The notes under the pieces are model-generated. The model searched no databases. It worked only from the letters and a program-made list of their open reading frames with translations, and was not told the DNA's origin. A stretch of 64,000 nucleotides of DNA, from positions 1 through 64,000 of the forward strand of contig CALWDX010000006.1 of assembly GCA_944376805.1 (NCBI GenBank), in the 5' to 3' direction. This stretch comes from an uncultured Clostridia bacterium. GTDB lineage: Bacteria; Bacillota; Clostridia; Lachnospirales; CAG-274. Made by a program: the position numbers and the translations under genes. Below, one piece after another: positions 1 through 64,000 of the stretch (the first letter of the stretch is position 1; the number at the start of each line of letters is the position of its first letter).

Positions 1-794
1 TAGAATGTGGACAATGTTTTAGATTTGAAAAAATTGAAAATATGCATTATACAATAGTTGCTTATAGTAGAGTTTTAAATATAAAACAAGTAGATAATAA
101 GGTAGAATTTTATCCTTGTAATAAAGAAGATTTTGAAAAAATATGGATAGATTATTTTGACTTAAATACAGATTATAACAAAATAAAAGATAGTTTAAAA
201 AATGACCCTATTGTTAAAAAGGCAATAGAATATGCTGAAGGTATAAGAATATTAAATCAAGAACCTTTTGAGTGTTTAATATCTTTTATTATATCACAAA
301 ATAATCGTATACCTATGATAAAACAAGTTATAAAAAATATATCTGAAAAATATGGTGTAAAATGTGGAGAAAATTATCTTTTTCCTACATTAGAGCAGTT
401 AAAAGTAGCTACACCAGAAGAACTTAAACTTTGTAAAACAGGTTTTAGAGATAAATATATTTTAGATGCTATACAAAACATAGAAAGTGGTAATGTAATA
501 TTAGAAGATTTATTTAATATATCTTCAGAAGATGCAAAAGAACAACTTTTAAAAATAAAAGGGGTTGGAACGAAAGTTGCCGATTGTACTTTACTATTTT
601 CATTAAAGAAAAATGATGTATTCCCAACAGATGTTTGGGTAAAACGTGTTATGGAATATTTTTATTTTAATGAAGAAGATACATCTATAAAGAAAATACA
701 CAGTTTTGCAAAAGAAAAATGGGGAGACTTGGCAGGATATGCCCAACAATATTTATTTTACTATGCAAGAAGTGAAAGAATAGGAACTAAATAG
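1..794 (+). CDS. 8-oxoguanine-type DNA glycosylase (5' end outside window)
   Basis: Base-excision-repair glycosylase of the HhH-GPD superfamily, most like Ogg1-type 8-oxoguanine DNA glycosylase/AP lyases. The reading frame is open to the window edge (codons from base 3), and residues before the first ATG at 42 (ECGQCFRFEK) match the conserved N-terminal domain of the family, so the true start lies upstream. The helix-hairpin-helix reads GVGTKVADC, with the expected catalytic lysine, followed by PTDVWVKR carrying the expected catalytic aspartate. It ends at TAG 792-794. Family assignment is firm; the exact damaged-base specificity is inferred. Confidence 0.88.
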   Translation, partial: ECGQCFRFEKIENMHYTIVAYSRVLNIKQVDNKVEFYPCNKEDFEKIWIDYFDLNTDYNKIKDSLKNDPIVKKAIEYAEGIRILNQEPFECLISFIISQNNRIPMIKQVIKNISEKYGVKCGENYLFPTLEQLKVATPEELKLCKTGFRDKYILDAIQNIESGNVILEDLFNISSEDAKEQLLKIKGVGTKVADCTLLFSLKKNDVFPTDVWVKRVMEYFYFNEEDTSIKKIHSFAKEKWGDLAGYAQQYLFYYARSERIGTK

Positions 795-885
795 ATAATT
801 AAAGGAATTTTAAAAAAATAAAAGAAAATAAACTAAAATAGGCTTAAAATTCTAAAAAATAGGCAAAAATAGTAAAATATAGATA

Positions 886-914
886 TTGCATAAAAGTATA
901 TATTAAATTAGTAT
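886..914 (+). promoter_or_regulatory. groESL promoter
   Basis: TTGCAT (886-891) and TAGTAT (909-914) are separated by 17 nt, a vegetative sigma-A-type arrangement. The CIRCE operator begins 10 nt after the -10, where a repressor would block initiation or early elongation. Confidence 0.65.
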
Positions 915-924
915 ATAGGTATGG

Positions 925-951
925 TTAGCACTCTTAATAAAAGAGTGATAA
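925..951 (+). promoter_or_regulatory. CIRCE operator (HrcA binding site)
   Basis: TTAGCACTC (925-933), a 9-nt spacer and GAGTGATAA (943-951). This matches the CIRCE consensus TTAGCACTC-N9-GAGTGCTAA with one mismatch in the right arm. HrcA represses chaperone operons through this element, so groESL here should be heat-shock regulated by HrcA, which is not encoded in the window. Confidence 0.93.
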
Positions 952-1036
952 TAAAAATTAATGTATCTGGTATAAAATGCATATAAATATAATACATATA
1001 TTAAGGACAGATACATAAAATTATGGAGGTAATAAG

Positions 1037-1321
1037 ATGAACATTAAACCATTATCAGATAGAGTTGTTTTAAAACATTTAGAGGCAGAAGAAAAAACAA
1101 AAGGTGGTATTATTTTAACAGCAGGTGCTAAAGAAAAACCACAAGAGGCAGAAATTTTAGCAGTAGGACCTGGTGCTACTGTTGACGGAAAACTTGTACC
1201 AATGCAAGTAAAAGTTGGGGATAAAGTACTTTATTCTAAATATTCTGGTACAGAAGTAAAAGTTGATGGTGAAGAATATATTATAGTTAAAGAAAGTGAT
1301 ATACTAGCTATTGTAGAATAG
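1037..1321 (+). CDS. groES: Co-chaperonin GroES
   Basis: 94-residue heptameric lid of the GroEL folding chamber in the cytosol. Start motif [13 protein letters not shown], the mobile loop around KTKGGIILT and the C-terminal [14 protein letters not shown] are typical, and the length matches the family. The SD GGAGGT lies 6 nt before ATG 1037. It is first in the groESL operon, 35 nt before groEL, and follows a CIRCE operator. Confidence 0.98.
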
Positions 1322-1344
1322 TTTTAAATATTAGTAATTTTTAG

Positions 1345-2976
<1,632 letters not shown>

Positions 2977-2990
2977 TAATAAAAAATAAA

Positions 2991-3015
2991 AAAAGCCTCA
3001 AAAGAGGCTTTTTTT
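2991..3015. terminator. Bidirectional terminator, groEL / ABC-F
   Basis: GCCTC (2995-2999), AAAA loop, GAGGC (3004-3008), flanked by an A run on the left and a T run (3009-3015) on the right, so it can work on both strands. It overlaps the stop codon of the minus-strand ABC-F gene. Confidence 0.88.
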
Positions 3016-4903
3016 ATGCTAAACTTTCCCATTCATCATATAAAGCAGTTAATTCTTCTTCTAGTTTAGTTTTTTCTTCAAAAATTTCTCTTGATTTATA
3101 AGGGTTAGTATAAACTTCTTCAAGTGCTAATTGTTCATTAGCTTCATTAATTTTATTTTCAATATCTTCGATTTTTTCTTCTAATTTTTTAATAGTATTT
3201 TGTTTTTTTCTAGCTTCAGCTTGAGCTTCTTTTTGAGCTTTCCAGTCTAATTTATTATCAGAAACTTCTTTATTTTGAGTATTTGCAGTTATATTTTCAA
3301 CTTGAGTACATTTTTCTAAATAATAGTCATAGTTGCCTAAGTAAATATTCATTTTATTTTTAGTAAGTTCAATAACTTTAGTAGCAGTATTATTAATAAA
3401 AAATCTATCGTGTGAAATATATATACAAGTACCAGTATAATTTTTGATAGCATCTTCTAAAATTTCTTTAGAAACCATATCTAAATGGTTAGTAGGTTCG
3501 TCTAAAATAAGAAAATTCGCATTAGAAAGCATAATTTTAGCAAGAGCAACACGCCCTTTTTCCCCACCACTTAAAGTGCCTATTTTTTTAAAAACGTCAT
3601 CACCAGTAAAAACAAAAACAGCAAGAGCATTTCTTATTTCTTCATTTTTAAGATTAGGGTAGGTGTCAGAAATTTCGTCAAAGATAGACTTGTCCATATT
3701 TAAATTTTGTTGTTCTTGGTCATAGTAGCCAATAACAACATTAGAGCCTAATTTTATACTGCCACTATCAATAGGTAATTTTTCCATAATCATTTTGATT
3801 AAAGTAGTTTTGCCAATACCATTAGCACCAATAAGAGCAACTTTTTCACCTTTTTTAATATCAAAGGAAATATTGATAAAAAGGTTAAAATCAAAACTTT
3901 TACATAAATTTTCAACAGTTAAAACATCATTACCACTTTCTTTTTTAGGTGAAAGAGTAAGACGCATTTGAGCAGGTAAATTATCTGGTTTTTCCATTTT
4001 TTCCATTTTATCAAGAAGTTTTTCACGGCTTTCAGCACGCTTAATAAACTTTTCACGATTGTATGAACGAAGTTTTTTAATAATTTCTTCTTGTTTTTTT
4101 ATTTCTTTTTGTTGGTTTATATAATGTTTTAACATAATTTCTCTAGCGATATGTTTTTTTTCAGAGTAATCAGAGTAGTTACCATTATAAATAGTAGCTT
4201 TAGTATTTTCAAGTTCAATAACTTTATTAACAATTTTATTTAAAAAATATCTATCATGAGAAATAATAAAAAGGGCTTTAGAATAAGATTTTAAAAAAGT
4301 TTCTAACCATTGAATAGATTTAATATCAAGGTGGTTAGTAGGTTCATCTAAAAGTAAAATATCAGGTTCTTCTAAAAGGATTTTACCAAGAGCTACACGG
4401 GTTTTTTGACCACCAGAAAGAAATTTAATTTGTTTAAAAAAGTCATCTTCAGAAAATCCAAGACCTTTTAATACACCTTTAATACGGCTATTATAATCAA
4501 AAGAATTGTTTTCACTAAGATATGTAGAAATTTTGTCATATTCTTTAATAATATTTTCAAGTTCAGTATTTTTAAGAGTAGACATTTTAACTTCTAATTC
4601 TCTAAGTTTAAATTCCATATCAATAATATTTTTAAAAACAGTTAAAAGTTCATCAAAAAGGGTATTTTCTTCATTAACATTTAAGTTTTGAGAGAAGTAG
4701 CCTATTTTAGTATTTTTAGGAATATTAATTTCTCCACTATCTTTAGAAATTTCTCCAATTAATATTTTAAAAAGAGTTGACTTACCAGCACCATTAACAC
4801 CAACAAGAGCTACTTTATCTTTTTCATTAATATTAAATGATATATTAGTAAGAATATTATTTATACCAAAAGATTTATTTATATCATTACAAGCTAAAAT
4901 CAT
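3014..4903 (-). CDS. ABC-F family ATPase (YdiF-like)
   Basis: 629-residue soluble twin-ATPase with no membrane segments, of the ABC-F family that acts on ribosomes. Domain 1 has Walker A GVNGAGKST and signature LSGGQKTRVALGK with LLLDEPTNHLD. Domain 2 has GANGIGKTT, LSGGEKGRVALAK and LILDEPTNHLD. A basic interdomain linker (KKQEEIIKKLRSYNREK) and a C-terminal coiled coil of about 80 residues match the YdiF/Uup group. As I recall, ydiF, rex and groESL also lie close together in Bacillus subtilis. It is a housekeeping ABC-F; no resistance role is implied. Divergent from rex. Confidence 0.9.
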   Translation of the reverse strand: MILACNDINKSFGINNILTNISFNINEKDKVALVGVNGAGKSTLFKILIGEISKDSGEINIPKNTKIGYFSQNLNVNEENTLFDELLTVFKNIIDMEFKLRELEVKMSTLKNTELENIIKEYDKISTYLSENNSFDYNSRIKGVLKGLGFSEDDFFKQIKFLSGGQKTRVALGKILLEEPDILLLDEPTNHLDIKSIQWLETFLKSYSKALFIISHDRYFLNKIVNKVIELENTKATIYNGNYSDYSEKKHIAREIMLKHYINQQKEIKKQEEIIKKLRSYNREKFIKRAESREKLLDKMEKMEKPDNLPAQMRLTLSPKKESGNDVLTVENLCKSFDFNLFINISFDIKKGEKVALIGANGIGKTTLIKMIMEKLPIDSGSIKLGSNVVIGYYDQEQQNLNMDKSIFDEISDTYPNLKNEEIRNALAVFVFTGDDVFKKIGTLSGGEKGRVALAKIMLSNANFLILDEPTNHLDMVSKEILEDAIKNYTGTCIYISHDRFFINNTATKVIELTKNKMNIYLGNYDYYLEKCTQVENITANTQNKEVSDNKLDWKAQKEAQAEARKKQNTIKKLEEKIEDIENKINEANEQLALEEVYTNPYKSREIFEEKTKLEEELTALYDEWESLA

Positions 4904-4974
4904 TGTAAGCCTCCTATAAAAAAATTACTTATAACAAGTATAACAAAAAATAATAATTTTTAAAAGTGTAAACA

Positions 4975-5003
4975 TTGACAAAAACAAAACAAAGTTGTAT
5001 AAT
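4975..5003 (+). promoter_or_regulatory. rex promoter, perfect sigma-A consensus
   Basis: TTGACA (4975-4980), 17-nt spacer, TATAAT (4998-5003). It is followed immediately by a tandem 11-nt repeat (TTTGTTAAAAG, TTTGTTAAAGG; 5004-5025), a possible autoregulatory site. Confidence 0.8.
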
Positions 5004-5032
5004 TTTGTTAAAAGTTTGTTAAAGGAATGGTG

Positions 5033-5674
5033 ATGATGGATAAAAAAGTGTCTATAGCTGTTATTAAACGTTTACCAAGATATTATAGATTTTTAGGTGA
5101 TTTATTAGATGATGGTATAACAAGAATATCTTCTAAAGAGTTAAGCGAAAAAATGAATGTTACAGCATCACAAATAAGACAAGACTTAAATAACTTTGGT
5201 TGTTTTGGACAACAAGGATATGGATACAATGTAGAGCTTCTTTTTGAAGAAATAAAAGAAATATTAGGATTAAATAAAACATATAATTTAGTAATATTAG
5301 GTGCAGGAAATATAGGCCAAGCATTATTAAATTATGTAAAGTTTGAAAAAAGAGGGTTTAAATTTATAGGTATATTTGATATAAACCCAAATGTAGTAGG
5401 GACAAAAATAAGAGATTTAGAAGTAAAACATATAAAAGAGTTAGAAAGTTTTACAAAAGAAAATAATGTTGATATAGCAGTATTAGCAGTACCAGTAGCA
5501 AATGCAAATGAACTATATAAAAATGTAGTTTCATATGGTATAAAAGGAGTATGGAATTTTTCTAATACAGAGTTAGAAAAAGAAAATGGAGTTATAGTAG
5601 AAAATGTGCATTTAACAGATAGCCTTATGACATTGGCATATAAATTTAACTCTAATAATTATTTAGACAATTAA
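5033..5674 (+). CDS. rex: Redox-sensing transcriptional repressor Rex
   Basis: DNA-binding repressor that senses the NADH/NAD+ ratio and controls fermentative and anaerobic genes. The N-terminal winged helix contains IKRLPRYYRFL and the recognition region SQIRQDLNNFGCFG. A Rossmann domain follows with VILGAGNIGQAL and FDINPNVVG, and GIKGVWNFS near the C-terminus. About 213 residues, normal length. Starts at 5027, 5033 and 5036 are in frame; AAAGGA (5021-5026) touches 5027, so 5033 or 5036 is better spaced. Confidence 0.96.
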   Translation: MMDKKVSIAVIKRLPRYYRFLGDLLDDGITRISSKELSEKMNVTASQIRQDLNNFGCFGQQGYGYNVELLFEEIKEILGLNKTYNLVILGAGNIGQALLNYVKFEKRGFKFIGIFDINPNVVGTKIRDLEVKHIKELESFTKENNVDIAVLAVPVANANELYKNVVSYGIKGVWNFSNTELEKENGVIVENVHLTDSLMTLAYKFNSNNYLDN

Positions 5675-5701
5675 AAGGGTGTAGAAAAAATCTACACCCT
5701 T
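5675..5701 (+). terminator. Hairpin after rex (GTGTAGA family)
   Basis: Perfect 11-bp stem AAGGGTGTAGA / TCTACACCCTT with an AAAAA loop. No T run follows, so it may be a weak terminator or a processing or stability hairpin. The same stem recurs at 6076-6102 and 55154-55179. Confidence 0.65.
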
Positions 5702-5742
5702 AAAACTATACAAAATAATTATATAAAAAATAAAATAAAGTA

Positions 5743-5772
5743 TTGATAAAAATTAAAAGTTTATGGTATAAT
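5743..5772 (+). promoter_or_regulatory. Promoter of the toxin-like mRNA
   Basis: TTGATA (5743-5748), 18-nt spacer, TATAAT (5767-5772). The expected start is near G5779, where a 5-bp hairpin (GACAC TTT GTGTC, 5779-5791) would form the very 5' end of the RNA. Confidence 0.7.
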
Positions 5773-5839
5773 TATTTTGACACTTTGTGTCGTAGGAGTA
5801 ATTGTTAAGGTTGTTTCCCCTAAAAAAGGGGGTGATGCT

Positions 5840-5917
5840 ATGAAAATGATTAAAATATTATTTTTTATTATTATTATAGCATTACTTGTTATAATTAACA
5901 CAGTAACTGTGTATTAA
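5840..5917 (+). CDS. Small hydrophobic type I toxin-like peptide (25 aa)
   Basis: 25 codons from ATG 5840 to TAA 5915-5917. The peptide begins MKMIKILFF and is followed by a run of Ile, Leu, Val and Ala, then NTVTVY, so it is one basic-tipped membrane helix. Size and character fit type I toxins such as the Fst or holin-like groups, but I see no defining family motif. The SD GGGGGTG (5828-5834) sits in the right arm of a CCCCT-AAAAA-AGGGG hairpin, so translation may be blocked until the RNA refolds. A start-stop mini-ORF (ATGCTATGA, from 5835) overlaps the start. A convergent antisense RNA starts downstream. Confidence 0.72.
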   Translation: MKMIKILFFIIIIALLVIINTVTVY

Positions 5918-6016
5918 AAACAAAAAAACAACCTAAAGTCTGCTAAACTTTTTAGGTTGTTTTAGAAATTACAATAACCAAAAGGGAAGCAACTAAAATA
6001 ATTACTCCTTATTTAT
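5918..6016 (-). ncRNA. Candidate antisense antitoxin RNA, copy 1
   Basis: On the minus strand TTGACA (6046-6051) and TATAAT (6023-6028) are 17 nt apart, a perfect promoter. The transcript would start near 6016 and end at a stem AAAACAACCTAAA/TTTAGGTTGTTTT (5925-5963) followed on the minus strand by a U-rich tract. The roughly 100-nt RNA is fully complementary to the 3' end of the toxin mRNA. Its segment CCCUUUU could also pair with AAAAGGG at the toxin SD. No start codon with an SD is seen, so it is probably noncoding. Confidence 0.7.
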
Positions 6017-6022
6017 ATTATA

Positions 6023-6051
6023 ATTATAAAACTTATCTTTTATACTGTCAA
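6023..6051 (-). promoter_or_regulatory. Antisense promoter, copy 1
   Basis: Minus-strand TTGACA-N17-TATAAT, stronger than the toxin promoter on paper (perfect boxes and spacer). This fits the general rule that type I antitoxin RNAs are transcribed more actively than their toxin mRNAs. Confidence 0.8.
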
Positions 6052-6075
6052 TAGTTAAAAATTAATTAATTTTAA

Positions 6076-6102
6076 AAGGGTGTAGAAAAAATCTACACCC
6101 TT
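6076..6102 (+). repeat. Second GTGTAGA hairpin
   Basis: Exact copy of the 5675-5701 hairpin (AAGGGTGTAGA/TCTACACCCTT) followed by the same CTTAAAACTATAC context. It marks the left border of unit 2 of the tandem duplication. Confidence 0.85.
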
Positions 6103-6120
6103 AAAACTATACAAATAATT

Positions 6121-6192
6121 AAAGTATTACTTTTTATTGTTATTGTAGCATTACTTGTTATAAATAATACAATAATAGTATATAGTTATTAA
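6121..6192 (+). pseudogene. Decayed second copy of the toxin-like peptide
   Basis: The frame reads KVLLFIVIVALLVINNT, clearly homologous to the intact peptide, and ends at TAA 6190-6192. The start codon, SD, 5' UTR and promoter present in copy 1 are all missing, replaced by a junction at CAAATAATTAAAG. The frame stays open upstream, but only non-standard starts (ATT, ATA) are available and no SD is present. Confidence 0.75.
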
Positions 6193-6285
6193 AAAAACAA
6201 ATTAAAGTCTGCTAAACTTTTTAGGTTGTTTTATAAATCAAAACAATTAAAAGGGAAGCAACTAAAATAATTACTCCTTATTTAT
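6186..6285 (-). ncRNA. Candidate orphan antisense RNA, copy 2
   Basis: The promoter is intact on the minus strand: TTGACA (6315-6320), 17 nt, TATAAT (6292-6297). The 5' part is nearly identical to copy 1 (AAGGAGTAATTATTTTAG...). The terminator stem has lost two pairs (CC to AT at 6201-6202) and should be weaker. It could still target the toxin mRNA of copy 1. Confidence 0.6.
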
Positions 6286-6291
6286 ATTATA

Positions 6292-6320
6292 ATTATAAAA
6301 CTTATTTTTAATACTGTCAA
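6292..6320 (-). promoter_or_regulatory. Antisense promoter, copy 2
   Basis: Minus-strand TTGACA-N17-TATAAT is preserved exactly although spacer bases have changed, while the opposing toxin promoter has been deleted. Confidence 0.75.
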
Positions 6321-6347
6321 TAGTTAAAAATTAAGTAATTTTAAAAT

Positions 6348-6373
6348 GGTGTAGAAGTAATCTACACCTTTTT
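6348..6373. terminator. Terminator closing the duplicated locus
   Basis: GGTGTAGA (6348-6355) pairs with TCTACACC (6361-6368), flanked by AAAA on the left and TTTTT (6369-6373) on the right. A diverged third copy of the GTGTAGA hairpin, here with a real T run. Confidence 0.7.
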
Positions 6374-6427
6374 GTACTATTATTGTTAATAAAGTAAATA
6401 TTTTTAAATTTATAAGATAAATTAATT

Positions 6428-6820
6428 TTAAACAAAAGTTTCTCTAGGGATAAAGAGAGCATCATCACCAATATTGATAACAAAGCCTTTAGCATCTGTA
6501 TCAATTTCAGTAAGCATATAATGAAAATCTTTTAAACTAGCTTCAATAGCAGAAAAAGGATTTTCTTTTTTAAATTTATCAAATTTAGCCCTATCAGTAA
6601 AAGCTAAGAAAAGTTTGTTACCTTCACCGTCTTCGATATTAACAAAAGAAACATCAGAGTTTTTTAAATCATTAGTAGCTTCTTTATTAACTATAATAAC
6701 AGGAGAAAGAAATTTAGTATTTTCAAGTTCTCTTTCAAATGTTTCATAGTTTTCGTTAGACTTTTCTTGTAATAAATTTTGCATAGCATTTAAAAAACTT
6801 TCACTACAAATGTTAGCCAT
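6428..6820 (-). CDS. SseB-like N-terminal domain protein
   Basis: 130-residue cytosolic protein. Segments such as FLSPVIIVNKEA, FVNIEDGEGNKLFLAFTDRAKFDKFKK and a C-terminal FVINIGDDALFIPRE match the SseB N-terminal domain layout common in Firmicutes, whose role is unknown. The SD GAGG on the minus strand (6828-6831) favours ATG at 6820; the GTG at 6826 abuts it and is less likely. A minus promoter TTTACA-N16-TATAAT lies at 6875-6902. Monocistronic. Confidence 0.75.
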   Translation of the reverse strand: MANICSESFLNAMQNLLQEKSNENYETFERELENTKFLSPVIIVNKEATNDLKNSDVSFVNIEDGEGNKLFLAFTDRAKFDKFKKENPFSAIEASLKDFHYMLTEIDTDAKGFVINIGDDALFIPRETFV

Positions 6821-6874
6821 ATTCACACCTCATTTATAATTATTTTATTTAAAAGGGGTATACCCTATAAACAT

Positions 6875-6902
6875 ATTATACCCAAAAGAGTTAATTTGTA
6901 AA
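6875..6902 (-). promoter_or_regulatory. Promoter of the SseB-like gene
   Basis: Minus strand TTTACA (6897-6902), 16-nt spacer, TATAAT (6875-6880). A GGGTATACCC palindrome lies at 6856-6865 between promoter and start, and GGGTATA recurs at the -10, a possible operator. Confidence 0.55.
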
Positions 6903-7001
6903 GTATATATTTATTATATATTATAAAGTATATAAAAAATCTTCTTATTTAATATATATAAAAATTAATAAATTAAAAATATTACTGAACTATGACTAAT
7001 G

Positions 7002-7018
7002 TTACAAGTAAATTACAA
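7002..7018. promoter_or_regulatory. TTACAA direct-repeat box 1
   Basis: TTACAA (7002-7007), GTAAA, TTACAA (7013-7018), an 11-nt period. Read on the minus strand it fits the WalR-type pattern TGTWAH-N5-TGTWAH; it also resembles PhoP-type direct repeats. It ends 14 nt before the -35 at 7033. Confidence 0.55.
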
Positions 7019-7032
7019 ATAGTCCAAACCTA

Positions 7033-7061
7033 TTGCAAAATATTTTAATTGGTGTTATATT
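7033..7061 (+). promoter_or_regulatory. Distal promoter of the stalk-domain gene
   Basis: TTGCAA (7033-7038), 17 nt, TATATT (7056-7061), giving a 5' UTR of about 245 nt. A stem CTAAC/GTTAG near 7143-7166 is the only clear structure I find in that leader. Confidence 0.55.
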
Positions 7062-7195
7062 ATATACAAGCAAGGCAAACAAATAAAAATACCACGCATT
7101 ATTTAAGAAAAGAGATATAACCTTATTTTTATTCTATTAATCTAACTCATTGTTTATAGGGGTTAGGCAAAACAACAAAGATTTTTTATAAAATG

Positions 7196-7212
7196 TTACA
7201 ATAATATTACAA
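7196..7212. promoter_or_regulatory. TTACAA direct-repeat box 2
   Basis: TTACAA (7196-7201), TAATA, TTACAA (7207-7212). Same 11-nt period as box 1 and the same 14-nt distance to the next -35 (7227). Confidence 0.55.
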
Positions 7213-7226
7213 CTTATGAAATACTA

Positions 7227-7255
7227 TTGACTATATAAGTTTGCAATGCTATAAT
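7227..7255 (+). promoter_or_regulatory. Proximal promoter of the stalk-domain gene
   Basis: TTGACT (7227-7232), 17 nt, TATAAT (7250-7255), about 50 nt before the SD of the gene. Confidence 0.75.
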
Positions 7256-7312
7256 AAATGAGTAAAAACGATAACTAATATGTTTTTTAAAAAAATTAGG
7301 AGGAATTATAAA

Positions 7313-10300
7313 ATGAAAAGAAAAATTGCGATTTTATTATCAGGTATAATGGTTGCAAGTGCTGTACCTATGACTGCAAGCGCTGCTAGATTAGACCCAG
7401 ATAAAGTTTTAAATGCTTCATTCTCTAAAGTGAATGAACCAATAGATATTGATGCTTATAATGCATTCTCTGGTAGCATTTCAAATTATCCAGATTATAT
7501 TAATAACTCTACAGATGTTAGACCACCTTCTCAAAATCTTCTTAGAACATTACCAGCAGATGGTGAAACTTTAACTAAAGAAACTTTAGCAAGTAGAAAA
7601 AGTGTTGTAAAAATCGACCTTACAGAAAACATTAGTGGTTCTGTATTAGTAAACCCTACTTTCAGAGTTACTTTAGAAAATGGTAGTTTTGATGAAACTT
7701 ATTTACAAAACTATTTATATACAAACACTAACAAAGATAAAGCTGTATCTTGGAAAACAGCAACAGCTAATGGTACTGCTACAACTTTAGAAGATATATA
7801 TAAAAATATTATTGCAGCTAATGTTGATAAATCTAATAAAGATGAATTTACTCAGCCAGAAGCAACTCCTGTTTGGAAAGAAGCTGGTGGAATTGATTCT
7901 TTAACAGGTACAACTATTCCTAGTGTTGATTCATCATCTTCTAAATTATTAAATGGATTAGCAAAAGTAAAAGAAGCAGTATCACAAGTTACAAGTGGTA
8001 ATGGTACATCAGCTAAATATGATTTAACTTTTACTTCTAATGTAGTTACTAAAACAAGTACAGGTGAATCAATTACTACTTTATCTGCTAATAGCCCTCA
8101 AGGTTTTGTAGATTTATATAATCATATTAATGAAACAAGTTATAAAGATTATACGGCACTTTCTAATGATATTAAAAAAGAATATATAAAAGAAAGAACA
8201 CAAGGATATGTAAGTCCTTCAATTGATGTGCCTAATATACCTTATACTTTCCAAAGAATAAGTGATAAAGAAGCTATTGTAACAGTTAATGCTACTCTTA
8301 CAGATGCAGATAAAAAACTTACTTTTAAAGTACCAGAAACTTCAACAATTGATGAAGCTTCTTTAGGAAATGTAAGAATTACAGATGGTTCTGACAATAT
8401 GGGTACTACAAATTTAGGATTTGATGCAGAGGGTTTAAAAACTATAACAAATGTAGTTATTGAAGGTAATAATGGTGCTGGTAGTCATACAGTAGTTGAA
8501 AAAGAAATTACTGTAGAAAATCCTTACATTGCATTACCTTTAGGTGGTGTTGTAGCTGATGGCGAAGGTCCTGTTAAAGCTAAAATTACTGCTGACTATA
8601 CAGACAAAGTTACTGCTAAAGAATTTGTTCTTAATGTAGGTAGTGAATCTGGTACTACTTCTTTAGTTTACAACAATTCAGATGTAAGAACTTTTGAAGA
8701 CCAAGTAGAATTAGGTAAAGTATTAGTTAAAGAAAATTCTAGAAATACACTTGGTAAAGATACAGACTATAATAGTACTTCTAAAAATGGCGTAAAAGAT
8801 AGTTTACAATTTGACCTTAAATTAAATAGTGGTTTCAAATTTACTAATAAAACTATTTCTCCTACTAGCAATGAAATAGATTATAAAAATGAAATTAAAC
8901 TTGCTTTAGAAGCAGCTAGTGCTGTAAGCATTACTCAATTAGAAGCAGAAGCTGATATTAAAGCTGAATATATTAATGAAAACCACATTAGAATTACTAT
9001 AACTCCTAAATCTGGTCAAAAAGGTTTAGAAACATTTGGTGCTAACCGTCAATATCCTATTGGTATAGCTGTTGAAAAATTAGATATTAAACCAGTTAGT
9101 GATAATATCTATGGTGATGCTACAATTACTGTTTCTGGTGATGGTATCAACACTCAAAGCACAACAGTAGCTAAAAGAGAAAAATTAGGTTTCCAATTAA
9201 AAACTTTAAAAGATCCTAAAGAAATTGTTTCTGGTAGACACTATACTCAAGATGGTAGAAATATGACTGATAGTGATAACACTACAGTTGAAATTCAATT
9301 CTCTGAAGGTGTTCCTAACACATTAGTAGAATCTAGAAACTTAGACTTTACTCTTCCAGAAGGTGTTAAAATTGCTGATGTAGAAGTTTCTGATTATAAA
9401 AACCTTAAAGATATTGGTGATAACAACTTTGAAATTATCAACAATGGTAGAACTTTAAGATTAAGAAGAATTGACAACACTAACAATCAATATGGAAGCA
9501 AATATTCTGTAGCTGATAAAGTTAACAAAGTTGCTAGCTTCAAAATGAAATTAGATTTATCTGTTGAACCAGGTTTCACAGGTGATATTAAACTTGGTGT
9601 AACTGGTGGCGGTCAAAGCGATACAGTTGAAACTGTTGTAGCTAAAGCAATCAACCCAGTTGAAGTTAAAACTTCTACTACTAAAGTTAACTTAGGTTAC
9701 CAAGATTACAACACAGCTGATATTACAATCACTGAAAATAGACCAGGTATGTTATTAGCTGATAGAGAAGTTAAATTAGAATTAAAAGCTCCTTATGGTG
9801 TTCAAGAAGTTGGTTTCTCTCAAGCTAAATTAGAAGTTAGTGGTGATGAATTATCTGTTAAAGATAGAGACTTCAGCGTTAGCAATGGTGTAATTAAATT
9901 CAAAGTTGATAGAAGCTCAAATAAAAACCCAGCTACTATTACTCTTAAAAATGTAAAAATTGGTTCTACTCGTTCTGTACCATATGGTAGCTACAACTTA
10001 TCTTTAAGTGGTGATGCTATTATCAACAACTACCAAAAAGGTGGTAAAGATGATAGAGGATACTACACTCCATTCATCTATGATAAAGATGTAAGTGTTC
10101 TTGATAACAACTACAACACTAATATCTCTTCTAGTACTTCAAACAGTGCTGCTGATACTCAAAGAGCTATGAACGGTTTAAGAGTTCAAGATAAAGTTGA
10201 CCATTACGAAATCAAAGATTACGTAAACGTTGTTACTGAAACTGGTACTTTTGATAAAACTGTTAAAGTATCTGTAGGTGATAAAACAGTTCTTATCGGT

Positions 10301-10849
10301 GACCAAGCTGTAGATATGGACGTTGCTCCTTATATCCAAGCTTCTAGCAATAGTACAATGGTTCCTTTAAGATTCGTTTCTGTTGCTTTAGGTGTAGATA
10401 CAGCTAATGTTACTAACCCAGATGATTCTAACAAAATCGCTTATGATGTAAATACTAAAACTGCTACAATCTACTATGGTGCTGGTACAGGTCAAAAAAT
10501 TATTCAATTCCAAGCTGGTAGCAACATTATGACAGTAGATGGTACTAGAATTCCTATGGAATATGGTGTTAAAGCTGAAATCAAAGATAGAAGAATGTTC
10601 GTTCCTTTCAGAGCTTTAGGTCAAGCTTTAGGTGTAAATGTTACTTGGGATGCTGACAGCAAAGCAGCTATTTACAATGCTGACAATGCAAGAAATGCAA
10701 ACAATAACAATACAACTGCTACTGAAAGTACTACTCAAACTACAACTGCTTCTACAACAACAGAAAGCACAACTAAATCTGATAGTACTACTCAAAGTAC
10801 TACAGCTTCTGATAGCACTACAACAGAAAGCACAACTGCTAAACAATAA
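7313..10849 (+). CDS. Large exported stalk-domain (S-layer-like) protein
   Basis: 1178-residue secreted surface protein. Signal peptide MKRKIAILLSGIMVASA with a cleavage region near TASAA. A very long beta-rich region without recognisable domains follows, then near the C-terminus two copper-amine-oxidase-N-like 'stalk' repeats (MVPLRFVSVALGV and MFVPFRALGQALGV), and a Thr/Ser-rich tail. The start is at 7313 because AGGAGGAA lies 7 nt upstream; the in-frame ATG at 7280 has no SD. Two tandem promoters, each with a TTACAA box, and C-ending codons in the 3' half suggest high expression. Probably an S-layer or wall-associated protein; there are no SLH domains, so the anchoring mode is unknown. Confidence 0.8.
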   Translation: MKRKIAILLSGIMVASAVPMTASAARLDPDKVLNASFSKVNEPIDIDAYNAFSGSISNYPDYINNSTDVRPPSQNLLRTLPADGETLTKETLASRKSVVKIDLTENISGSVLVNPTFRVTLENGSFDETYLQNYLYTNTNKDKAVSWKTATANGTATTLEDIYKNIIAANVDKSNKDEFTQPEATPVWKEAGGIDSLTGTTIPSVDSSSSKLLNGLAKVKEAVSQVTSGNGTSAKYDLTFTSNVVTKTSTGESITTLSANSPQGFVDLYNHINETSYKDYTALSNDIKKEYIKERTQGYVSPSIDVPNIPYTFQRISDKEAIVTVNATLTDADKKLTFKVPETSTIDEASLGNVRITDGSDNMGTTNLGFDAEGLKTITNVVIEGNNGAGSHTVVEKEITVENPYIALPLGGVVADGEGPVKAKITADYTDKVTAKEFVLNVGSESGTTSLVYNNSDVRTFEDQVELGKVLVKENSRNTLGKDTDYNSTSKNGVKDSLQFDLKLNSGFKFTNKTISPTSNEIDYKNEIKLALEAASAVSITQLEAEADIKAEYINENHIRITITPKSGQKGLETFGANRQYPIGIAVEKLDIKPVSDNIYGDATITVSGDGINTQSTTVAKREKLGFQLKTLKDPKEIVSGRHYTQDGRNMTDSDNTTVEIQFSEGVPNTLVESRNLDFTLPEGVKIADVEVSDYKNLKDIGDNNFEIINNGRTLRLRRIDNTNNQYGSKYSVADKVNKVASFKMKLDLSVEPGFTGDIKLGVTGGGQSDTVETVVAKAINPVEVKTSTTKVNLGYQDYNTADITITENRPGMLLADREVKLELKAPYGVQEVGFSQAKLEVSGDELSVKDRDFSVSNGVIKFKVDRSSNKNPATITLKNVKIGSTRSVPYGSYNLSLSGDAIINNYQKGGKDDRGYYTPFIYDKDVSVLDNNYNTNISSSTSNSAADTQRAMNGLRVQDKVDHYEIKDYVNVVTETGTFDKTVKVSVGDKTVLIGDQAVDMDVAPYIQASSNSTMVPLRFVSVALGVDTANVTNPDDSNKIAYDVNTKTATIYYGAGTGQKIIQFQAGSNIMTVDGTRIPMEYGVKAEIKDRRMFVPFRALGQALGVNVTWDADSKAAIYNADNARNANNNNTTATESTTQTTTASTTTESTTKSDSTTQSTTASDSTTTESTTAKQ
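10711..10846 (+). repeat. Thr/Ser/Glu low-complexity tail
   Basis: Degenerate coding repeats of units such as TESTTQ, TTTAS and SDSTTQS form the last 45 residues of the stalk protein. It is likely a flexible, possibly glycosylated C-terminal tail. DNA repeats are imperfect, so slippage length variation is possible. Confidence 0.8.
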
Positions 10850-10869
10850 TTTAATAGTACGTTATTTTA

Positions 10870-10898
10870 AAAAGTCTCCCTTTTGGGAGGCTTTTTTT
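10870..10898 (+). terminator. Terminator of the stalk-domain gene
   Basis: Stem AAAGTCTCCC / GGGAGGCTTT with a TTTT loop followed by a T run to 10898. Confidence 0.9.
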
Positions 10899-11046
10899 AT
10901 TATTAATAATTATTTTTAAATAAAAATTATTAAAAATTTTTATTAAATTAAAGTTGAAAAATTTAAGAAAATGGTATACAATAGTATTGTTATAATAGCC
11001 ATTTTGATATATTTATCAAAAATTAATCTGTAAGGGGGAATAATAA

Positions 11047-13293
11047 ATGAATGCTATAAAAAATTTAAAATTATATTTTAAGTTTTTAATAACTTTTGGA
11101 ATTCTTTTAATATTAGTATTAGTTATGGGATTTAGTGGTGTATATGGTTTAAATTATGCTAATAAAACTTATTATAATGCTATGATGTCTAATAATACCA
11201 TTGTTCAAGATGGTATGAAATTAACTGAAAATATTGCTGAAATGCGTCGTCTTGTAACTAGTGTTGCTAATAGATTAGAATTTACACAACAAGACCAACA
11301 AGCTATGCAACAGTCTTATCAAGCTGCTAAAGATGCTGCTCAGAATTATTTATCTAATGTTACAGCTATACATGAAAAAGGACATGATAGAACAGAAAAT
11401 ATTAACTTAATAAAAAGTATTATTTCATCTTTAGAAGAATATTATGCTTTATATGAACAACTTATTTTAATTATACAAAATCAAAATGAAGTTGAAGTTC
11501 AAGCAACTTTTTCAAAAATGGTTGATATTGGCAAAGACTTCTTTCAAGAGGCATATTTAGCTCCACAACAAGCTTTTCAAACTTTAATGTTTGATATGGA
11601 AATAGTTAAAGAAAGACTTGTAACAAGACAAATTGGATTAGGAGTTATGTTTGTTATTATTGTTATTGTTGGTAGCATATCAGGTATTACTCTTTCTCGC
11701 TTAATTAGAAAACCTTTAGAATATTTAACAAAAGTTGCTTATCAAGTTTCTAAAGGAAACTTAAATGTTGAATGTAGAAGTAATAACAAAGATGAAATAG
11801 GTTTATTATCAAATGCTATTTCTGATGTGTCTTATACTTTTGATGGGATATTAACTGACATAAATATATTATCTATTGAATTAGATAAAGGGAATATTAA
11901 TTATAGAATAGATGAAACTAAATATGAAGGTGCTTTTAAAGATACTATTATTTCTATAAATAATACTATTAATGATTTAATACAAGATTCTCTTTATATA
12001 GTAGAAAAAATTAAAGAATTTGGCAAAGGTGAATTCAATTCTAAAGTTAAGGAATTCCCAGGGGATAAAGGTATTGTTCAAATAGAAGTTGCTGCTGTTC
12101 AAAGTGCTTTAAAAAATGTTTCTGAAAATATTCACTATCTTATTGAAGCTGTTAATAATGGTAATCTTGAATTTAGATTAGATACTTCTAATTATATTGG
12201 TCAATGGCAATATATTACTAATGGTTTAAATAAATTAATTGAAAATGTTGTTTTACCTATTAAAGAAACTCAAAATGCTCTTGAACAATTTTCTAGTGGT
12301 AATTTTGAACATAGAATAACTAATGAATATAAAGGTGAATTTAACAATATTAAAGAAACTGTAAATTATACTGCTAAAACGATTGGTTCTTACATATCTG
12401 AAATTTCATCTATCTTAAATCAAATGGCACATAAAAATTTTGATGTTTATATTGAAAGAAATTATGTTGGTGATTTTGAAGAAATTCAAAAATCTGTAAA
12501 TTTAATTATTGATAATCTTAATATACTTACTAAAGAAATTATTGTTTCTGCTGAAAAAGTTTCTGAAGGTTCTAGACAAATATCTGATTCTAGTATTTCC
12601 CTTGCAGAAGGAGCTTCTAAACAAGCTGAAGCTGTAGAAGAACTTAATGCTACTATTAAGATTATTTCTCAACAAGCTACAGATAACTTTAAAAACTCTG
12701 AACAAGTTAATTTAGTTGCTAAAAAAACTAAACAAAATGCTAATGAGGGTAGTCAACAAATGGACAATATGCTTATTGCTATGGAGGAAATCAATGATGC
12801 TTCTAGCAGTATATCTAATATTATTAAAGTTATAGATGATATTGCTTTCCAAACTAATATTCTTGCCCTTAATGCTGCTGTTGAGGCTGCTCGTGCTGGT
12901 GAACACGGTAAAGGTTTTGCTGTTGTTGCTGAAGAAGTTCGTAACCTTGCTGCTAGAAGTCAACAAGCTGCTAAAGAAACTACTGAACTTATTAAAAGTA
13001 CTGTTTCAAAACTTTCTGAAGGCTCTAAAATTGCAAATGATACTGCTAAATCTTTAGCTAGTATTGTAGAAGAAATTCAAGAAATATCTAATCTAGTTGC
13101 TAATTCTACTAAATCTTCTAAGGAGCAACAAAAATCTATTCAAGAAGTTACTATTGGTATAGCTCAAATTGCTGATGTTACTCAAAGTAATAATGCTAAT
13201 AGTGAACAGTCTGCTGCTGCCGCTGAAGAATTAGCTACTCAAGCTCAAATATTCTATTCTTCAGTTTCTGACTTTAAATTGAAAAATAATTAA
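11047..13293 (+). CDS. Methyl-accepting chemotaxis protein
   Basis: 748-residue transmembrane chemoreceptor. TM1 is at about residues 12-34, an extracytoplasmic helical sensor spans about 35-195, TM2 is at about 196-220, then a HAMP domain. A long segment of HAMP-like repeats (each containing RI.NEYKGEF or similar) follows, then the signalling domain with the conserved hairpin tip [20 protein letters not shown]. The C-terminus (FKLKNN) has no CheR/CheB pentapeptide. SD AGGGGG before ATG 11047. It stands alone; no che or fli genes are in the window, so the ligand and array partners are unknown. Confidence 0.95.
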
Positions 13294-13301
13294 CTATTTT
13301 T

Positions 13302-13331
13302 AGGTTGAAGTTTTTTCTTCAACCTTTTTTT
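13302..13331 (+). terminator. Terminator of the chemoreceptor gene
   Basis: Stem AGGTTGAAG / CTTCAACCT with a TTTTTT loop, then a T run. Confidence 0.92.
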
Positions 13332-13371
13332 GTTAAGTATAAATATAACATTTTTGACAATAATTTATTCT

Positions 13372-13388
13372 TTACAATTTGATTACAA
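13372..13388. promoter_or_regulatory. TTACAA direct-repeat box 3
   Basis: TTACAA (13372-13377), TTTGA, TTACAA (13383-13388), the same 11-nt period as boxes 1 and 2. A promoter TAGACA (13405-13410)-N17-TATACA (13428-13433) starts 16 nt downstream. Alternatively TTTACA-N17-TATCAT (13371-13399) overlaps the box. Confidence 0.5.
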
Positions 13389-13557
13389 TATAGTATCATA
13401 TATATAGACAAAGAAAACAACAACTATTATACATAATATATTGTAAATATATAAGATAACAAATACTACATATAAATTAAAAAAATAATAGATAAAGCAA
13501 ATAAGATACAATAAAAGTTTTAAAAACATAAATTATATTTTGAAAGGATTAATTATT

Positions 13558-14226
13558 ATGAAAAAATTTTTTATTACAACTTTTGCTTTAACTTTATTTT
13601 CAACAGCAAGTGTATTTGGAGCTAGTTATTATCCAAATAACTCAATTTATAACTTTTTAACTATTAATGGTAAACCTATTACTGAATACAATCAAAATAA
13701 TAATCAAGGAAATAATAATAACAATAGTAACAACAACAATAACAATATTAATAAACCTAATGATAACAATAACAACAAACCTGAAAATAAACCAGACAAT
13801 AAACCTAGCAAACCTAATAATCCAACAGATAATGATGATAATTTAAATAGTTCTGTATCTTCTATTGAACAAGAAGTAGTTAGACTTGTTAATATAGAAA
13901 GACAAAAAGCAGGCTTACAACCTCTTAAATTAGATACAGAATTATCTAAGGTGGCAAGATTAAAATCTGAAGATATGAAAAAGAAAGGCTATTTCTCTCA
14001 TACTTCTCCTACTTATGGCTCACCTTTTGATATGTTAAAACAATTTAACATTACATATAAAACTGCTGGTGAAAATATTGCTAAAGGTCAAAAAACAGCT
14101 GAAAGAGTTGTTGATGCTTGGATGAATTCTGAAGGTCATAGAAGAAATATTCTTAGTAAATCTTTTACTCATATTGGTGTTGGTTTTTCTTCAAACCATT
14201 GGACACAATTATTTATTTCTAAATAA
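13558..14226 (+). CDS. Secreted CAP-domain (SCP/PR1-like, YkwD-type) protein
   Basis: 222-residue exported protein. Signal peptide MKKFFITTFALTLFSTASVFGAS, an Asn/Lys/Pro-rich spacer at about residues 45-95, and a C-terminal CAP domain from about residue 105 with VRLVNIERQKAGL, YFSHTSPTYGSP, AGENIAKG, VDAWMNSEGHRRNIL and HIGVGF. The two conserved His positions (in FSHTS and GHRRN) are present. Such proteins are secreted by many spore formers; their biochemical role is unsettled. ATG 13558 has the SD GAAAGGA; the TTG at 13540 precedes the SD and is rejected. Confidence 0.9.
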   Translation: MKKFFITTFALTLFSTASVFGASYYPNNSIYNFLTINGKPITEYNQNNNQGNNNNNSNNNNNNINKPNDNNNNKPENKPDNKPSKPNNPTDNDDNLNSSVSSIEQEVVRLVNIERQKAGLQPLKLDTELSKVARLKSEDMKKKGYFSHTSPTYGSPFDMLKQFNITYKTAGENIAKGQKTAERVVDAWMNSEGHRRNILSKSFTHIGVGFSSNHWTQLFISK

Positions 14227-14280
14227 TTACCATTTAATTTAAGCAATTTTTTATATTTATAACTCCTATTACATAAATAA

Positions 14281-14304
14281 AAAACCCACTTTTAAGTGGG
14301 TTTT
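14281..14304. terminator. Bidirectional terminator, CAP gene / scr operon
   Basis: AAAACCCACT / AGTGGGTTTT with a TTTA loop; T runs on both strands serve convergent genes. Confidence 0.9.
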
Positions 14305-14317
14305 TAAGTTTTATAAA

Positions 14318-15262
14318 TTATCTTTCTATAATTTCTTTTTTTGTTGGTATAGAATCCATTGCACCATAGTTAGTGCAAGTTATAGCACCAACTTTATTTG
14401 CAAATAAACATATTTCTTTTAACTCTTCATATGTTGGATATCTGTTTTGTTGTATTATTTCTAGTATTAAAGCTAACATACTTCCTACAAATGCATCACC
14501 TGCACCAGTTGAGTCTATTTGATTTATCTTTATACTTGGTATAGTTTCTATATTTTTATTAAAAGATAGCATAGTACCATTTTTACCTAATGTTACAGCT
14601 ATTATTTTGCCTCCTAAAGAGTGTATATATGCTATACTTTCTTTTAAGTCTTCTTTTTTAGAAATAAGTTTTATTTCTTCATCACTCATTTTTATAAAAT
14701 CACTATCTTTTATAAAATATTTACAATCTTCTATAAATTTATCTTTTATATCTTCTGTTATAAGATTTTCTCTATAATTTGGGTCAAAAGATATAAATAT
14801 ATTTTTTTCTTTTGCATATTCAAAAAGTTTTATATAACTTTCCTTTAAGTTTCCATCTAATAAACCAGTAGCACTTCCAAAATGTAAAATATCTTTATTA
14901 TCTATACAATTAAAATCTATTTTTTTATAATCAAAATCTTTATCACAACCTCTTATAAATGAAAAGTCTCTTTCTCCATTTTTATCTAATGCTACAAATG
15001 CTAAAGTTGTGTTTCCTTCTTTATAACAAAGATTTGTTTTTATATTATATTTTTCTAATATATCACTTAAATAATCACCAAAAAAATCTTTGCCTATTTG
15101 ACCTATAAATTCTGTTTCTTTTTCCATTTTTGAAACAGCACAACATACATTAGCAGGTGCTCCACCAGCTTTTTTTTCAAAAGATAATGCATTTTTTAAG
15201 CCTATTCTATCAGTTGAAACCATATCTATTAAAATTTCACCTATACAATATACTTTATTCAT
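14318..15262 (-). CDS. scrK: Fructokinase (PfkB family)
   Basis: About 314-residue cytosolic sugar kinase phosphorylating the fructose freed from sucrose-6-phosphate. It has the N-terminal GEILIDM, the sugar-binding GGAPANVCCAVS, and the PfkB C-terminal signature DSTGAGDAFVGSML with the catalytic Asp. ATG 15262 is preceded by AGGTG; the GTG at 15271 overlaps that SD. The start overlaps the end of scrR by 8 nt, indicating translational coupling. Last gene of the scr operon. Confidence 0.93.
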   Translation of the reverse strand: MNKVYCIGEILIDMVSTDRIGLKNALSFEKKAGGAPANVCCAVSKMEKETEFIGQIGKDFFGDYLSDILEKYNIKTNLCYKEGNTTLAFVALDKNGERDFSFIRGCDKDFDYKKIDFNCIDNKDILHFGSATGLLDGNLKESYIKLFEYAKEKNIFISFDPNYRENLITEDIKDKFIEDCKYFIKDSDFIKMSDEEIKLISKKEDLKESIAYIHSLGGKIIAVTLGKNGTMLSFNKNIETIPSIKINQIDSTGAGDAFVGSMLALILEIIQQNRYPTYEELKEICLFANKVGAITCTNYGAMDSIPTKKEIIER

Positions 15263-16256
15263 AATTATCACCTATATCCTTTACAGATTCACCTTTTATA
15301 AGTTTTAAACTTATATCTGTTTTTTCTTTAATATTTTCATTTTTTATTAAGTTTAATATATTTTTAGTAGCCATTTTTCCTAAAAGTTCATAATCAAATT
15401 CTATTGTTGTAATGGCTGGTTTTATAGCAGAACTTACTTCATATCCTCCAAATCCTGCAACAGATATTTCATCTGGTATTTTTATACCTTTTTCATTAAG
15501 ATATAACATAAGTCCTAAACAAATATTATCAGTAGCACATATAACACCAGTAGGATTAAATTTAATTACATCTTTTCCTTTATTATATGATTTTTTAAAG
15601 GAAAAATCTGTTTCTACAAAATTTATATTATAATTAGATACATTTTTTTTATAAAAATCATAAAATCCTTCTTTTCTTTCTACACCAACAGCTTTATCAT
15701 TTTCACTAACACCTAAAAATACTATATTTTTATGGTTATTTTTATAAAAATATTCTCCCATAATATAACCTGATTTATAATCATCAATACAAATATAATT
15801 TACATTTTTATTTTTTTGCCCTATAAATATAATTGGTATTTTTAAGTTTTTATATATTTCTATATGTTCATTTGTTATTCCTAAAGTATATACTATAATA
15901 CCATCTACACCTTGATTATATAATGATTTTATACAATCAATTTCTTTTTTAAAATTAAGATTAGAACATTGCATTAAAATAGTATAGTTGTTTTCTTCAC
16001 AAATATTATTTATACCATTTAAAACTTTACCAACTGTTATAGAGTCTATCCTAGGAATAATAATACCTAAAAGATTACTATTTTTTGTTTTTAATCTTTT
16101 AGCAAAAAAATTTGATTTAAACCCTGTTTTTTCTATTGCTTCTTTGATTTTTTCTTTATTTTCCTTGCTTACATATCCACCATTCAAATATCTTGAAACA
16201 CTACTTTTAGATACTTGGCACATATCTGCTATATCTTGTATAGTAACTTTATTCAT
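15255..16256 (-). CDS. scrR: LacI-family sucrose operon repressor
   Basis: 333-residue transcription factor. N-terminal helix-turn-helix VTIQDIADMCQVSKSSVSRYLNGG, a LacI hinge helix, then a periplasmic-binding-protein-like effector domain (GVDGIIVYTLG, GVICATDNICLGLM, SVAGFGGYEVS). Start ATG 16256 has the SD AGAGG; the longer frame to 16316 adds a nonfamily extension. Its place between scrB and scrK implies it controls this operon in response to sucrose-6-phosphate or fructose phosphates (inference). Confidence 0.92.
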   Translation of the reverse strand: MNKVTIQDIADMCQVSKSSVSRYLNGGYVSKENKEKIKEAIEKTGFKSNFFAKRLKTKNSNLLGIIIPRIDSITVGKVLNGINNICEENNYTILMQCSNLNFKKEIDCIKSLYNQGVDGIIVYTLGITNEHIEIYKNLKIPIIFIGQKNKNVNYICIDDYKSGYIMGEYFYKNNHKNIVFLGVSENDKAVGVERKEGFYDFYKKNVSNYNINFVETDFSFKKSYNKGKDVIKFNPTGVICATDNICLGLMLYLNEKGIKIPDEISVAGFGGYEVSSAIKPAITTIEFDYELLGKMATKNILNLIKNENIKEKTDISLKLIKGESVKDIGDNYE

Positions 16257-16319
16257 TTGTAACCTCTTTAAATATTTTTTTATAAAAATATTAACAATTA
16301 AATAATTAAGTGTCAATAT

Positions 16320-17744
16320 TTATTTTATAGAAAAGCTATTTAAAGGATATAAAGTATTGTTTCCATTGCCATTTATTTCTAAAATAATATTTTTTTCGTT
16401 TGGGTAAAATCTTGTAGAAAAAACTTCTTCGCCATCATTAATAAAAATTTCTATTGAAGAATAGTCAACAAATATTTGAAGTTTATTACAATTATTAATT
16501 TCTACACTTCTACTAGTTCTACCACAACCTAACTTATCACTATCAAATTTTAATGTAAATAAATTTTCTTTAAATTGTATAATAACATCATTTTCTAATT
16601 TTATTGTTATGTCATTTAATATATTTTCAATTAGTAATTCAAAACAACAATCTATATTATATATTTTATTATTTTCAATATTTAATTGTTCTTTTCTTAA
16701 AGATTTAAGCTCTTCAATAGGTTGTTGATATATTTTATTACCTATTATTTTTAAAACTCTAGGTATAGTTAATGCGTGTTGCCAACCTTTTTCTATTGTT
16801 TTATTTGTATAAAAGTCTTGAATATCAGGTAAACCAAACCAACCAATTAAAATTCGTCTATTTTTATTATCTAAAAATGTTTGAGGTGCATAGAAATCAA
16901 ATCCTCTGTCTATTTCTGTAAATTCATTTAAACTATAATTATTAGTTTTATAGTCACCATTTAAAATATAATAACCAGATTGATATATATTTTGATATTT
17001 ATATCCTTGTTTTTCAACACCTTGAGGTGAAATCATAAGTATTGTCTTATTATCTAAATCAAATAAGTCAGGACATTCCCACATATAACCAAATTTATTT
17101 TCACTTTCTATTATGTTTAAAAAGTTCCAGTTTATTTTATCTAAAGATTTGTAAAGTAAAATAACACCTTTATCTTCTTTAGTTCTACCACCTAAAACCA
17201 TATAGTAATTATCATTTTCTTTCCAAACTTTAGGGTCTCTAATATGACAAGTAAAATTTTTAGGATAATCTTCATTTGTAAGTAAACATTTTTTACTAAT
17301 AATATTATTACCATCACTAATAGCCAAAATAGTATTTGAACCTCTACCATTATTTATATAGTCATAATTTTCTCCAGAATATTTAACATTACCAGTATAA
17401 TATAAATACATTTTTTCATCTTCAATTAAAGCCGAACCTGAATAAGTCCCATGACAATCAAAAGGTTGGTCTGGTAATAAAGGTACGCCTAAATATTCCC
17501 AATTAATTAGGTCTTTACTTTTATAATGTCCCCAAAACTTTAATTCTCCATTAACATTAAAAGGTGAATACTGGAAAAATATATGATATTCTCCTTTAAA
17601 GTAACATAAGCCATTAGGGTCATTAAGCCAACCAATAGGAGGCATTAAATGAAAATTTAACCTCCATAAATCATTATGGAGATTATTTTTATTATTTTCT
17701 ATTATTTCTATTGATTTTTTTAAATGTTTTGTTAAGGAATTCAT
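16320..17744 (-). CDS. scrB: Sucrose-6-phosphate hydrolase (GH32)
   Basis: 474-residue cytosolic beta-fructofuranosidase cleaving sucrose-6-P to glucose-6-P and fructose. The GH32 motifs are in order: WLNDPNG with nucleophile Asp42, FQYSPF, FHIRDP-like CHIRDPKVW, and MWECPDLF with the acid/base Glu. A C-terminal beta-sandwich ends the protein. SD GAAAGGAG before ATG 17744. Lies 21 nt after scrA in the operon. Confidence 0.96.
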   Translation of the reverse strand: MNSLTKHLKKSIEIIENNKNNLHNDLWRLNFHLMPPIGWLNDPNGLCYFKGEYHIFFQYSPFNVNGELKFWGHYKSKDLINWEYLGVPLLPDQPFDCHGTYSGSALIEDEKMYLYYTGNVKYSGENYDYINNGRGSNTILAISDGNNIISKKCLLTNEDYPKNFTCHIRDPKVWKENDNYYMVLGGRTKEDKGVILLYKSLDKINWNFLNIIESENKFGYMWECPDLFDLDNKTILMISPQGVEKQGYKYQNIYQSGYYILNGDYKTNNYSLNEFTEIDRGFDFYAPQTFLDNKNRRILIGWFGLPDIQDFYTNKTIEKGWQHALTIPRVLKIIGNKIYQQPIEELKSLRKEQLNIENNKIYNIDCCFELLIENILNDITIKLENDVIIQFKENLFTLKFDSDKLGCGRTSRSVEINNCNKLQIFVDYSSIEIFINDGEEVFSTRFYPNEKNIILEINGNGNNTLYPLNSFSIK

Positions 17745-17765
17745 AAATTGCTCCTTTCTATAAAA

Positions 17766-19148
17766 TTAATCTTCTTTTATACCAAATATCCAAGTTAAAA
17801 CAAAAGATACAGTAACAGCAATAAGCATAGCAATAATATATTTTAATGGACTATGAAGATGTAATAAAATACCAAATATACCTGTTACACCTGTACCAGT
17901 AGCACCAAGACCAACAATAGAGGCATATAAAGCACCACAAGCAGCACCAATAGATGCAGCAATAAATGGTCTTACATATCTAAGATTAACACCAAATATA
18001 GCTGGTTCTGTAATACCCATAAAAGAACTAAGGGCAGAAGGTAAAGCCATAGATTTTAATTTTTTATTTTTAGTTTTTAAAGCAACAGCAAGAGCAGCAC
18101 CACCTTGAGCAACATTTGCAGCAGATGCAAGAGGTAACCAATAAGTGTATCCAAACTTATCAATTTGTCCTAAATCTATAACTGTATACATATGATGTAT
18201 ACCAGAAACAACAGTAGTAGCATAAGCTCCACCCATTAAGAAACTACCTATACCAAATGGTAAAGTTAAAAGAAATTGTATACCATCAATAATACTATTT
18301 TCTATTAAAACAAAAACAGGACCAACAGCAGCTAATGTAATGTAACCAGTTATAAATACACTAACAAGAGGTGTAACAAATAAATCTAACATGGCAGGTA
18401 CAACTTTGTGTAATTTTTTTTCAATCAAACTTAAAATCCAAACAGATATAATAACAGGTATAACATGACCTTGATAGCCTATCATATCTATTTTATAAAG
18501 TCCAAAAAATACAGATTGAGTATTTAATACACCTTCAGATGCAACTGTCCAAGCATTTTGTAAATCAGGGTGTATCATAATCATACCAATAACAGCAGCT
18601 AAATACTGATTAGCTCCAAAAACTTTACCAGCACTAAAAGCTATTAATATTGGTAAAAATACATATGCAGTACTACTAAATAGTTTAGCAAATACATAAA
18701 TAGAACTAGAAGTGTCTATACTTAAAAAGTTATTATTTACCATAAAGTTTAAAGCTTCAAGTAAGCCCATTAAAAATCCACTTGCAACAATAGCAGGTAT
18801 AATAGGTACAAAAATATCACCAATAGTTTTTATACCCCTTTTAAATATGTTTTGCTTTTGAGCAGAAATATTTTTAATTTCTTCTTTTGTTGTTTCACCT
18901 ATACCAGCAATTTTAGTAAATTCTTCATAAACCTTATTTACAACACCAGTACCTAAAATAATTTGTAACTGACCAGATGCTAAAAAAGCACCTTTAACAC
19001 CATCTATATTTTCAACAGAGGCTTTGTCAATTTTTTCGTTATCTACTACAACTAGTCTAAGTCTGGTAGCACAATGTGCAGCAGAAACTAAATTTTCTTT
19101 ACCGCCAATTTTTTCAAAAATTTCTTTAGCAGTATTATAATAATTCAT
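17766..19148 (-). CDS. scrA: Sucrose-type PTS permease, EIIBC
   Basis: 460-residue membrane phosphotransferase transporter. The N-terminal IIB domain carries phosphorylated Cys26 in AAHCATRLR, and a IIC domain of about ten membrane helices from residue 105 includes GITEPAIFGVNLRY. No IIA domain is fused, so a separate EIIA must donate phosphate. Specificity for sucrose is inferred from scrB, scrK and scrR alongside. SD AAGGAG before ATG 19148. Confidence 0.92.
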   Translation of the reverse strand: MNYYNTAKEIFEKIGGKENLVSAAHCATRLRLVVVDNEKIDKASVENIDGVKGAFLASGQLQIILGTGVVNKVYEEFTKIAGIGETTKEEIKNISAQKQNIFKRGIKTIGDIFVPIIPAIVASGFLMGLLEALNFMVNNNFLSIDTSSSIYVFAKLFSSTAYVFLPILIAFSAGKVFGANQYLAAVIGMIMIHPDLQNAWTVASEGVLNTQSVFFGLYKIDMIGYQGHVIPVIISVWILSLIEKKLHKVVPAMLDLFVTPLVSVFITGYITLAAVGPVFVLIENSIIDGIQFLLTLPFGIGSFLMGGAYATTVVSGIHHMYTVIDLGQIDKFGYTYWLPLASAANVAQGGAALAVALKTKNKKLKSMALPSALSSFMGITEPAIFGVNLRYVRPFIAASIGAACGALYASIVGLGATGTGVTGIFGILLHLHSPLKYIIAMLIAVTVSFVLTWIFGIKED

Positions 19149-19195
19149 TTTTATTCACTCTCCTTATATGGAATTGGTTTCATATTTTAAAACAC

Positions 19196-19224
19196 ATTAT
19201 ATAATAATAATTTTATTTTGTAAA
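19196..19224 (-). promoter_or_regulatory. scr operon promoter
   Basis: Minus strand TTTACA (19219-19224), 17 nt, TATAAT (19196-19201). Just downstream, GTGTTTTAAAAT and ATGAAACCAATTCCAT are imperfect palindromes that could be the ScrR operator; neither is a convincing match. Confidence 0.65.
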
Positions 19225-19361
19225 TATATATTTTTTTAAATTTTTATTTTCTAAAAATTAGTTAGAAAATATATAAAATAAATTAAAAAATTTATTTATA
19301 AATTACAATTTTTATGATATAATTTATATATTACTAACATAAAATGAAAGTTGGTGTTAAT

Positions 19362-19730
19362 ATGAAAAATTTAGTATTTTTATCTTTTGGAGAGGTTATT
19401 TTTTGTTTAATAATATCTTTTGTTATACTTATCATTTTAAAATCTTTTTTATTTTTTAGAAAATTATCAAAAGAATGTGAATATCCTATACAAGTTTTTA
19501 ATACTATGATTAAAGATTTTTATTTAATGTTTCCCAAGGAAGTAATTATGTTTAAAGGTAATATATATAAAAGAGGTATGCTTATAAAAGTAATTACATT
19601 ACATAAAAAGATTTATGAAGGTGAATTTGTAGGGTTTAATGGTAAAGATATGATTTGTATTATTACTAAAAATGCAATAGTAACTAATAATATAAAAAAT
19701 ATTAAAGATATTATTTTAATAAAAAAATAA
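19362..19730 (+). CDS. Membrane-anchored protein of unknown function
   Basis: 122-residue protein I do not recognise. One N-terminal membrane helix (about residues 8-30, rich in Ile, Leu, Phe) precedes a small basic cytosolic domain containing two short beta-rich stretches (VIMFKGNIYKRGMLIKV, EGEFVGFNGKDMICII). ATG 19362 is preferred because GGTG lies 6 nt upstream; ATG 19344 has no SD. It ends about 50 nt before the TolC-like gene and may be cotranscribed with it. Confidence 0.6.
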   Translation: MKNLVFLSFGEVIFCLIISFVILIILKSFLFFRKLSKECEYPIQVFNTMIKDFYLMFPKEVIMFKGNIYKRGMLIKVITLHKKIYEGEFVGFNGKDMICIITKNAIVTNNIKNIKDIILIKK

Positions 19731-19781
19731 ACTATTAGTTATATATTTCGTATATTATTAATAATTTTAGGAGGTATTGAA

Positions 19782-21275
19782 ATGAAAAAAAATTTAAAAA
19801 AATTTGCAATTTCTACAGCATTAGCTACTATATTTTTAATAAATAGTGTATATGCTTATGATAAAAAAGAAGTTTCTGTTAATATAGATAATATGTTGCA
19901 ACCTTTTAATTCTACTGTTATAAATAAAGATGGTTATACATTAGTAGCTTTTAGAGATATATTTGAAATGTTAGATATAAAAGTAGATTGGAATGATTTT
20001 AAAAGAACTATAACAGCTAAAAACGAAGATAAAGTTTTAACTATAAATGTAGATACAAATAAAGCTAAGTTAAATGATAAATATTTAGATATGCCTGTTT
20101 CAGTTGAAATAATAGATGGTGTAACATATGTTCCTCTAAGATTTGTATGTGAAGCTTTTGATATGAAAGTAAATTGGGATGGTGAAAAGCAAAAAATATT
20201 AATAGATACTAATAAAGGGGAATATATATATTTAGATGATTTATATAAAGAAGATGATACAAAAGTATTATCACAAGAAGAAGCTGTAAAAATGGCTCAA
20301 AGTAAAAATTCTAATATAAGAAATCTTAATGATGCTATAGAATATAGTAAAAAAACGTCTTTAGATTTACAAGACCAAGTTATAGGGCAAGATTATTATG
20401 ACCCAGCTATAGAAAGTATTTTAAGAAGTATTAAAAGCTTAGATGGACAAGTAGAAGATAAAGAAATTAATCAAAAAATAATAGAAGATAGTATAGAATT
20501 AAGTGTTATTAGTGCGGCTACAAATATAAAAACTACTAAACTAAATATTGCAGTTTTAGAAAAAACTATTGAAACTAATCAAAAAAATATTGAGGCTTTA
20601 GAGTTAAAATATAAATATGGAATGATTTCAGAAAATGAATTAAAACAAGCAAAAGATACACAAAAAAACAATAAATTAAATTTAGAATCTTTAAAAAATT
20701 CTTTAGAAATTCAACAACAAACATTAAATAATATACTAGGGCAAGATAGTAATGTTAATGTAGATATAGATTTAAATGATGATTTTAATGAACTTGATAA
20801 AATAGATATAGATACATATGTTATAAGGAATAAAGAAGGAGACATATCCATTCAACTTCTTAAAAAGAATTTAGAAAGGGCTGAAAATATAGATGAAAAT
20901 TATAGTCATACAGTTTCTGAAGGTGACAAAATAAAATCTAATAATGATATAAAAACTGCTCAACGTAAGTTAGAAGATGGAAAAGTAGATATGGAAAATA
21001 AATTGAGAAGTAGCTATAATAATTTATTAAAAATGAGAGATAATGACAAAAGTTTAAAATTAGAACTTAATAAAGCTATTGACACATATAATACAACAGT
21101 AGCTAATTATATTAATGGCAATGCTACTTTAAACCAAGTAGAACAAGCAGAACTTGGTATTTTAAATGTTGAAAAACAAATTGAACAAAATAAAATAAAT
21201 TATTCAATATCAATATATACTTTTGGTAAACCATATTTAAGTGGTGGTGGTTCTACAGATACACCAAGTATGTAA
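19782..21275 (+). CDS. Exported stalk-domain/TolC-like coiled-coil protein
   Basis: 497-residue secreted protein. Signal peptide to about residue 25 (ALATIFLINSVYAY), then two copper-amine-oxidase-N-like repeats at about 35-145 (GYTLVAFRDIFEMLDIKVDW and GVTYVPLRFVCEAFDMKVNW). A long alpha-helical region from about 160 to the C-terminus has TolC-family character: SQEEAVKMAQSKN, LELKYKYGMISENELKQAK and a second hairpin near VANYINGNATLNQVEQAELG. SD TAGGAGG. In a monoderm this cannot be an outer-membrane channel; a wall-associated helical protein is likely. Confidence 0.78.
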   Translation: MKKNLKKFAISTALATIFLINSVYAYDKKEVSVNIDNMLQPFNSTVINKDGYTLVAFRDIFEMLDIKVDWNDFKRTITAKNEDKVLTINVDTNKAKLNDKYLDMPVSVEIIDGVTYVPLRFVCEAFDMKVNWDGEKQKILIDTNKGEYIYLDDLYKEDDTKVLSQEEAVKMAQSKNSNIRNLNDAIEYSKKTSLDLQDQVIGQDYYDPAIESILRSIKSLDGQVEDKEINQKIIEDSIELSVISAATNIKTTKLNIAVLEKTIETNQKNIEALELKYKYGMISENELKQAKDTQKNNKLNLESLKNSLEIQQQTLNNILGQDSNVNVDIDLNDDFNELDKIDIDTYVIRNKEGDISIQLLKKNLERAENIDENYSHTVSEGDKIKSNNDIKTAQRKLEDGKVDMENKLRSSYNNLLKMRDNDKSLKLELNKAIDTYNTTVANYINGNATLNQVEQAELGILNVEKQIEQNKINYSISIYTFGKPYLSGGGSTDTPSM

Positions 21276-21367
21276 TATAATTGCTAATAATTAGAAATTA
21301 AAAAATGTATAAATTTAATACCTTTGGAAAATATCTTTATATAAGGAATTTTTCGGAGGTATTTTTT

Positions 21368-22141
21368 ATGTCAGGATATAAAGTTGAAATATGTGGCGTT
21401 AATACTAGTAAGTTACCAATATTAAAAAATGAAGAAAAAGAAGAACTTTTTAAAAGAGTTCAAGCAGGAGATGAAAAAGCAAAAGAAGAATTTATATATA
21501 GTAATTTAAGACTTGTTTTAAGTGTAATAAAAAAATTTGCAAATCGTGGTGAAAATATAGATGATATATTTCAAGTTGGAGTTATAGGGCTTATAAAGGC
21601 TATTAATAATTTTGATGTAAACCAAGGTGTTAAACTTAGTACGTATGCTGTTCCTATGATTATAGGAGAAGTTAGAAGGTATTTAAGAGACTATAATTCT
21701 ATAAGGGTAAGTAGGTCATTAAGAGATACAGCATATAAAGCATTACAAATGAAAGAAATGCTTATTAATAAAAATAGTAAAGAACCTACTATTGAAGAAA
21801 TTGCTAAAGAGTTAAATATGGATAAAGAGGATATTATATTAGCATTAGATGCTATACAAGAACCTATTTCTCTATTTGAACCAGTTTATAATGATGGTAG
21901 TGATTCTATTTTTGTTATGGACCAAGTAAAAGATGACAAAAACAATGATAATCAATGGATAGAAAATATTAGTTTAAATGAGGCTATGAAAAAACTAAAC
22001 CAAAGAGAAAAATATATTATAAAACTTAGATTTTTTGAAGGTAAAACACAAATGGAAGTAGCAGAAGAAATAAATATAAGCCAAGCACAAGTAAGTAGAC
22101 TTGAAAAAAGTGCATTAAAAAATATGCGTAAATATATGTAG
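21368..22141 (+). CDS. sigG: Forespore sigma factor G
   Basis: 257-residue sigma-70 family factor for late forespore transcription. The N-terminal YKVEICGVNTSKLPILKNEE is characteristic of sigma-G and includes the region recognised by anti-sigma factors. Region 2 (FQVGVIGLIKAINNFD..STYAVPMIIGEVRRYLRD) and region 4 (REKYIIKLRFFEGKTQMEVA..ISQAQVSRLEK) are complete. ATG 21368 has the SD CGGAGG; the upstream extension to 21305 has none. Followed 8 nt later by yfmF. Confidence 0.95.
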   Translation: MSGYKVEICGVNTSKLPILKNEEKEELFKRVQAGDEKAKEEFIYSNLRLVLSVIKKFANRGENIDDIFQVGVIGLIKAINNFDVNQGVKLSTYAVPMIIGEVRRYLRDYNSIRVSRSLRDTAYKALQMKEMLINKNSKEPTIEEIAKELNMDKEDIILALDAIQEPISLFEPVYNDGSDSIFVMDQVKDDKNNDNQWIENISLNEAMKKLNQREKYIIKLRFFEGKTQMEVAEEINISQAQVSRLEKSALKNMRKYM

Positions 22142-22149
22142 GTGAAAAT

Positions 22150-23397
22150 ATGGTTGAAAATGGAATAAATATAAAAGTTATAAATACTAATAAATTTAAA
22201 ACTATATGTATAGCTGTTCTTTTAAGACAAGAATTGAATAGAAAATATGTAACATACAATGCTATGTTACCTAAAATTTTAACTATGGGTTGTGAAAAAT
22301 ATAAAAGTATAAGAGATATAAGTATAAAAACAGAAGAAATGTATGGTACTTATATTCATAGTGATATATTAAAAAAAGGTGATAATCAAGTAATAGAGTT
22401 TTTAATAGAATTTGTAGAAGATAAAGTACATTTAGAAGATATATTTGAATTTTTAAAAGAAATAATATTAAATCCATTAGTAGAGAATGGACAATTTAAA
22501 GAAGAATATTTTAATAAAGCTAAACAAATTACAAAAGATACTATATTATCTAGGCAAAATGATAAAAAAGAACTTGCAAAAGATAGATGTATAGAAACTA
22601 TGTGTAAAAGTGAAAAGTTTGGTATTTTAGCTGATGGATATATAGAAGATTTAGAAAATAATAAAATAGAAAATAAAAAACTTTATAACCATTATTTAGA
22701 TATTTTAAAAACAGCTGAAATAGATATATTTGTTATAGGTGATGTAAAAGAAGAAACTATTAAAAATATGACTTTAAAATATTTTAATATAGAAAATAGA
22801 AATTATAAGCCTTTAAAATTAGATTTTGTATATAAAGAAAAGGTTAGAGAAAATACTGTTATAGAAAAATGTAATATAACACAAGGTAAACTTTGTATTG
22901 CTTTTAGAAGTAATATACCTGCTAACCATAAAAACTTTATACCACTTTTAGTTGGAAATGAAATATTAGGTGGTGGCTCTGGTTCAATGCTTTTTAATAA
23001 TGTAAGAGAAAAGCAAAGTTTATGTTATTATATAAATTCTTTTATTTATATGTTTAAAGGTATAATATTTATAGAAAGTGGAGTTGATGTAAAACAATAT
23101 GAAAAAGCAATTAAAAGTATAACAGAAAATGTAGAAAGTATTATAAAAGGGAATTTTAACAATGATAGTATAGAAATTGCTAAAAATAGTTTATGTAAAA
23201 AATATAGAGGTATAGTTGATTATAATACTGCTACAATAGACTATTATTATACAAATTATTTAGCAAGTGTAAATATAAGTATAGATGATATTATAAATAG
23301 TATAAAAAGTGTTACAAAAGAAAATATAAAAGAGGCTTTTAAAAATATATGGTTAGATACATGTTACTTTATGAAAGGTGATGACATTGATAGATAA
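22150..23397 (+). CDS. yfmF: M16-like protein YfmF (EF-P modification associated)
   Basis: 415-residue M16-peptidase-fold protein. The first half lacks the zinc motif HxxEH, as expected for the inactive partner of an M16 pair. GGGSGSMLFNNVREKQSLCYYI in the second half is the typical M16 C-domain motif. In Bacillus, YfmF and YfmH are linked to 5-aminopentanol modification of elongation factor P. The SD AGGTGA directly follows the sigG stop. Overlaps yfmH. Confidence 0.85.
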   Translation: MVENGINIKVINTNKFKTICIAVLLRQELNRKYVTYNAMLPKILTMGCEKYKSIRDISIKTEEMYGTYIHSDILKKGDNQVIEFLIEFVEDKVHLEDIFEFLKEIILNPLVENGQFKEEYFNKAKQITKDTILSRQNDKKELAKDRCIETMCKSEKFGILADGYIEDLENNKIENKKLYNHYLDILKTAEIDIFVIGDVKEETIKNMTLKYFNIENRNYKPLKLDFVYKEKVRENTVIEKCNITQGKLCIAFRSNIPANHKNFIPLLVGNEILGGGSGSMLFNNVREKQSLCYYINSFIYMFKGIIFIESGVDVKQYEKAIKSITENVESIIKGNFNNDSIEIAKNSLCKKYRGIVDYNTATIDYYYTNYLASVNISIDDIINSIKSVTKENIKEAFKNIWLDTCYFMKGDDIDR

Positions 23398-24613
23398 AAT
23401 TATATATGAGAATATAAATGGTACGATTCTTGCATTTATACCTAAAAAAAACTTTATTCAAAAACAAGCTATGATTTGTTTTAAATATGGTTCTATGGAT
23501 AATAACTTAATAATTAATAAAGAAAATATTGTTTTACCACCAGGAATAGCACATTTTTTAGAACATAAAATGTTTGAAAAAAAAGAATATAATGTTTTTG
23601 ATAAATTTAATAAATTAGGTGGAAATGTAAATGCATACACTAATTTTTTATCAACAGCATATTATTTTAACTGTGTTAATAATTTTTATGAAAATTTTAA
23701 TGAATTATTAAAACTTGTTAGTTATCCATATTTTACAAATGAAAATGTAGAAAAAGAAAAAGGTATAATAGAACAAGAAATAAAAATGTATGATGATGAC
23801 CCTTATTGGAGGGTATTTTTTAATCTTATGTGTATAATGTATGATAAGGATAACCCTATAACAAATGATATAGCAGGTAGTGTTGAGGATATAACAAAAA
23901 TTAATGAAGATATGTTATATCAATGTTATAATAATTTTTATACAAAAGATAATTGTATAATTATTTGTTGTGGTGATATAGATGACAAGAAAAATGTAGA
24001 AGATAGTATATTGAAAAATTTAACTATAAATGATAAAAAAACAGGTAATATTAAACAATTTAAAGAAAATAATGGAAATAAGTCTAATTATGTAGAAAAG
24101 AAAATGGGAATTAATCAAAAAGTTTTCAATATAGGCTTTAAAAATCTTCAAAAAGATGTTACAATATTTGATAAAATAATATATAATAAAATTATTTTAG
24201 ATATTATTTTTGGAAAGAGTTCATTATTTTATGAAAAGTTATACAATAAAGGAATTATAGATGATACCTTTGGTTTTGACTTTAATAATTTTAATGAAAA
24301 TACATCATATATATTTTCAGGTATATCTAATAAACCAAAAGAAATTATAAAGTATATAAATGAAGAAATAGATTTATTTAAAAATAAAAATATTTTAGAG
24401 AAAGACTTTGAAAGGATAAAAAATAAACATATAGGTAGTTTTATAAGAAAATTTAATGTAGTAGATAATATAGTATCTATGGAAGCAGATTATTTTTCTA
24501 ATAACTTTAATATAAAATCTTATTATAATTCTTTACAAAGTGCAAATTTAGAAGATATACAAAACTATTTAAAATATTTTGAAAATGATGCATATTTAAG
24601 TATTATAAACTAA
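23387..24613 (+). CDS. yfmH: M16-family zinc protease YfmH
   Basis: About 409-residue M16 metallopeptidase. GIAHFLEHKMF supplies the inverted zinc motif HxxEH, and a downstream Glu (EKGIIEQEIKMYDDDP) completes the site. It pairs with the inactive YfmF. Possible starts are GTG 23378, ATG 23381 and TTG 23387; AAAGG (23374-23378) is best spaced for TTG 23387. The 3' end of yfmF overlaps the start, suggesting coupled translation. Confidence 0.85.
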   Translation: MIDKIIYENINGTILAFIPKKNFIQKQAMICFKYGSMDNNLIINKENIVLPPGIAHFLEHKMFEKKEYNVFDKFNKLGGNVNAYTNFLSTAYYFNCVNNFYENFNELLKLVSYPYFTNENVEKEKGIIEQEIKMYDDDPYWRVFFNLMCIMYDKDNPITNDIAGSVEDITKINEDMLYQCYNNFYTKDNCIIICCGDIDDKKNVEDSILKNLTINDKKTGNIKQFKENNGNKSNYVEKKMGINQKVFNIGFKNLQKDVTIFDKIIYNKIILDIIFGKSSLFYEKLYNKGIIDDTFGFDFNNFNENTSYIFSGISNKPKEIIKYINEEIDLFKNKNILEKDFERIKNKHIGSFIRKFNVVDNIVSMEADYFSNNFNIKSYYNSLQSANLEDIQNYLKYFENDAYLSIIN

Positions 24614-24637
24614 AATAAAAAATTAGGGGGTATTATT

Positions 24638-25534
24638 TTGACACCAGAAATATGGTTTGTAAACTTAGGAATAAAAATTAATCATTTAGATAGAGTAGCA
24701 TTTACTATATTTGGTATAGATGTATACTGGTATGGTATAATTATAGCTACTGGTATGTTATTAGGTATGATAGTAACTTTAAAAGAGGCTAAAAGAACAA
24801 ATCAAGATATAAATTTTTATTTAGATACAGTTATAATATCTGCTATTATTAGTATATTATGTGCAAGATTATATTATGTAATCTTTTCTTGGGATTATTT
24901 TAAAAATCACTTAAACGAAATATTTTCTATAAGAAATGGTGGTATAGCCATATATGGAGCTATAATAGGAGCAGTTTTATCAGCTTCTATTATATGTAAA
25001 ATTAGAAAGAAAAACTTTTTTAAAGTTGCAGATACATTTTCATTTGCATTATTAATAGGACAAATAATAGGTAGATGGGGTAATTTTGTAAATAGAGAAG
25101 CCTTTGGAGGATATACAGATTCTTTATTTGCTATGCGTTATATAAAAGACCAAGTATCTAATATATCTAAAGATGTATTAGATAAAGTTGTAAATGTAAA
25201 TGGTGTTGAATATATACAAGTACACCCAACATTTTTATATGAATCTTTATGGAATATAGGTGTTTTAATACTAGTATTTATATTTAGAAAACGTAAAAAA
25301 TTTGAAGGTCAACTTATGGCTATATATTTTATAGGTTATGGTATAGGTAGATTTTGGATAGAAGGTATGAGAACAGATTCACTTATGATAGCATCTACAA
25401 ATTTAAGAGTATCACAAGTTTTATCTATTATACTTGTTTTAGTATTTACTATTTATCTTATTATAAACTTAATAAAAGCTAAAAAAAATACTAGTGATAT
25501 GGATATATTATTAGAAGGGAATGAAATAAGATAA
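24638..25534 (+). CDS. lgt: Prolipoprotein diacylglyceryl transferase
   Basis: 298-residue integral membrane enzyme that adds diacylglycerol from phosphatidylglycerol to the lipobox Cys of prolipoproteins such as LivJ in this window. About seven membrane helices; the Lgt signature IGRWGNFVNREAFGG is intact, and HPTFLYESLWN and GYGIGRFWIEGMR are the other conserved loops. It starts with TTG 24638 behind the SD TAGGGGG. Confidence 0.95.
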   Translation: MTPEIWFVNLGIKINHLDRVAFTIFGIDVYWYGIIIATGMLLGMIVTLKEAKRTNQDINFYLDTVIISAIISILCARLYYVIFSWDYFKNHLNEIFSIRNGGIAIYGAIIGAVLSASIICKIRKKNFFKVADTFSFALLIGQIIGRWGNFVNREAFGGYTDSLFAMRYIKDQVSNISKDVLDKVVNVNGVEYIQVHPTFLYESLWNIGVLILVFIFRKRKKFEGQLMAIYFIGYGIGRFWIEGMRTDSLMIASTNLRVSQVLSIILVLVFTIYLIINLIKAKKNTSDMDILLEGNEIR

Positions 25535-25677
25535 TAATAAAAAATATAGAAAAAATTAGAGAACTTTTAAATGAACAAATAAAAAACAATGATACACAAG
25601 AAAATATATTAAAAACTAGTGTAAAATTAGATATACTTTTAAATAAATACTATACATATATATTAAACGTTAAATAA
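25531..25677 (+). CDS. Spo0E-like small protein without a standard start codon
   Basis: The frame encodes IEKIRELLNEQIKNND, then about 10 residues, then TSVKLDILLNKYY, fitting the Spo0E family pattern SxxLDxLIxxY. Spo0E-type proteins dephosphorylate Spo0A~P and so restrain sporulation. The frame opens after TGA 25522-25524 and contains no ATG, GTG or TTG; ATA 25531 (10 nt after GAAGGGA) or ATT 25555 are the only plausible starts. It overlaps the lgt stop codon. Either a rare AUA/AUU start with translational coupling, or a gene silenced by an ATG-to-ATA change. Confidence 0.55.
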   Translation: MIIKNIEKIRELLNEQIKNNDTQENILKTSVKLDILLNKYYTYILNVK

Positions 25678-25692
25678 TTAATAAGAAAATAC

Positions 25693-25721
25693 TTGCAAAA
25701 AATAGATTTTTGTGTTAATAT
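25693..25721 (+). promoter_or_regulatory. rpsO promoter
   Basis: TTGCAA (25693-25698), 17 nt, TAATAT (25716-25721), leaving a leader of about 80 nt. Confidence 0.6.
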
Positions 25722-25727
25722 TTATTT

Positions 25728-25771
25728 GCTAACCTATGTTCAGAAAATGGATACTCCAACCTTTTCTTAGC
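25728..25771 (+). promoter_or_regulatory. Structured rpsO leader
   Basis: GCTAA (25728-25732) pairs with TTAGC (25767-25771) and AGAAAA (25742-25747) with TTTTCT (25762-25767), the two stems sharing T25767. A ribosomal-protein S15 autoregulatory leader is the obvious candidate, but I cannot match it to a specific known class by eye. Confidence 0.45.
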
Positions 25772-25808
25772 ATTAGGAGTTTATTTATATTTATGGAGGA
25801 ATTTTAAA

Positions 25809-26069
25809 ATGGAATTTAACAAAAAAGAAATCGTTGCAAAATTTGGTAGAAACCCAGAAGATACTGGTTCTCCAGAAGTTCAAGTTGCTTTATTAACTGC
25901 TAGAATTAATCATTTAACTGACCACTTAAGAACTCATAAAAAAGACCATCATTCTAGAAGAGGTCTTTTAAAAATGGTAGGTCAAAGAAAAGGTCTTTTA
26001 AATTATATTAAAAATAAAGATATTGTTAAATATCGTGAACTTATTGCAGAATTAGGTTTAAGAAAATAA
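25809..26069 (+). CDS. rpsO: Ribosomal protein S15
   Basis: 86-residue primary 16S rRNA-binding protein of the 30S subunit. Conserved segments [34 protein letters not shown] and RKGLLNYI are intact and the length is normal. SD TGGAGGA before ATG 25809. pnp, its usual downstream neighbour, is absent; a terminator follows directly. Confidence 0.98.
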
Positions 26070-26078
26070 TTTTGTTAC

Positions 26079-26108
26079 AAGGTATAGGCTTTTGTCTATA
26101 CCTTTTTT
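26079..26108 (+). terminator. rpsO terminator
   Basis: AAGGTATAG (26079-26087) / CTATACCTT (26096-26104) followed by a T run. Confidence 0.9.
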
Positions 26109-26127
26109 TAATAGGAGGGGAATTTAT

Positions 26128-26431
26128 ATGTTAAAAGAGTTTAAAGGTAAAAGACTTACAAGACAATATATAGAATATATAAAATATCTTATTAAAGAAG
26201 CTAGTAAAGTAAATATAGATATATTTGGAGCAGAAAAACATAAATATAAATTAAATGAATGTATATTATATAGAAAAAGTATAAACATTTGAAAATAAAT
26301 GTAATATAAAATTTCCAGAAGAATATATCTTTTTTATTACTCAAGTTGTAGATGGAGGAGTAGAACCTTTTTTGTATAAAAGATATAATATAGTTAAATT
26401 TAGTTATATAATGTATAAAAAAATTATATAG
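26128..26431 (+). pseudogene. Broken SUKH (SMI1/KNR4) family gene
   Basis: Starts well (AGGAGGGG before ATG 26128) and encodes EYIKYLIKEASKVNIDIFGA and a KYKLNE segment typical of bacterial SUKH proteins, then hits TGA 26290-26292. One base out of frame the homology resumes with FENKCNIKFPEEYIFFIT and ends at TAG 26429-26431. The total is about 100 codons, shorter than a normal SUKH domain, so it carries a single-base frameshift and is also 3'-truncated. Intact relatives are often immunity proteins against contact-dependent toxins. Confidence 0.7.
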
Positions 26432-26453
26432 GTTGTATTAATTAGATAATATG

Positions 26454-26482
26454 TTGACAAATAAAAAAAACAGGAGTATAAT
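26454..26482 (+). promoter_or_regulatory. Promoter of the PTS IICB gene
   Basis: TTGACA (26454-26459), 17 nt, TATAAT (26477-26482); both hexamers are consensus. Confidence 0.85.
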
Positions 26483-26526
26483 AAATGCATAAATAAAAAA
26501 TATAAAGTTAAGGGAGGTTGTACATT

Positions 26527-27996
26527 ATGATGAAATATTTTCAAAGATTAGGTAAATCCTTAATGTTACCAGTTGCTTGTTTACCTATAGCAGGTATATT
26601 AATGGGATTAGGTTATATGTTTGATAAGTCTGTTATGGCTGGGGGAGACCCTGGTTCGCTATTTGTTATTGCTAAATTTTTAGTAACAGCAGGTGGTGCA
26701 ATAATTGATAGTATGGGTATACTATTTGCAATAGGTATTGCAGTTGGTATGTCTGATGACCAAGAAGGTACTTCTGCTCTTGCAGGTCTTGTATCTTTCC
26801 TTATATTTATAACTGTTTTAAAAACAGATACTGTTGCTGCTTTAAAAGGTATTCCAGCTGATGATGTAAATGCATCATTCTCAAAAATGAATTTAGGTAA
26901 TCAGTTTATAGGTATTGTAAGTGGTATTATTGGTGCTACTTGTTACAATAAATTTAAAAATACTAAATTGCCAGATGCTTTAGCATTTTTTAGTGGTAAA
27001 CGAAGTGTAGCTATTGTTACAGGTATTGTATCACTTATTGGTTGTGGTATTTTATTCTTTATTTGGCCAATTATTTATTCTGGATTAGTAGCTTTAGGTG
27101 AAGGTATTGTTGGTTTAGGTGCTGTTGGTGCTGGTTTATATGGTTTCTTTAACAGATTATTAATACCTCTTGGTTTACATCATGCATTAAACTCAGTATT
27201 CTGGTTTGATGTTGCTAATGTTAATGACCTTGGTAAATTCTGGGCTGGTACTGGTACTCTTGGTGAAACTGGTATTTATATGACAGGCTTCTTCCCAGTT
27301 ATGATGTTTGGTTTACCAGCAGGTTGTCTTGCTATGTATCATACAGCTAAAGATAAAAACAAAAAAATGGTTGCAGGTTTATTATTCTCTGCTGCAATAT
27401 GTTCATTCTTTACAGGTGTTACAGAACCTATAGAGTTTGCTTTTATGTTCTTAGCTCCTGGTTTATATGTAATATATGCTATTTTAACAGGGTTATCTTT
27501 AGCAATATTAGCTATGTTACCAATTAGAGCAGGTTTTAACTTTAGTGCAGGTTTCTTAGATTTATTTTTTAGTTCATTTACACCTTTAGCACTTAATCCT
27601 TGGATGCTTCTTCCAGTAGGTTTAGTAGTTGGTGTTGTTTACTACTTTGTATTTAGATTTGCTATTAAAATATTTAATTTTAAAACTCCAGGTAGAGAGG
27701 ATGAATTAGAAGTAGTTTCTAATGCTACTGCTAATATGTCTAATGGTAGTACAGGTTTTGGAGAAATGGCAAAAATTATATTAGAAGGTCTTGGTGGTAA
27801 AGATAATGTTACAACAGTTGATAACTGTATAACTAGATTAAGACTTGAAGTAAAAGATATTACTAAAGTTGATGAAGCTAAAATCAAATCAGCAAAAGTT
27901 TCTGGTATATTAAAACCAGGTAAAAATGCTATACAAATAATAATAGGGGCAAATGTTCAATTTGTTGCTGATGAGCTTAAAAAATTAGTAAAATAA
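26527..27996 (+). CDS. PTS permease EIICB, glucose/N-acetylglucosamine type
   Basis: 489-residue sugar transporter of the Glc/GlcNAc PTS superfamily. N-terminal IIC with LMLPVACLPIAGILMGLG, FAIGIAVGMSDDQEGTSAL and the conserved GVTEPIEFAFMF. The C-terminal IIB has the phosphocysteine in VDNCITRLRLEV. The AGFNFSAGFLDLF segment resembles GlcNAc-specific NagE, but glucose cannot be excluded. No IIA domain. ATG 26527 (SD AGGGAGG); the TTG at 26518 is too close to the SD. Confidence 0.9.
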   Translation: MMKYFQRLGKSLMLPVACLPIAGILMGLGYMFDKSVMAGGDPGSLFVIAKFLVTAGGAIIDSMGILFAIGIAVGMSDDQEGTSALAGLVSFLIFITVLKTDTVAALKGIPADDVNASFSKMNLGNQFIGIVSGIIGATCYNKFKNTKLPDALAFFSGKRSVAIVTGIVSLIGCGILFFIWPIIYSGLVALGEGIVGLGAVGAGLYGFFNRLLIPLGLHHALNSVFWFDVANVNDLGKFWAGTGTLGETGIYMTGFFPVMMFGLPAGCLAMYHTAKDKNKKMVAGLLFSAAICSFFTGVTEPIEFAFMFLAPGLYVIYAILTGLSLAILAMLPIRAGFNFSAGFLDLFFSSFTPLALNPWMLLPVGLVVGVVYYFVFRFAIKIFNFKTPGREDELEVVSNATANMSNGSTGFGEMAKIILEGLGGKDNVTTVDNCITRLRLEVKDITKVDEAKIKSAKVSGILKPGKNAIQIIIGANVQFVADELKKLVK

Positions 27997-28002
27997 TATA
28001 TA

Positions 28003-28035
28003 AATAAAAGGTTAGATTTTTCTGACCTTTTATTT
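28003..28035 (+). terminator. Terminator of the PTS IICB gene
   Basis: AATAAAAGGTTAGA / TCTGACCTTTTATT with a short T-rich loop and trailing T run. Confidence 0.88.
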
Positions 28036-28070
28036 TTGGTAAAGATATTTTTAAATAAGAGGTGTTTATT

Positions 28071-28742
28071 TTGAAAATTTTATTATTTATTTTAATTATT
28101 ATAATTTTAATATTTATTTTAAAAAGTTTAATTAAAATTATATATAAAAGTAGAATTACTCCTACAATGAGATTTATACTTGCTGTAAATGGAACAGCAT
28201 TTTTACATACATTTAAAACTTGTATTGATATAAATTGTAATAGGTATAACTTTTTATCTAAAAAATTTTCAAAGTATTTGTTAGATATGGGATGGGGTAT
28301 AAAAAATAAAGAAGAAACAATAAATATGATAAATTGGCTTTTTTTGGAAGGACATAATAAAGAATTTATAAAAGAAATAAAAAGTTTAAGTAGAGAGGAA
28401 CTGGAAAGTCTTGAAATTAAAGAAATGCAAAATGTTTTGGCTTGGGATTTATGTAGAGTTGTTTATATAGCAGGAGGTGCTTATTTAAGTGGTTATATAA
28501 AATATGAGGAAGCTATAAATTATTGTGTTGATGCTTGTGAAAAACTACAACAAAATTTTACTTCTTGGGATAATATGATGGATAGTTATTTATTAGGTGT
28601 TAAATATTGGTCTGGTGAAGAACAAATAAATGAAAGATTAAAACATTATGAAAAACTAAAAAATAAAAGTAATAGTTTATATAGTATACCTTGGAATACA
28701 AAACTTGATAAAAATGATATTATAAAGCCAAGAATATTTTAA
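28071..28742 (+). CDS. DUF1266 domain protein, membrane-anchored
   Basis: About 223 residues. An N-terminal membrane helix (Ile/Leu-rich, residues 1-25) is followed by a DUF1266 domain: WGIKNKEETINMINWLFLEGH, MQNVLAWDLCRVVYIAGGAYLSGYI, and a C-terminal LQQNFTSWDNMMDSYLLGVKYW. The function of the family is unknown. TTG 28071 is the probable start (SD AGAGGTG 8 nt upstream); GTG 28062 overlaps the SD. Confidence 0.8.
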   Translation: MKILLFILIIIILIFILKSLIKIIYKSRITPTMRFILAVNGTAFLHTFKTCIDINCNRYNFLSKKFSKYLLDMGWGIKNKEETINMINWLFLEGHNKEFIKEIKSLSREELESLEIKEMQNVLAWDLCRVVYIAGGAYLSGYIKYEEAINYCVDACEKLQQNFTSWDNMMDSYLLGVKYWSGEEQINERLKHYEKLKNKSNSLYSIPWNTKLDKNDIIKPRIF

Positions 28743-28767
28743 AGGCTAGTTATAAACTAGCCTTTTA
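28741..28767. terminator. Bidirectional terminator, DUF1266 / SSB-like
   Basis: AAAGGCTAGTT / AACTAGCCTTT with an ATA loop between convergent genes. Confidence 0.88.
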
Positions 28768-28773
28768 TATGTA

Positions 28774-29418
28774 TTATTCATTATTTTTACCAAGATTTTT
28801 TTCTAATACTTCTAATTTAGAAACACTTATTTCATATGCAGTTTTTTCTAAAACTTCACCATTTTCAAGTTTCTTTTGATAATTTCTACTTTGCATACGA
28901 CCAGAAATTTTTATGTTATTTCCAACTTCTAAATTATTTGCAAATTTTGCATTTCTTCCCCATATTATACAAGGTATGTAATCAGATTTGTTATAAGAGC
29001 GATTTACAGCTAATAATACATCAGCTATTTCTCTTCCAAAAGGTGTTTTTCTATATACAGGTGGTTTACATATATATCCATTTAATACAACTTGATTTGG
29101 ATTTTTATTTAAATCTAAATTAAAATTTATATCTTTAACAAAAACTGTTAAAAGAAGATGATTTTTACCATCTACAATATTATTATAAGAACGAATTTGA
29201 CCGGTAATTTCTATTAAAGAGTCTATCTTAAATAAATTTTTATCAATAAGTCTTTCAGATATAGTAACAGGTAAAATATCAGTTGTTTCACTTAATCTAG
29301 AAGTTTCTATTTGAAATGTATAAAAAGATTCACCATACATTTCATGTGAAAAAACATAATCTGATATAATTTTCCCAATAAGTGTTATTGTATTATTTTG
29401 CTTTAAATCTGTTTGCAT
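28774..29418 (-). CDS. SSB-like protein with two OB folds
   Basis: 214 residues. The C-terminal half (about 105-205) is a single-stranded-DNA-binding protein OB fold: VVLNGYICKPPVYRKTPFGREIADVLLAVNR, DYIPCIIWGRNAKFANNLEVGNNIKISGRMQSRNY. The N-terminal half (about 8-100) looks like a second, diverged OB fold (ITLIGKIISDYVFSHEM..FYTFQIETSRLS). There is no acidic partner-binding tail like the canonical SSB, so this is likely a paralog, not the replicative SSB. SD AAGGGAG. Confidence 0.78.
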   Translation of the reverse strand: MQTDLKQNNTITLIGKIISDYVFSHEMYGESFYTFQIETSRLSETTDILPVTISERLIDKNLFKIDSLIEITGQIRSYNNIVDGKNHLLLTVFVKDINFNLDLNKNPNQVVLNGYICKPPVYRKTPFGREIADVLLAVNRSYNKSDYIPCIIWGRNAKFANNLEVGNNIKISGRMQSRNYQKKLENGEVLEKTAYEISVSKLEVLEKNLGKNNE

Positions 29419-29574
29419 TTTAATTTCTCCCTTCGGTAACTTAAAAAATTTTTTTGTATTTGTAACCTTTAAAATACTTATTCAAAGAAAATAAAGTATA
29501 TACTAAATTTTTAATTACAATTTAATTATAAATAATATAAATAATAGTATAATAAACAAAAAGTGTATAAAATA

Positions 29575-29603
29575 TTGAAAAAAATTTAAAAAAATGATAT
29601 TAT
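29575..29603 (+). promoter_or_regulatory. Promoter of cbiK-permease pair
   Basis: TTGAAA (29575-29580), 17 nt, TATTAT (29598-29603). Confidence 0.6.
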
Positions 29604-29633
29604 AACACTTTAATAATATTTTTAGGAGATTAT

Positions 29634-30323
29634 ATGAAAAAAGCAATTTTATTAGTTTGTTTTGGTAATAAAAATATAGAAGAGCAATTAAAAAAATTAA
29701 AATATAAAATAAACATATACTTTAAATATTATGATATATATATTTGTTTTACAAGTAAATTTTTTATAAAAAAATATGGTTATGATATATCAAAAGTATT
29801 AATTGATATTAAAAATAAAAAATATAGTGAAATTTTATGTTTACCTATATTTACAATAGATGGCATAGAATATAGTAATATTAAAAAATTTCAAAATATA
29901 AAAATAGCTAAACCCTTATTATATAGTGATGAAGATTTTCAACTTGTTTATAATTTTATAAAAACTAAATATAATCAAAATACAATATATATATGTCATG
30001 GAACAGAAGCAAAATCTAATGAAAAGTATAAAAGGTTATTTAATATGTTTAAAGATAAAAATATATTTTTTGCAAATTTAGAAAGTAGTCCCTATATAGA
30101 AGATACTATAAAAATACTAAAAATTAAAAATATAAAAAATATATGTGTTAAACCTTTTTTATTATTTGAGGGTAAGCATATACAAAATGATATAGCATAC
30201 ACTATAAAATATAAATTATTAGAAAGTGGTATAAATGTAACATTAGATTTAAAACCACTTTTGCAATATGAAGAAATTATAAATATATTTATAAAACATT
30301 TAAAAGAAGTAAAGGAGTTTTAA
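29634..30323 (+). CDS. cbiK: Sirohydrochlorin cobaltochelatase CbiK-like
   Basis: 229-residue class II chelatase that inserts Co2+ (or possibly another metal) into sirohydrochlorin. The metal-binding triad known for CbiK is present: His122 in ICHGTEAKS, Glu150 in NLESSP and His182 in FEGKHIQNDIAY. The protein is diverged at the N-terminus (LVCFGNKN for the usual VSFGTS) and Lys/Ile-rich. No other cobalamin or siroheme genes are nearby. Its TAA overlaps the permease ATG (TAATG), so they are cotranslated. Confidence 0.78.
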   Translation: MKKAILLVCFGNKNIEEQLKKLKYKINIYFKYYDIYICFTSKFFIKKYGYDISKVLIDIKNKKYSEILCLPIFTIDGIEYSNIKKFQNIKIAKPLLYSDEDFQLVYNFIKTKYNQNTIYICHGTEAKSNEKYKRLFNMFKDKNIFFANLESSPYIEDTIKILKIKNIKNICVKPFLLFEGKHIQNDIAYTIKYKLLESGINVTLDLKPLLQYEEIINIFIKHLKEVKEF

Positions 30324-31759
30324 TGATAGATTATATAAAAACGTTTTTATACAAAAAATTTAATATTTTAGAACATAATTCTAATTTAAAAACAGAAATT
30401 TTAGCTGGTATTACAAATTATTTTACATTAATATATTTAGTTATGCTTGTGCCAGAAATACTAATGAATGTATTTTATAATCAAGTATTAGTAAATGGAA
30501 AACAATTAGGATATTTTGTTTTAGATAATGGATTAACATTAAATGAAATGCTTGTAGCTCTAACAGCAGCATCTTTTATATGTTCAGGGGTAAGTTCAAT
30601 AATAATGGGATATTTAACAAATTTACCATTTGTACAAGGTCCAAGCCTTGCAGTAGGAACATTTATAACTTATACAGTTTGTTTAAATTTTGGATATACT
30701 TACAATCAAGCATTAGCTATTGTATTTATATCAGCTTTTATATTTTTTATTCTTGCTTTATTTGGTATGGAAAAGAAAATACATAAAGCAATACCTAAAA
30801 ATATTAAATATGCTGTTACTTGTGGTATAGGGTTGTTTATAGCATATCAAGGACTTTTAAAGGCACATATTATAGACCAAAGTTCTATAAATACTAATCT
30901 TTTTGATTTATCTACTATAACTAGTAAAGATACTAAAACAGCATTATTAGCTTTAGCAGGTGTAATATTAATAACAATATTACATAAAAAACATATTTAT
31001 GGTTCAATATTTATAGGTAAAATTATTTGTATTTTATTAGCATTTCCATTAGGACTTATAAGTTTAGAAAAAATTAATTTTTTTACACCTATAAGTTTAG
31101 ATGCAGTATTTTTTGAGTTAAACTTTAATGGTATTATAGATTTTAGCAATAGTAGCATTATGTTTAAGACTTTAATAACCTTACTTGTTGTATTATTTTC
31201 AATTTGTATAATGGATATATTTGAAACAATGGCTATGCTTATTGTTGCAGATAATTTTGTAGAAATAAGTAAAGAAAGATTTGCGAATAAAAATATACCT
31301 CAAATATTAGAAATAGATGCTATAACTACTTCTGTTGGTTCTGCAATAGGAAGTGTTACAGTATCAACATATGTAGAAAGTACAGCAGGTATAGTGGAAG
31401 GTGGAAGAACAGGAGTAACATCAATAGTAACAGGAGTTTTATTTTTGCTTTCTACATTTTTATCACCACTTGTAGCTTTAGTACCTTCAGCAGCAACAGC
31501 AACAACTCTTATAGTAGCTGGGGTTTTAATGATGAATATAATGAAATTTATAGATTTTGAAAATGTAGATGAAGCAGTACCAGCATTTTTTACTATGATT
31601 TTAATGCCACTAACTAATAGTATATTAGTAGGTATAGCTTTTGGTGTTATATCATATGTTGCAATACATATATTTTTAGGTAAAGCACATAAAGTTAATA
31701 GAATATTATATGTTTTATCTATATTTTTGTTAATAAGTTTAGTATATTTACCAAGATGA
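30323..31759 (+). CDS. NCS2 purine permease (AzgA-like)
   Basis: 478-residue proton-coupled nucleobase transporter with about 12-14 membrane helices. The start NSNLKTEILAGITNYFTLIYLVM and FVQGPSLAVGTFITYTVC, plus VGSAIGSVTVSTYVESTAGIVEGGRTG, are characteristic of the AzgA/PbuG branch (adenine, guanine, hypoxanthine). The ATG overlaps the cbiK stop. Substrate not determinable; the pairing with cbiK is unusual. Confidence 0.9.
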   Translation: MIDYIKTFLYKKFNILEHNSNLKTEILAGITNYFTLIYLVMLVPEILMNVFYNQVLVNGKQLGYFVLDNGLTLNEMLVALTAASFICSGVSSIIMGYLTNLPFVQGPSLAVGTFITYTVCLNFGYTYNQALAIVFISAFIFFILALFGMEKKIHKAIPKNIKYAVTCGIGLFIAYQGLLKAHIIDQSSINTNLFDLSTITSKDTKTALLALAGVILITILHKKHIYGSIFIGKIICILLAFPLGLISLEKINFFTPISLDAVFFELNFNGIIDFSNSSIMFKTLITLLVVLFSICIMDIFETMAMLIVADNFVEISKERFANKNIPQILEIDAITTSVGSAIGSVTVSTYVESTAGIVEGGRTGVTSIVTGVLFLLSTFLSPLVALVPSAATATTLIVAGVLMMNIMKFIDFENVDEAVPAFFTMILMPLTNSILVGIAFGVISYVAIHIFLGKAHKVNRILYVLSIFLLISLVYLPR

Positions 31760-31781
31760 TAAAATAATAAAAATAGTAATA

Positions 31782-31833
31782 ACCTACCATTGTATTTAAT
31801 ATAAATATAAAAAATGAAAATACAAAGGTAGGT
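31782..31833 (+). repeat. Inverted repeat upstream of spoIVFA
   Basis: ACCTACC-A-TTGTATTT (31782-31797) is mirrored by AAATACAA-A-GGTAGGT (31818-31833), 15 paired positions with one central A-A mismatch and a 20-nt loop. The right arm contains the spoIVFA SD (GGTAGGTGA), so the RNA hairpin would hide it. No T run follows, so it is not a typical terminator. Confidence 0.7.
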
Positions 31834-31842
31834 GATTTTTTA

Positions 31843-32750
31843 GTGAGTGATAAAAAAGAATTTTATAGAAGATTAGCTGAAAATTCTTTAAAAGGTGTAA
31901 AAACACAAAGAACTATAAAAACAACAAGGATTAATACACCTAATCATACAACTAGAAATAACGATTATAGAAATACAACAAAAAATGGTATGATAAAATT
32001 TGATGAACAAAATAATACACAAGCAAGTTCTAAATTTTTTATGCAATGTATAATAAGTATTTTAATAATAGGGATATTTTATTATTTGTCAAATAGTAAT
32101 TCAGAAATAGCTAAAAATATAGTTAGTAAAACTAAATCTATGATAAATAGTGAATTGAATATTGATAATAAAATAGATGATATTTTATCAAAATTTAATA
32201 TTAAAACAAATATTGGAAATACAAATAAAGATGGTGTTTCAATAGATAGTGAAGTTATAGAACAAATGGAAAAAGAAATTGAAAATGCACCAAAAAAATA
32301 GATAGCCTCAAGACACCAAATGTTGTTCTTGGGGCAGAAAATAAATGGATAAATCCAGTAGAAAATGGTATTATAACAGGTTATTTTGGAAATAGGGAAA
32401 ATCCTATATTAAAAAAACAAGAATTTCATAATGGTTTAGATATAGGGGCAGATGAAAATAGCCCAGTTTATGCTGTAAAATCTGGTATTATAACAGAAGT
32501 TGGAAATTCAAATACTTATGGTACATATATAAAATATAAAACTTATGACAACTACGAAATAATGTATGCACACCTTAATAAAGCACTAGTTAAAAAAGAT
32601 GATAAAATAGAGGTGAATCAAAAAATAGGCTTAGTAGGTAGTACAGGACTTTCAACAGGTTTTCACTTACATTATACAATATTAAAAAATGGTGAATATA
32701 TAGACCCTATAAATTTTGTAGCACTACCTAAAGCAAACTATTTAGAATAG
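31843..32750 (+). CDS. spoIVFA: SpoIVFA (M23-domain sporulation protein), split by a -1 frame change
   Basis: In the sigma-K checkpoint SpoIVFA tethers and inhibits the SpoIVFB protease in the outer forespore membrane. Frame one (GTG 31843 to TAG 32299-32301) gives 152 residues: basic N-terminus, one membrane helix (about 67-84) and a linker. The M23 domain is in the -1 frame, from IDSLKTPNVVLGAENKW through EFHNGLDIGA (HxxxD) to STGFHLHY (HxH), ending at 32750. It has no start codon of its own before ATG 32562. The switch falls exactly on CCA AAA AAA TAG, followed by a 9-bp stem-loop, so programmed -1 frameshifting is possible; mutation or a homopolymer error are alternatives. Confidence 0.8.
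32292..32335 (+). promoter_or_regulatory. Candidate -1 frameshift signal
   Basis: Heptamer A_AAA_AAA (32292-32298) in the zero frame, then TAG. After a 6-nt spacer comes the stem GCCTCAAGA (32305-32313) with TCTTGGGGC (32327-32335): 9 pairs including one G-U, 13-nt loop. Both parts and the spacing match known bacterial -1 frameshift sites such as dnaX-type signals. Confidence 0.6.
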
Positions 32751-32758
32751 GGGAAAGT

Positions 32759-33592
32759 ATGTTAAAAAAAATAAGTATAAATCCAACTTTTTATGTAGCA
32801 CTAATTTTAATTTTATTTTTTAAAGTTTATAATATATATTTTTATTTTTTCATATTTGTTTTTTTACATGAATTAGCTCATATATTTATGGCTAAAAAAT
32901 TTGGATTAAATATAAAAAAATTAGTTATAACACCTATAGGGCAAATAGCTATAATTGATAATATTGAAAGATTACAATTATATAAAAGGATTTTAATAGT
33001 TAGTATAGGTGTTATATTAAATTTATTTTTAGCTTTAATGTTTAGTATGGTTACAAATGAAAAAATGCAGTTGATGAAAAATATTAACTTATCAATTGCA
33101 TTTTTTAATTGTTTACCTATTTTTCCTTTAGATGGGGGTAGGTTTTTTGCTTATATTTTAGGGAGTAATATAGGAGATTTAAAGGCTAGTATAATATTAA
33201 AAAAATTAAGTTTATTTATTAGTTTTACTTTATTTTTATTAGGTTTTATACAAATGGTTTTATATCCTTATAACATTACTTTATTATGTTTATCCATATA
33301 TTTTATAAAAGTAAATAAAAGTGAATATATATATCAGTTTTATAAAGCTATAATAAATAAAGAACAATATGAAAAAGATAAAATATTAAAAATAAAAAAT
33401 GTATTAATAGATAAAGATTATGAAAATAAAAATATTATATTAATACTAAGTTCAGACTATTATTTAATTATAAATGTATCTATAAATGGAAATATTTATT
33501 TTACAATAGATGAAAAAGTATTTTTAAACTATATACAAGAGTATGGTATTAATGGTACAATATACAATGTAGTTGAAAAAATAATGAAATAA
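32759..33592 (+). CDS. spoIVFB: Site-2 protease SpoIVFB
   Basis: 277-residue M50 intramembrane zinc protease that cleaves pro-sigma-K during sporulation. Zinc motif HELAH near residue 40 within FVFLHELAHIFMAKKFG; the second ligand region is NCLPIFPLDGGRFF. About six membrane helices followed by a soluble C-terminal domain from about residue 190. Begins 8 nt after the spoIVFA M23 frame ends, with SD GGGGA. Confidence 0.93.
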   Translation: MLKKISINPTFYVALILILFFKVYNIYFYFFIFVFLHELAHIFMAKKFGLNIKKLVITPIGQIAIIDNIERLQLYKRILIVSIGVILNLFLALMFSMVTNEKMQLMKNINLSIAFFNCLPIFPLDGGRFFAYILGSNIGDLKASIILKKLSLFISFTLFLLGFIQMVLYPYNITLLCLSIYFIKVNKSEYIYQFYKAIINKEQYEKDKILKIKNVLIDKDYENKNIILILSSDYYLIINVSINGNIYFTIDEKVFLNYIQEYGINGTIYNVVEKIMK

Positions 33593-33625
33593 TATTATAA
33601 AAATTACTAAAGATGGAGGAATTAT

Positions 33626-35455
33626 ATGATAGATGAAATATTAATGCAAGTAGAAAAACCAGCAAGGTATATAGGTAATGAAATAAATATGGTTGTGAAG
33701 GAACCTAAAGATGTAGATATAAGATTTGCTTTTTGTTTTCCAGATAGTTATGAAGTTGGTATGAGCTATGTTGGATTACAAATATTATATTTCTTTATGA
33801 ATAGAAGAGAAGATGTATATTGTGAAAGAGTATTTGCACCTTGGCATGATATGGAAGCAAAAATGAGAGAAAATAATATAGAATTATTTACTCTTGAAAC
33901 AGGTACAAGTGTAAAAAAGTTTGATTTTGTAGGCTTTACTTTACAATATGAAATGACTTATACAAATATTATAAATATGCTAAATTTAGGTAATATTCCT
34001 ATATGGAGTAAAGATAGAACAGAAGAAGACCCTATAATTATAGCGGGTGGACCTTGTGCATATAATCCAGAACCTTTAGCCGATATAATAGATATATTTT
34101 ATATAGGTGAAGGAGAAGTTAAATATGATGAATTTTTTGACTTATATAAAAAAATAAAAAAACAAGGTGGAACAAAAGAAGATTTTTATATTGAATTATT
34201 AAAAATGGAAGGTATATATATACCTAAATTTTATGATGTAGAATATAAGGAAAATGGAGAAATAAAACAATTTAAACCATTAAGAGAAGATGCACCTAAA
34301 AAAATTAAAAAAGTTATAGTTAAAGATATGGATAATGTTTTTTATCCAGATAAACAACTTGTACCTTTAATCGATATAGTACATGATAGAGTAAATTTAG
34401 AAGTATTTAGAGGTTGTATAAGAGGTTGTAGATTTTGTCAAGCAGGATATGTATATAGACCAGTTAGAGAAAAGTCAGCAGATGCAATACTTGATAAGTC
34501 AAAAACATTAGTAGAAACTTCAGGACATGAGGAAGTTTCTTTAACAAGTCTTAGTACTGCCGATTATAGAGAATTTAGAAAACTTGCAGAGGGACTTTTA
34601 GAACAATTTAAAGATGAAAAAGTAAATATTGCTTTACCTTCTTTAAGAATAGATGCATTTTCTTTAGACTTAATGCAAAAGGTACAAGGTGTTAGAAAAT
34701 CTAGCTTAACATTTGCACCAGAAGCAGGTACACAACGTCTTAGAGATGTTATAAACAAAGGTATAACAGAAGAGGAAATATTGAGAGGTAGTAGCCTTGC
34801 TTTTGAAGGTGGTTGGGATAGAGTAAAATTATATTTTATGGTAGGCTTACCAACTGAAAAAGATGAAGATGTAAAGGGAATAGCAAAATTAGCATCAGAT
34901 ATAGTAGATAAGTTTTATGAATTACCTAAAGAAAAAAGAAATAGGGGTGTTTCTGTAACAGTAAGTTCATCTTGTTTTGTACCTAAAGCTTTTACACCTT
35001 TTCAATGGTCAGCACAAAATACTTGTGATGAATTTTTAAGAAAACAATACCTTTTAAAAGATAGTAATGAAAGAAAACAAGTAAAAGTAAACTATCACGA
35101 GCCAACAGTTAGTTCAATAGAAGGTATATTAGCTAGAGGTGATAGAAAAGTAGCTAAACTTATAGTTCAGGCTTGGCAAAATGGAGCAAAATTTGATGGT
35201 TGGACAGAAAGTTTTAAATATGACGCTTGGTTAAAAGCATTAGAACAAACAGGACTTAGCAGAGAATTTTATGCTAATAGAGAAAGAAGTTATGATGAAA
35301 TTTTACCTTGGGACCATATATCTATAGGTGTATCTAAAAGATTTTTTATAGAAGAAATGGAAAAAGCAAAAAATGAAACAGTTACACCTAATTGTAGACA
35401 AGATTGCAGTATGTGTGGAGCAAAAGTTTTTGGTGGAGGTGTTTGTTTTGAATAA
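33626..35455 (+). CDS. B12-binding-type radical SAM protein (TIGR03960 family)
   Basis: 609 residues. The N-terminal region resembles a cobalamin-binding fold (FCFPDSYEVGMSYVGLQIL), then a radical-SAM core with the [4Fe-4S] motif RGCIRGCRFCQAG (CxxxCxxC) and TLSTADYREF-like SLTSLSTADY. The C-terminus has extra cysteines (NCRQDCSMCGAKVFGGGVC). Always paired with a TIGR03936 gene in Clostridia, as here; the reaction is unknown. Overlaps the next gene by 8 nt. Confidence 0.9.
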   Translation: MIDEILMQVEKPARYIGNEINMVVKEPKDVDIRFAFCFPDSYEVGMSYVGLQILYFFMNRREDVYCERVFAPWHDMEAKMRENNIELFTLETGTSVKKFDFVGFTLQYEMTYTNIINMLNLGNIPIWSKDRTEEDPIIIAGGPCAYNPEPLADIIDIFYIGEGEVKYDEFFDLYKKIKKQGGTKEDFYIELLKMEGIYIPKFYDVEYKENGEIKQFKPLREDAPKKIKKVIVKDMDNVFYPDKQLVPLIDIVHDRVNLEVFRGCIRGCRFCQAGYVYRPVREKSADAILDKSKTLVETSGHEEVSLTSLSTADYREFRKLAEGLLEQFKDEKVNIALPSLRIDAFSLDLMQKVQGVRKSSLTFAPEAGTQRLRDVINKGITEEEILRGSSLAFEGGWDRVKLYFMVGLPTEKDEDVKGIAKLASDIVDKFYELPKEKRNRGVSVTVSSSCFVPKAFTPFQWSAQNTCDEFLRKQYLLKDSNERKQVKVNYHEPTVSSIEGILARGDRKVAKLIVQAWQNGAKFDGWTESFKYDAWLKALEQTGLSREFYANRERSYDEILPWDHISIGVSKRFFIEEMEKAKNETVTPNCRQDCSMCGAKVFGGGVCFE

Positions 35456-36119
35456 ATACAGACTTAAATTTTCTAAAATAGGTAAAATAAAATATACAGG
35501 ACATTTAGATTTACTAAAAATATTTCAAAGAGCTATAAAAAGGTCAAATTTGCCTATATCTTACTCACAAGGTTTTAACCCTCACCAAATAATGAGCTTT
35601 GCAATACCATTACCACTTGGTATGGAAAGTGAAGCAGAGTATATAGATATGCAATTTGATGAAAATTTAGATTGTAATTTTATAAAAGATACATTAAATA
35701 AAAATATGCCAATAGGTATGGAAATTTTAAATGTAGTTAAATTAAAAGAGGGGCAAAAGTCAGCACCTTCTATTGTTTGTATAGGTGAATATGAAATATT
35801 GTTAAATAATAATATTAATAAAAATAATATAGATGAGTTTTTAAAGCAAGAAGAAATAAATATTGAAAGAATTAGTAAAAAAAGAGGTAAAGAAACTATA
35901 AAAACTGTTAATATTAAAGAAGATATATTTAATATAGAAATTATAGAAAATAATAAAATAAAAACTATAATTTCAACAGGTAGTGCTAAAAATTTAAAAC
36001 CAGATATATTAATAGAAAGTTTATATAAATTTTTAAATTTACCTTATGAAAAATATAAAATACATTATAAAAGAACTGCTTTATTTGATGAAAATAAAAT
36101 TCAATTAGATTTATTATAA
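35448..36119 (+). CDS. Radical-SAM-associated protein (TIGR03936/DUF2344)
   Basis: 223 residues. The conserved N-terminus YRLKFSKIGKIKYTGHLDLLKIFQRA and SYSQGFNPHQIMSFAIPLPLGMESEAEY are diagnostic of this family, whose role is unknown but is probably tied to the adjacent radical-SAM enzyme. Start TTG 35448, SD GGTGGAGGTG inside the end of the previous gene; overlap indicates coupling. Confidence 0.88.
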   Translation: MNKYRLKFSKIGKIKYTGHLDLLKIFQRAIKRSNLPISYSQGFNPHQIMSFAIPLPLGMESEAEYIDMQFDENLDCNFIKDTLNKNMPIGMEILNVVKLKEGQKSAPSIVCIGEYEILLNNNINKNNIDEFLKQEEINIERISKKRGKETIKTVNIKEDIFNIEIIENNKIKTIISTGSAKNLKPDILIESLYKFLNLPYEKYKIHYKRTALFDENKIQLDLL

Positions 36120-36132
36120 GTAGGTGTTTAAA

Positions 36133-37530
36133 ATGAATAAAATACTTGTTATAGATACACTTTTTAATTATGAAAGAGCAGGACTTTTAGAAGACAATGA
36201 GCTTAAAGAAGTAACTATTGAAGAAAAAAATAGTTTCAAAGTAGGGGATATATTTATAGCTAAAGTTAAAAATATAGTTCCTAAAAAGTTTGCCTTTGTA
36301 GATTTAGGATATGATAAAAATGCCTTTTTAGGTATAACAGATAAAAAACAAAAAGATTTATATATATTTAATGAAAAAACTAATAAATATACTTTAAATT
36401 TAAAAGAAGGACAAGATATATTAGTTCAAGTAGATAAACAAGGAACAAATTTAAAAGGAGCAAGTGTTACAACAAATTTAACTCTTACAGGAAAATATAT
36501 AGTTTTATTATTAAATGAAAAAAGTATAGCTATATCTAAAAAAATAGATAATAAAGATAAAAGGGAGTTTTTAAAACAATTTGCAAACGAAAATTTGCCA
36601 AAAGATTATGGTATTATTTTTAGGACAAATTGTTTAGAGGCTAGTGAAAAAGAAATACAAGGTGAAGTATTATGTCTTATAGATAAAGGTAAAAATTTAT
36701 TAGAAAAAGCAAATTATATAAAAGCACCTAAAAGACTATTTTGTGCTAAAACAGAGGCTGAAAAAATAATAATAGATATTTTAGATAAAAATGATAAAGT
36801 TATAACTAATACTAAAGAAAGTTATGACAATTTAAAAAAAATATTTAATAATGTAGAATTTTATAATGACAAATTACCTATATTTGAAGCATATAGTATA
36901 GAAAATAAAATTGAAAAGGCTTTTAATAATAAAGTTTGGCTTAAAAGTGGGGGATTTTTAATAATAGATATAGTAGAAGCTATGACTATTATAGATGTAA
37001 ATACTGGGAAAAACATTACAAAGTCTTTTGATGATATGATTTTTAAAACTAATAAAGAGGCATTAGAACAAATAGCCAAAGAAATAAGATTTAGAAATAT
37101 ATCAGGTATTATATTAATAGACCTTATTGATATGAAAAATGAAGAACATAAAAAACAATTAGAATTATATATGAAACAATTATGCAAAAATGACAGAATG
37201 CCTATAAATGTATATTCTATAAATGAACTTGGTATAATGTATATTACTAGAAAAAAATCATTATGTTCCCTTTATGAAATGGTTTCTTCAACCTGTTTTA
37301 TGTGTAATGGTAGTGGTAGAATAAAAAGTGATGAATATGTAGCTAATACTATATTAAATCAAATAATTTCTATATTTTCTAATACTATATACAATAAAGT
37401 TATAGTATACGCTAATAAAAGAGTTTTAAAATATTTAGACATAATTGTTATAAAAGATAAAAAGATAGAATATATAGAAATTGAAACAAGTAAAGTAGAC
37501 TATTTTAAAATAGATAAATTTAAAGAATAA
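36133..37530 (+). CDS. rng: Ribonuclease E/G family endoribonuclease
   Basis: 465-residue RNase G-like enzyme. An S1 RNA-binding domain at about residues 35-120 (VGDIFIAKVKNIVPKKFAFVDLG), then the catalytic region with both metal-binding aspartates (TIIDVNTGK and IILIDLIDM), and the Zn-link CFMCNGSGR near residue 395 used for dimerisation. Start ATG 36133 (SD GTAGGTG); GTG 36124 overlaps the SD. In many Clostridia rplU-rpmA follow; here a hairpin ends the cluster. Confidence 0.92.
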   Translation: MNKILVIDTLFNYERAGLLEDNELKEVTIEEKNSFKVGDIFIAKVKNIVPKKFAFVDLGYDKNAFLGITDKKQKDLYIFNEKTNKYTLNLKEGQDILVQVDKQGTNLKGASVTTNLTLTGKYIVLLLNEKSIAISKKIDNKDKREFLKQFANENLPKDYGIIFRTNCLEASEKEIQGEVLCLIDKGKNLLEKANYIKAPKRLFCAKTEAEKIIIDILDKNDKVITNTKESYDNLKKIFNNVEFYNDKLPIFEAYSIENKIEKAFNNKVWLKSGGFLIIDIVEAMTIIDVNTGKNITKSFDDMIFKTNKEALEQIAKEIRFRNISGIILIDLIDMKNEEHKKQLELYMKQLCKNDRMPINVYSINELGIMYITRKKSLCSLYEMVSSTCFMCNGSGRIKSDEYVANTILNQIISIFSNTIYNKVIVYANKRVLKYLDIIVIKDKKIEYIEIETSKVDYFKIDKFKE

Positions 37531-37545
37531 ATTAATTATAAATAT

Positions 37546-37577
37546 AAGGGTATAGATTTTTCTATACTCTTTATTTA
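37546..37577 (+). terminator. Terminator of the spoIVF-rng cluster
   Basis: AAGGGTATAGA / TCTATACTCTT (one G-U) with TTTT loop and T-rich tail. Confidence 0.8.
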
Positions 37578-37628
37578 TAATCTAAGAAATTTTATAGAGG
37601 TTAAAAATATAAATAAAAGTTGTATATC

Positions 37629-37657
37629 TTGACAATTTTATATAAAAAAGATAAAAT
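37629..37657 (+). promoter_or_regulatory. rny promoter
   Basis: TTGACA (37629-37634), 17 nt, TAAAAT (37652-37657). Confidence 0.75.
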
Positions 37658-37743
37658 ATACATTGAGGTATCTTTAATGAATTTTAATAATATCTTAACT
37701 ATTTTTATAATATAAAAACGTCTAAAATAAATTTAGTAAGGAG

Positions 37744-39303
37744 GTGTTCTTTCTGGACGTAAAATACATAGTTACTATTATAATAAGTTGTATTGTATCA
37801 ATTATTATTGGTGGCTTAATTGGTTTTGCTATGCGTAAAAAAGTTGCTGAAGCAACAATAGGTTCAGCAGAAAAAGAGGCAGACAATATTTTAATAAATG
37901 CCAAAAAAGAAGCAGAAGCTAAGAAAAAAGAAATTTTACTTGAGGCTAAAGAAGAAAGTCTTAAAGTAAAAAATGAAATAGAAAAAGAAAGTAAAGAAAG
38001 AAAACAAGAAATTCAAAAGTTTGAAAAAAGACTTATACAAAAAGAAGAAGCTCTTGATAAAAGAAGTCAAACTCTTGAAAAGAAAGAAGAATTACATCAA
38101 GAAAAAGTTTTAAAATTAGAGGAAGAAAAACAAAATATAGACCAGATATCTAACAAAAAACTAGAAGAACTTGAAAGAATATCAGGTTTTACAACAGAAC
38201 AAGCTAAAGATTATCTTTTATCTAATTTAGAAGATGAGCTTATTCACGAAAAGGCACTTCGTATAAAAGAAATGGAAGCTAATGTGAAACAAGAAGCAGA
38301 TAAAAAGGCAAAACAAATAATAGGGCTTGCAATACAAAGATGTGCTGTAGACCATGTTGCAGAAAGTACTGTTTCAGTTGTTCCTTTACCTAATGATGAA
38401 ATGAAAGGTAGAATAATAGGGCGTGAAGGTAGAAATATTAGAGCAATAGAATCTCTTACAGGTATAGATATTATAATAGATGATACACCAGAAGCAGTTA
38501 TTTTATCAGGTTTTGACCCTATGAAAAGAGAAATCGCTCGTATAGCATTAGAAAAACTTATTTTAGATGGTAGAGTACATCCAGCTAAAATAGAAGAAAT
38601 GGTAGAAAAAGCTAAAAAAGAAGTAGAAATGATGATAAGAGAAGAAGGGGAAAGTGCTTGTTTTGAAATAGGTGCACATGGTGTTCACCCAGAACTTATA
38701 AGATTGTTAGGTAAAATGAAGTTTAGAACAAGCTATGGACAAAATGTTTTAAAACATTCTTTAGAAGTAGCTCACTTAACAGGTATTATGGCTAGTGAAC
38801 TTGGTTTAGATGTTACACTTGCAAAAAGAGCAGGTCTTTTACATGATATAGGTAAAGCTATAGATTATGATGAAGAAGGTTCACATGTTGAATTAGGTTC
38901 TTCTCTATGTAGAAAATATAAAGAAAATAATATAGTTATAAATGCTATAGAATCACATCATGGTGATACAGAACCAACTTCTTTAATATCAGTATTAGTT
39001 CAAGCAGCAGATGCAATATCAGCAGCAAGACCAGGAGCAAGAAGAGAAACTTTAGAAACTTATATAAAAAGATTACAAAATCTTGAAAATATAGCAGATA
39101 GTTTTGAAGGTGTAGAAAAGTCTTTTGCTATACAAGCTGGACGTGAACTTAGAATAATGATTTCACCAGAAACTATTGATGATGATGGACTTGTTCTTTT
39201 AGCTAGAGAAATATCTAAAAAGATAGAAGAAGAATTAGAATATCCAGGACAAATAAAAGTAAATTTAATTAGAGAAACTAGGGCTATAGATTACGCTAAA
39301 TAA
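37744..39303 (+). CDS. rny: Ribonuclease Y
   Basis: About 519-residue membrane-anchored endoribonuclease that initiates mRNA decay. N-terminal membrane helix ([19 protein letters not shown]), a long coiled coil to about residue 200, a KH domain with [20 protein letters not shown], and an HD domain with [10 protein letters not shown]; the C-terminus [11 protein letters not shown] matches orthologs. The start is odd: GTG 37744 overlaps the SD AAGGAGG, whereas CTG 37753 (giving xDVKYIVT) is ideally spaced; no ATG is available. Confidence 0.95.
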
Positions 39304-39313
39304 TATAAGAAGT

Positions 39314-39357
39314 AAAATGTATTTGTCAAATATAATATTCAAATACATTTTATTTTT
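39314..39357 (+). terminator. rny terminator
   Basis: 12-bp AAAATGTATTTG / CAAATACATTTT followed by a T-rich tail. Confidence 0.82.
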
Positions 39358-39385
39358 CTAGGGATATTTAGAAAGTAGGTGTTTT

Positions 39386-40039
39386 ATGAAAAAAGTTGTA
39401 ATATTTGATTTAGATGGGACTTTAGTAGATTCTATAGGTTCAATTGCGAGTGCTTGTAATGAAGCATTGTTAAAAAATGGTCTTAAAGAAAGAAGCATTA
39501 ATGAGTATAAATATTTTGCAGGTGATGGAGCTTTAGAACTTGTAAAAAGAGCAGTATATGCTAGTGGTGACACTAGCTATGAAAAACTGGAAAGTGTTTA
39601 TAATATATATAAAGATATATTTGTTAAAGATTGTACTAGAGATGTTGTTCTATTTGAAAATATAAATAATCTTTTAAGTGAGCTTAAAAATAAAGGAATA
39701 AAGTTGGCTGTTTTATCAAATAAACCACATGAAAGAACATTAGATGTAGTTGATAAAATATTTGGTAAAAATATTTTTGATATAGTAATAGGTTATAAAG
39801 ATGAAGAAACAAAAAAGCCAAATCCATATGGAGCTTTATTAATAGCTAAACAATTTAATGTAGAACCAAAAGATTGTATATATGTAGGTGATACAGATAC
39901 AGATATGCAAACAGGTATAAATGCAGGTATGTATACAGTTGGGGTTACTTGGGGCTTTAGAGATAAACAAGAACTTATAAATAATAATGCAAGTATTATA
40001 ATTGATAATCCTATAGATTTATTAAATTATTTTACATAA
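39386..40039 (+). CDS. HAD-family phosphatase (phosphoglycolate phosphatase-like)
   Basis: 217-residue haloacid-dehalogenase hydrolase. Motif I DLDGTLVDS with nucleophile Asp, motif II LSNKP, motif III Lys in TKKPNPYG, and motif IV VGDTDTDMQTG; the cap domain lies between I and II. Gph-like sequence, but substrate specificity in this family is unreliable from sequence. SD AGTAGGTG. Confidence 0.88.
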   Translation: MKKVVIFDLDGTLVDSIGSIASACNEALLKNGLKERSINEYKYFAGDGALELVKRAVYASGDTSYEKLESVYNIYKDIFVKDCTRDVVLFENINNLLSELKNKGIKLAVLSNKPHERTLDVVDKIFGKNIFDIVIGYKDEETKKPNPYGALLIAKQFNVEPKDCIYVGDTDTDMQTGINAGMYTVGVTWGFRDKQELINNNASIIIDNPIDLLNYFT

Positions 40040-40073
40040 ATTTTAATAAAATAAAAATGAAAGGTGGAAAACA

Positions 40074-42461
40074 ATGAAAAGTATTGTTATAGTTGGTTCA
40101 GGTGTAGGTGGATTAACAGCAGGTGCAAAACTTGCAAAACAAGGATATAATGTTACAGTAATAGAAAAACATTTTGTTGCTGGTGGATATTCTACAAATT
40201 TTGTTAGAAAAGCTAAAACAGGTGAAAAAGTAACTTTTGATGTATCTTTACATGGAATAGGTGACTTAAATAGCGATAGAAACTTTTATAAACAATTAGA
40301 TGAAATAGGAGTATTTGAAAAAGTTAAACCTATTAGAAAAAAAGAAACAGCAACAGTTATGTTTAATAATGGGGAGTTTTTTGATATTCCAGATAGTTTT
40401 AAAAAATATAAGCAAGAGCTTATAAATAAATTTCCAAATGAAAAAATAGGAATAGAAAATTTATTTTGTTTTTTAAAAGTATTTGATGAAGATATGGAAA
40501 AAACTGTATGGACTGATAGGGAAATGCCTAAATACATACATAAATTACAAAATATTACTTTATATGAGTTTTTAAAACAATATATTAATGATGAAAAATG
40601 TATTGACCTGTTTTGTTTCTTATGGTTATATTATGGATTACCTGCAAAAGAATTAAATGCGTATTATTATTTAGCTGCTTGGCTTGGATATCATATAGGT
40701 GGAACATACTATATAGAAGGTGGTTCTGGTGCATTAAGTAAAGCACTTGTTGATATAATAGAAGAAAATGGTGGACATATTGTATTAAAAGAAGAAGTTA
40801 TAGAAGTAGAAACAAAAAATAATAAAATAGTTTCAGTTGTAACAGATAAAGGTAAAAAATTTAAAGCTGATGTATTTATAATAAATGGTTGTGTTGAAAG
40901 AGTTCTAGAATGTGTTGATAATAATGCATTAGTTATTGATTATATAAGAAATTTAGAGAAAAAAAGTATAGGTTGTAGTTTAACACAATTATATATAGGT
41001 ACAGATTGTGACCCAACAGAATTAGGAATTGATAAAGCTGATTTCTTTTTTGATTATGAAGAACCTTCTCAATCTGGTTATGAATATGCAAAACAAGCTA
41101 ATTATGAGAAAATACATTTTGGACTTGTAAACTATAATTTATTAGACCCTAACTTAAATAAAAATACAGGATTTATATGTATAACATTAGGTGATTTTGA
41201 GGAAAACTGGCCAGAAAGAAATACAGAAGAATATAAAGCTAAAAAAGAAGAAGTTACAAACATACTTTTAAATAGATTATATAAACATTTTCCTAAAACA
41301 GAAGGACATGTTGTTATAACAGAACTTGGAACACCAAGGACTATGGAAAGATATACAAATAATAGAGCTGGTGCAGTGTATGGATTTGCACAAGATGTAG
41401 AAAATGGTGGTTTTAATAGATTATCTGTAAAAACACCTTTTGAAAATGGTTATTTAGCTAGTGCTTGGACACAACCAGGTGGTGGTTATCAAGGAGCAAT
41501 GTTAGCTGGTATAATTTGTGGAAATATTATTTTAGATAAATACTCTTTAGAAGAACCTAATTTAAAACAATATGATGTTTTAGAACCTAATATGTTTATG
41601 TCAGGTATGATAGAAGACGCAAATAAAAAATATACAAAAAATGTAGTAGCAAAGTATCTTTTTAATTTTAAAGATATAAATAAAAAATATGTTGTAAAAG
41701 TTGATAATGGAAAAGTATTTTTAGATAAAGATATAAATGATATAGATACTGAAATTATATGTAATTATAAAACTTGGTGTGATGTATCTAATAATAAAAT
41801 ATCAGGCGAAACTGCTTTTAGAGAAGGTGGTTTAAAAGTTAAAGGAAATATAGATAAATTTAGAATATTAACTAAAATTTTTGAGCCAATAAAAGAAGAA
41901 AAACCTGTTATAAGAAAACTAGTAAGAGGGGATATAATATTTCCACTAGCATTAGCACCATTTATTTTTTATTGGGCAACTTCTAATTTACATATAGCAT
42001 ATTTAAGTTATGGAAAATATTTAATGGTTTCTATTTTTTATACATTATTAGTTATTCCTATATTTAAACCTAAATATGTAAGAAATCAAATTACAAATTT
42101 AGAAAAAGTTAATATAATTACATTTTCTTTAATGTGGATATTAGATATTATGATGTATAATGAAATATATATTAATTCTTTAGAACTTATATTACCATTA
42201 GCATTAATTATATTTGCCTTTAAAGGTGAAAATATCATATCACAATATACAAAACTTGGATTTGTTGAAAGTGTATCAAAAACAAAATTATTTAATAAAA
42301 TAAATAGAAATTTATCTTTAATGTGGGCAGTAATATTTATAGTACAATTTTTAGTTGCTAAAGTATTAATTACTGAACCTACAGGTAGTATAGTTTATAT
42401 ATTAAGTGCTATAGGTGGTATAATTTCATTTACCTACCCTAAAAAAGCTATGGGAAATTAA
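40074..42461 (+). CDS. FAD-dependent oxidoreductase fused to SCP2-like and membrane domains
   Basis: 795 residues. Residues 1-490 form a CrtI/phytoene-desaturase-like flavoprotein: dinucleotide motif GSGVGGLTAG at 8-17, EKHFVAGGYS, and a C-terminal FAD motif near GGGYQGAMLAG. About 530-600 is an SCP2-like lipid-binding segment (DTEIICNYKTWCDVSNNKISGETAFREGGLKVKGN). From about 620 there are six or so membrane helices. It likely acts on a lipid or isoprenoid at the membrane; substrate unknown. SD AAGGTGG. No carotenoid genes nearby. Confidence 0.78.
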   Translation: MKSIVIVGSGVGGLTAGAKLAKQGYNVTVIEKHFVAGGYSTNFVRKAKTGEKVTFDVSLHGIGDLNSDRNFYKQLDEIGVFEKVKPIRKKETATVMFNNGEFFDIPDSFKKYKQELINKFPNEKIGIENLFCFLKVFDEDMEKTVWTDREMPKYIHKLQNITLYEFLKQYINDEKCIDLFCFLWLYYGLPAKELNAYYYLAAWLGYHIGGTYYIEGGSGALSKALVDIIEENGGHIVLKEEVIEVETKNNKIVSVVTDKGKKFKADVFIINGCVERVLECVDNNALVIDYIRNLEKKSIGCSLTQLYIGTDCDPTELGIDKADFFFDYEEPSQSGYEYAKQANYEKIHFGLVNYNLLDPNLNKNTGFICITLGDFEENWPERNTEEYKAKKEEVTNILLNRLYKHFPKTEGHVVITELGTPRTMERYTNNRAGAVYGFAQDVENGGFNRLSVKTPFENGYLASAWTQPGGGYQGAMLAGIICGNIILDKYSLEEPNLKQYDVLEPNMFMSGMIEDANKKYTKNVVAKYLFNFKDINKKYVVKVDNGKVFLDKDINDIDTEIICNYKTWCDVSNNKISGETAFREGGLKVKGNIDKFRILTKIFEPIKEEKPVIRKLVRGDIIFPLALAPFIFYWATSNLHIAYLSYGKYLMVSIFYTLLVIPIFKPKYVRNQITNLEKVNIITFSLMWILDIMMYNEIYINSLELILPLALIIFAFKGENIISQYTKLGFVESVSKTKLFNKINRNLSLMWAVIFIVQFLVAKVLITEPTGSIVYILSAIGGIISFTYPKKAMGN

Positions 42462-42787
42462 AAAATATCTATATTTTATATATTTTATATATTTTATATA
42501 AAAAAATTACAATGAAAATAAAAAGTATACTAAAATACTAGTATATAAAAATTAATAAATATGTATTTTTAGTAATACAATTTTTTATAAATAGTTTAGT
42601 AAATATAAGTAATATATTATATATTTTATCATATTTATAAAAAATAAATGTATATATATAAATTATTATGATTATTTTTTACAATAAATTTTACTTTAAA
42701 AAAATTTTATTGAAATTATTAACATTTATATATATAATTACTTATAAGTTATATTTTTAGTAAATATTTTAAATTAGGAGGGGTTTT
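42462..42787. other. Very AT-rich intergenic region before the liv operon
   Basis: 326 bp with almost no G or C. It contains a 9-nt tandem repeat (ATATTTTAT, 3.3 copies, 42471-42500) and a weak CodY-like sequence AATTTTATTGAAATT at 42703-42717 (three mismatches). Promoter boxes cannot be assigned with confidence, and no coding frame or stable hairpin is seen. Confidence 0.6.
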
Positions 42788-43933
42788 ATGAAACTAAAGA
42801 AATTTATAGCTTTAGCTACAGCAACAGTTATGTCATTATCTATGGTTGCTTGTAGTAATAGTACTAGTGGAAAAGGAAATAATCCCAATAAAATAGTCCT
42901 TGGCACAATGGGACCGCTTACAGGTAGTAATGCAATTTATGGTATTAGTACAGCTAATGGTATTAAATTAGCAGCAGAACAAAAACAAACAGTATTAGGA
43001 AAACCAGTTGAAATTCTATCTGTTGATGATAAAGCTGACCAAACAGAAGCAGTTAATGCTTATAATAAATTTGTTAATAATGATGGTGTAGCAGGGGTAG
43101 TTGGTGCTACTACAAGTGGAGCATCACTAAGTGTAGCTATAACTTCTGCAAAATATGGAACACCTATATTAACACCAACAGGTACAGTACCAGAAATCAC
43201 AACATCTGGTGATAATGTATTTAGAGCTTGTTATACAGACCCATTTCAAGGTGAAATAATGGCACAATTTGCTTTTGAAAATTTAGGGCTTAAAAAAGTT
43301 GCTATTATGGAAAATATAGATTCTTCTTATTCTGAAGGATTAAAGAATAGTTTTATTGCTAAATTTGAAGAATTAGGTGGAGAAATTGTTGCAAGTGAAG
43401 GTTATAAAGATTCTGATAAAGACTTTAAAGCACAGCTTACAAAAATAGCATCAGTTACTCCAGAAGCTTTATTTATTCCAGATTATTATACACAGGCATA
43501 TTTAATAGCTAGTCAAGCTAAAGATAGTGGTCTTAAAGATACAATCTTATTAGGTGGTGACGGTTGGGATGGTATGCATACTATTGCACAAGATACTTCC
43601 ATAGTAGAAAATTCATATTTCTGTAGTCATTTTTCTTTAGAAGACCAAGATCCAGTTGTACAAGATTTTATTAATACATATAAAACAAAATATGGTGAAA
43701 ATCCTACTGCTTTTTCTGCTTTAGGTTATGATGCAGCTAACATTATGATGAATGCAATAGAAACAGCAGGTAGTACAGATTCTAAAGCTATTGTTGAAGC
43801 TATTAAAAATACACAATATCAAGGCGTTACTGGAAATATTAAGTTTGATGAAAATGGCGACCCTATAAAAGGTGTATCTATTATTCAAATACAAGATGGA
43901 CAATATAAATTATTTGATAAAATAGAAAAATAA
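42788..43933 (+). CDS. livJ: ABC transporter substrate-binding lipoprotein (LivJ type)
   Basis: 381-residue lipoprotein anchored outside the membrane. Lipobox MVAC gives a mature N-terminal Cys at about residue 22. The type I periplasmic-binding fold shows KIVLGTMGPLTGSNAIYGIS and GVVGATTSGASLSVA. Homologs bind branched-chain amino acids or short amides. SD AGGAGGGG. A terminator separates it from livH, so it may be made in excess over the permease. Confidence 0.92.
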   Translation: MKLKKFIALATATVMSLSMVACSNSTSGKGNNPNKIVLGTMGPLTGSNAIYGISTANGIKLAAEQKQTVLGKPVEILSVDDKADQTEAVNAYNKFVNNDGVAGVVGATTSGASLSVAITSAKYGTPILTPTGTVPEITTSGDNVFRACYTDPFQGEIMAQFAFENLGLKKVAIMENIDSSYSEGLKNSFIAKFEELGGEIVASEGYKDSDKDFKAQLTKIASVTPEALFIPDYYTQAYLIASQAKDSGLKDTILLGGDGWDGMHTIAQDTSIVENSYFCSHFSLEDQDPVVQDFINTYKTKYGENPTAFSALGYDAANIMMNAIETAGSTDSKAIVEAIKNTQYQGVTGNIKFDENGDPIKGVSIIQIQDGQYKLFDKIEK

Positions 43934-43939
43934 AATATT

Positions 43940-43972
43940 AAATTAAGGGAGATGTTATCTCCCTTAATTTTT
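43940..43972 (+). terminator. Attenuating terminator between livJ and livH
   Basis: AAATTAAGGGAGAT / ATCTCCCTTAATTT, 14-bp stem, GTT loop, T tail. Partial read-through would give higher expression of the binding protein. Confidence 0.88.
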
Positions 43973-44006
43973 ATAAATATATAATATTAAAGTAAGGAGT
44001 TGGAGT

Positions 44007-44876
44007 ATGGACTTTTTTAATCAATTAATAAATGGTATAAGTATAGGAAGTGTTTATGCCCTTGTAGCTCTTGGCTATACTATGGTTTATGGTATTGTAA
44101 AGCTTATAAATTTTGCTCATGGTGATATAATAATGCTTGGCTCATATTTTATATTAATATTAACTAAAAGTATGGGTATGCCTTTTTGGTTATCTGTAAT
44201 AGCATCTATGTTATTTTGTGCAATTTTTGGTGTATTAATAGAAAAAATTGCTTATAAGCCACTTAGAAAAGCCCCAAGAATATCAGCACTTATAACGGCA
44301 ATAGGTGTAAGTATATTATTACAAAATATAGTTACATTAATAAAACCAGACCCTATGCCATTTCCTAATGCTTTAACAGGTAGTGTTAGATTTTTAGGTA
44401 TAGATATAGGTTATGTAAATATTATTACTATTATTATATCTTTTGGGCTTATGATTATTTTAAATTTATTTATTAAATATACAAAAGCAGGTAAAGCTAT
44501 GAGAGCAGTATCTGAAGATGAAGGTGCATCTACATTAATGGGGATTAATGTAAATAATACAATAGCTTTAACATTTGCTATAGGTTCAGCACTTGCAGCA
44601 GTTGGTGGTGGTTTATATGGTGTATCTTATAAACTTATAGAACCAACAATTGGTTCAGTTTTTGGACTTAAAGCGTTTATTGCAGCAGTAATAGGTGGTA
44701 TAGGAACAATACCCGGTGCAGTAATAGGTGGTTTAATAATGGGACTTGTAGAAACTTTTACAAAAGCATACATATCAACAAATCTTACAGATGTAATTGT
44801 TTTTGCTGTTCTTATAATAATACTTCTTGTTAAACCAGCAGGGTTACTTGGTAAAAATGTTAAAGAGAAAGTGTAG
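44007..44876 (+). CDS. livH: LivH-type ABC permease
   Basis: 289-residue membrane permease with about eight helices. The start DFFNQLINGISIGSVYALVALGYTMVYGI and the EDEGASTLMGIN coupling-helix segment are characteristic. It forms the transmembrane heterodimer with LivM. SD AAGGAG. Confidence 0.94.
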   Translation: MDFFNQLINGISIGSVYALVALGYTMVYGIVKLINFAHGDIIMLGSYFILILTKSMGMPFWLSVIASMLFCAIFGVLIEKIAYKPLRKAPRISALITAIGVSILLQNIVTLIKPDPMPFPNALTGSVRFLGIDIGYVNIITIIISFGLMIILNLFIKYTKAGKAMRAVSEDEGASTLMGINVNNTIALTFAIGSALAAVGGGLYGVSYKLIEPTIGSVFGLKAFIAAVIGGIGTIPGAVIGGLIMGLVETFTKAYISTNLTDVIVFAVLIIILLVKPAGLLGKNVKEKV

Positions 44877-44885
44877 GTGTGTTAT

Positions 44886-45842
44886 TTGAAGAAATTTAGT
44901 AATTATTTTGTTAATATTATTTGTGTTTTATTATTATATGGTATAATATTTTCTTTAATAAGCACAGGAGTACTTAACAATTATTATCAAGGTATATTAG
45001 TGCTTATAATGATTAGTATAATACTTTCGGTTAGTCTTAACCTTGTTACAGGCTTTTTAGGTCAACTTACTTTAGGTCACGCAGGTTTTATGGCTGTTGG
45101 TGCATATACTTCAGCTATTTTTACAAAATATGTAGATTTACCAGCAGGTGTAGAATTTTTAATAGCTTTAATATTATCAGGACTTTTAGCAGCTGTTTTT
45201 GGTATTATAATAGGTATACCAGCATTAAGACTTAGAGGTGATTATATAGCTATATTAACACTTGGTTTTGGTGAAATGATAAGAGGGCTTATTGTATATT
45301 TTTCAAATATAACAGGTGGTGCTAAAGGTTTTATAGGTATAGACTATTATTCTAATTTTACAATAGTATTTATTATAACAGTTTTAACTATATACATATT
45401 AAATGCTCTTATTAATTCAAGACACGGTAGAGCTATACTTTCTATTAGAGAAGATGAAATAGCAGCAGAAGCATCTGGTATAAATACAGTTTATTATAAA
45501 ATATTTGCTTTTTCTGTATCAGCATTTTTTGCAGGTATTGCAGGTAGTTTATTTGCACATTATCAAATGGTATTAGACCCAGTAAAATTTAATTACAATT
45601 ATTCTATTGAAATTTTAATAATGGTTGTTTTAGGTGGTATGGGAAGTATGACAGGCTCAATTATAGCTACAATAGTATTAGTTGCTATACCTCAAATATT
45701 AATAGAATTTTCACAATATAGGATGCTTATATATTCTTTATTGTTAATAATTATAATGATATTTAAACCATCAGGTTTATTTGGTAGATACGAATTTTCT
45801 ATGACTAGATTAATAAATAAAATTATAAATAAAAATAAATAA
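44886..45842 (+). CDS. livM: LivM-type ABC permease
   Basis: About 318-residue partner permease; GFLGQLTLGHAGFMAVGAYTSA, IPALRLRGDYIAILTLGFGEM and REDEIAAEASGIN are LivM hallmarks. TTG 44886 is preferred: TAGGTG, at the livH stop, is 6 nt upstream, whereas GTG 44877 lies inside it. Confidence 0.93.
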   Translation: MKKFSNYFVNIICVLLLYGIIFSLISTGVLNNYYQGILVLIMISIILSVSLNLVTGFLGQLTLGHAGFMAVGAYTSAIFTKYVDLPAGVEFLIALILSGLLAAVFGIIIGIPALRLRGDYIAILTLGFGEMIRGLIVYFSNITGGAKGFIGIDYYSNFTIVFIITVLTIYILNALINSRHGRAILSIREDEIAAEASGINTVYYKIFAFSVSAFFAGIAGSLFAHYQMVLDPVKFNYNYSIEILIMVVLGGMGSMTGSIIATIVLVAIPQILIEFSQYRMLIYSLLLIIIMIFKPSGLFGRYEFSMTRLINKIINKNK

Positions 45843-45859
45843 GAAAGGAGGAATAAAAA

Positions 45860-46618
45860 ATGTCTTTATTAAAAGCAACTGGTTTAGGTATAACTTTTGG
45901 TGGATTAAAAGCTGTATCAGATGTAGATTTTGATATAAAAGAAGGCGAGTTAGTAGGACTTATAGGACCTAATGGAGCAGGTAAAACAACTTTTTTTAAC
46001 CTTTTAACAGGAGTATATCAACCAACAGAAGGTGATATACAATTTAATGGTAAAAGTATTTTAGGTAATAAACCATATCAAATAAATAATTTAGGTATAT
46101 CTAGAACGTTTCAAAATATAAGACTTTTTAAAGATTTATCTGTATTAGATAATGTAAAAATAGCTTATAATTCAAATATGAAATATAGTGCATTTGCAGG
46201 TATATTTAGACTTCCTAAATATTTTAAAGAAGAAAAAGAAGCAGATGAAAAAGCTATTGAACTTTTAAAAGTTTTTGATTTAGAAGGACTTATACACGAA
46301 AAAGCTTCTAATCTTCCTTATGGTAAACAAAGAAAACTTGAAATAGCTAGAGCTTTAGCAAGTAACCCTAAATTACTTCTTTTAGATGAACCAGCAGCAG
46401 GTATGAACCCAAGTGAAACAGCTGAACTTATGGATACAATAGCTATTATAAGAAAAAACTTTAATACAGCTATTTTATTAATTGAGCACGATATGGGGCT
46501 TGTTATGGGAATATGTGAACGTTTATTTGTTTTAGAATATGGTATGTTAATAGCTAGTGGTGACCCACAAGAAGTTATAAATAATCCTAGAGTTGTAGCA
46601 GCTTATTTAGGTGATTAA
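45860..46618 (+). CDS. livG: LivG-type ABC ATPase
   Basis: 252 residues. Walker A GPNGAGKTT near residue 37, LivG-specific GISRTFQNIRLF, signature region LPYGKQRKLEIARALA, Walker B LLLDEPAAGMN, switch His in LIEHDM. SD AAAGGAGG. One of the two ATPases powering LivHM. Confidence 0.95.
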   Translation: MSLLKATGLGITFGGLKAVSDVDFDIKEGELVGLIGPNGAGKTTFFNLLTGVYQPTEGDIQFNGKSILGNKPYQINNLGISRTFQNIRLFKDLSVLDNVKIAYNSNMKYSAFAGIFRLPKYFKEEKEADEKAIELLKVFDLEGLIHEKASNLPYGKQRKLEIARALASNPKLLLLDEPAAGMNPSETAELMDTIAIIRKNFNTAILLIEHDMGLVMGICERLFVLEYGMLIASGDPQEVINNPRVVAAYLGD

Positions 46619-46631
46619 AAGAGGTGAAATG

Positions 46632-47336
46632 ATGTTAAAAGTAAATGATTTACAAGTTTATTATGGTGCAATACATGCTATTAAAGGTATAACTTTTGAA
46701 GTAAATGAAGGTGAAGTAGTTTCTTTAATAGGTGCAAATGGAGCAGGTAAAACTACTACTTTACACGCAGTTTCAGGTCTTTTAAAAGCTACAAGTGGTG
46801 AAGTTAGTTTTTTATCTAATAAAATAGATAATCTTTCAGCAGATAAAATAGTAAGAAGAGGTATTGCTCATGTTCCAGAAGGTAGAAGAGTTTTTGCACA
46901 ATTATCTGTACAAGAAAATTTAGAATTAGGGGCGTTTTTAGTTAAAGATAAAAACTTTATAAAAAATGAATATGAAAGAGTTTTAACACTTTTTCCAAGA
47001 CTTAAAGAAAGATTAAAACAAATGGCAGGTACTTTATCTGGTGGGGAACAACAAATGCTTGCAATAGGCAGAGCTTTAATGAGTAATCCTAAAATGCTTT
47101 TAATGGACGAACCATCTATGGGACTTGCCCCTATTCTTGTAAAAGAAATATTTGAAATAATAAAAGAATGTAATAAACAAGGTATGACTATTTTATTAGT
47201 AGAACAAAATGCTAAAATGGCTCTTAATATATCACATAGAGCTTATGTTTTAGAAACAGGTAAAATTGTTATGTCTGATGATGCTAAAAATCTTTTAGGT
47301 AATGAAGAAGTTAAAAAAGCTTACTTAGGGGGCTAA
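46632..47336 (+). CDS. livF: LivF-type ABC ATPase
   Basis: About 234 residues. Walker A GANGAGKTTTLHA, HVPEGRRVFAQLSVQENLELGA, signature LSGGEQQMLAIGRALM, Walker B LLMDEPSMGLAP. ATG 46632 (MLKVNDLQVYYG) is best spaced from AGAGG 46620-46624; ATG 46629 is also possible. Two nt before the nitrilase-family gene. Confidence 0.94.
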   Translation: MLKVNDLQVYYGAIHAIKGITFEVNEGEVVSLIGANGAGKTTTLHAVSGLLKATSGEVSFLSNKIDNLSADKIVRRGIAHVPEGRRVFAQLSVQENLELGAFLVKDKNFIKNEYERVLTLFPRLKERLKQMAGTLSGGEQQMLAIGRALMSNPKMLLMDEPSMGLAPILVKEIFEIIKECNKQGMTILLVEQNAKMALNISHRAYVLETGKIVMSDDAKNLLGNEEVKKAYLGG

Positions 47337-47338
47337 AA

Positions 47339-48163
47339 ATGAAAATAGCAGTTGTACAAAAAAGCTCTTATAATTTAGATTATAATAAAAATATTGAAAT
47401 AGGTATAAATTCTGTTAAAGAAGCTAAAACTTTAGGGGCAGATATAGTTTTATTTCCTGAATGTTTTATAACAGGATATACATTACCTATAACTAAAGAA
47501 CAAGCTATAGCAGATGATAGTGATTATATTAAAGTATTTTGTAATATAGCAAAAAAATTAAATATAGGTATTGTAATAACTGCTTTTACAAAGGGAGAAG
47601 AAAAAGCTCAAAATAGTGCTTTTCTTATAGATAAAACTGGTAATATACTTATGAAATACATAAAAGTACATACTTGTGATTTTGCAGATGAAAAATGTCT
47701 TGAAAGTGGTAAAGAATTTAAAGTTTGTGAGTTTGATGGTGTTAAAATTGGTATTATGATTTGTTATGATAGAGAATATCCAGAAAGTGCAAGAATGCTT
47801 ATGTTAAAAGGAGCAGAAATTGTATTAGTACCTAATAATTGTCAAGGTATGAAACCACGATTAAATGTTTTACAAACAAGAGCCTATGAAAATATGTTTG
47901 GTGTTGTTATGGCTAATCCACCATATGAAAATGCAGGTAATTCTTGTGCATTTAGTCCTATAGCTTGGGATGAAGATGGAAATTGTACTAATATGGAAAT
48001 TTTTGTAGCTGATGAATTCAGTGAAAAAATATATATAGCAGATTATAATATAGAAGAACTTAGAACTTACAGAAATAGTGAAATGATGGGTAATACTTTT
48101 AGAAAAGTAGATGCTTATGATGGTTTATTGTCAAAAGAAATAAAAGAGCCTTTTATAAGATAA
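47339..48163 (+). CDS. Carbon-nitrogen hydrolase (nitrilase superfamily)
   Basis: 274-residue cytosolic amidase-type enzyme. The Glu-Lys-Cys triad is visible: Glu41 in LFPECFITGY, Lys109 in KYIKVHTCDF and Cys142 in IMICYDREYPES. It is the last gene of the liv-type operon (ATG two nt after the livF stop), so the transporter may import the amide this enzyme hydrolyses. Substrate not determinable. Confidence 0.88.
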   Translation: MKIAVVQKSSYNLDYNKNIEIGINSVKEAKTLGADIVLFPECFITGYTLPITKEQAIADDSDYIKVFCNIAKKLNIGIVITAFTKGEEKAQNSAFLIDKTGNILMKYIKVHTCDFADEKCLESGKEFKVCEFDGVKIGIMICYDREYPESARMLMLKGAEIVLVPNNCQGMKPRLNVLQTRAYENMFGVVMANPPYENAGNSCAFSPIAWDEDGNCTNMEIFVADEFSEKIYIADYNIEELRTYRNSEMMGNTFRKVDAYDGLLSKEIKEPFIR

Positions 48164-48167
48164 ATAG

Positions 48168-48195
48168 AAAGGATAGGTTTATACCTATCTTTTTT
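48168..48195 (+). terminator. Terminator of the liv operon
   Basis: AAAGGATAGGT / ACCTATCTTT (G-U included) with a T run. Confidence 0.82.
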
Positions 48196-48196
48196 A

Positions 48197-48225
48197 TTGA
48201 CAATTTTTTTATTAAAGGTTATTAT
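48197..48225 (+). promoter_or_regulatory. Promoter of the ABC-F resistance gene
   Basis: TTGACA (48197-48202), 17 nt, TATTAT (48220-48225). The transcript would begin near 48232 with a leader of about 95 nt containing a short ORF. Confidence 0.75.
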
Positions 48226-48272
48226 ATAAATAATACAAATTTAAAATACCAACAAATTAGGAGGTGATTCCA

Positions 48273-48299
48273 TTGAAAATAATAGCAATCTTAAAATAA
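48273..48299 (+). CDS. Leader peptide MKIIAILK upstream of the ABC-F gene
   Basis: TTG 48273 to TAA 48297-48299 encodes eight residues behind a 10-nt perfect SD (AGGAGGTGAT, 48259-48268). The last codons overlap a small palindrome (TAAAATAATTTTA, 48292-48304). Short leader ORFs control inducible ABC-F resistance genes by antibiotic-dependent ribosome stalling, so a regulatory leader is likely. Confidence 0.6.
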   Translation: MKIIAILK

Positions 48300-48326
48300 T
48301 TTTATTATAGGGTTGGTGATGTAATA

Positions 48327-49784
48327 TTGGTAATTAATATTTCAAATTTAACTTTTTGTTATGATGGTGGTTTTGAAAATGTTTTTGAAAATTTAAATAT
48401 ATCAATTGATACTGATTGGCGAATAGGGCTTGTTGGTAGAAATGGTAAGGGAAAAACAACATTATTAAAATTACTAATGAATGAGTATGAATATGTGGGT
48501 AAAATTAATTCTTCAGTCAATTTTCAATATTTTCCATTTAGTGTTAAAAATAAAGAACTAAATACAATAGATGTATTATTAGAAATAAATAATGAAGTTT
48601 ATGAATGGGAAATATTAAGAGAATTTTCTTATTTGGATTTAGATGAAGATATATTGTATAGAAAATTCAATACTTTATCTAATGGAGAACAAACAAAAGT
48701 TTTACTATGTATATTATTTTTAAAAGAAAATGGATTTTTATTGATAGATGAACCTACTAATCATTTAGATATAGAGGGAAGACAAGTTGTAGCTAATTAT
48801 TTAAAGAGAAAAAAAGGTTTTATATTAGTCTCACATGATAGAGAGTTTTTAGATGAAAGTGTAAACTATATATTATCTATTAATAAAAATAATGTAGAAT
48901 TACAAAAAGGTAATTATTCATCTTATGAGTATAACAAAAATTTAGTAGATAATTTTGAAATAAAGAAAAATGAAAAAATTAAAAAAGATGTAAAACGTTT
49001 AGAAACTTCTAAAAGAAATATTGCTAATTGGTCGGATAAAGTAGAAGCTAGTAAAAAAGGAGCTTTTGATAAAGGTTTTATTGGACATAAAGCTGCTAAA
49101 ATGATGCAACGCTCTAAAAATGTAGAAAAAAGAATTGATAAATATATTGAAGAAAAAAGTAGTTTACTTAAAAATATTGATATATCAGAAGATTTAAAAA
49201 TACATTGTTTAGATTATTATAAGCAACAACTAATAAAATTAGAGAATATAGATATTATTTATAATAATAAAAAGATTTTAGAAAATATAAGTTTTACAGT
49301 TAATAATGGTGATAGGATATTTTTAAAGGGTAAAAACGGAACAGGAAAAAGTAGTATATTAAAACTTATACTACAAGAAAATGTTAATTATAATGGTATT
49401 TTAAATATAGGGAACAATTTAAAAATATCTTATATTTTTCAAGATACTTCTATTTTAAAAGGTACTTTAAAAGAGTATATAAATAACAATAATATAGATG
49501 AAACATTGTTTAAAACAATACTTAGAAAATTAGATTTTTCTAGGGATATGTTTGATAAAAGATTGGAAAGTTATAGTGAAGGACAAAAGAAAAAAGTTCT
49601 AATTTCTAAAAGTTTATCTGAACAAGCACATTTATATATTTGGGACGAACCTTTAAATTATATAGATATACTTTCAAGAAAACAAATAGAAGATTTAATT
49701 TTAAAATATAAACCAACAATTATTTTTGTTGAACATGATATAAAGTTTATTGAAAATGTTGCAACAAAAGTTATAAATTTGTAG
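48327..49784 (+). CDS. ABC-F ribosomal protection protein, Lsa/CplR-like
   Basis: 485-residue soluble twin ATPase. Walker A motifs GRNGKGKTT and GKNGTGKSS; signatures LSNGEQTKVLL and YSEGQKKKVLI; Walker B LLIDEPTNHLD and IWDEPLNYID. The interdomain linker with GFIGHKAAKMMQRSKNVE matches Lsa-type proteins that displace lincosamides, pleuromutilins and streptogramin A from the ribosome. Signature 1 has SNGEQ rather than SGGEQ, as is common in this subgroup. Start TTG 48327 (GGTGA upstream). It looks chromosomal and intrinsic. Confidence 0.85.
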   Translation: MVINISNLTFCYDGGFENVFENLNISIDTDWRIGLVGRNGKGKTTLLKLLMNEYEYVGKINSSVNFQYFPFSVKNKELNTIDVLLEINNEVYEWEILREFSYLDLDEDILYRKFNTLSNGEQTKVLLCILFLKENGFLLIDEPTNHLDIEGRQVVANYLKRKKGFILVSHDREFLDESVNYILSINKNNVELQKGNYSSYEYNKNLVDNFEIKKNEKIKKDVKRLETSKRNIANWSDKVEASKKGAFDKGFIGHKAAKMMQRSKNVEKRIDKYIEEKSSLLKNIDISEDLKIHCLDYYKQQLIKLENIDIIYNNKKILENISFTVNNGDRIFLKGKNGTGKSSILKLILQENVNYNGILNIGNNLKISYIFQDTSILKGTLKEYINNNNIDETLFKTILRKLDFSRDMFDKRLESYSEGQKKKVLISKSLSEQAHLYIWDEPLNYIDILSRKQIEDLILKYKPTIIFVEHDIKFIENVATKVINL

Positions 49785-49785
49785 T

Positions 49786-49818
49786 AAAAGGGGTGTAGAC
49801 TATGTCTATACCCCTTTT
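49786..49818. terminator. Terminator after the ABC-F gene
   Basis: 15-bp AAAAGGGGTGTAGAC / GTCTATACCCCTTTT (one G-U) with TAT loop; a GTGTAGA-type hairpin, usable from both sides. Confidence 0.88.
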
Positions 49819-49867
49819 AAAAATAACAATTATAATTTTATTTTAAATATAATTTTTTTATATTAAT

Positions 49868-50253
49868 TTATAATTCTTCCCATTCAATACATTTTGGTAA
49901 AGATTTTGTTTCAAAAAATTCTTTTATACCTTGTATAGCTAATTCAAATGTTATTATTGAATAATTTATTATTTATATTTCTGTGCTTCCATTGTCAGTA
50001 TAAAAAATAGTAATATCTTCATCATTATTAAAAAATGGTGTGTTATTGATAGAAATATAACCAGCATCATTTTCTTCATAAAAATAACTTAAAGAAGCAT
50101 AATTATTTTTTACACTTACTATCATAAATGGAAATTCTGTTTCAATAGATATTATAAACTCATTAAATCCATTTTAATTTTTTTCATTTAAAATTTCTTT
50201 ATATCATTAAAATTGTTACAATTAATATAACCTTTAAAATGCTCTATTATCAT
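49868..50253 (-). pseudogene. Decayed Imm1-like immunity gene
   Basis: Starts at ATG 50253 (MIIEHFKGYINCNNFND), three nt after the exonuclease stop. A one-base frameshift near 50200, an in-frame TAA shortly after, and a second in-frame TAA after FYTDNGSTEI interrupt it. The reconstructed frame contains SVKNNYASLSYFYEENDAGY and ends AIQGIKEFFETKSLPKCIEWEEL-stop; the FFETxxLPxCIEW ending is typical of Imm1-like immunity proteins. About 128 codons, near family size. No toxin gene is nearby. Confidence 0.65.
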
Positions 50254-50255
50254 TT

Positions 50256-50906
50256 TTATATCTCTATATTGTGATAAGTATTATATAAAATTTTATAAAG
50301 TTCATAAGTTGCTAAAGCATCAGATATTGCTCTATGTGGATTTTTATTTTCTATATTAAAATGTTTACATAAAAAAGCTAAATTATATCTTTTTAAGTTT
50401 GGAAATAGTTCTTTAGTAAGTTGTATTGTATCTAAACCAGAATTATTTACATTAAAGTTAAGATTTTTAGCATTGTATATTAAAAATTTCATATCAAAAT
50501 TAGCATTGTGTATAACTAAAGGTAAATTATCTAAAAAGTTAATAAAGCCTTTAAAAATATCTTCTATAAAAGGACTATCTTTAACCATTTCATCAGTAAT
50601 ATTAATTTTATTAGATATAAAAGGTGGTATATTTATTTTAGGGTTTACAAGTGTATCAAAAGTTTCTTTTATTTCATTATTTTCTACTTTAATAGCACCT
50701 ATTTCTAGAATGTTGTTATTAATATGTGATAGTCCAGTTGTTTCAAAATCTAATACAATATAATCTTTAAAATTTGGAGTAGTTAAACTATTAAAAACTA
50801 TATTATCTTCATTAGATTTTTTTACTTTAGATTGATTATATACAAAATAATCAGTTTTAGTTAAATCAGACTTTTTAATTAAATGATTTAAAAATTCTTT
50901 ATTCAT
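50256..50906 (-). CDS. DnaQ-family 3'-5' exonuclease
   Basis: 216 residues with an RNase-T/DnaQ fold: ExoI DYIVLDFETTGL (Asp, Glu), ExoII VIHNANFDMKFL, ExoIII PHRAISDALATYEL (His, Asp). Related to the proofreading domain of PolC but stand-alone. Located 2 nt downstream of lexA, so probably coexpressed and possibly damage-inducible. Confidence 0.88.
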   Translation of the reverse strand: MNKEFLNHLIKKSDLTKTDYFVYNQSKVKKSNEDNIVFNSLTTPNFKDYIVLDFETTGLSHINNNILEIGAIKVENNEIKETFDTLVNPKINIPPFISNKINITDEMVKDSPFIEDIFKGFINFLDNLPLVIHNANFDMKFLIYNAKNLNFNVNNSGLDTIQLTKELFPNLKRYNLAFLCKHFNIENKNPHRAISDALATYELYKILYNTYHNIEI

Positions 50907-50908
50907 AT

Positions 50909-51511
50909 TTAAAAACTCCTAAAAAGTCCTATTACTTTACCTAAAATAACAACATCTTTACATTTTATAGGTTCATATAAATCATTTTCAGGTTTTAAAA
51001 TAATAGTATCATCTTCAATAAAAAATCTTTTACAAGTTGTTTCATCATCTATTAAAGCAATTACTATATCACGATTATTAGCTGTAGATTGTTTATTAAC
51101 TAAAACTAAATCACCATCATATATACCAGCATTAATCATACTATCCCCAGATATTTTTAACATAAAAGCATCATTATTTTTTAAATATGTTATAGGGATA
51201 GGAAAATAGCTTTCTATATATTCTGTTGCAAAAGTAGGAACACCTGCTGAAACTTTACCAACTACTGGTACATCAACTAATTCATCATTATAGAAGTTTT
51301 TTTCTAAAATTTCAATATTTCTATTTTTAGATGGTTTTCTTCTAATATATCCTTTTTTTTCTAAATTTTCTAATTGAAGATGTACAGAGGAAGTAGAAGA
51401 TATTCCACAGGCTTCACATATTTCTCTAATAGATGGAACCATACCACTTGATTTAACTTGAGTTTTAATGTAGTTTAATATAACTTGTTGTTTTTCTGTT
51501 AATGGTTGCAT
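50909..51511 (-). CDS. lexA: SOS repressor LexA
   Basis: 200 residues. Winged-helix N-terminus (TEKQQVILNYIK, PSIREICEACGISSTSSVHLQL), autocleavage site Ala89-Gly90 in KVSAGVP, catalytic Ser124 in SGDSM and Lys161 in TCKRFF. Start ATG 51511 with SD AAAGG. I found no GAAC-N4-GTTC SOS box in the 227 bp upstream, which is unexpected for an autoregulated lexA. First of a two-gene unit with the exonuclease. Confidence 0.95.
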   Translation of the reverse strand: MQPLTEKQQVILNYIKTQVKSSGMVPSIREICEACGISSTSSVHLQLENLEKKGYIRRKPSKNRNIEILEKNFYNDELVDVPVVGKVSAGVPTFATEYIESYFPIPITYLKNNDAFMLKISGDSMINAGIYDGDLVLVNKQSTANNRDIVIALIDDETTCKRFFIEDDTIILKPENDLYEPIKCKDVVILGKVIGLFRSF

Positions 51512-51738
51512 TTTTCACCTTTCCTTTTAAAATTTTATTTTATTAAAATATATTATTAAATATTAATAGTTAAATTTATTAAGCAAATAAACTGTATAAT
51601 ATATAAACATTTTATCATTATTTATCAAAAAGTAAAGTATTTTATTAAAAAAAGTAAAACTAATGTGTTTGATTTAAGTTGATAAATGTATATATATTAA
51701 GTTATTATATATGTATATAAAACTAAGGAGGAAAAATA

Positions 51739-52074
51739 ATGAAAATAGAATGTAAAAAAATCAATAGAACACTATTAGTAAAGTTATATGGAGAAATAGA
51801 CCATCATTATACAGAAGATATAAGAAATAAAGTTGATAGAGAATTTAATAAACAAAGTTGTCAAAATATTATTTTAGACTTTGAAAATGTTAATTTTATG
51901 GATAGCTCTGGTATAGGTATGATTATAGGTAGATATAAGTTAACACAAGAAAAAGGAGGAAAAACTTTTGCATTTGGGTTAAAAGATAATGCAAAAAAAA
52001 TTTTTGATATGTCAGGGCTTAATAAATTGATAACTTGTTTTAATAATGAAAATGAAGCTATAGCCAACATATAG
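51739..52074 (+). CDS. spoIIAA: Anti-sigma-F factor antagonist SpoIIAA
   Basis: 111-residue STAS-domain protein; the phosphorylated serine lies in NFMDSSGIGMIIGR. Unphosphorylated SpoIIAA releases sigma-F from SpoIIAB in the forespore. SD AAGGAGG. First gene of the spoIIA operon; I could not recognise clear sigma-H or Spo0A sites upstream. Confidence 0.95.
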   Translation: MKIECKKINRTLLVKLYGEIDHHYTEDIRNKVDREFNKQSCQNIILDFENVNFMDSSGIGMIIGRYKLTQEKGGKTFAFGLKDNAKKIFDMSGLNKLITCFNNENEAIANI

Positions 52075-52088
52075 GAGGAGTATTAAAA

Positions 52089-52520
52089 ATGAAATATGAT
52101 AATAAAATCAGTTTAATATTAGATGCTAATTCTAAAAATGAAGCTTTTGCAAGGGTTAGTATATCAGCTTTTGCTACACAACTTGACCCTACACTTGAAG
52201 AATTAGATGATATAAAAATGGCAGTATCAGAGGCAGTAACAAATGCAATAATTCATGGTTATGAAGGTATAGAAAATGGGCAAATATATATAAACTGTAA
52301 AATAGCAAAAGATGTCTTATACATAGAAATAGAAGATAAAGGTAGAGGAATAGAAAATTTAGAAAAGGCTATGGAGCCACTTTATACATCAAAACCAGAT
52401 ATGGAGCGTTCAGGTATGGGATTTACAGTTATGGAAGCATTTATGGATAATATAGAAGTAATATCAGAAGTAGGTAAGGGGACTAAAATTTATTTAGAAA
52501 AGAAAATAATTAAAAACTAG
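52089..52520 (+). CDS. spoIIAB: Anti-sigma-F factor/kinase SpoIIAB
   Basis: 143-residue GHKL-fold serine kinase that binds sigma-F or phosphorylates SpoIIAA. N-box KMAVSEAVTNAIIHGYE and G-box DKGRGIENLEKA..RSGMGFTVMEAFMD are intact. SD TAGGAGG; 14 nt after spoIIAA. Confidence 0.96.
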   Translation: MKYDNKISLILDANSKNEAFARVSISAFATQLDPTLEELDDIKMAVSEAVTNAIIHGYEGIENGQIYINCKIAKDVLYIEIEDKGRGIENLEKAMEPLYTSKPDMERSGMGFTVMEAFMDNIEVISEVGKGTKIYLEKKIIKN

Positions 52521-52537
52521 TGCAAGGAGGTTACCTT

Positions 52538-53257
52538 ATGAATGGTGATATATTAGAGTTGATAAAACTTGCACAAAACGGTGATGAAAAAGCAGTTGAA
52601 ATTATTATTGAAGAAAATTCTGGTCTTATATGGAGTGTTGTAAGAAGATTTTTAAATAGAGGTTATGATGCTGAAGATTTATACCAAATAGGTTCAATAG
52701 GTCTTTTAAAATGTATAAAAAAATTTGACACTAATTATGAAGTTAAATTTTCTACATATGCTGTTCCTATGATTATGGGAGAAATAAAAAGATTTTTAAG
52801 AGATGATGGACTTATAAAAATATCTAGACCTTTAAAAGAAATAGCTACTAAAGCTAAATATATGAGAGATGTTTTAACTAAAAAAAATGATGAAGAGCCT
52901 ACTATTAATGAACTTGCAATAGCTATAGATGTATCTGTTGAAGATTTAGTGTTAGCATTAGATGCAGATAGAGAAGTAGAATCTTTATATAGTACAGTTT
53001 ATCAAAATGATGGTAAAAGTGTATATTTAATTGATAAATTAGAATTAAAAAATGATAGTCAAGAAAATATAGTTGATAATATTGTTTTAAAAGACATAAT
53101 AGAAAATTTAGAACCAAGAGAAAGAGAAATTATAAATTTAAGATATTTTGAAGATAAAACACAAAGTCAAGTTGCCAAAATAATAGGAGTTTCACAAGTA
53201 CAAGTTTCCAGAATAGAAAAAAAAGTATTAGCTAAAATAAGAGAAAAATTTGGTTAA
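52538..53257 (+). CDS. sigF: Forespore sigma factor F
   Basis: 239-residue sigma factor, first compartment-specific regulator of the forespore. Region 2: LYQIGSIGLLKCIKKFD and STYAVPMIMGEIKRFLRDDG; region 4: REREIINLRYFEDKTQSQVAKIIGVSQVQVSRIEKK. Start ATG 52538 (SD AAGGAGG); the longer frame from 52520 overlaps the SpoIIAB stop and lacks an SD. Confidence 0.96.
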   Translation: MNGDILELIKLAQNGDEKAVEIIIEENSGLIWSVVRRFLNRGYDAEDLYQIGSIGLLKCIKKFDTNYEVKFSTYAVPMIMGEIKRFLRDDGLIKISRPLKEIATKAKYMRDVLTKKNDEEPTINELAIAIDVSVEDLVLALDADREVESLYSTVYQNDGKSVYLIDKLELKNDSQENIVDNIVLKDIIENLEPREREIINLRYFEDKTQSQVAKIIGVSQVQVSRIEKKVLAKIREKFG

Positions 53258-53392
53258 AAATATAGCTAAATAAAATATATAAGTTAAGGTTAATTTTATT
53301 TTATTATAAAGTTATAATTAGTCAATTTAAACATATATTTTTTAATATGATGTACAAATTAAACAAATTTAAAATAACATATTAAATAATTG

Positions 53393-53421
53393 TTGACTTT
53401 TTAAAGTTAAAACAGTATATT
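53393..53421 (+). promoter_or_regulatory. Promoter of the DUF6106 gene
   Basis: TTGACT (53393-53398), 17 nt, TATATT (53416-53421). Confidence 0.55.
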
Positions 53422-53488
53422 TAATATAAATCAGTATTAATTATAAATTGATTTTGACTAAGCTAATAAGACAGCTGAGGTGAATTTT

Positions 53489-53980
53489 TTGAATAAGTTC
53501 TATGAACAATTTATAACAAAAGATTATGGAACATTACCTAATGCTATAAATATCATTAGTAAGGCTATTTTATTAATAGGTATCTTATTAATATCTATAT
53601 TTTTTATAGGTGGTATTTTTATGGCTATACCTCTTTTTATTGCATTTGTATTAATAGAATTTTATTTGTCTAAAAATTTTCTAGAATATGAATACGAATA
53701 TTATGATAAAGATATAACAATATCTAAAATAATAGGTAAAAAAAGAAGAAAAGTAATAGGTAATATTGATGTTAAAAGTATATTAAAAGTATCTAATCTT
53801 AATAGCTTATCTAAAGATGAAAAAGTTATAAGATGTACTATAAAAGGTTTAAATCTTAAAGAAGTTGTTATTTTTGTTAATGACAAAACTGGTAAAAAAG
53901 TAGGTTATTTAGTTGGTTTAGATGATGAATTATTATCTATATTAAAAAAAGATAACCCTACATTATTTAATTATATTTAG
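53489..53980 (+). CDS. DUF6106-like membrane protein
   Basis: 163 residues. Two membrane helices at about 20-65, after MNKFYEQFITKDY, then a cytosolic domain starting LEYEYEYYDKDITISKIIGKKRRK. This layout matches DUF6106 proteins of Clostridia, function unknown. TTG 53489 is chosen over GTG 53480, which overlaps the SD GAGGTG. Confidence 0.7.
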   Translation: MNKFYEQFITKDYGTLPNAINIISKAILLIGILLISIFFIGGIFMAIPLFIAFVLIEFYLSKNFLEYEYEYYDKDITISKIIGKKRRKVIGNIDVKSILKVSNLNSLSKDEKVIRCTIKGLNLKEVVIFVNDKTGKKVGYLVGLDDELLSILKKDNPTLFNYI

Positions 53981-54026
53981 TAAAATAAAGCTTTTAGCTA
54001 ACTTATATATTTTAGGAGGAAATAAA

Positions 54027-55148
54027 ATGGCAGGATTAAAACTTAAAAATATTGTAAAAAGATATGACAATGGCTTTGAAGCTGTTAAAAATTTTAATTT
54101 AGATATTGAAGATAGAGAATTTATCGTTTTCGTAGGTCCATCTGGTTGTGGTAAATCTACTACACTTAGAATGATTGCTGGTCTTGAAGAAATTTCTAGT
54201 GGTGAATTATATATCGGTGATAGAATTGTAAATGATGTTGCACCTAAAGATAGAAATATCGCAATGGTTTTCCAAAACTATGCCTTATATCCACATATGA
54301 CAGTTTATGATAATATGGCTTTTGCTCTTAAAATTAGAAAAGTAGCTAAAGATGAAATTGATAAAAAAGTTAAAGCTGCTGCTGCTATATTAGATATTGA
54401 ACATCTTTTAGATAGAAAACCAAAAGCACTTTCTGGTGGTCAAAGACAAAGGGTTGCAATGGGTCGTGCTATCGTTCGTAGTCCAGAAGTATTCTTAATG
54501 GACGAACCGTTATCAAACCTTGATGCTAAACTTAGAGGTCAAATGCGTATTGAAATTGCTAAACTTTATCATGAACTTAATACAACATTTATCTATGTTA
54601 CTCATGACCAAACAGAAGCTATGACACTTGGTACTAGAATTGTTGTTATGAAAGATGGTGTTATTCAACAAGTAGATTCTCCAAAAGAAATCTATGAAAA
54701 TCCACAAAATATTTTCGTTGCTGGTTTCATTGGTATGCCTCAAATGAACTTCTTAGATGCAAATATTGTTGAAAAAAATGGTAAAGTATTAGTTAATGTT
54801 TTAGGTAAAGATATTGAATTATCTGCTGAAAAACAAAATATATTAAAACAAGATGGTTACATAGGCAAAGAAGTTATTTTAGGTATTAGACCAGAAAATA
54901 TTAAGTGTCTTATTAATAATATTACAGCAGATGGTAATACAGTGTTTAAATCTAAAATTGAAGTTTATGAAAACTTAGGTGCTGAAACATATCTTCATAT
55001 TGAAGAAAATAAAAAACAAATCATTATTAAAACAGCTACTGTTGATAATGCACCAACAACTGGTGATATTGAATATATGTTTGACTTAAATAAAGTATAT
55101 CTTTTTGATAAAGATACAGAAACAACTATTTTTAATAAAAAACAATAA
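54027..55148 (+). CDS. ugpC: Sugar ABC transporter ATPase (UgpC/MsmX/MalK type)
   Basis: 373 residues. Walker A GPSGCGKST, Q-loop FQNYALYPHMTVYDNMAF, signature LSGGQRQRVAMGRAIV, Walker B FLMDEPLSNLDAKLR, switch His in VTHDQTEAM, then the C-terminal OB-like regulatory domain (GIRPENIKC). It stands alone, as do multitask ATPases that serve several sugar importers. SD TAGGAGG; its somewhat C-richer codons suggest strong expression. Confidence 0.92.
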   Translation: MAGLKLKNIVKRYDNGFEAVKNFNLDIEDREFIVFVGPSGCGKSTTLRMIAGLEEISSGELYIGDRIVNDVAPKDRNIAMVFQNYALYPHMTVYDNMAFALKIRKVAKDEIDKKVKAAAAILDIEHLLDRKPKALSGGQRQRVAMGRAIVRSPEVFLMDEPLSNLDAKLRGQMRIEIAKLYHELNTTFIYVTHDQTEAMTLGTRIVVMKDGVIQQVDSPKEIYENPQNIFVAGFIGMPQMNFLDANIVEKNGKVLVNVLGKDIELSAEKQNILKQDGYIGKEVILGIRPENIKCLINNITADGNTVFKSKIEVYENLGAETYLHIEENKKQIIIKTATVDNAPTTGDIEYMFDLNKVYLFDKDTETTIFNKKQ

Positions 55149-55153
55149 TTTAA

Positions 55154-55179
55154 AAGGGTGTAGAAAAATCTACACCCTT
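55154..55179 (+). terminator. GTGTAGA hairpin after ugpC
   Basis: AAGGGTGTAGA / TCTACACCCTT with an AAAA loop, identical in stem to the hairpins at 5675 and 6076 and likewise without a T run. Confidence 0.65.
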
Positions 55180-55236
55180 AAATTATAGCTATAATTTACT
55201 TATTGATTAAAAATTGGACAAAATGTTAAAAATATA

Positions 55237-55265
55237 TTGACAAATAATAGTAAATGTGATATAAT
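55237..55265 (+). promoter_or_regulatory. rpoBC promoter
   Basis: TTGACA (55237-55242), 17 nt, TATAAT (55260-55265), perfect consensus. The start would be near 55272, giving a 5' UTR of about 280 nt. Confidence 0.85.
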
Positions 55266-55271
55266 TAAAAA

Positions 55272-55550
55272 ACGTATCAAAACATAAAAATATTAATATT
55301 TTCTTATTAATATTAGCTGTTTTTTATATAAAATTTAACTTTTAAAACGCTTTTTTGGTTATTTTATTAAATTAGAAAAGGATGTATTTATGTTATGTAT
55401 TACAACCATTTAATCTAAAATTTATAGTATTTTATTAGCCGAACACAATTTTTTTTAAATACTTAGTTTTCGGTGGTTTTTTGCGTTTTAAAGATAAAAC
55501 TAATAACAAAGCTTTTTAGCTTAAAATATATTTAAGGAGTGTAGTGTGCC
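55272..55550 (+). promoter_or_regulatory. Structured rpoBC leader
   Basis: Three features in the transcribed leader: a 10-bp hairpin AATATTAATA/TATTAATATT (55289-55314) followed 5 nt later by TTTTTT; a long-range 10-bp pairing TTTAAAACGC (55341-55350) with GCGTTTTAAA (55483-55492); and nested CCGAA/TTCGG (55439-55473) followed by TGGTTTTTT. These look like attenuation elements. No coding frame with an SD is seen. Confidence 0.5.
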
Positions 55551-58500
55551 GTGGAGAAAAGTAGAATACAGCCAATTAAGCTAGGCGACGTTGTTCGTAT
55601 GAGCTACTCAAGAATTGACGAAGTTTTAGAAATGCCTAATCTTCTTGCGCTTCAAAAAGATAGCTATGATTGGTTTATTGAAGAAGGTCTTAAAGAAGTG
55701 TTTGAAGATATATCACCAATAACAGACCATAGCAACAACCTTATACTTGAATTTATTGGGTTTAAATTAGATGCTGAGCCTAGATATTCTATTGCAGAGT
55801 GTAAAGAAAGAGATGCGACTTATGCAACAGCTTTAAGAGTAAAAACTAGACTTACTAATAAAAAAGATGATGAAATTAAAGAACAAGAAATTTTTATGGG
55901 TGATTTTCCATTAATGACAGATACAGGTACATTTGTTATAAATGGTGCAGAGCGTGTTATAGTTAGTCAGCTTGTTCGTTCTCCTGGTATCTATTATGCT
56001 ATGGAAAAAGATAAGGTTGGTAAAAACCTTATAAGTTCTACTGTTATACCTAACAGAGGGGCTTGGCTTGAATATGAAACAGATTCAAATGATGTATTTT
56101 ATGTAAGAGTAGATAGAAACCGTAAATTACCAGTAACTTCTTTAATTCGTGCTTTAGGTATTGGTACAGATGAAGAAATTATTCAATATTTTGGTGAAGA
56201 AGGTAAAATTCTTGCTACAATAGAAAAAGATATTGCTAAAACATATGAAGAAGGTTTATTAGAAGTTTATAAAAAAATAAGACCAGGTGAACCTCCAACA
56301 GTAGAAAGTGCACAATCATTACTTACAAGTATGTTTTATGACCCTAAAAGATATGACCTTGCTCGTGTAGGTAGATATAAATTTAATAAAAAGTTATCTT
56401 ACAAAAATAGAGCTAAAGGGTTTAAACTTGCTGAAAATGTAGTTGATTTGTCTACTGGTGAAATTTTAGCTAATGAAGGTGAAAAAATTACTAATGAATT
56501 AGCTGATAAAATTCAAAATGCAGGTGTACCATATATTAATATATATGTTGAAGAAGATAGAGTTTGTAAAGTTATAGGTAACCTTACTGTTGATGCTACA
56601 GAATATTTAAAATCATATGGTCTTACTAAAGAACAAGTAGGTATTAAAGAGGACGTTTATTATCCTGTTTTATTAGAATTACTTGAAATGGCAGAAGATA
56701 AAGATGATTTAATTTATAAAATAACTAGTAACCTTTCAAGATTAGTTCCTAAACATATTACTTTTGAAGATATTATGGCTAGTATTAACTATAATATACA
56801 TTTAGATTATGGTGTTGGTGCTGAAGATGATATTGACCACCTTGGAAATAGACGTATTAGAGCTGTTGGTGAACTTTTACAAAATCAATTTAGAATAGGT
56901 CTTTCTCGTATGGAAAGAGTTGTAAAAGAGAGAATGAACACTCAAACTTTAGAAACAATAACACCTCAAGCTTTAATTAATATTAAGCCGGTAACTGCTG
57001 TTATAAAAGAATTCTTTGGTAGTTCTCAATTATCACAGTTTATGGACCAAAATAATCCACTTAGTGAAATGACACATAAACGTCGTTTATCTGCTTTAGG
57101 TCCTGGAGGTTTATCAAGGGATAGAGCAGGATTTGAAGTTAGGGACGTACATACTTCACACTATGGTCGTATGTGCCCTATTGAAACTCCAGAGGGTCCA
57201 AATATCGGTCTTATTAACTCACTTGCTACTTTTGCTAAAATAAATCAATATGGATTTATAGAAGCACCTTATAGAAAAATAGATAAATCTGGTGATGTTC
57301 CTAGAGTTATTAATGAGTTTATATACATTACTGCTGATGAAGAAGAAAATTATGTTATTGCCCAAGCTAATGAGCCTTTAAATGAAAATGGAGAATTTAT
57401 TCATCCTAAAGTTACTGCTCGTCTTGGTGAAGATAATGTGGAAATAGAACCAAGTAAGATTGACCTTATGGACGTTTCTCCTAAACAGCTTGTTTCTGTT
57501 GCAACAGCATTAATACCTTTCCTTGAAAATGATGACGTTACAAGAGCATTAATGGGTTCTAATATGCAACGTCAGGCAGTTCCACTTTTAACAACAGAAG
57601 CTCCAGTTGTTGGTACTGGTATGGAGCATAAAACTGCTAAAGACTCTGGTGTAGTTATAGTTGCTAAAAATGATGGTGTTATAGAAAAAGTTGATGCTTC
57701 AGAAATTGTTATAAAAACTAATGAAGGTAGAAAAGATAGATATAAATTAAGTAAATTTAAAAGAAGCAATCAAAGTAACTGTATGAACCAAAAACCTATT
57801 ATATCAAAAGGGCAAGTTGTAAAAGCTGGTGATATAATTGCAGATGGTCCTTCTACAAAAGATGGTGAACTTGCACTTGGTAAAAATCCACTTATAGGAT
57901 TTATGACTTGGGAAGGTTACAACTATGAAGATGCTGTTTTACTTAGTGAAAGACTTGTAGCTGAAGATGTTTATACTTCTATTCACATAGAAGAATATGA
58001 ATGTGAAGCTAGAGACACTAAACTTGGCCCAGAAGAAATAACAAGAGATATACCAAACGTTGGTGATGATGCGTTAAGAGATTTAACTGAAAGTGGTATC
58101 ATTAGAATAGGTGCTGAAGTTGCTCCTAATGATATTCTTGTAGGTAAAGTTACTCCTAAAGGTGAAACAGAACTTACTGCTGAAGAAAGACTTTTAAGAG
58201 CTATTTTTGGTGAAAAAGCTCGTGAAGTTAGGGATACATCTTTAAGAGTTCCTCATGGTGAATGTGGTATAATTGTAGATGTTAAAATATTCACTCGTGA
58301 AAATGGTGATGAATTACCTCCAGGTGTTAATAAACTTGTGCGTGTTTATATAGCTCAAAAAAGAAAAATATCTGTTGGGGATAAAATGGCCGGTCGTCAT
58401 GGTAATAAAGGGGTTGTATCACGTGTATTACCTGTTGAAGATATGCCTTTCTTACCAAATGGTAGACCACTTGATATAGTTTTAAATCCTCTTGGTGTTC

Positions 58501-59456
58501 CTTCTCGTATGAACATTGGGCAGGTATTAGAAATACATTTATCTTTAGCAGCTAAAGTTTTAGATTGGAAAATAGCTACACCAGTATTTGATGGTGCTAA
58601 TGAAGAAGATATTATGGAAACTTTAGAACTTGCTAATGATTATGCAAATGCTCCTTGGGAAGAGTTTGAAGCTAAATGGAAAGACAAACTTAATGATGAA
58701 ATATTTGAATATTTAGAAAATAATAAAGCTCATAGAGAAGAATGGCGTGGAGTTAAACTTAATCATACTGGTAAAATAAAACTTAGAGATGGTAGAACTG
58801 GTGAAGAATTTGATAATGCTACAACAGTAGGATTTATGCATTATCTTAAATTACACCACCTTGTAGATGATAAAATTCATGCTCGTTCGACTGGTCCTTA
58901 TTCTCTAGTTACACAACAACCACTTGGTGGTAAAGCTCAATTTGGTGGACAAAGATTTGGTGAAATGGAAGTTTGGGCACTTGAAGCATATGGTGCATCT
59001 TATACTCTTCAAGAAATATTAACAGTTAAATCTGATGATATTGTAGGACGTGTTAAAACTTATGAAGCTATTGTTAAAGGTGAAAATATACCAGAACCAG
59101 GTGTACCAGAATCATTTAAAGTTTTATTAAAAGAGTTACAAGCATTAGGTTTAGATGTTAGAGTGCTTTTAGAAGATTCTACTGAAGTAGAAATAAAAGA
59201 ATCTGTTGATGATGTTGATACTGTTTCTGTAAATGTAAATATTGAAGGTACAGAAGAAGATGATGATAAAACAGATATTTTTGCAAATGTTTTACAAAAC
59301 AATCTTGTTATAGATGAAGATTTATCTGATTATGATGAGGTTGACCCTGTAGAAGAAATATTATTAGAAGAAGATATGGATTTAGACATAGACTTTGATG
59401 ATGATATTTTTGCGGATTTAGAAAAAGATTTTGATGATGATAAATTTAATGAATAA
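55551..59456 (+). CDS. rpoB: RNA polymerase beta subunit
   Basis: 1301 residues. The rifampicin pocket [15 protein letters not shown] and [14 protein letters not shown] has the wild-type Asp, His and Ser residues, predicting rifampicin sensitivity. C-terminal conserved [17 protein letters not shown] is present. About 75 strongly acidic residues ([14 protein letters not shown]... to [15 protein letters not shown]) extend past the usual end. Start GTG 55551 behind AAGGAG. No rplJ-rplL upstream. Confidence 0.98.
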
Positions 59457-59480
59457 TAGAAAGGAGAAAGGTGTTTTAAT

Positions 59481-62400
59481 ATGAGTACACAAAATAGTGA
59501 ACAATCTATAATTTTTGATTCTATTAAGATTGGATTAGCATCTCCTGAAAAAATAAGAGAATGGTCAAGAGGTGAGGTTAAAAAACCTGAAACTATAAAT
59601 TATAGAACCTTAAAACCAGAGAAAGATGGTCTTTTTTGTGAAAGAATATTTGGACCACAAAGAGACTGGGAATGTCATTGTGGGAAATTCAAAAGAGTTA
59701 GATATAAAGGTATTGTTTGTGATAGATGTGGTGTTGAAATAACAAAATCTAAAGTAAGAAGAGAGAGAATGGGGCATATTGAACTTGCTGCCCCGGTATC
59801 TCATATTTGGTACTTTAAAGGTATACCTAGCCGTATGGGTATTATACTTGGTATGAGTCCTAGAGCTTTAGAAAAAATATTATATTTTGCTAGTTATGTT
59901 GTTTTAGATGCTGGTAATACTTCATTATCTTATAAAGACCTTTTAACAGAAAAAGAATACAGAGAAGCCTATGACAAATATGGTAATGCTTTTACTGTTG
60001 GTATGGGTGCTGAAGCTGTTAAAATTCTTTTACAACAAATTGATTTAGAAAAAGAATCAAAAGAACTTAAAGCTCAACTCAAAGATAGTACAGGACAAAA
60101 AAGAATTAGAATAATTAAGAAATTAGAAGTTATTGAATCTTTTAGAGTTTCTAATAATAAACCAGAATGGATGATTTTAGATACTTTACCTGTAATACCT
60201 CCAGATATTAGACCAATGGTACAACTTGATGGTGGTAGATTTGCAACCTCTGATTTAAATGACCTTTATAGAAGAGTAATAAACAGAAATAACCGTCTTA
60301 AAAGACTTTTAGATTTAGGTGCTCCTGATATTATTGTAAGAAATGAAAAAAGAATGTTACAAGAAGCTGTAGATGCTCTTATTGATAATGGTAGAAGAGG
60401 TAGACCTGTTACTGGTCCTGGTAATAGAAGTTTAAAATCTCTTTCTGACCTTTTAAAAGGTAAACAAGGACGTTTTAGACAAAATCTTTTAGGTAAGCGT
60501 GTTGACTATTCTGGACGTTCTGTTATCGTTGTAGGTCCTAACTTAAAAATATATCAATGTGGTTTACCAAAAGAAATGGCAATAGAGTTATTTAAGCCTT
60601 TTGTTATGAAAAAGCTTGTTGAAGATGGTATTTCTCATAATATTAAATCTGCTAAACGTATGGTTGAGAGATTACAAAGAGAAGTTTGGGACGTTTTAGA
60701 AGAAGTTATTAAAGAACATCCTGTAATGCTTAATCGTGCTCCTACTCTTCACAGACTTGGTATACAAGCCTTTGAACCTGTTTTAGTAGAAGGACGTGCT
60801 TTAAAATTACACCCACTTGTTTGTACTGCTTATAATGCCGATTTTGATGGTGACCAAATGGCTGTACATGTTCCTTTATCTGTAGAAGCACAAGCAGAAT
60901 GTAGATTTTTATTACTTGCTCCTAATAACCTTTTAAAACCGTCTGATGGTGAACCTGTTACAGTTCCATCTCAAGATATGGTACTTGGTATTTATTATTT
61001 AACCCTTGAAAAAGATGGTGAAAAAGGTGAAGGCAAAGTATTTAAAGATGAAAATGAAGCTATTTTAGCTTATGATAATCATATAATTAGCTTACATGCT
61101 AAAATTAAAGTAAGAAGAACTATAAAAAATAAAGATGGTACTGTTGAAAGTAAATTAGTAAATACTACTGTTGGTAGAGTTATATTTAATGAAATAATTC
61201 CACAAGATATTGGATTTGTTGATAGAACTAAAGATGAACATAAATTTGATTTTGAAATAGACTTTTTATGTGATAAAAAAGCACTTGGTAAAATAATTAA
61301 TCGTTGTATAAATAAACATTCTGCAACAGACACTGCTAAAATGTTGGACGATATTAAAAACTTAGGTTTCAAATATTCTACAAAAGGTGCTTTAACAGTT
61401 TCTGTATCAGATATGGAAATACCAGCAGAAAAAGAAGGTTTCCTTGCTGAAGCAGATAAAGAAGTAGACAAAATTACTAAAATGTTTAGAAGAGGTCTTA
61501 TGACAGATGAAGAAAGACATTTTAAAGTAATTAAAGCTTGGGAAGCAGCAGACGACAAAATTACTAATGCACTTTTAGCTGGTCTTGGTAAATATAATGA
61601 TATTTATATGATGGCTCACTCAGGTGCAAGGGGTTCTAACAGACAGATTAAACAGTTAGCAGGTATGCGTGGTCTTATGGCATCACCTTCTGGGGAAACT
61701 ATTGAGCTTCCTATCAAAGCTAACTTCCGTGAAGGTCTTACTGTTCAAGAATACTTTATTTCAGCACACGGTGCTAGAAAAGGTCTTTCTGATACAGCTC
61801 TTAGAACTGCCGATTCAGGTTACTTAACAAGAAGACTTGTAGATGTATCTCAAGATATTATTATTAGAGAGTTTGACTGTGCTGAAGAAACTGGTGAAGT
61901 ACCAGGTATGTGGGTTAAAGCATTTATGGATGGTCAAGAAACTATTGAGCCTTTGTCTGATAGAATAAGAGGTAGATATTCAGTACAAGAAATTAGAAAT
62001 CCAGAAAATGGTGAAGTTATTGTAGAAGCTGATACTATGATTACTCCAGACCAAGCAGACTTAATTGAAAAATTAGGTATTGAAAAAGTTCTTATTAGAA
62101 ATATTTTAGCTTGTAGGTCTAGAAAAGGTGTTTGCTCTAAATGTTATGGTGCAAATATGGCTAGTGGTCGTGTTGTTAGGATAGGTGAGGCAGTAGGTAT
62201 TATTGCTGCACAATCTATCGGTGAACCTGGTACACAGCTTACAATGCGTACATTCCATACAGGTGGTGTTTCTGGTGGTACTGACCTTACACAAGGTCTT
62301 CCTCGTGTTGATGAATTATTTGAAGCTAGAAAACCAAAAGGTCTTGCTATTATAGCAGAGTTTGGTGGTAGAGTTTCTATTACAGAAACTAAAAATAAAA

Positions 62401-63056
62401 GAGAAGTTACTGTTACAGGTGATAATGGTGAAATTAAAGAATATCTTATACCATATGGTTCTCGTATAAAAGTATTAAATGGTGACTATATAGAAGCTGG
62501 CGATGAACTTACAGAAGGTAGTGTTAACCCTCATGATATTCTTAGAATTAAAGGTATTAGAGGTGTTCAAGACTATATGATTCAAGAAGTTCAAAGAGTT
62601 TACCGTTTACAAGGGGTTGATATTAATGATAAACATATTGAAGTTATTGTTAGACAAATGCTCAAACGTACTAAAATTGAAGAACCAGGAGATACAGACT
62701 TTTTACCAGGTAGCCTAATTGATTGGTTAGAATATGAAGAAACTAATCAACATATGGAACAAGAAGGTTTAGAAAAAGCAAATGGTAGTCGTGTTCTTTT
62801 AGGTATAACAAAAGCTGCTCTTGCTACAGAATCATTTCTTTCTGCTGCGTCATTCCAAGAAACAACAAAAGTTCTTACAGAGGCAGCAATAAAAGGTAAA
62901 GTAGACCCACTTATTGGTCTTAAAGAAAATGTTATTATAGGTAAACTTATACCAGCAGGTACAGGTATGCAAACTTATAGAAAAATAGATTTGAAATTAG
63001 AAAAAGAAAAAGATTTAATACAAGAAAATGAAACTTTGTCTGAAGAAGTTTATTAA
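59481..63056 (+). CDS. rpoC: RNA polymerase beta' subunit
   Basis: 1191 residues. N-terminal zinc ribbon [20 protein letters not shown], catalytic [12 protein letters not shown] with three metal-binding Asp, and the second zinc site [23 protein letters not shown] and 24 nt after rpoB, one operon. The usual downstream L7Ae-rpsL-rpsG genes are absent; a terminator follows. Confidence 0.99.
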
Positions 63057-63062
63057 TAAATT

Positions 63063-63092
63063 AAAAAGCTGTAGAGTTATCTACAGCTTTTT
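63063..63092 (+). terminator. rpoBC terminator
   Basis: AAAAAGCTGTAGA / TCTACAGCTTTTT with a GTTA loop; another GTGTAGA-like hairpin, here with T run. Confidence 0.88.
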
Positions 63093-63151
63093 AATTTAAA
63101 GAATATGATTTTTAAATTAAGTACAAATATAAAATACTAATTGAAAAAGTT

Positions 63152-63193
63152 AAAAAGATAAGATTATAAAAAAATCTATAATCTTATCTTTTT
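63152..63193. terminator. Bidirectional terminator after tagO
   Basis: Perfect 17-bp stem AAAAAGATAAGATTATA / TATAATCTTATCTTTTT with an 8-nt loop; usable on both strands, mainly for the minus-strand gene. Confidence 0.88.
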
Positions 63194-63211
63194 GTTATAT
63201 AAAGTAAATAT

Positions 63212-64000
63212 TTATTGCATACGACTTTTATATACATACATCATTAACATTAATATTAAGAAAAATATAAATACAACGATTGTAGCTTGATAATTTTGTA
63301 TAGCTATTAAAATAGCTATAATAGCACTAAATATACTAAGTCCATACAATATAATAACAGCTTGTTTATGTGAATAACCACTATCTATAAGCCTATGGTG
63401 TAAATGTCCTCTATCTGGACTCATTAAAGGCTTTCTATTTATAGCACGTCTTATCATAGCAAATAATGTATCTAATATAGGTAAAGCTACTGCTAGAATA
63501 GATATAACAATAGATAAAACAGCATAACTTTTATATACACCTATACAAGAAGTAACTGCCAATACATATCCTAAAAATGTTGAACCAGTATCACCCATAT
63601 ATATTTCAGCAGGACTAAAGTTTCTTGGTAAAAATCCTAAACAAGAACCAGCTAATATAGCAGTTAAAACTACAGCAAGATTACTACCAGATATAACACA
63701 AAGTATCATAAGGCAAAGTGATGCTATAGAAGTTACACCAGCAGCAAGACCATCAACACCATCTATAAGATTTACGGCATTTACTAAGCCTAATACCCAT
63801 ACCATAGTTATAATAGCATTAAATGGTCTTAAATATTGCCAAAAAGGCCAAGACATAACATCTATTCTTGTACCAGTAGATACAACTATTACAGCAACTA
63901 CTAATTGAACAATAAATTTAATTTTTGGTGATAACTCATAAATATCATCAAAAATACCAAGTATTACAATTAATATACCTCCTGTTAAAAACCCAAAAAA
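63212..64000 (-). CDS. tagO: Undecaprenyl-phosphate GlcNAc-1-phosphate transferase (TagO/WecA family), 5' end outside window
   Basis: Membrane enzyme starting wall teichoic acid or other surface glycan synthesis by moving GlcNAc-1-P to undecaprenyl phosphate. The frame is open to the window edge: before the Met at 63856 come another 48 codons including ILGIFDDIYELSPKIKF, the conserved Asp-Asp motif. NLIDGVDGLAAG, EIYMGDTGSTFLGY and the His-rich SPDRGHLHHRL loop are all present. Several membrane helices. N-terminal part missing. Confidence 0.92.
   Translation of the reverse strand, partial: FFGFLTGGILIVILGIFDDIYELSPKIKFIVQLVVAVIVVSTGTRIDVMSWPFWQYLRPFNAIITMVWVLGLVNAVNLIDGVDGLAAGVTSIASLCLMILCVISGSNLAVVLTAILAGSCLGFLPRNFSPAEIYMGDTGSTFLGYVLAVTSCIGVYKSYAVLSIVISILAVALPILDTLFAMIRRAINRKPLMSPDRGHLHHRLIDSGYSHKQAVIILYGLSIFSAIIAILIAIQNYQATIVVFIFFLILMLMMYVYKSRMQ

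Follow-up and report, generated by a model that had tools for sequence, protein, structure and literature searches.

Background

The WalRK two-component system is essential in most Bacillota and is a drug target; peptidoglycan hydrolases are the hallmark targets of WalR, and YycH and YycI are modulators of WalK. The Pho box of the PhoP/PhoB regulators has an 11-nt half-site period and can overlap the -35 region, and the B. subtilis Pho half-site reads TTAACA or TTTACA. As given in excerpts of the respective papers, the WalR consensus is TGTWAH-N5-TGTWAH in B. subtilis (PMC9210968) and TGTHH-N6-WGTNDD in S. aureus (PMC10746227). The same excerpt on S. aureus states that sites upstream of the -35 lead to activation and sites between or downstream of the -35 and -10 to repression, the orientation being irrelevant (PMC10746227). 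In C. difficile, according to the available part of PMC9210968, the clostridial WalRK controls exported and S-layer proteins, with predictions there made from the B. subtilis consensus; in this respect the system described below would be similar.

The DNA studied here, referred to as the window, is a stretch of 64,000 nt (contig CALWDX010000006.1 positions 1-64,000, assembly GCA_944376805.1) from an uncultured Clostridia bacterium (CAG-274). A sequence-only reading of it had claimed three TTACAA-N5-TTACAA boxes at a fixed distance before promoters of surface proteins and had proposed a WalR regulon. The boxes share with the sites of WalR (YycF/VicR) the 11-bp direct repeat, the matching sequence, the occurrence in either orientation, the position-dependent relation to the promoter and the envelope targets. 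They differ from known WalR sites in that TGTAAY almost always ends in C or T, and from known WalR regulons in what they precede: genes for stalk-domain, SLH, LCP and SWM-repeat proteins in place of clear wall hydrolases, with one site in the wal locus. The rpoB and rpoC genes are in the same window, at 55551-63056, downstream of the studied region.

Results and Discussion

Two boxes upstream of the stalk-domain gene

The three boxes were found as exact matches at the claimed positions, all on the + strand and with the 11-nt half-site period ascribed to them (Table 1). The first two precede the stalk-domain gene and end exactly 14 nt before a -35 hexamer, as the sequence-only reading had it. 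The start of this gene was assigned to 7313, which comes after AGGAGG, and a start at 7280 was rejected.

Table 1 Features of the stalk-domain, CAP and wal loci
Feature	Position	Strand	Remarks
WalR-type box 1 (candidate)	7002..7018	+	Upstream of stalk-gene P1; exact match; R-type at both half-sites
Promoter P1	7033..7061	+	TTGCAA 7033-7038, 17 nt, TATATT 7056-7061
WalR-type box 2 (candidate)	7196..7212	+	Upstream of stalk-gene P2; exact match; PWM 22.5
Promoter P2	7227..7255	+	TTGACT 7227-7232, 17 nt, TATAAT 7250-7255; 11/12 hexamer matches
Stalk-domain gene	7313..10849	+	1178-aa exported protein; signal peptide, two copper amine oxidase N1 stretches
CAP-gene promoter	13371..13399	+	TTTACA 13371-13376, 17 nt, TATCAT 13394-13399
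Third box	13372..13388	+	Exact match, overlaps CAP promoter; class membership not supported in this genome
CAP gene	13558..14226	+	222-aa exported CAP-domain protein
wal-locus WalR-type box (candidate)	G000:C69 10972-10988		Between walK and Ig-like accessory gene
Accessory genes (Ig-like exported, YycH-like, YycI)	G000:C69 11045-13766		After the box

The genus set consisted of the organism's own genome (G000; 1.86 Mb, 83 contigs) and seven other genomes, and orthologues of the stalk-domain gene are present in all eight. The upstream regions of seven were aligned, G001 being left out because a contig end cuts its upstream region. In all seven, box 1 reads TTACAR-N5-TTACAA and box 2 reads TTACAR-N5-TTACAN. 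P1 keeps identical hexamers, the 17-nt spacer and the 14-nt distance between box and -35 in 7/7 genomes; at P2 this distance is 14 nt in six of the seven and 13 nt in G003. Both promoters have sigma-A-type -35 and -10 hexamers 17 nt apart, conserved in 7/7 genomes. On the reverse strand both boxes read TGTAAT-N5-TGTAAC and fit TGTWAH-N5-TGTWAH, in agreement with the WalR resemblance noticed earlier. Judged by the aligned sequences, the two stalk-gene boxes are genuine conserved regulatory elements.

Distribution of the box in the genus

A genome-wide scan of G000 gave 11 exact boxes, against 4 for the backward pattern; a second-order Markov model built from 462 kb of this genome puts the expected number at 3.9 for the whole genome and at 0.84 for its intergenic tenth. 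The matches cluster between genes: ten of the 11 are intergenic, preceding nine signal-peptide genes, and one is inside a gene. The targets of nine boxes are the stalk-domain gene (two boxes), the CAP, LCP and SLH genes, the genes for a 312-aa stalk-domain protein, for a SWM-repeat protein (assigned from a weak Pfam hit) and for another stalk-domain protein, and a small exported gene of the wal locus. The tenth intergenic box precedes one more signal-peptide gene, on contig C53. No clear peptidoglycan hydrolase gene was found among the exact-box targets of G000.

Signal peptides were called by a home-made hydropathy rule, the same for background and matches, and genes by a simple longest-ORF caller, both heuristic; with them 46 of 225 background transcription-unit heads in G000 count as signal-peptide genes, and at this rate the chance of 8 such genes is 3e-6. 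The chance of 10 intergenic sites with 0.84 expected is 2e-8. The seven other genomes contain 58 exact boxes, of which 8 are inside genes and 50 upstream, 38 of the latter before signal-peptide genes; since multi-genome counts include orthologous promoters and are non-independent, the argument rests on the own-genome counts.

By spacing, the genus totals are 25 for N4, 69 for N5 and 52 for N6. These raw totals were judged insufficient because N6 fits codon periodicity, and the position relative to genes was therefore used: with N4 or N6 spacing 17 of 20 matches are inside genes, a check covering 20 of the 77 matches (G000 and G002). For the backward pattern in the eight genomes, 11 of 19 matches are inside genes, 4 upstream and 4 neither. 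The tight form is in excess and largely intergenic, as counted above, whereas the looser forms are not in excess: with two mismatches allowed, 48 were found in the window against 50 expected, and TTWCA-N6-TTWCA, which was dropped, gave 107 against 103 genome-wide. The signal therefore resides in the tight site alone, any excess being lost once mismatches or a looser core are admitted.

The refined site

A refined site was derived from 33 distinct sites at six targets, taken from aligned orthologous promoters. Positions 0 and 11, which were unused in finding the sites, are each a purine in 32/33, and the lone non-purine site is a wrongly picked sequence of G004, whose true P2 site appears in the alignment. 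The refined pattern is RTTACAD-N4-RTTACAD, on the reverse strand TGTAAY-N5-TGTAAY, the form of a WalR box. It has 10 matches in G000, nine before eight genes for exported or membrane-anchored proteins and one new match in coding sequence, while the CAP box and the exact match in coding sequence drop out. Across the genus there are 71 matches, compared with 26 for the backward control, and in the window the only zero-mismatch matches are the two stalk-gene boxes.

The third box and the leaders

The box before the CAP gene had been placed 16 nt before a -35 TAGACA (13405-13410) with a -10 TATACA (13428-13433). These hexamers can be read but are not conserved in the genus alignment, which shows TTTACA 13371-13376 as the -35 of the conserved promoter; this hexamer itself thus makes up the first half of the box. 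This promoter, TTTACA-N17/18-TATYAT, is kept in 8/8 genomes, the -10 in G006 being TAATAT. The second half, TTACAA, is kept in four of the eight (G000, G001, G002 and G003), a T stands in place of R before the first half, and the PWM score is 13.6 compared with a training minimum of 18.5; on these grounds the CAP box was rejected as a third member of the class. In G005 and G006 an R-type box lies about 44 nt further up at the CAP gene.

The CAP leader (13400-13557, about 155-160 nt) is unusually well conserved in the eight genomes. The leader between P1 and P2 (7062-7195) contains the linear elements ATATACAAGCAARGCAAACA in 7/7 genomes and a TATAGGGGTTAGGCAAA-like element in most. RNAalifold gave no consensus RNA fold for either leader, and a search of Rfam returned 0 families at the gathering cut-off, with a single sub-threshold sRNA match (E 0.085).

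Position of the box at other targets

Throughout the genus the box recurs before the same orthologues, at distances that stay fixed. At the LCP gene it lies 34 nt (once 35) upstream of TTGAAA-N17-TATACT in 7/7 genomes. At the SLH gene it starts 2 nt after the -10 in all seven aligned genomes (our script matched 6/7 because the -35 of G003 has diverged; the alignment gives 7/7) and should therefore cover the start point, start points here being those inferred from the -10. Thus the fixed distance described earlier holds for each promoter but not across promoters: it is 14 nt at the stalk gene and 34 nt at the LCP gene, while the box lies over the start point at the SLH gene and replaces the -35 in the wal locus. 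By the position rule of S. aureus, the stalk and LCP genes would be activated and the SLH gene repressed.

Two further arrangements were observed in G000. Before a second SWM-type exported gene (C53, ~1823-1850; the gene is cut by the contig end) a box ends 3 nt before a TTGACT -35, a distance exactly 11 nt, or one helical turn, shorter than the 14 nt of the stalk gene. Weaker tandem WalR-type half-sites lie between divergent genes for an exported and a membrane-anchored protein (C17, ~4335-4365), and G003 has an exact box in a similar-looking arrangement.

A box and promoter inside the wal locus

The genes of the wal locus are in the order walR, walK, a gene for a 152-aa exported Ig-like protein, a yycH-like gene and yycI. 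The walK product has WalK as its best family, at 467 bits, far below the cut-off of 725. YycI has a Pfam match above cut-off; the YycH-like protein, which has no Pfam hit, is named by position and shape. The 152-aa protein has a signal segment and, in a predicted structure (mean pLDDT 78), a beta-sandwich; its Ig-like Pfam hits are weak, as are the matches of the model to beta-sandwich domains, with a best query TM-score of 0.46 among the matches listed.

In the promoter between walK and the Ig-like gene there is no -35, and exactly 10 nt separate the end of the box from TATAAT in 7/7 genus genomes having the accessory gene; a further half-site-like element is often found 11 nt up. Among the family genomes with the gene, 17 of 18 have TGTAAY-N5-TGTAAY-N10 followed by a -10 hexamer at this place, the exception being G015. 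In the nineteenth, G002, the yycH-like gene comes immediately after walK, and both the accessory gene and the box are missing.

We also scored 51 named wal loci of uncultured Eubacteriaceae, Clostridia and Defluviitaleaceae genomes and of Candidatus Gallispira, a set that overlaps the family genome set (six contigs). Of the 42 with the accessory gene, 35 reach a score (box plus -10) of 15 or 16; L259 scores 14 and like G015 has no clear box. In L262 and L270 fewer than 70 nt precede the accessory gene, so that these loci could not show a box, and in L253, L266, L271 and L272 the box is absent despite the accessory gene. A box was found in 0/9 loci without the accessory gene, and none of 95 control segments scores above 13. 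The WalR-type promoter is thus present with the Ig-like protein and absent without it. Of the box sites found, that of the wal locus is conserved most widely.

Upstream of walR itself, a PWM scan of contig C69 showed no box. A search of the open-access PMC literature found no report of a WalR site inside a wal locus. For S. aureus, an excerpt of PMC4801191 states that no WalR site was identified in the walRKHI promoter, and for B. subtilis, an excerpt of PMC7299342 argues from the lack of autoregulation of the operon that the levels of WalK-WalH-WalI are unlikely to change. The wal operon of C. difficile, in the part of PMC9210968 available, is walA-walR-walK-truA2 and is reported not to be autoregulated; the present locus differs in having Ig-like, yycH-like and yycI genes, with a WalR-type promoter that follows walK. 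As these published negatives refer to the promoter of the main operon, they are extended and not contradicted by a promoter that lies inside the locus and serves the accessory genes.

The candidate regulator

The site, its spacing and conservation, the neighbouring genes and the WalR gene are read from the sequence, and from them we infer WalR to be the binder. We give a probability of about 0.82 to the reading that the boxes are WalR sites controlling envelope genes and, by feedback, the genes for WalR's accessory proteins. The regulator of this genome that best matches YycF/WalR is encoded on contig C69 and scores 333 bits. The DNA-binding domain of this regulator has solved WalR/VicR/YycF domains as its first matches, and its recognition helix, at the position where we presume it to lie, differs from that of S. 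aureus WalR at one residue. Counting against WalR are that its score is 7 bits below the NCBIfam YycF cut-off of 340 and that other OmpR-type regulators in the genome could read a similar site; the low score of WalK, the targets without a clear hydrolase, the lack of excess of the looser motifs and the pstS box described below also speak against this reading.

One of the latter, such as that on contig C50 or C62, might read the R-type box, the box in the wal locus then reflecting cross-regulation. With the YycF model the next-best regulators reach 271 and 266 bits, and the one on C50 adjoins a gene which we take to be D-alanyl-D-alanine carboxypeptidase-like; but their DNA-binding helices, VDVHVRRLREK and VDVHVKRLREK, are further from the VDVTIRRLREK of WalR, the site matches the published WalR consensus, and no box site is conserved more widely than that of the wal locus. 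We consider this explanation improbable.

A slightly smaller probability is given to the boxes being Pho boxes, bound by a PhoB/PhoP-type regulator (C57), with phosphate-responsive genes. Read in reverse complement, the WalR hexamer overlaps with the half-site of the B. subtilis Pho box as commonly given, a PhoB-type regulator with a kinase next in order is present in the genome, and a pstS-like lipoprotein gene carries a near-identical box, TTTACAA-N4-TTTACAA, at a fixed distance in 7/7 genomes with an assembled promoter (G001-G007; the G000 promoter, at a contig edge, is absent). At positions 0 and 11, however, the pstS boxes have T in 6/6 distinct sites where the envelope set has a purine, and the other targets in the genus are envelope genes, with one box in the wal locus. 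The pstS boxes resemble the Pho box with its T before TTACA and may well be sites of the PhoB-type regulator, whereas the stalk boxes have A or G before TTACAA. An excerpt of a study of S. epidermidis lists, among predicted YycF sites, an R-type ltaS site and a pstS site similar to the pstS boxes described here (PMC5405149).

Chance, by which AT-rich DNA would give such repeats and three were noticed, is very improbable: the excess is lost once mismatches are allowed and this explanation applies partly to the CAP box, but it is ruled out for the stalk, LCP, SLH, 312-aa and wal-locus boxes by their conservation in fixed geometry across species and by the specificity for N5 over N4 and N6.

With WalR as the binder, WalR~P would occupy two half-sites one helical turn apart just upstream of the two sigma-A-type promoters of the stalk gene and probably activate both. 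The same site, placed differently, would mark further genes of the genus for exported or membrane-anchored envelope proteins (LCP, SLH, other stalk-domain and SWM-repeat proteins), as well as the promoter of the accessory arm of the wal locus, where it would replace the -35 exactly 10 nt before the -10. The WalR two-component regulon for surface proteins proposed in the sequence-only reading is, as far as sequence comparison goes, well supported by the fit of the box, its intergenic position before signal-peptide genes, its genus-wide geometry, the presence of the walR-walK genes with their partners and the box of the wal locus itself; the CAP box is the part that falls outside the class.

Implications for the Wal system

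For the stalk gene, the result extends a known regulon in a sound but ordinary way. The base before TTACAA, purine or T, suggests a simple rule by which sites of the WalR and Pho types, whose published consensus overlaps, can be separated. The WalR-type promoter in the wal locus, outside the original window, is the more interesting part. Because in this group of uncultured gut clostridia the box stands before the genes of WalR's own helper proteins, the wall-control system may regulate part of itself, and the promoter would feed back onto the YycH-like protein and YycI, modulators of WalK elsewhere. We think the chances somewhat better than even that the Wal system of this clostridial family acts in part on itself, the WalR promoter driving the Ig-like, YycH-like and YycI genes in a feedback that tunes the WalK set point and is reportedly lacking in B. 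subtilis, S. aureus and C. difficile, and that the Ig-like protein is a lineage-specific Wal accessory factor gained (or lost) together with its WalR promoter. A conserved WalR-type promoter on the accessory genes makes the question of how the set point of WalRK is tuned directly testable.

Follow-up and report, generated by a model that had tools for sequence, protein, structure and literature searches.

Organization of the locus

What lies upstream of spoIVFB in the window, by which we mean the whole 64,000-nucleotide stretch of clostridial DNA analyzed here? All of the features between 31825 and 33592 described below are on the + strand. The gene encoding the intramembrane metalloprotease SpoIVFB (M50; Pfam PF02163, E 7.4e-13) occupies positions 32759..33592, and its product contains the HExxH and NxxPxxPLDG motifs conserved in an alignment with its relatives. 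Directly upstream are two overlapping reading frames. ORF1 (31843..32301), supported by translation, selection and homology, starts with GTG at 31843, ends with GCA CCA AAA AAA TAG at 32301, and encodes a 152-residue zero-frame product that we regard as the short, membrane-anchor form of a SpoIVFA-like protein. It has one transmembrane (TM) segment, predicted from the hydrophobicity of the translation to be FFMQCIISILIIGIFYYLS (32035..32091). The RBS-like sequence AAGGTAGGTGA (31825..31835) precedes the GTG start, and AAGGTAGGTGA or AAGGTGGGTGA is also found ahead of the ORF1 start in close relatives. ORF2 (32283..32750), supported by translation, Pfam and selection, is open in the −1 frame, where the translation reads KKIDSLKTPNVVLG and continues through to 32750. 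The ORF2 product, KKIDSLKTPNVVLGAENKWINPVENGIITGYFG...HLHYTI, contains a Peptidase_M23 (LytM) domain (32424..32708) whose fold is clear from the Pfam match (PF01551, E 1.8e-28) and in which the HxxxD and HxH zinc-ligand motifs are present. ORF1 and ORF2 overlap by 16 nt, and the overlap contains the heptamer A_AAA_AAA. In the M23 frame of the window there is no ATG, GTG or TTG before position 32562, and 32562 is itself inside the M23 domain.

Both sigK, scoring above the NCBIfam cut-off, and BofA were found in the window's genome. A gene for a permease-like multi-pass membrane protein lies 5′ of the anchor gene (30323-31759) and is in the same place in loci L023, L025, L027 and L028; with respect to the position of this gene, the upstream neighborhood is conserved in other genera.

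The slippery site, the stop codon and the stem-loop

The heptamer A_AAA_AAA coincides with the A7 run at 32292..32298, in the zero-frame register CCA AAA AAA, and the zero-frame TAG stop (32299..32301) abuts it. After a spacer of 6 nt follows a putative stimulatory stem-loop, with its 5′ arm at 32305..32313 and its 3′ arm at 32327..32335, for which folding, conservation and pairing counts provide the evidence. The stem has 9 bp, including one G.U pair, and a minimum free energy of −14.5 kcal/mol (z −3.8); none of 200 shuffled sequences was equally stable. A first-pass annotation made without database searches had claimed that the anchor and M23 frames differ by −1 and overlap at CCA AAA AAA TAG, which is exact in the sequence, and that a 9-bp stem-loop begins six nucleotides downstream, which folding confirmed. 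It had also held that the idea would fall if resequencing showed an eighth A, or if relatives had an uninterrupted frame without the stem. When the junction was checked in close relatives, the A-run and the stem were both kept: none of the genomes of the genus with the gene has an eighth A, and in none is the frame uninterrupted.

The heptamer and the stop are invariant, and the stem is retained, in all seven genomes of the genus that have the gene, the window's included. Genus-wide the stem reads GCCTCAAG...CTTGGGGC, with a loop of variable sequence. All 63 stem cells of the seven genomes are paired and eight pairs are invariant, while the closing pair is A-U, G-U or C-G across the genus and has thus changed on both sides. 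Covariation is nonetheless weak, as the pairs are mostly invariant, and 67 of 500 shuffles score as high. The stem arms encode SLK (AGC CTC AAG) and LGA (CTT GGG GCA), using codons that are rare in the 35 ORFs of the window: CTC accounts for 3 of 1500 Leu codons, AGC for 5.8% of Ser codons, AAG for 6.9% of Lys codons and GGG for 5.6% of Gly codons. Since avoided codons are fixed in the stem arms, we infer that the RNA, and not the protein alone, is under selection.

The heptamer alone was rejected as evidence, because at 26% GC such a heptamer is frequent: A_AAA_AAA occurs in frame 23 times across the 35 window ORFs. It is the position of the heptamer, the stem and their conservation that convince. 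Both reading frames evolve under constraint: among six close relatives the anchor (ORF1) has dN 0.22 and dS 0.48, and among close relatives the M23 part (ORF2) has dN 0.10 and dS 0.57, a dN/dS of ~0.18 that demonstrates purifying selection on ORF2. In one further genome of the genus (G003) a close SpoIVFB match was not found and the best sigK match crosses an in-frame TAG; the checkpoint, or sporulation itself, may have been lost there.

Identity of the split gene

Clostridia have been said to lack SpoIVFA orthologs (Galperin et al., PMC3533761; also PMC3416734), and only two spore-forming Clostridia with SpoIVFA were counted in PMC12632252. The gene in the window satisfies the architectural criterion, in that it encodes a TM anchor and an M23 domain and immediately precedes spoIVFB. 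When fused clostridial proteins were made into a profile, it matched four SpoIVFA sequences of Bacilli with E values of 1e-23 to 1e-30, and in the alignments inspected the match spans the TM segment, the linker and the M23 domain. The anchors from within the order of the window's genome in turn match the anchors of the fused proteins with an hhalign probability of 97.6%, although the similarity is low (10% identity). Because of these two matches, to Bacilli SpoIVFA and to the anchors of the fused proteins, we treat the gene as a member of the SpoIVFA family. We consider this assignment likely rather than certain, given the low identity of the anchor; that SpoIVB/CtpB cleave the protein, and that together with BofA it inhibits SpoIVFB, is inferred from B. 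subtilis. The earlier identification of the gene as spoIVFA thus holds in the sense of SpoIVFA-like, by architecture, position and homology.

Like B. subtilis SpoIVFA, the protein would have a cytosolic N-terminus, one TM segment and an extracytoplasmic M23/LytM domain, and its gene adjoins spoIVFB; as in the B. subtilis sigma-K checkpoint, BofA and sigK are present in the genome. Unlike its B. subtilis counterpart, the gene is split over two frames, and its M23 zinc ligands are intact, whereas the B. subtilis domain is inactive (PMC3533761).

As a separate observation, full-length SpoIVFA-like genes encoding a TM segment and an M23 domain lie directly 5′ of spoIVFB in 30 of 40 other clostridial families (L186-L225), which is at odds with the belief that SpoIVFA is missing from Clostridia.

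The split gene is a feature of the order

SpoIVFB profile searches covered 48 genomes of the family, 392 of the order and 391 of the class, mostly draft assemblies. The DNA upstream of spoIVFB was taken from 82 loci within the order and from 40 in other families of the class, and the frame relation between anchor and M23 part was called by automatic frame analysis. The 82 loci of the order comprise 56 with a split gene, 4 with a fused gene, 18 with the anchor only and 4 that are unresolved (L254, which is truncated, L038, L249 and L178). The gene is therefore split in 56 of the 60 resolved M23-bearing loci of the order. Outside the order all 30 M23-bearing loci are fused and none is split, so the split is a feature of this order. 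The shift required is −1 in 39 of the split loci and +1 in the remaining 17.

The HxxxD and HxH zinc-ligand motifs are kept in 58 of 61 loci in the order versus 15 of 30 fused relatives outside it; judged by these motifs, it is conceivable that the M23 domain is enzymatically active in the order.

Sequencing error and assembly indels were excluded as the source of the break, which is the same in 56 genomes and has a constant direction within clades. Pseudogene decay was excluded by the conservation over 56 genomes together with purifying selection.

Diversity of the −1 sites

A slippery heptamer lies within the overlap in 29 of the 39 −1 loci, where each locus's own codons would lead one to expect 11.4 (naive P 1e-10, uncorrected for shared ancestry). 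The −1 sites include A_AAA_AAA in genera g1, g3 and g7 and family f15, A_AAA_AAG in g8, f16 and f25, A_AAA_AAC in g2, G_GGA_AAG in f8, and C_CCA_AAG and A_AAC_CCN in f5. Of the motifs measured in E. coli, C_CCA_AAG, G_GGA_AAG and A_AAA_AAG are the three that shift most efficiently (PMC4066793). In g4, in f17 g57 and in some f5 loci the overlap offers no good heptamer, and the candidates there are tetramers of the G_GGN or A_AAN type. In a single genome (L175) there is an earlier stop at AAC CCA TAG, which fits an A_AAC_CCA site.

Strong stems follow the site in g1, g2, g3 and f25; examples from genera other than that of the window are L016 (z −4.7), L024 (z −5.0) and L031 (8 bp). Nine f5 genomes share the hairpin CCCACAG.TTCCGG...CCGGAA.CTGTGGG, which starts inside the slippery heptamer; 92% of its cells are paired, three pairs co-vary, and the signal is lost when the partner is slid. 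A universal downstream stem was rejected, since g7, g8 and several others lack one. In g8, where the stem is absent, AAGGAGG is found upstream of the site, and AGGGAGG-like Shine-Dalgarno (SD) sequences lie upstream of the site in f17 g57. No convincing stem was found downstream of the g7 site. An A9 run is found only in g7 and f15; the window has A7. Given its A9 run and the lack of a convincing stem, a different mechanism could act in g7.

The +1 sites

A single −1 mechanism for all relatives was rejected as well, as genus g6 and part of f17 require a +1 shift. The +1 sites are restricted to f17 and to f1 g6, and in every one (17/17) CCC precedes the stop, which is UAG in 16 loci and UGA in one; examples are TTAGAGGAGTCG CCC TAG and CTGGAGTCT CCC TAG C. 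The f17 loci alone account for 13 of 13 with CCC followed by UAG or UGA (L152, L153, L157, L159-L161, L183, L185, L237, L238 and L240-L242). Most +1 loci have a GGAG/GAGG/AGGA-like or GAGGAG sequence 3-5 nt 5′ of CCC, which is absent, for example, from L157. In E. coli, shifting at CCC_UGA has been described (PMC5009743). The criterion for an RF2-type +1 shift, a shift-prone P-site codon before the stop with an upstream SD, is met in both f17 and f1 g6. Judged from sequence alone, these loci appear to represent an RF2-like frameshift in a gene other than prfB.

Evolutionary history

In a maximum-likelihood tree built from the joined products, the proteins from the order all fall on one side of a branch with an SH-aLRT support of 96. 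The three states −1, +1 and fused need five changes on this tree, compared with an average of 39.5 for shuffled labels, none of 200 shuffles being as low. On this tree −1 is the basal, ancestral state of the order clade, +1 arose twice, separately in f17 and f1 g6, and the fused state was regained twice, once in two genomes of f5 g45 and once in f1 g9, which is the sister of the +1 genus g6.

A proposed mechanism

The criteria for a −1 signal, namely a zero-frame heptamer in the overlap, a stem at 5-9 nt, and conservation of the site and of both frames, are met in the window. We are highly confident that the SpoIVFA-family gene of the window carries a site for programmed −1 ribosomal frameshifting. 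At the level of sequence it is established that the site exists and is conserved, that both ORFs are under selection, that the gene has the homology described and that equivalent sites are found across the order; slippage and its rate are inferred. We propose that ribosomes translating ORF1 would arrive at A_AAA_AAA, where the following codon is a stop and the stem lies 6 nt downstream. The majority would terminate at UAG and release the 152-residue membrane anchor. In a minority, the two Lys-tRNAs would re-pair one base back and the ribosome would continue in the M23 frame, producing a full SpoIVFA of ~300 residues. A single mRNA would thereby give rise to both the short and the full form of SpoIVFA, and the site would fix their ratio.

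What might the ratio accomplish? In B. subtilis, it is the TM segment of SpoIVFA that contacts BofA and stabilizes the inhibited SpoIVFB complex, and SpoIVB and CtpB cut the extracytoplasmic domain of SpoIVFA, releasing the SpoIVFB complex (PMC12632252). By inference from B. subtilis, both forms may sit with BofA on SpoIVFB via the TM segment, and the full form alone would carry the M23 domain and the region cut by SpoIVB/CtpB or docking in the intermembrane space. The ratio would then set the share of complexes with the cleavable, M23-bearing form and, if B. subtilis is a guide, the amount of SpoIVFB held inactive and the strength of the answer to the forespore signal. The first-pass annotation had proposed a programmed −1 frameshift yielding a short anchor and full SpoIVFA, and a new control point in the sigma-K checkpoint. 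The sequence tests support the frameshift, which itself remains inferred in the absence of protein or reporter data; the two products are probable, slippage again being an inference; and the control point is only an inference from known B. subtilis biology.

Alternative explanations

Could RNA polymerase rather than the ribosome slip on the A run, so that an extra or missing A in some mRNAs joins the frames? Thermus dnaX uses transcriptional slippage (PMC5009743), and the A7 run of the window and the A9 runs of g7 and f15 could favor it. However, the criterion of a homopolymer of about nine or more A/T is not met by A7, and G_GGA_AAG, A_AAC_CCN, C_CCA_AAG and all 17 of the +1 CCC-stop sites lack a long homopolymer. 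In addition, slippage by RNA polymerase needs neither the stem nor the spacer of 6 nt, yet both are fixed throughout the genus, and the stop adjoining the heptamer fits ribosomal slippage. We consider transcriptional slippage very unlikely here; it could contribute at the A9 runs, but not explain the whole set. Termination-reinitiation, in which anchor and M23 part would be separate proteins and the second would be started near the ORF1 stop, appears even less likely. An ORF2 ATG, GTG or TTG is near the stop in some split loci (for example L152, L185 and L019), but no start codon is within reinitiation reach in 27 of the 56, and a start with an SD is found in only 3. In the window the first possible ORF2 start, at 32562, is within the M23 domain; an M23 domain without signal or anchor would remain in the mother-cell cytoplasm; and reinitiation leaves the slippery heptamers and the invariant CCC unexplained.

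In the last alternative only the anchor matters, and either the M23 part would be a relic in decay or the break would be an assembly indel. The complete loss of the M23 part from 18 loci of the order speaks for a relic. Against it, the same break is found in 56 independent genomes, the M23 part is under constraint (dN/dS ~0.18), the zinc-ligand motifs persist in 58 of 61 loci in the order, and the frame direction is constant within clades. This alternative is practically ruled out.

Comparison with known frameshift genes

The programmed −1 frameshift proposed here resembles that of E. coli dnaX (tau/gamma) in its A7-type heptamer (A_AAA_AAG in dnaX), its downstream stem-loop and the N-terminus shared by the two products. 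An upstream SD, as in dnaX, is found in some relatives (L018, g57) and is lacking in the window. Unlike dnaX, spoIVFA has a short zero-frame product and a long shifted product, and it encodes a sporulation membrane protein. The +1 loci of the two lineages resemble prfB (RF2), where an SD and a spacer precede CUU-UGA, in having CCC-UAG/UGA, often with GGAG/GAGGAG 3-5 nt upstream. They differ in that the site is CCC-UAG and not CUU-UGA, the gene is another one, autoregulation is not expected, and 16 of the 17 stops are UAG, which is read by RF1. The GeneTack clusters (PMC3711429) and those of Sharma et al. (PMC4066793) rest on the same class of evidence, a conserved frame transition with a shift-prone motif. 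The main text of PMC3711429 (Antonov 2013) mentions no sporulation, M23 or spoIVF gene, and neither such a gene nor a spoIVFA frameshift is mentioned in the part of the recoding review PMC5009743 (Atkins 2016) that the search covered. The first-pass annotation knew of no earlier report of one, and none was found in the literature searched, which was open-access full text only.

A bolder reading is that programmed frameshifting determines the proportion of short to full SpoIVFA throughout an entire order of Clostridia, as a general and unreported layer of sigma-K control, and that −1 was replaced twice by an RF2-like +1 with the same output, implying strong selection. We favor both parts taken together as the likely reading. 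To our knowledge, conserved programmed frameshifts are not known in ordinary bacterial chromosomal genes beyond a few (prfB, dnaX, copA, cso2). A swap of shift direction, −1 versus +1, within one gene family is, as far as we know, rare. The present case would add a sporulation checkpoint gene, conserved across an order, with −1 and +1 solutions in orthologues, and it makes a direct question testable: what is the effect of short versus full SpoIVFA on SpoIVFB? SpoIVFA-like genes adjoin spoIVFB in most of the clostridial families that were sampled; in the present order they escape notice because the gene occupies two frames. If our reading is correct, a two-frame gene and annotation that does not join the frames may help to explain the supposed absence of SpoIVFA.

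Loci encoding the anchor alone

In the 18 loci of the order without the M23 part, spoIVFB usually begins shortly after the end of the anchor gene. A stand-alone anchor, its M23 part lost, lies 5′ of spoIVFB in L025, L027, L028, L148, L150, L151, L154 and L155; further anchor loci without M23 are L158, L177, L179-L182 and L248. Several lineages have thus dropped M23 while keeping an anchor equivalent to the zero-frame product, and the existence of natural anchor-only genes therefore makes the zero-frame product plausible as a functional protein. In g11 and in several genomes of f5, f12 and f16, the anchor-only proteins end in ...FRIDENIVEQMNNEE or ...FRIDEDILTQIES, and zero-frame products end near the same motif, VSIDSEVIEQMEKEIENAPKK in the window and NFRIDEDILSEIREIEKLYHYNLEKK in L149. 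This conserved motif may mark a point of contact with another protein or of cleavage. Overall, the anchor-only proteins end mostly in a FRIDEDIL-like sequence.
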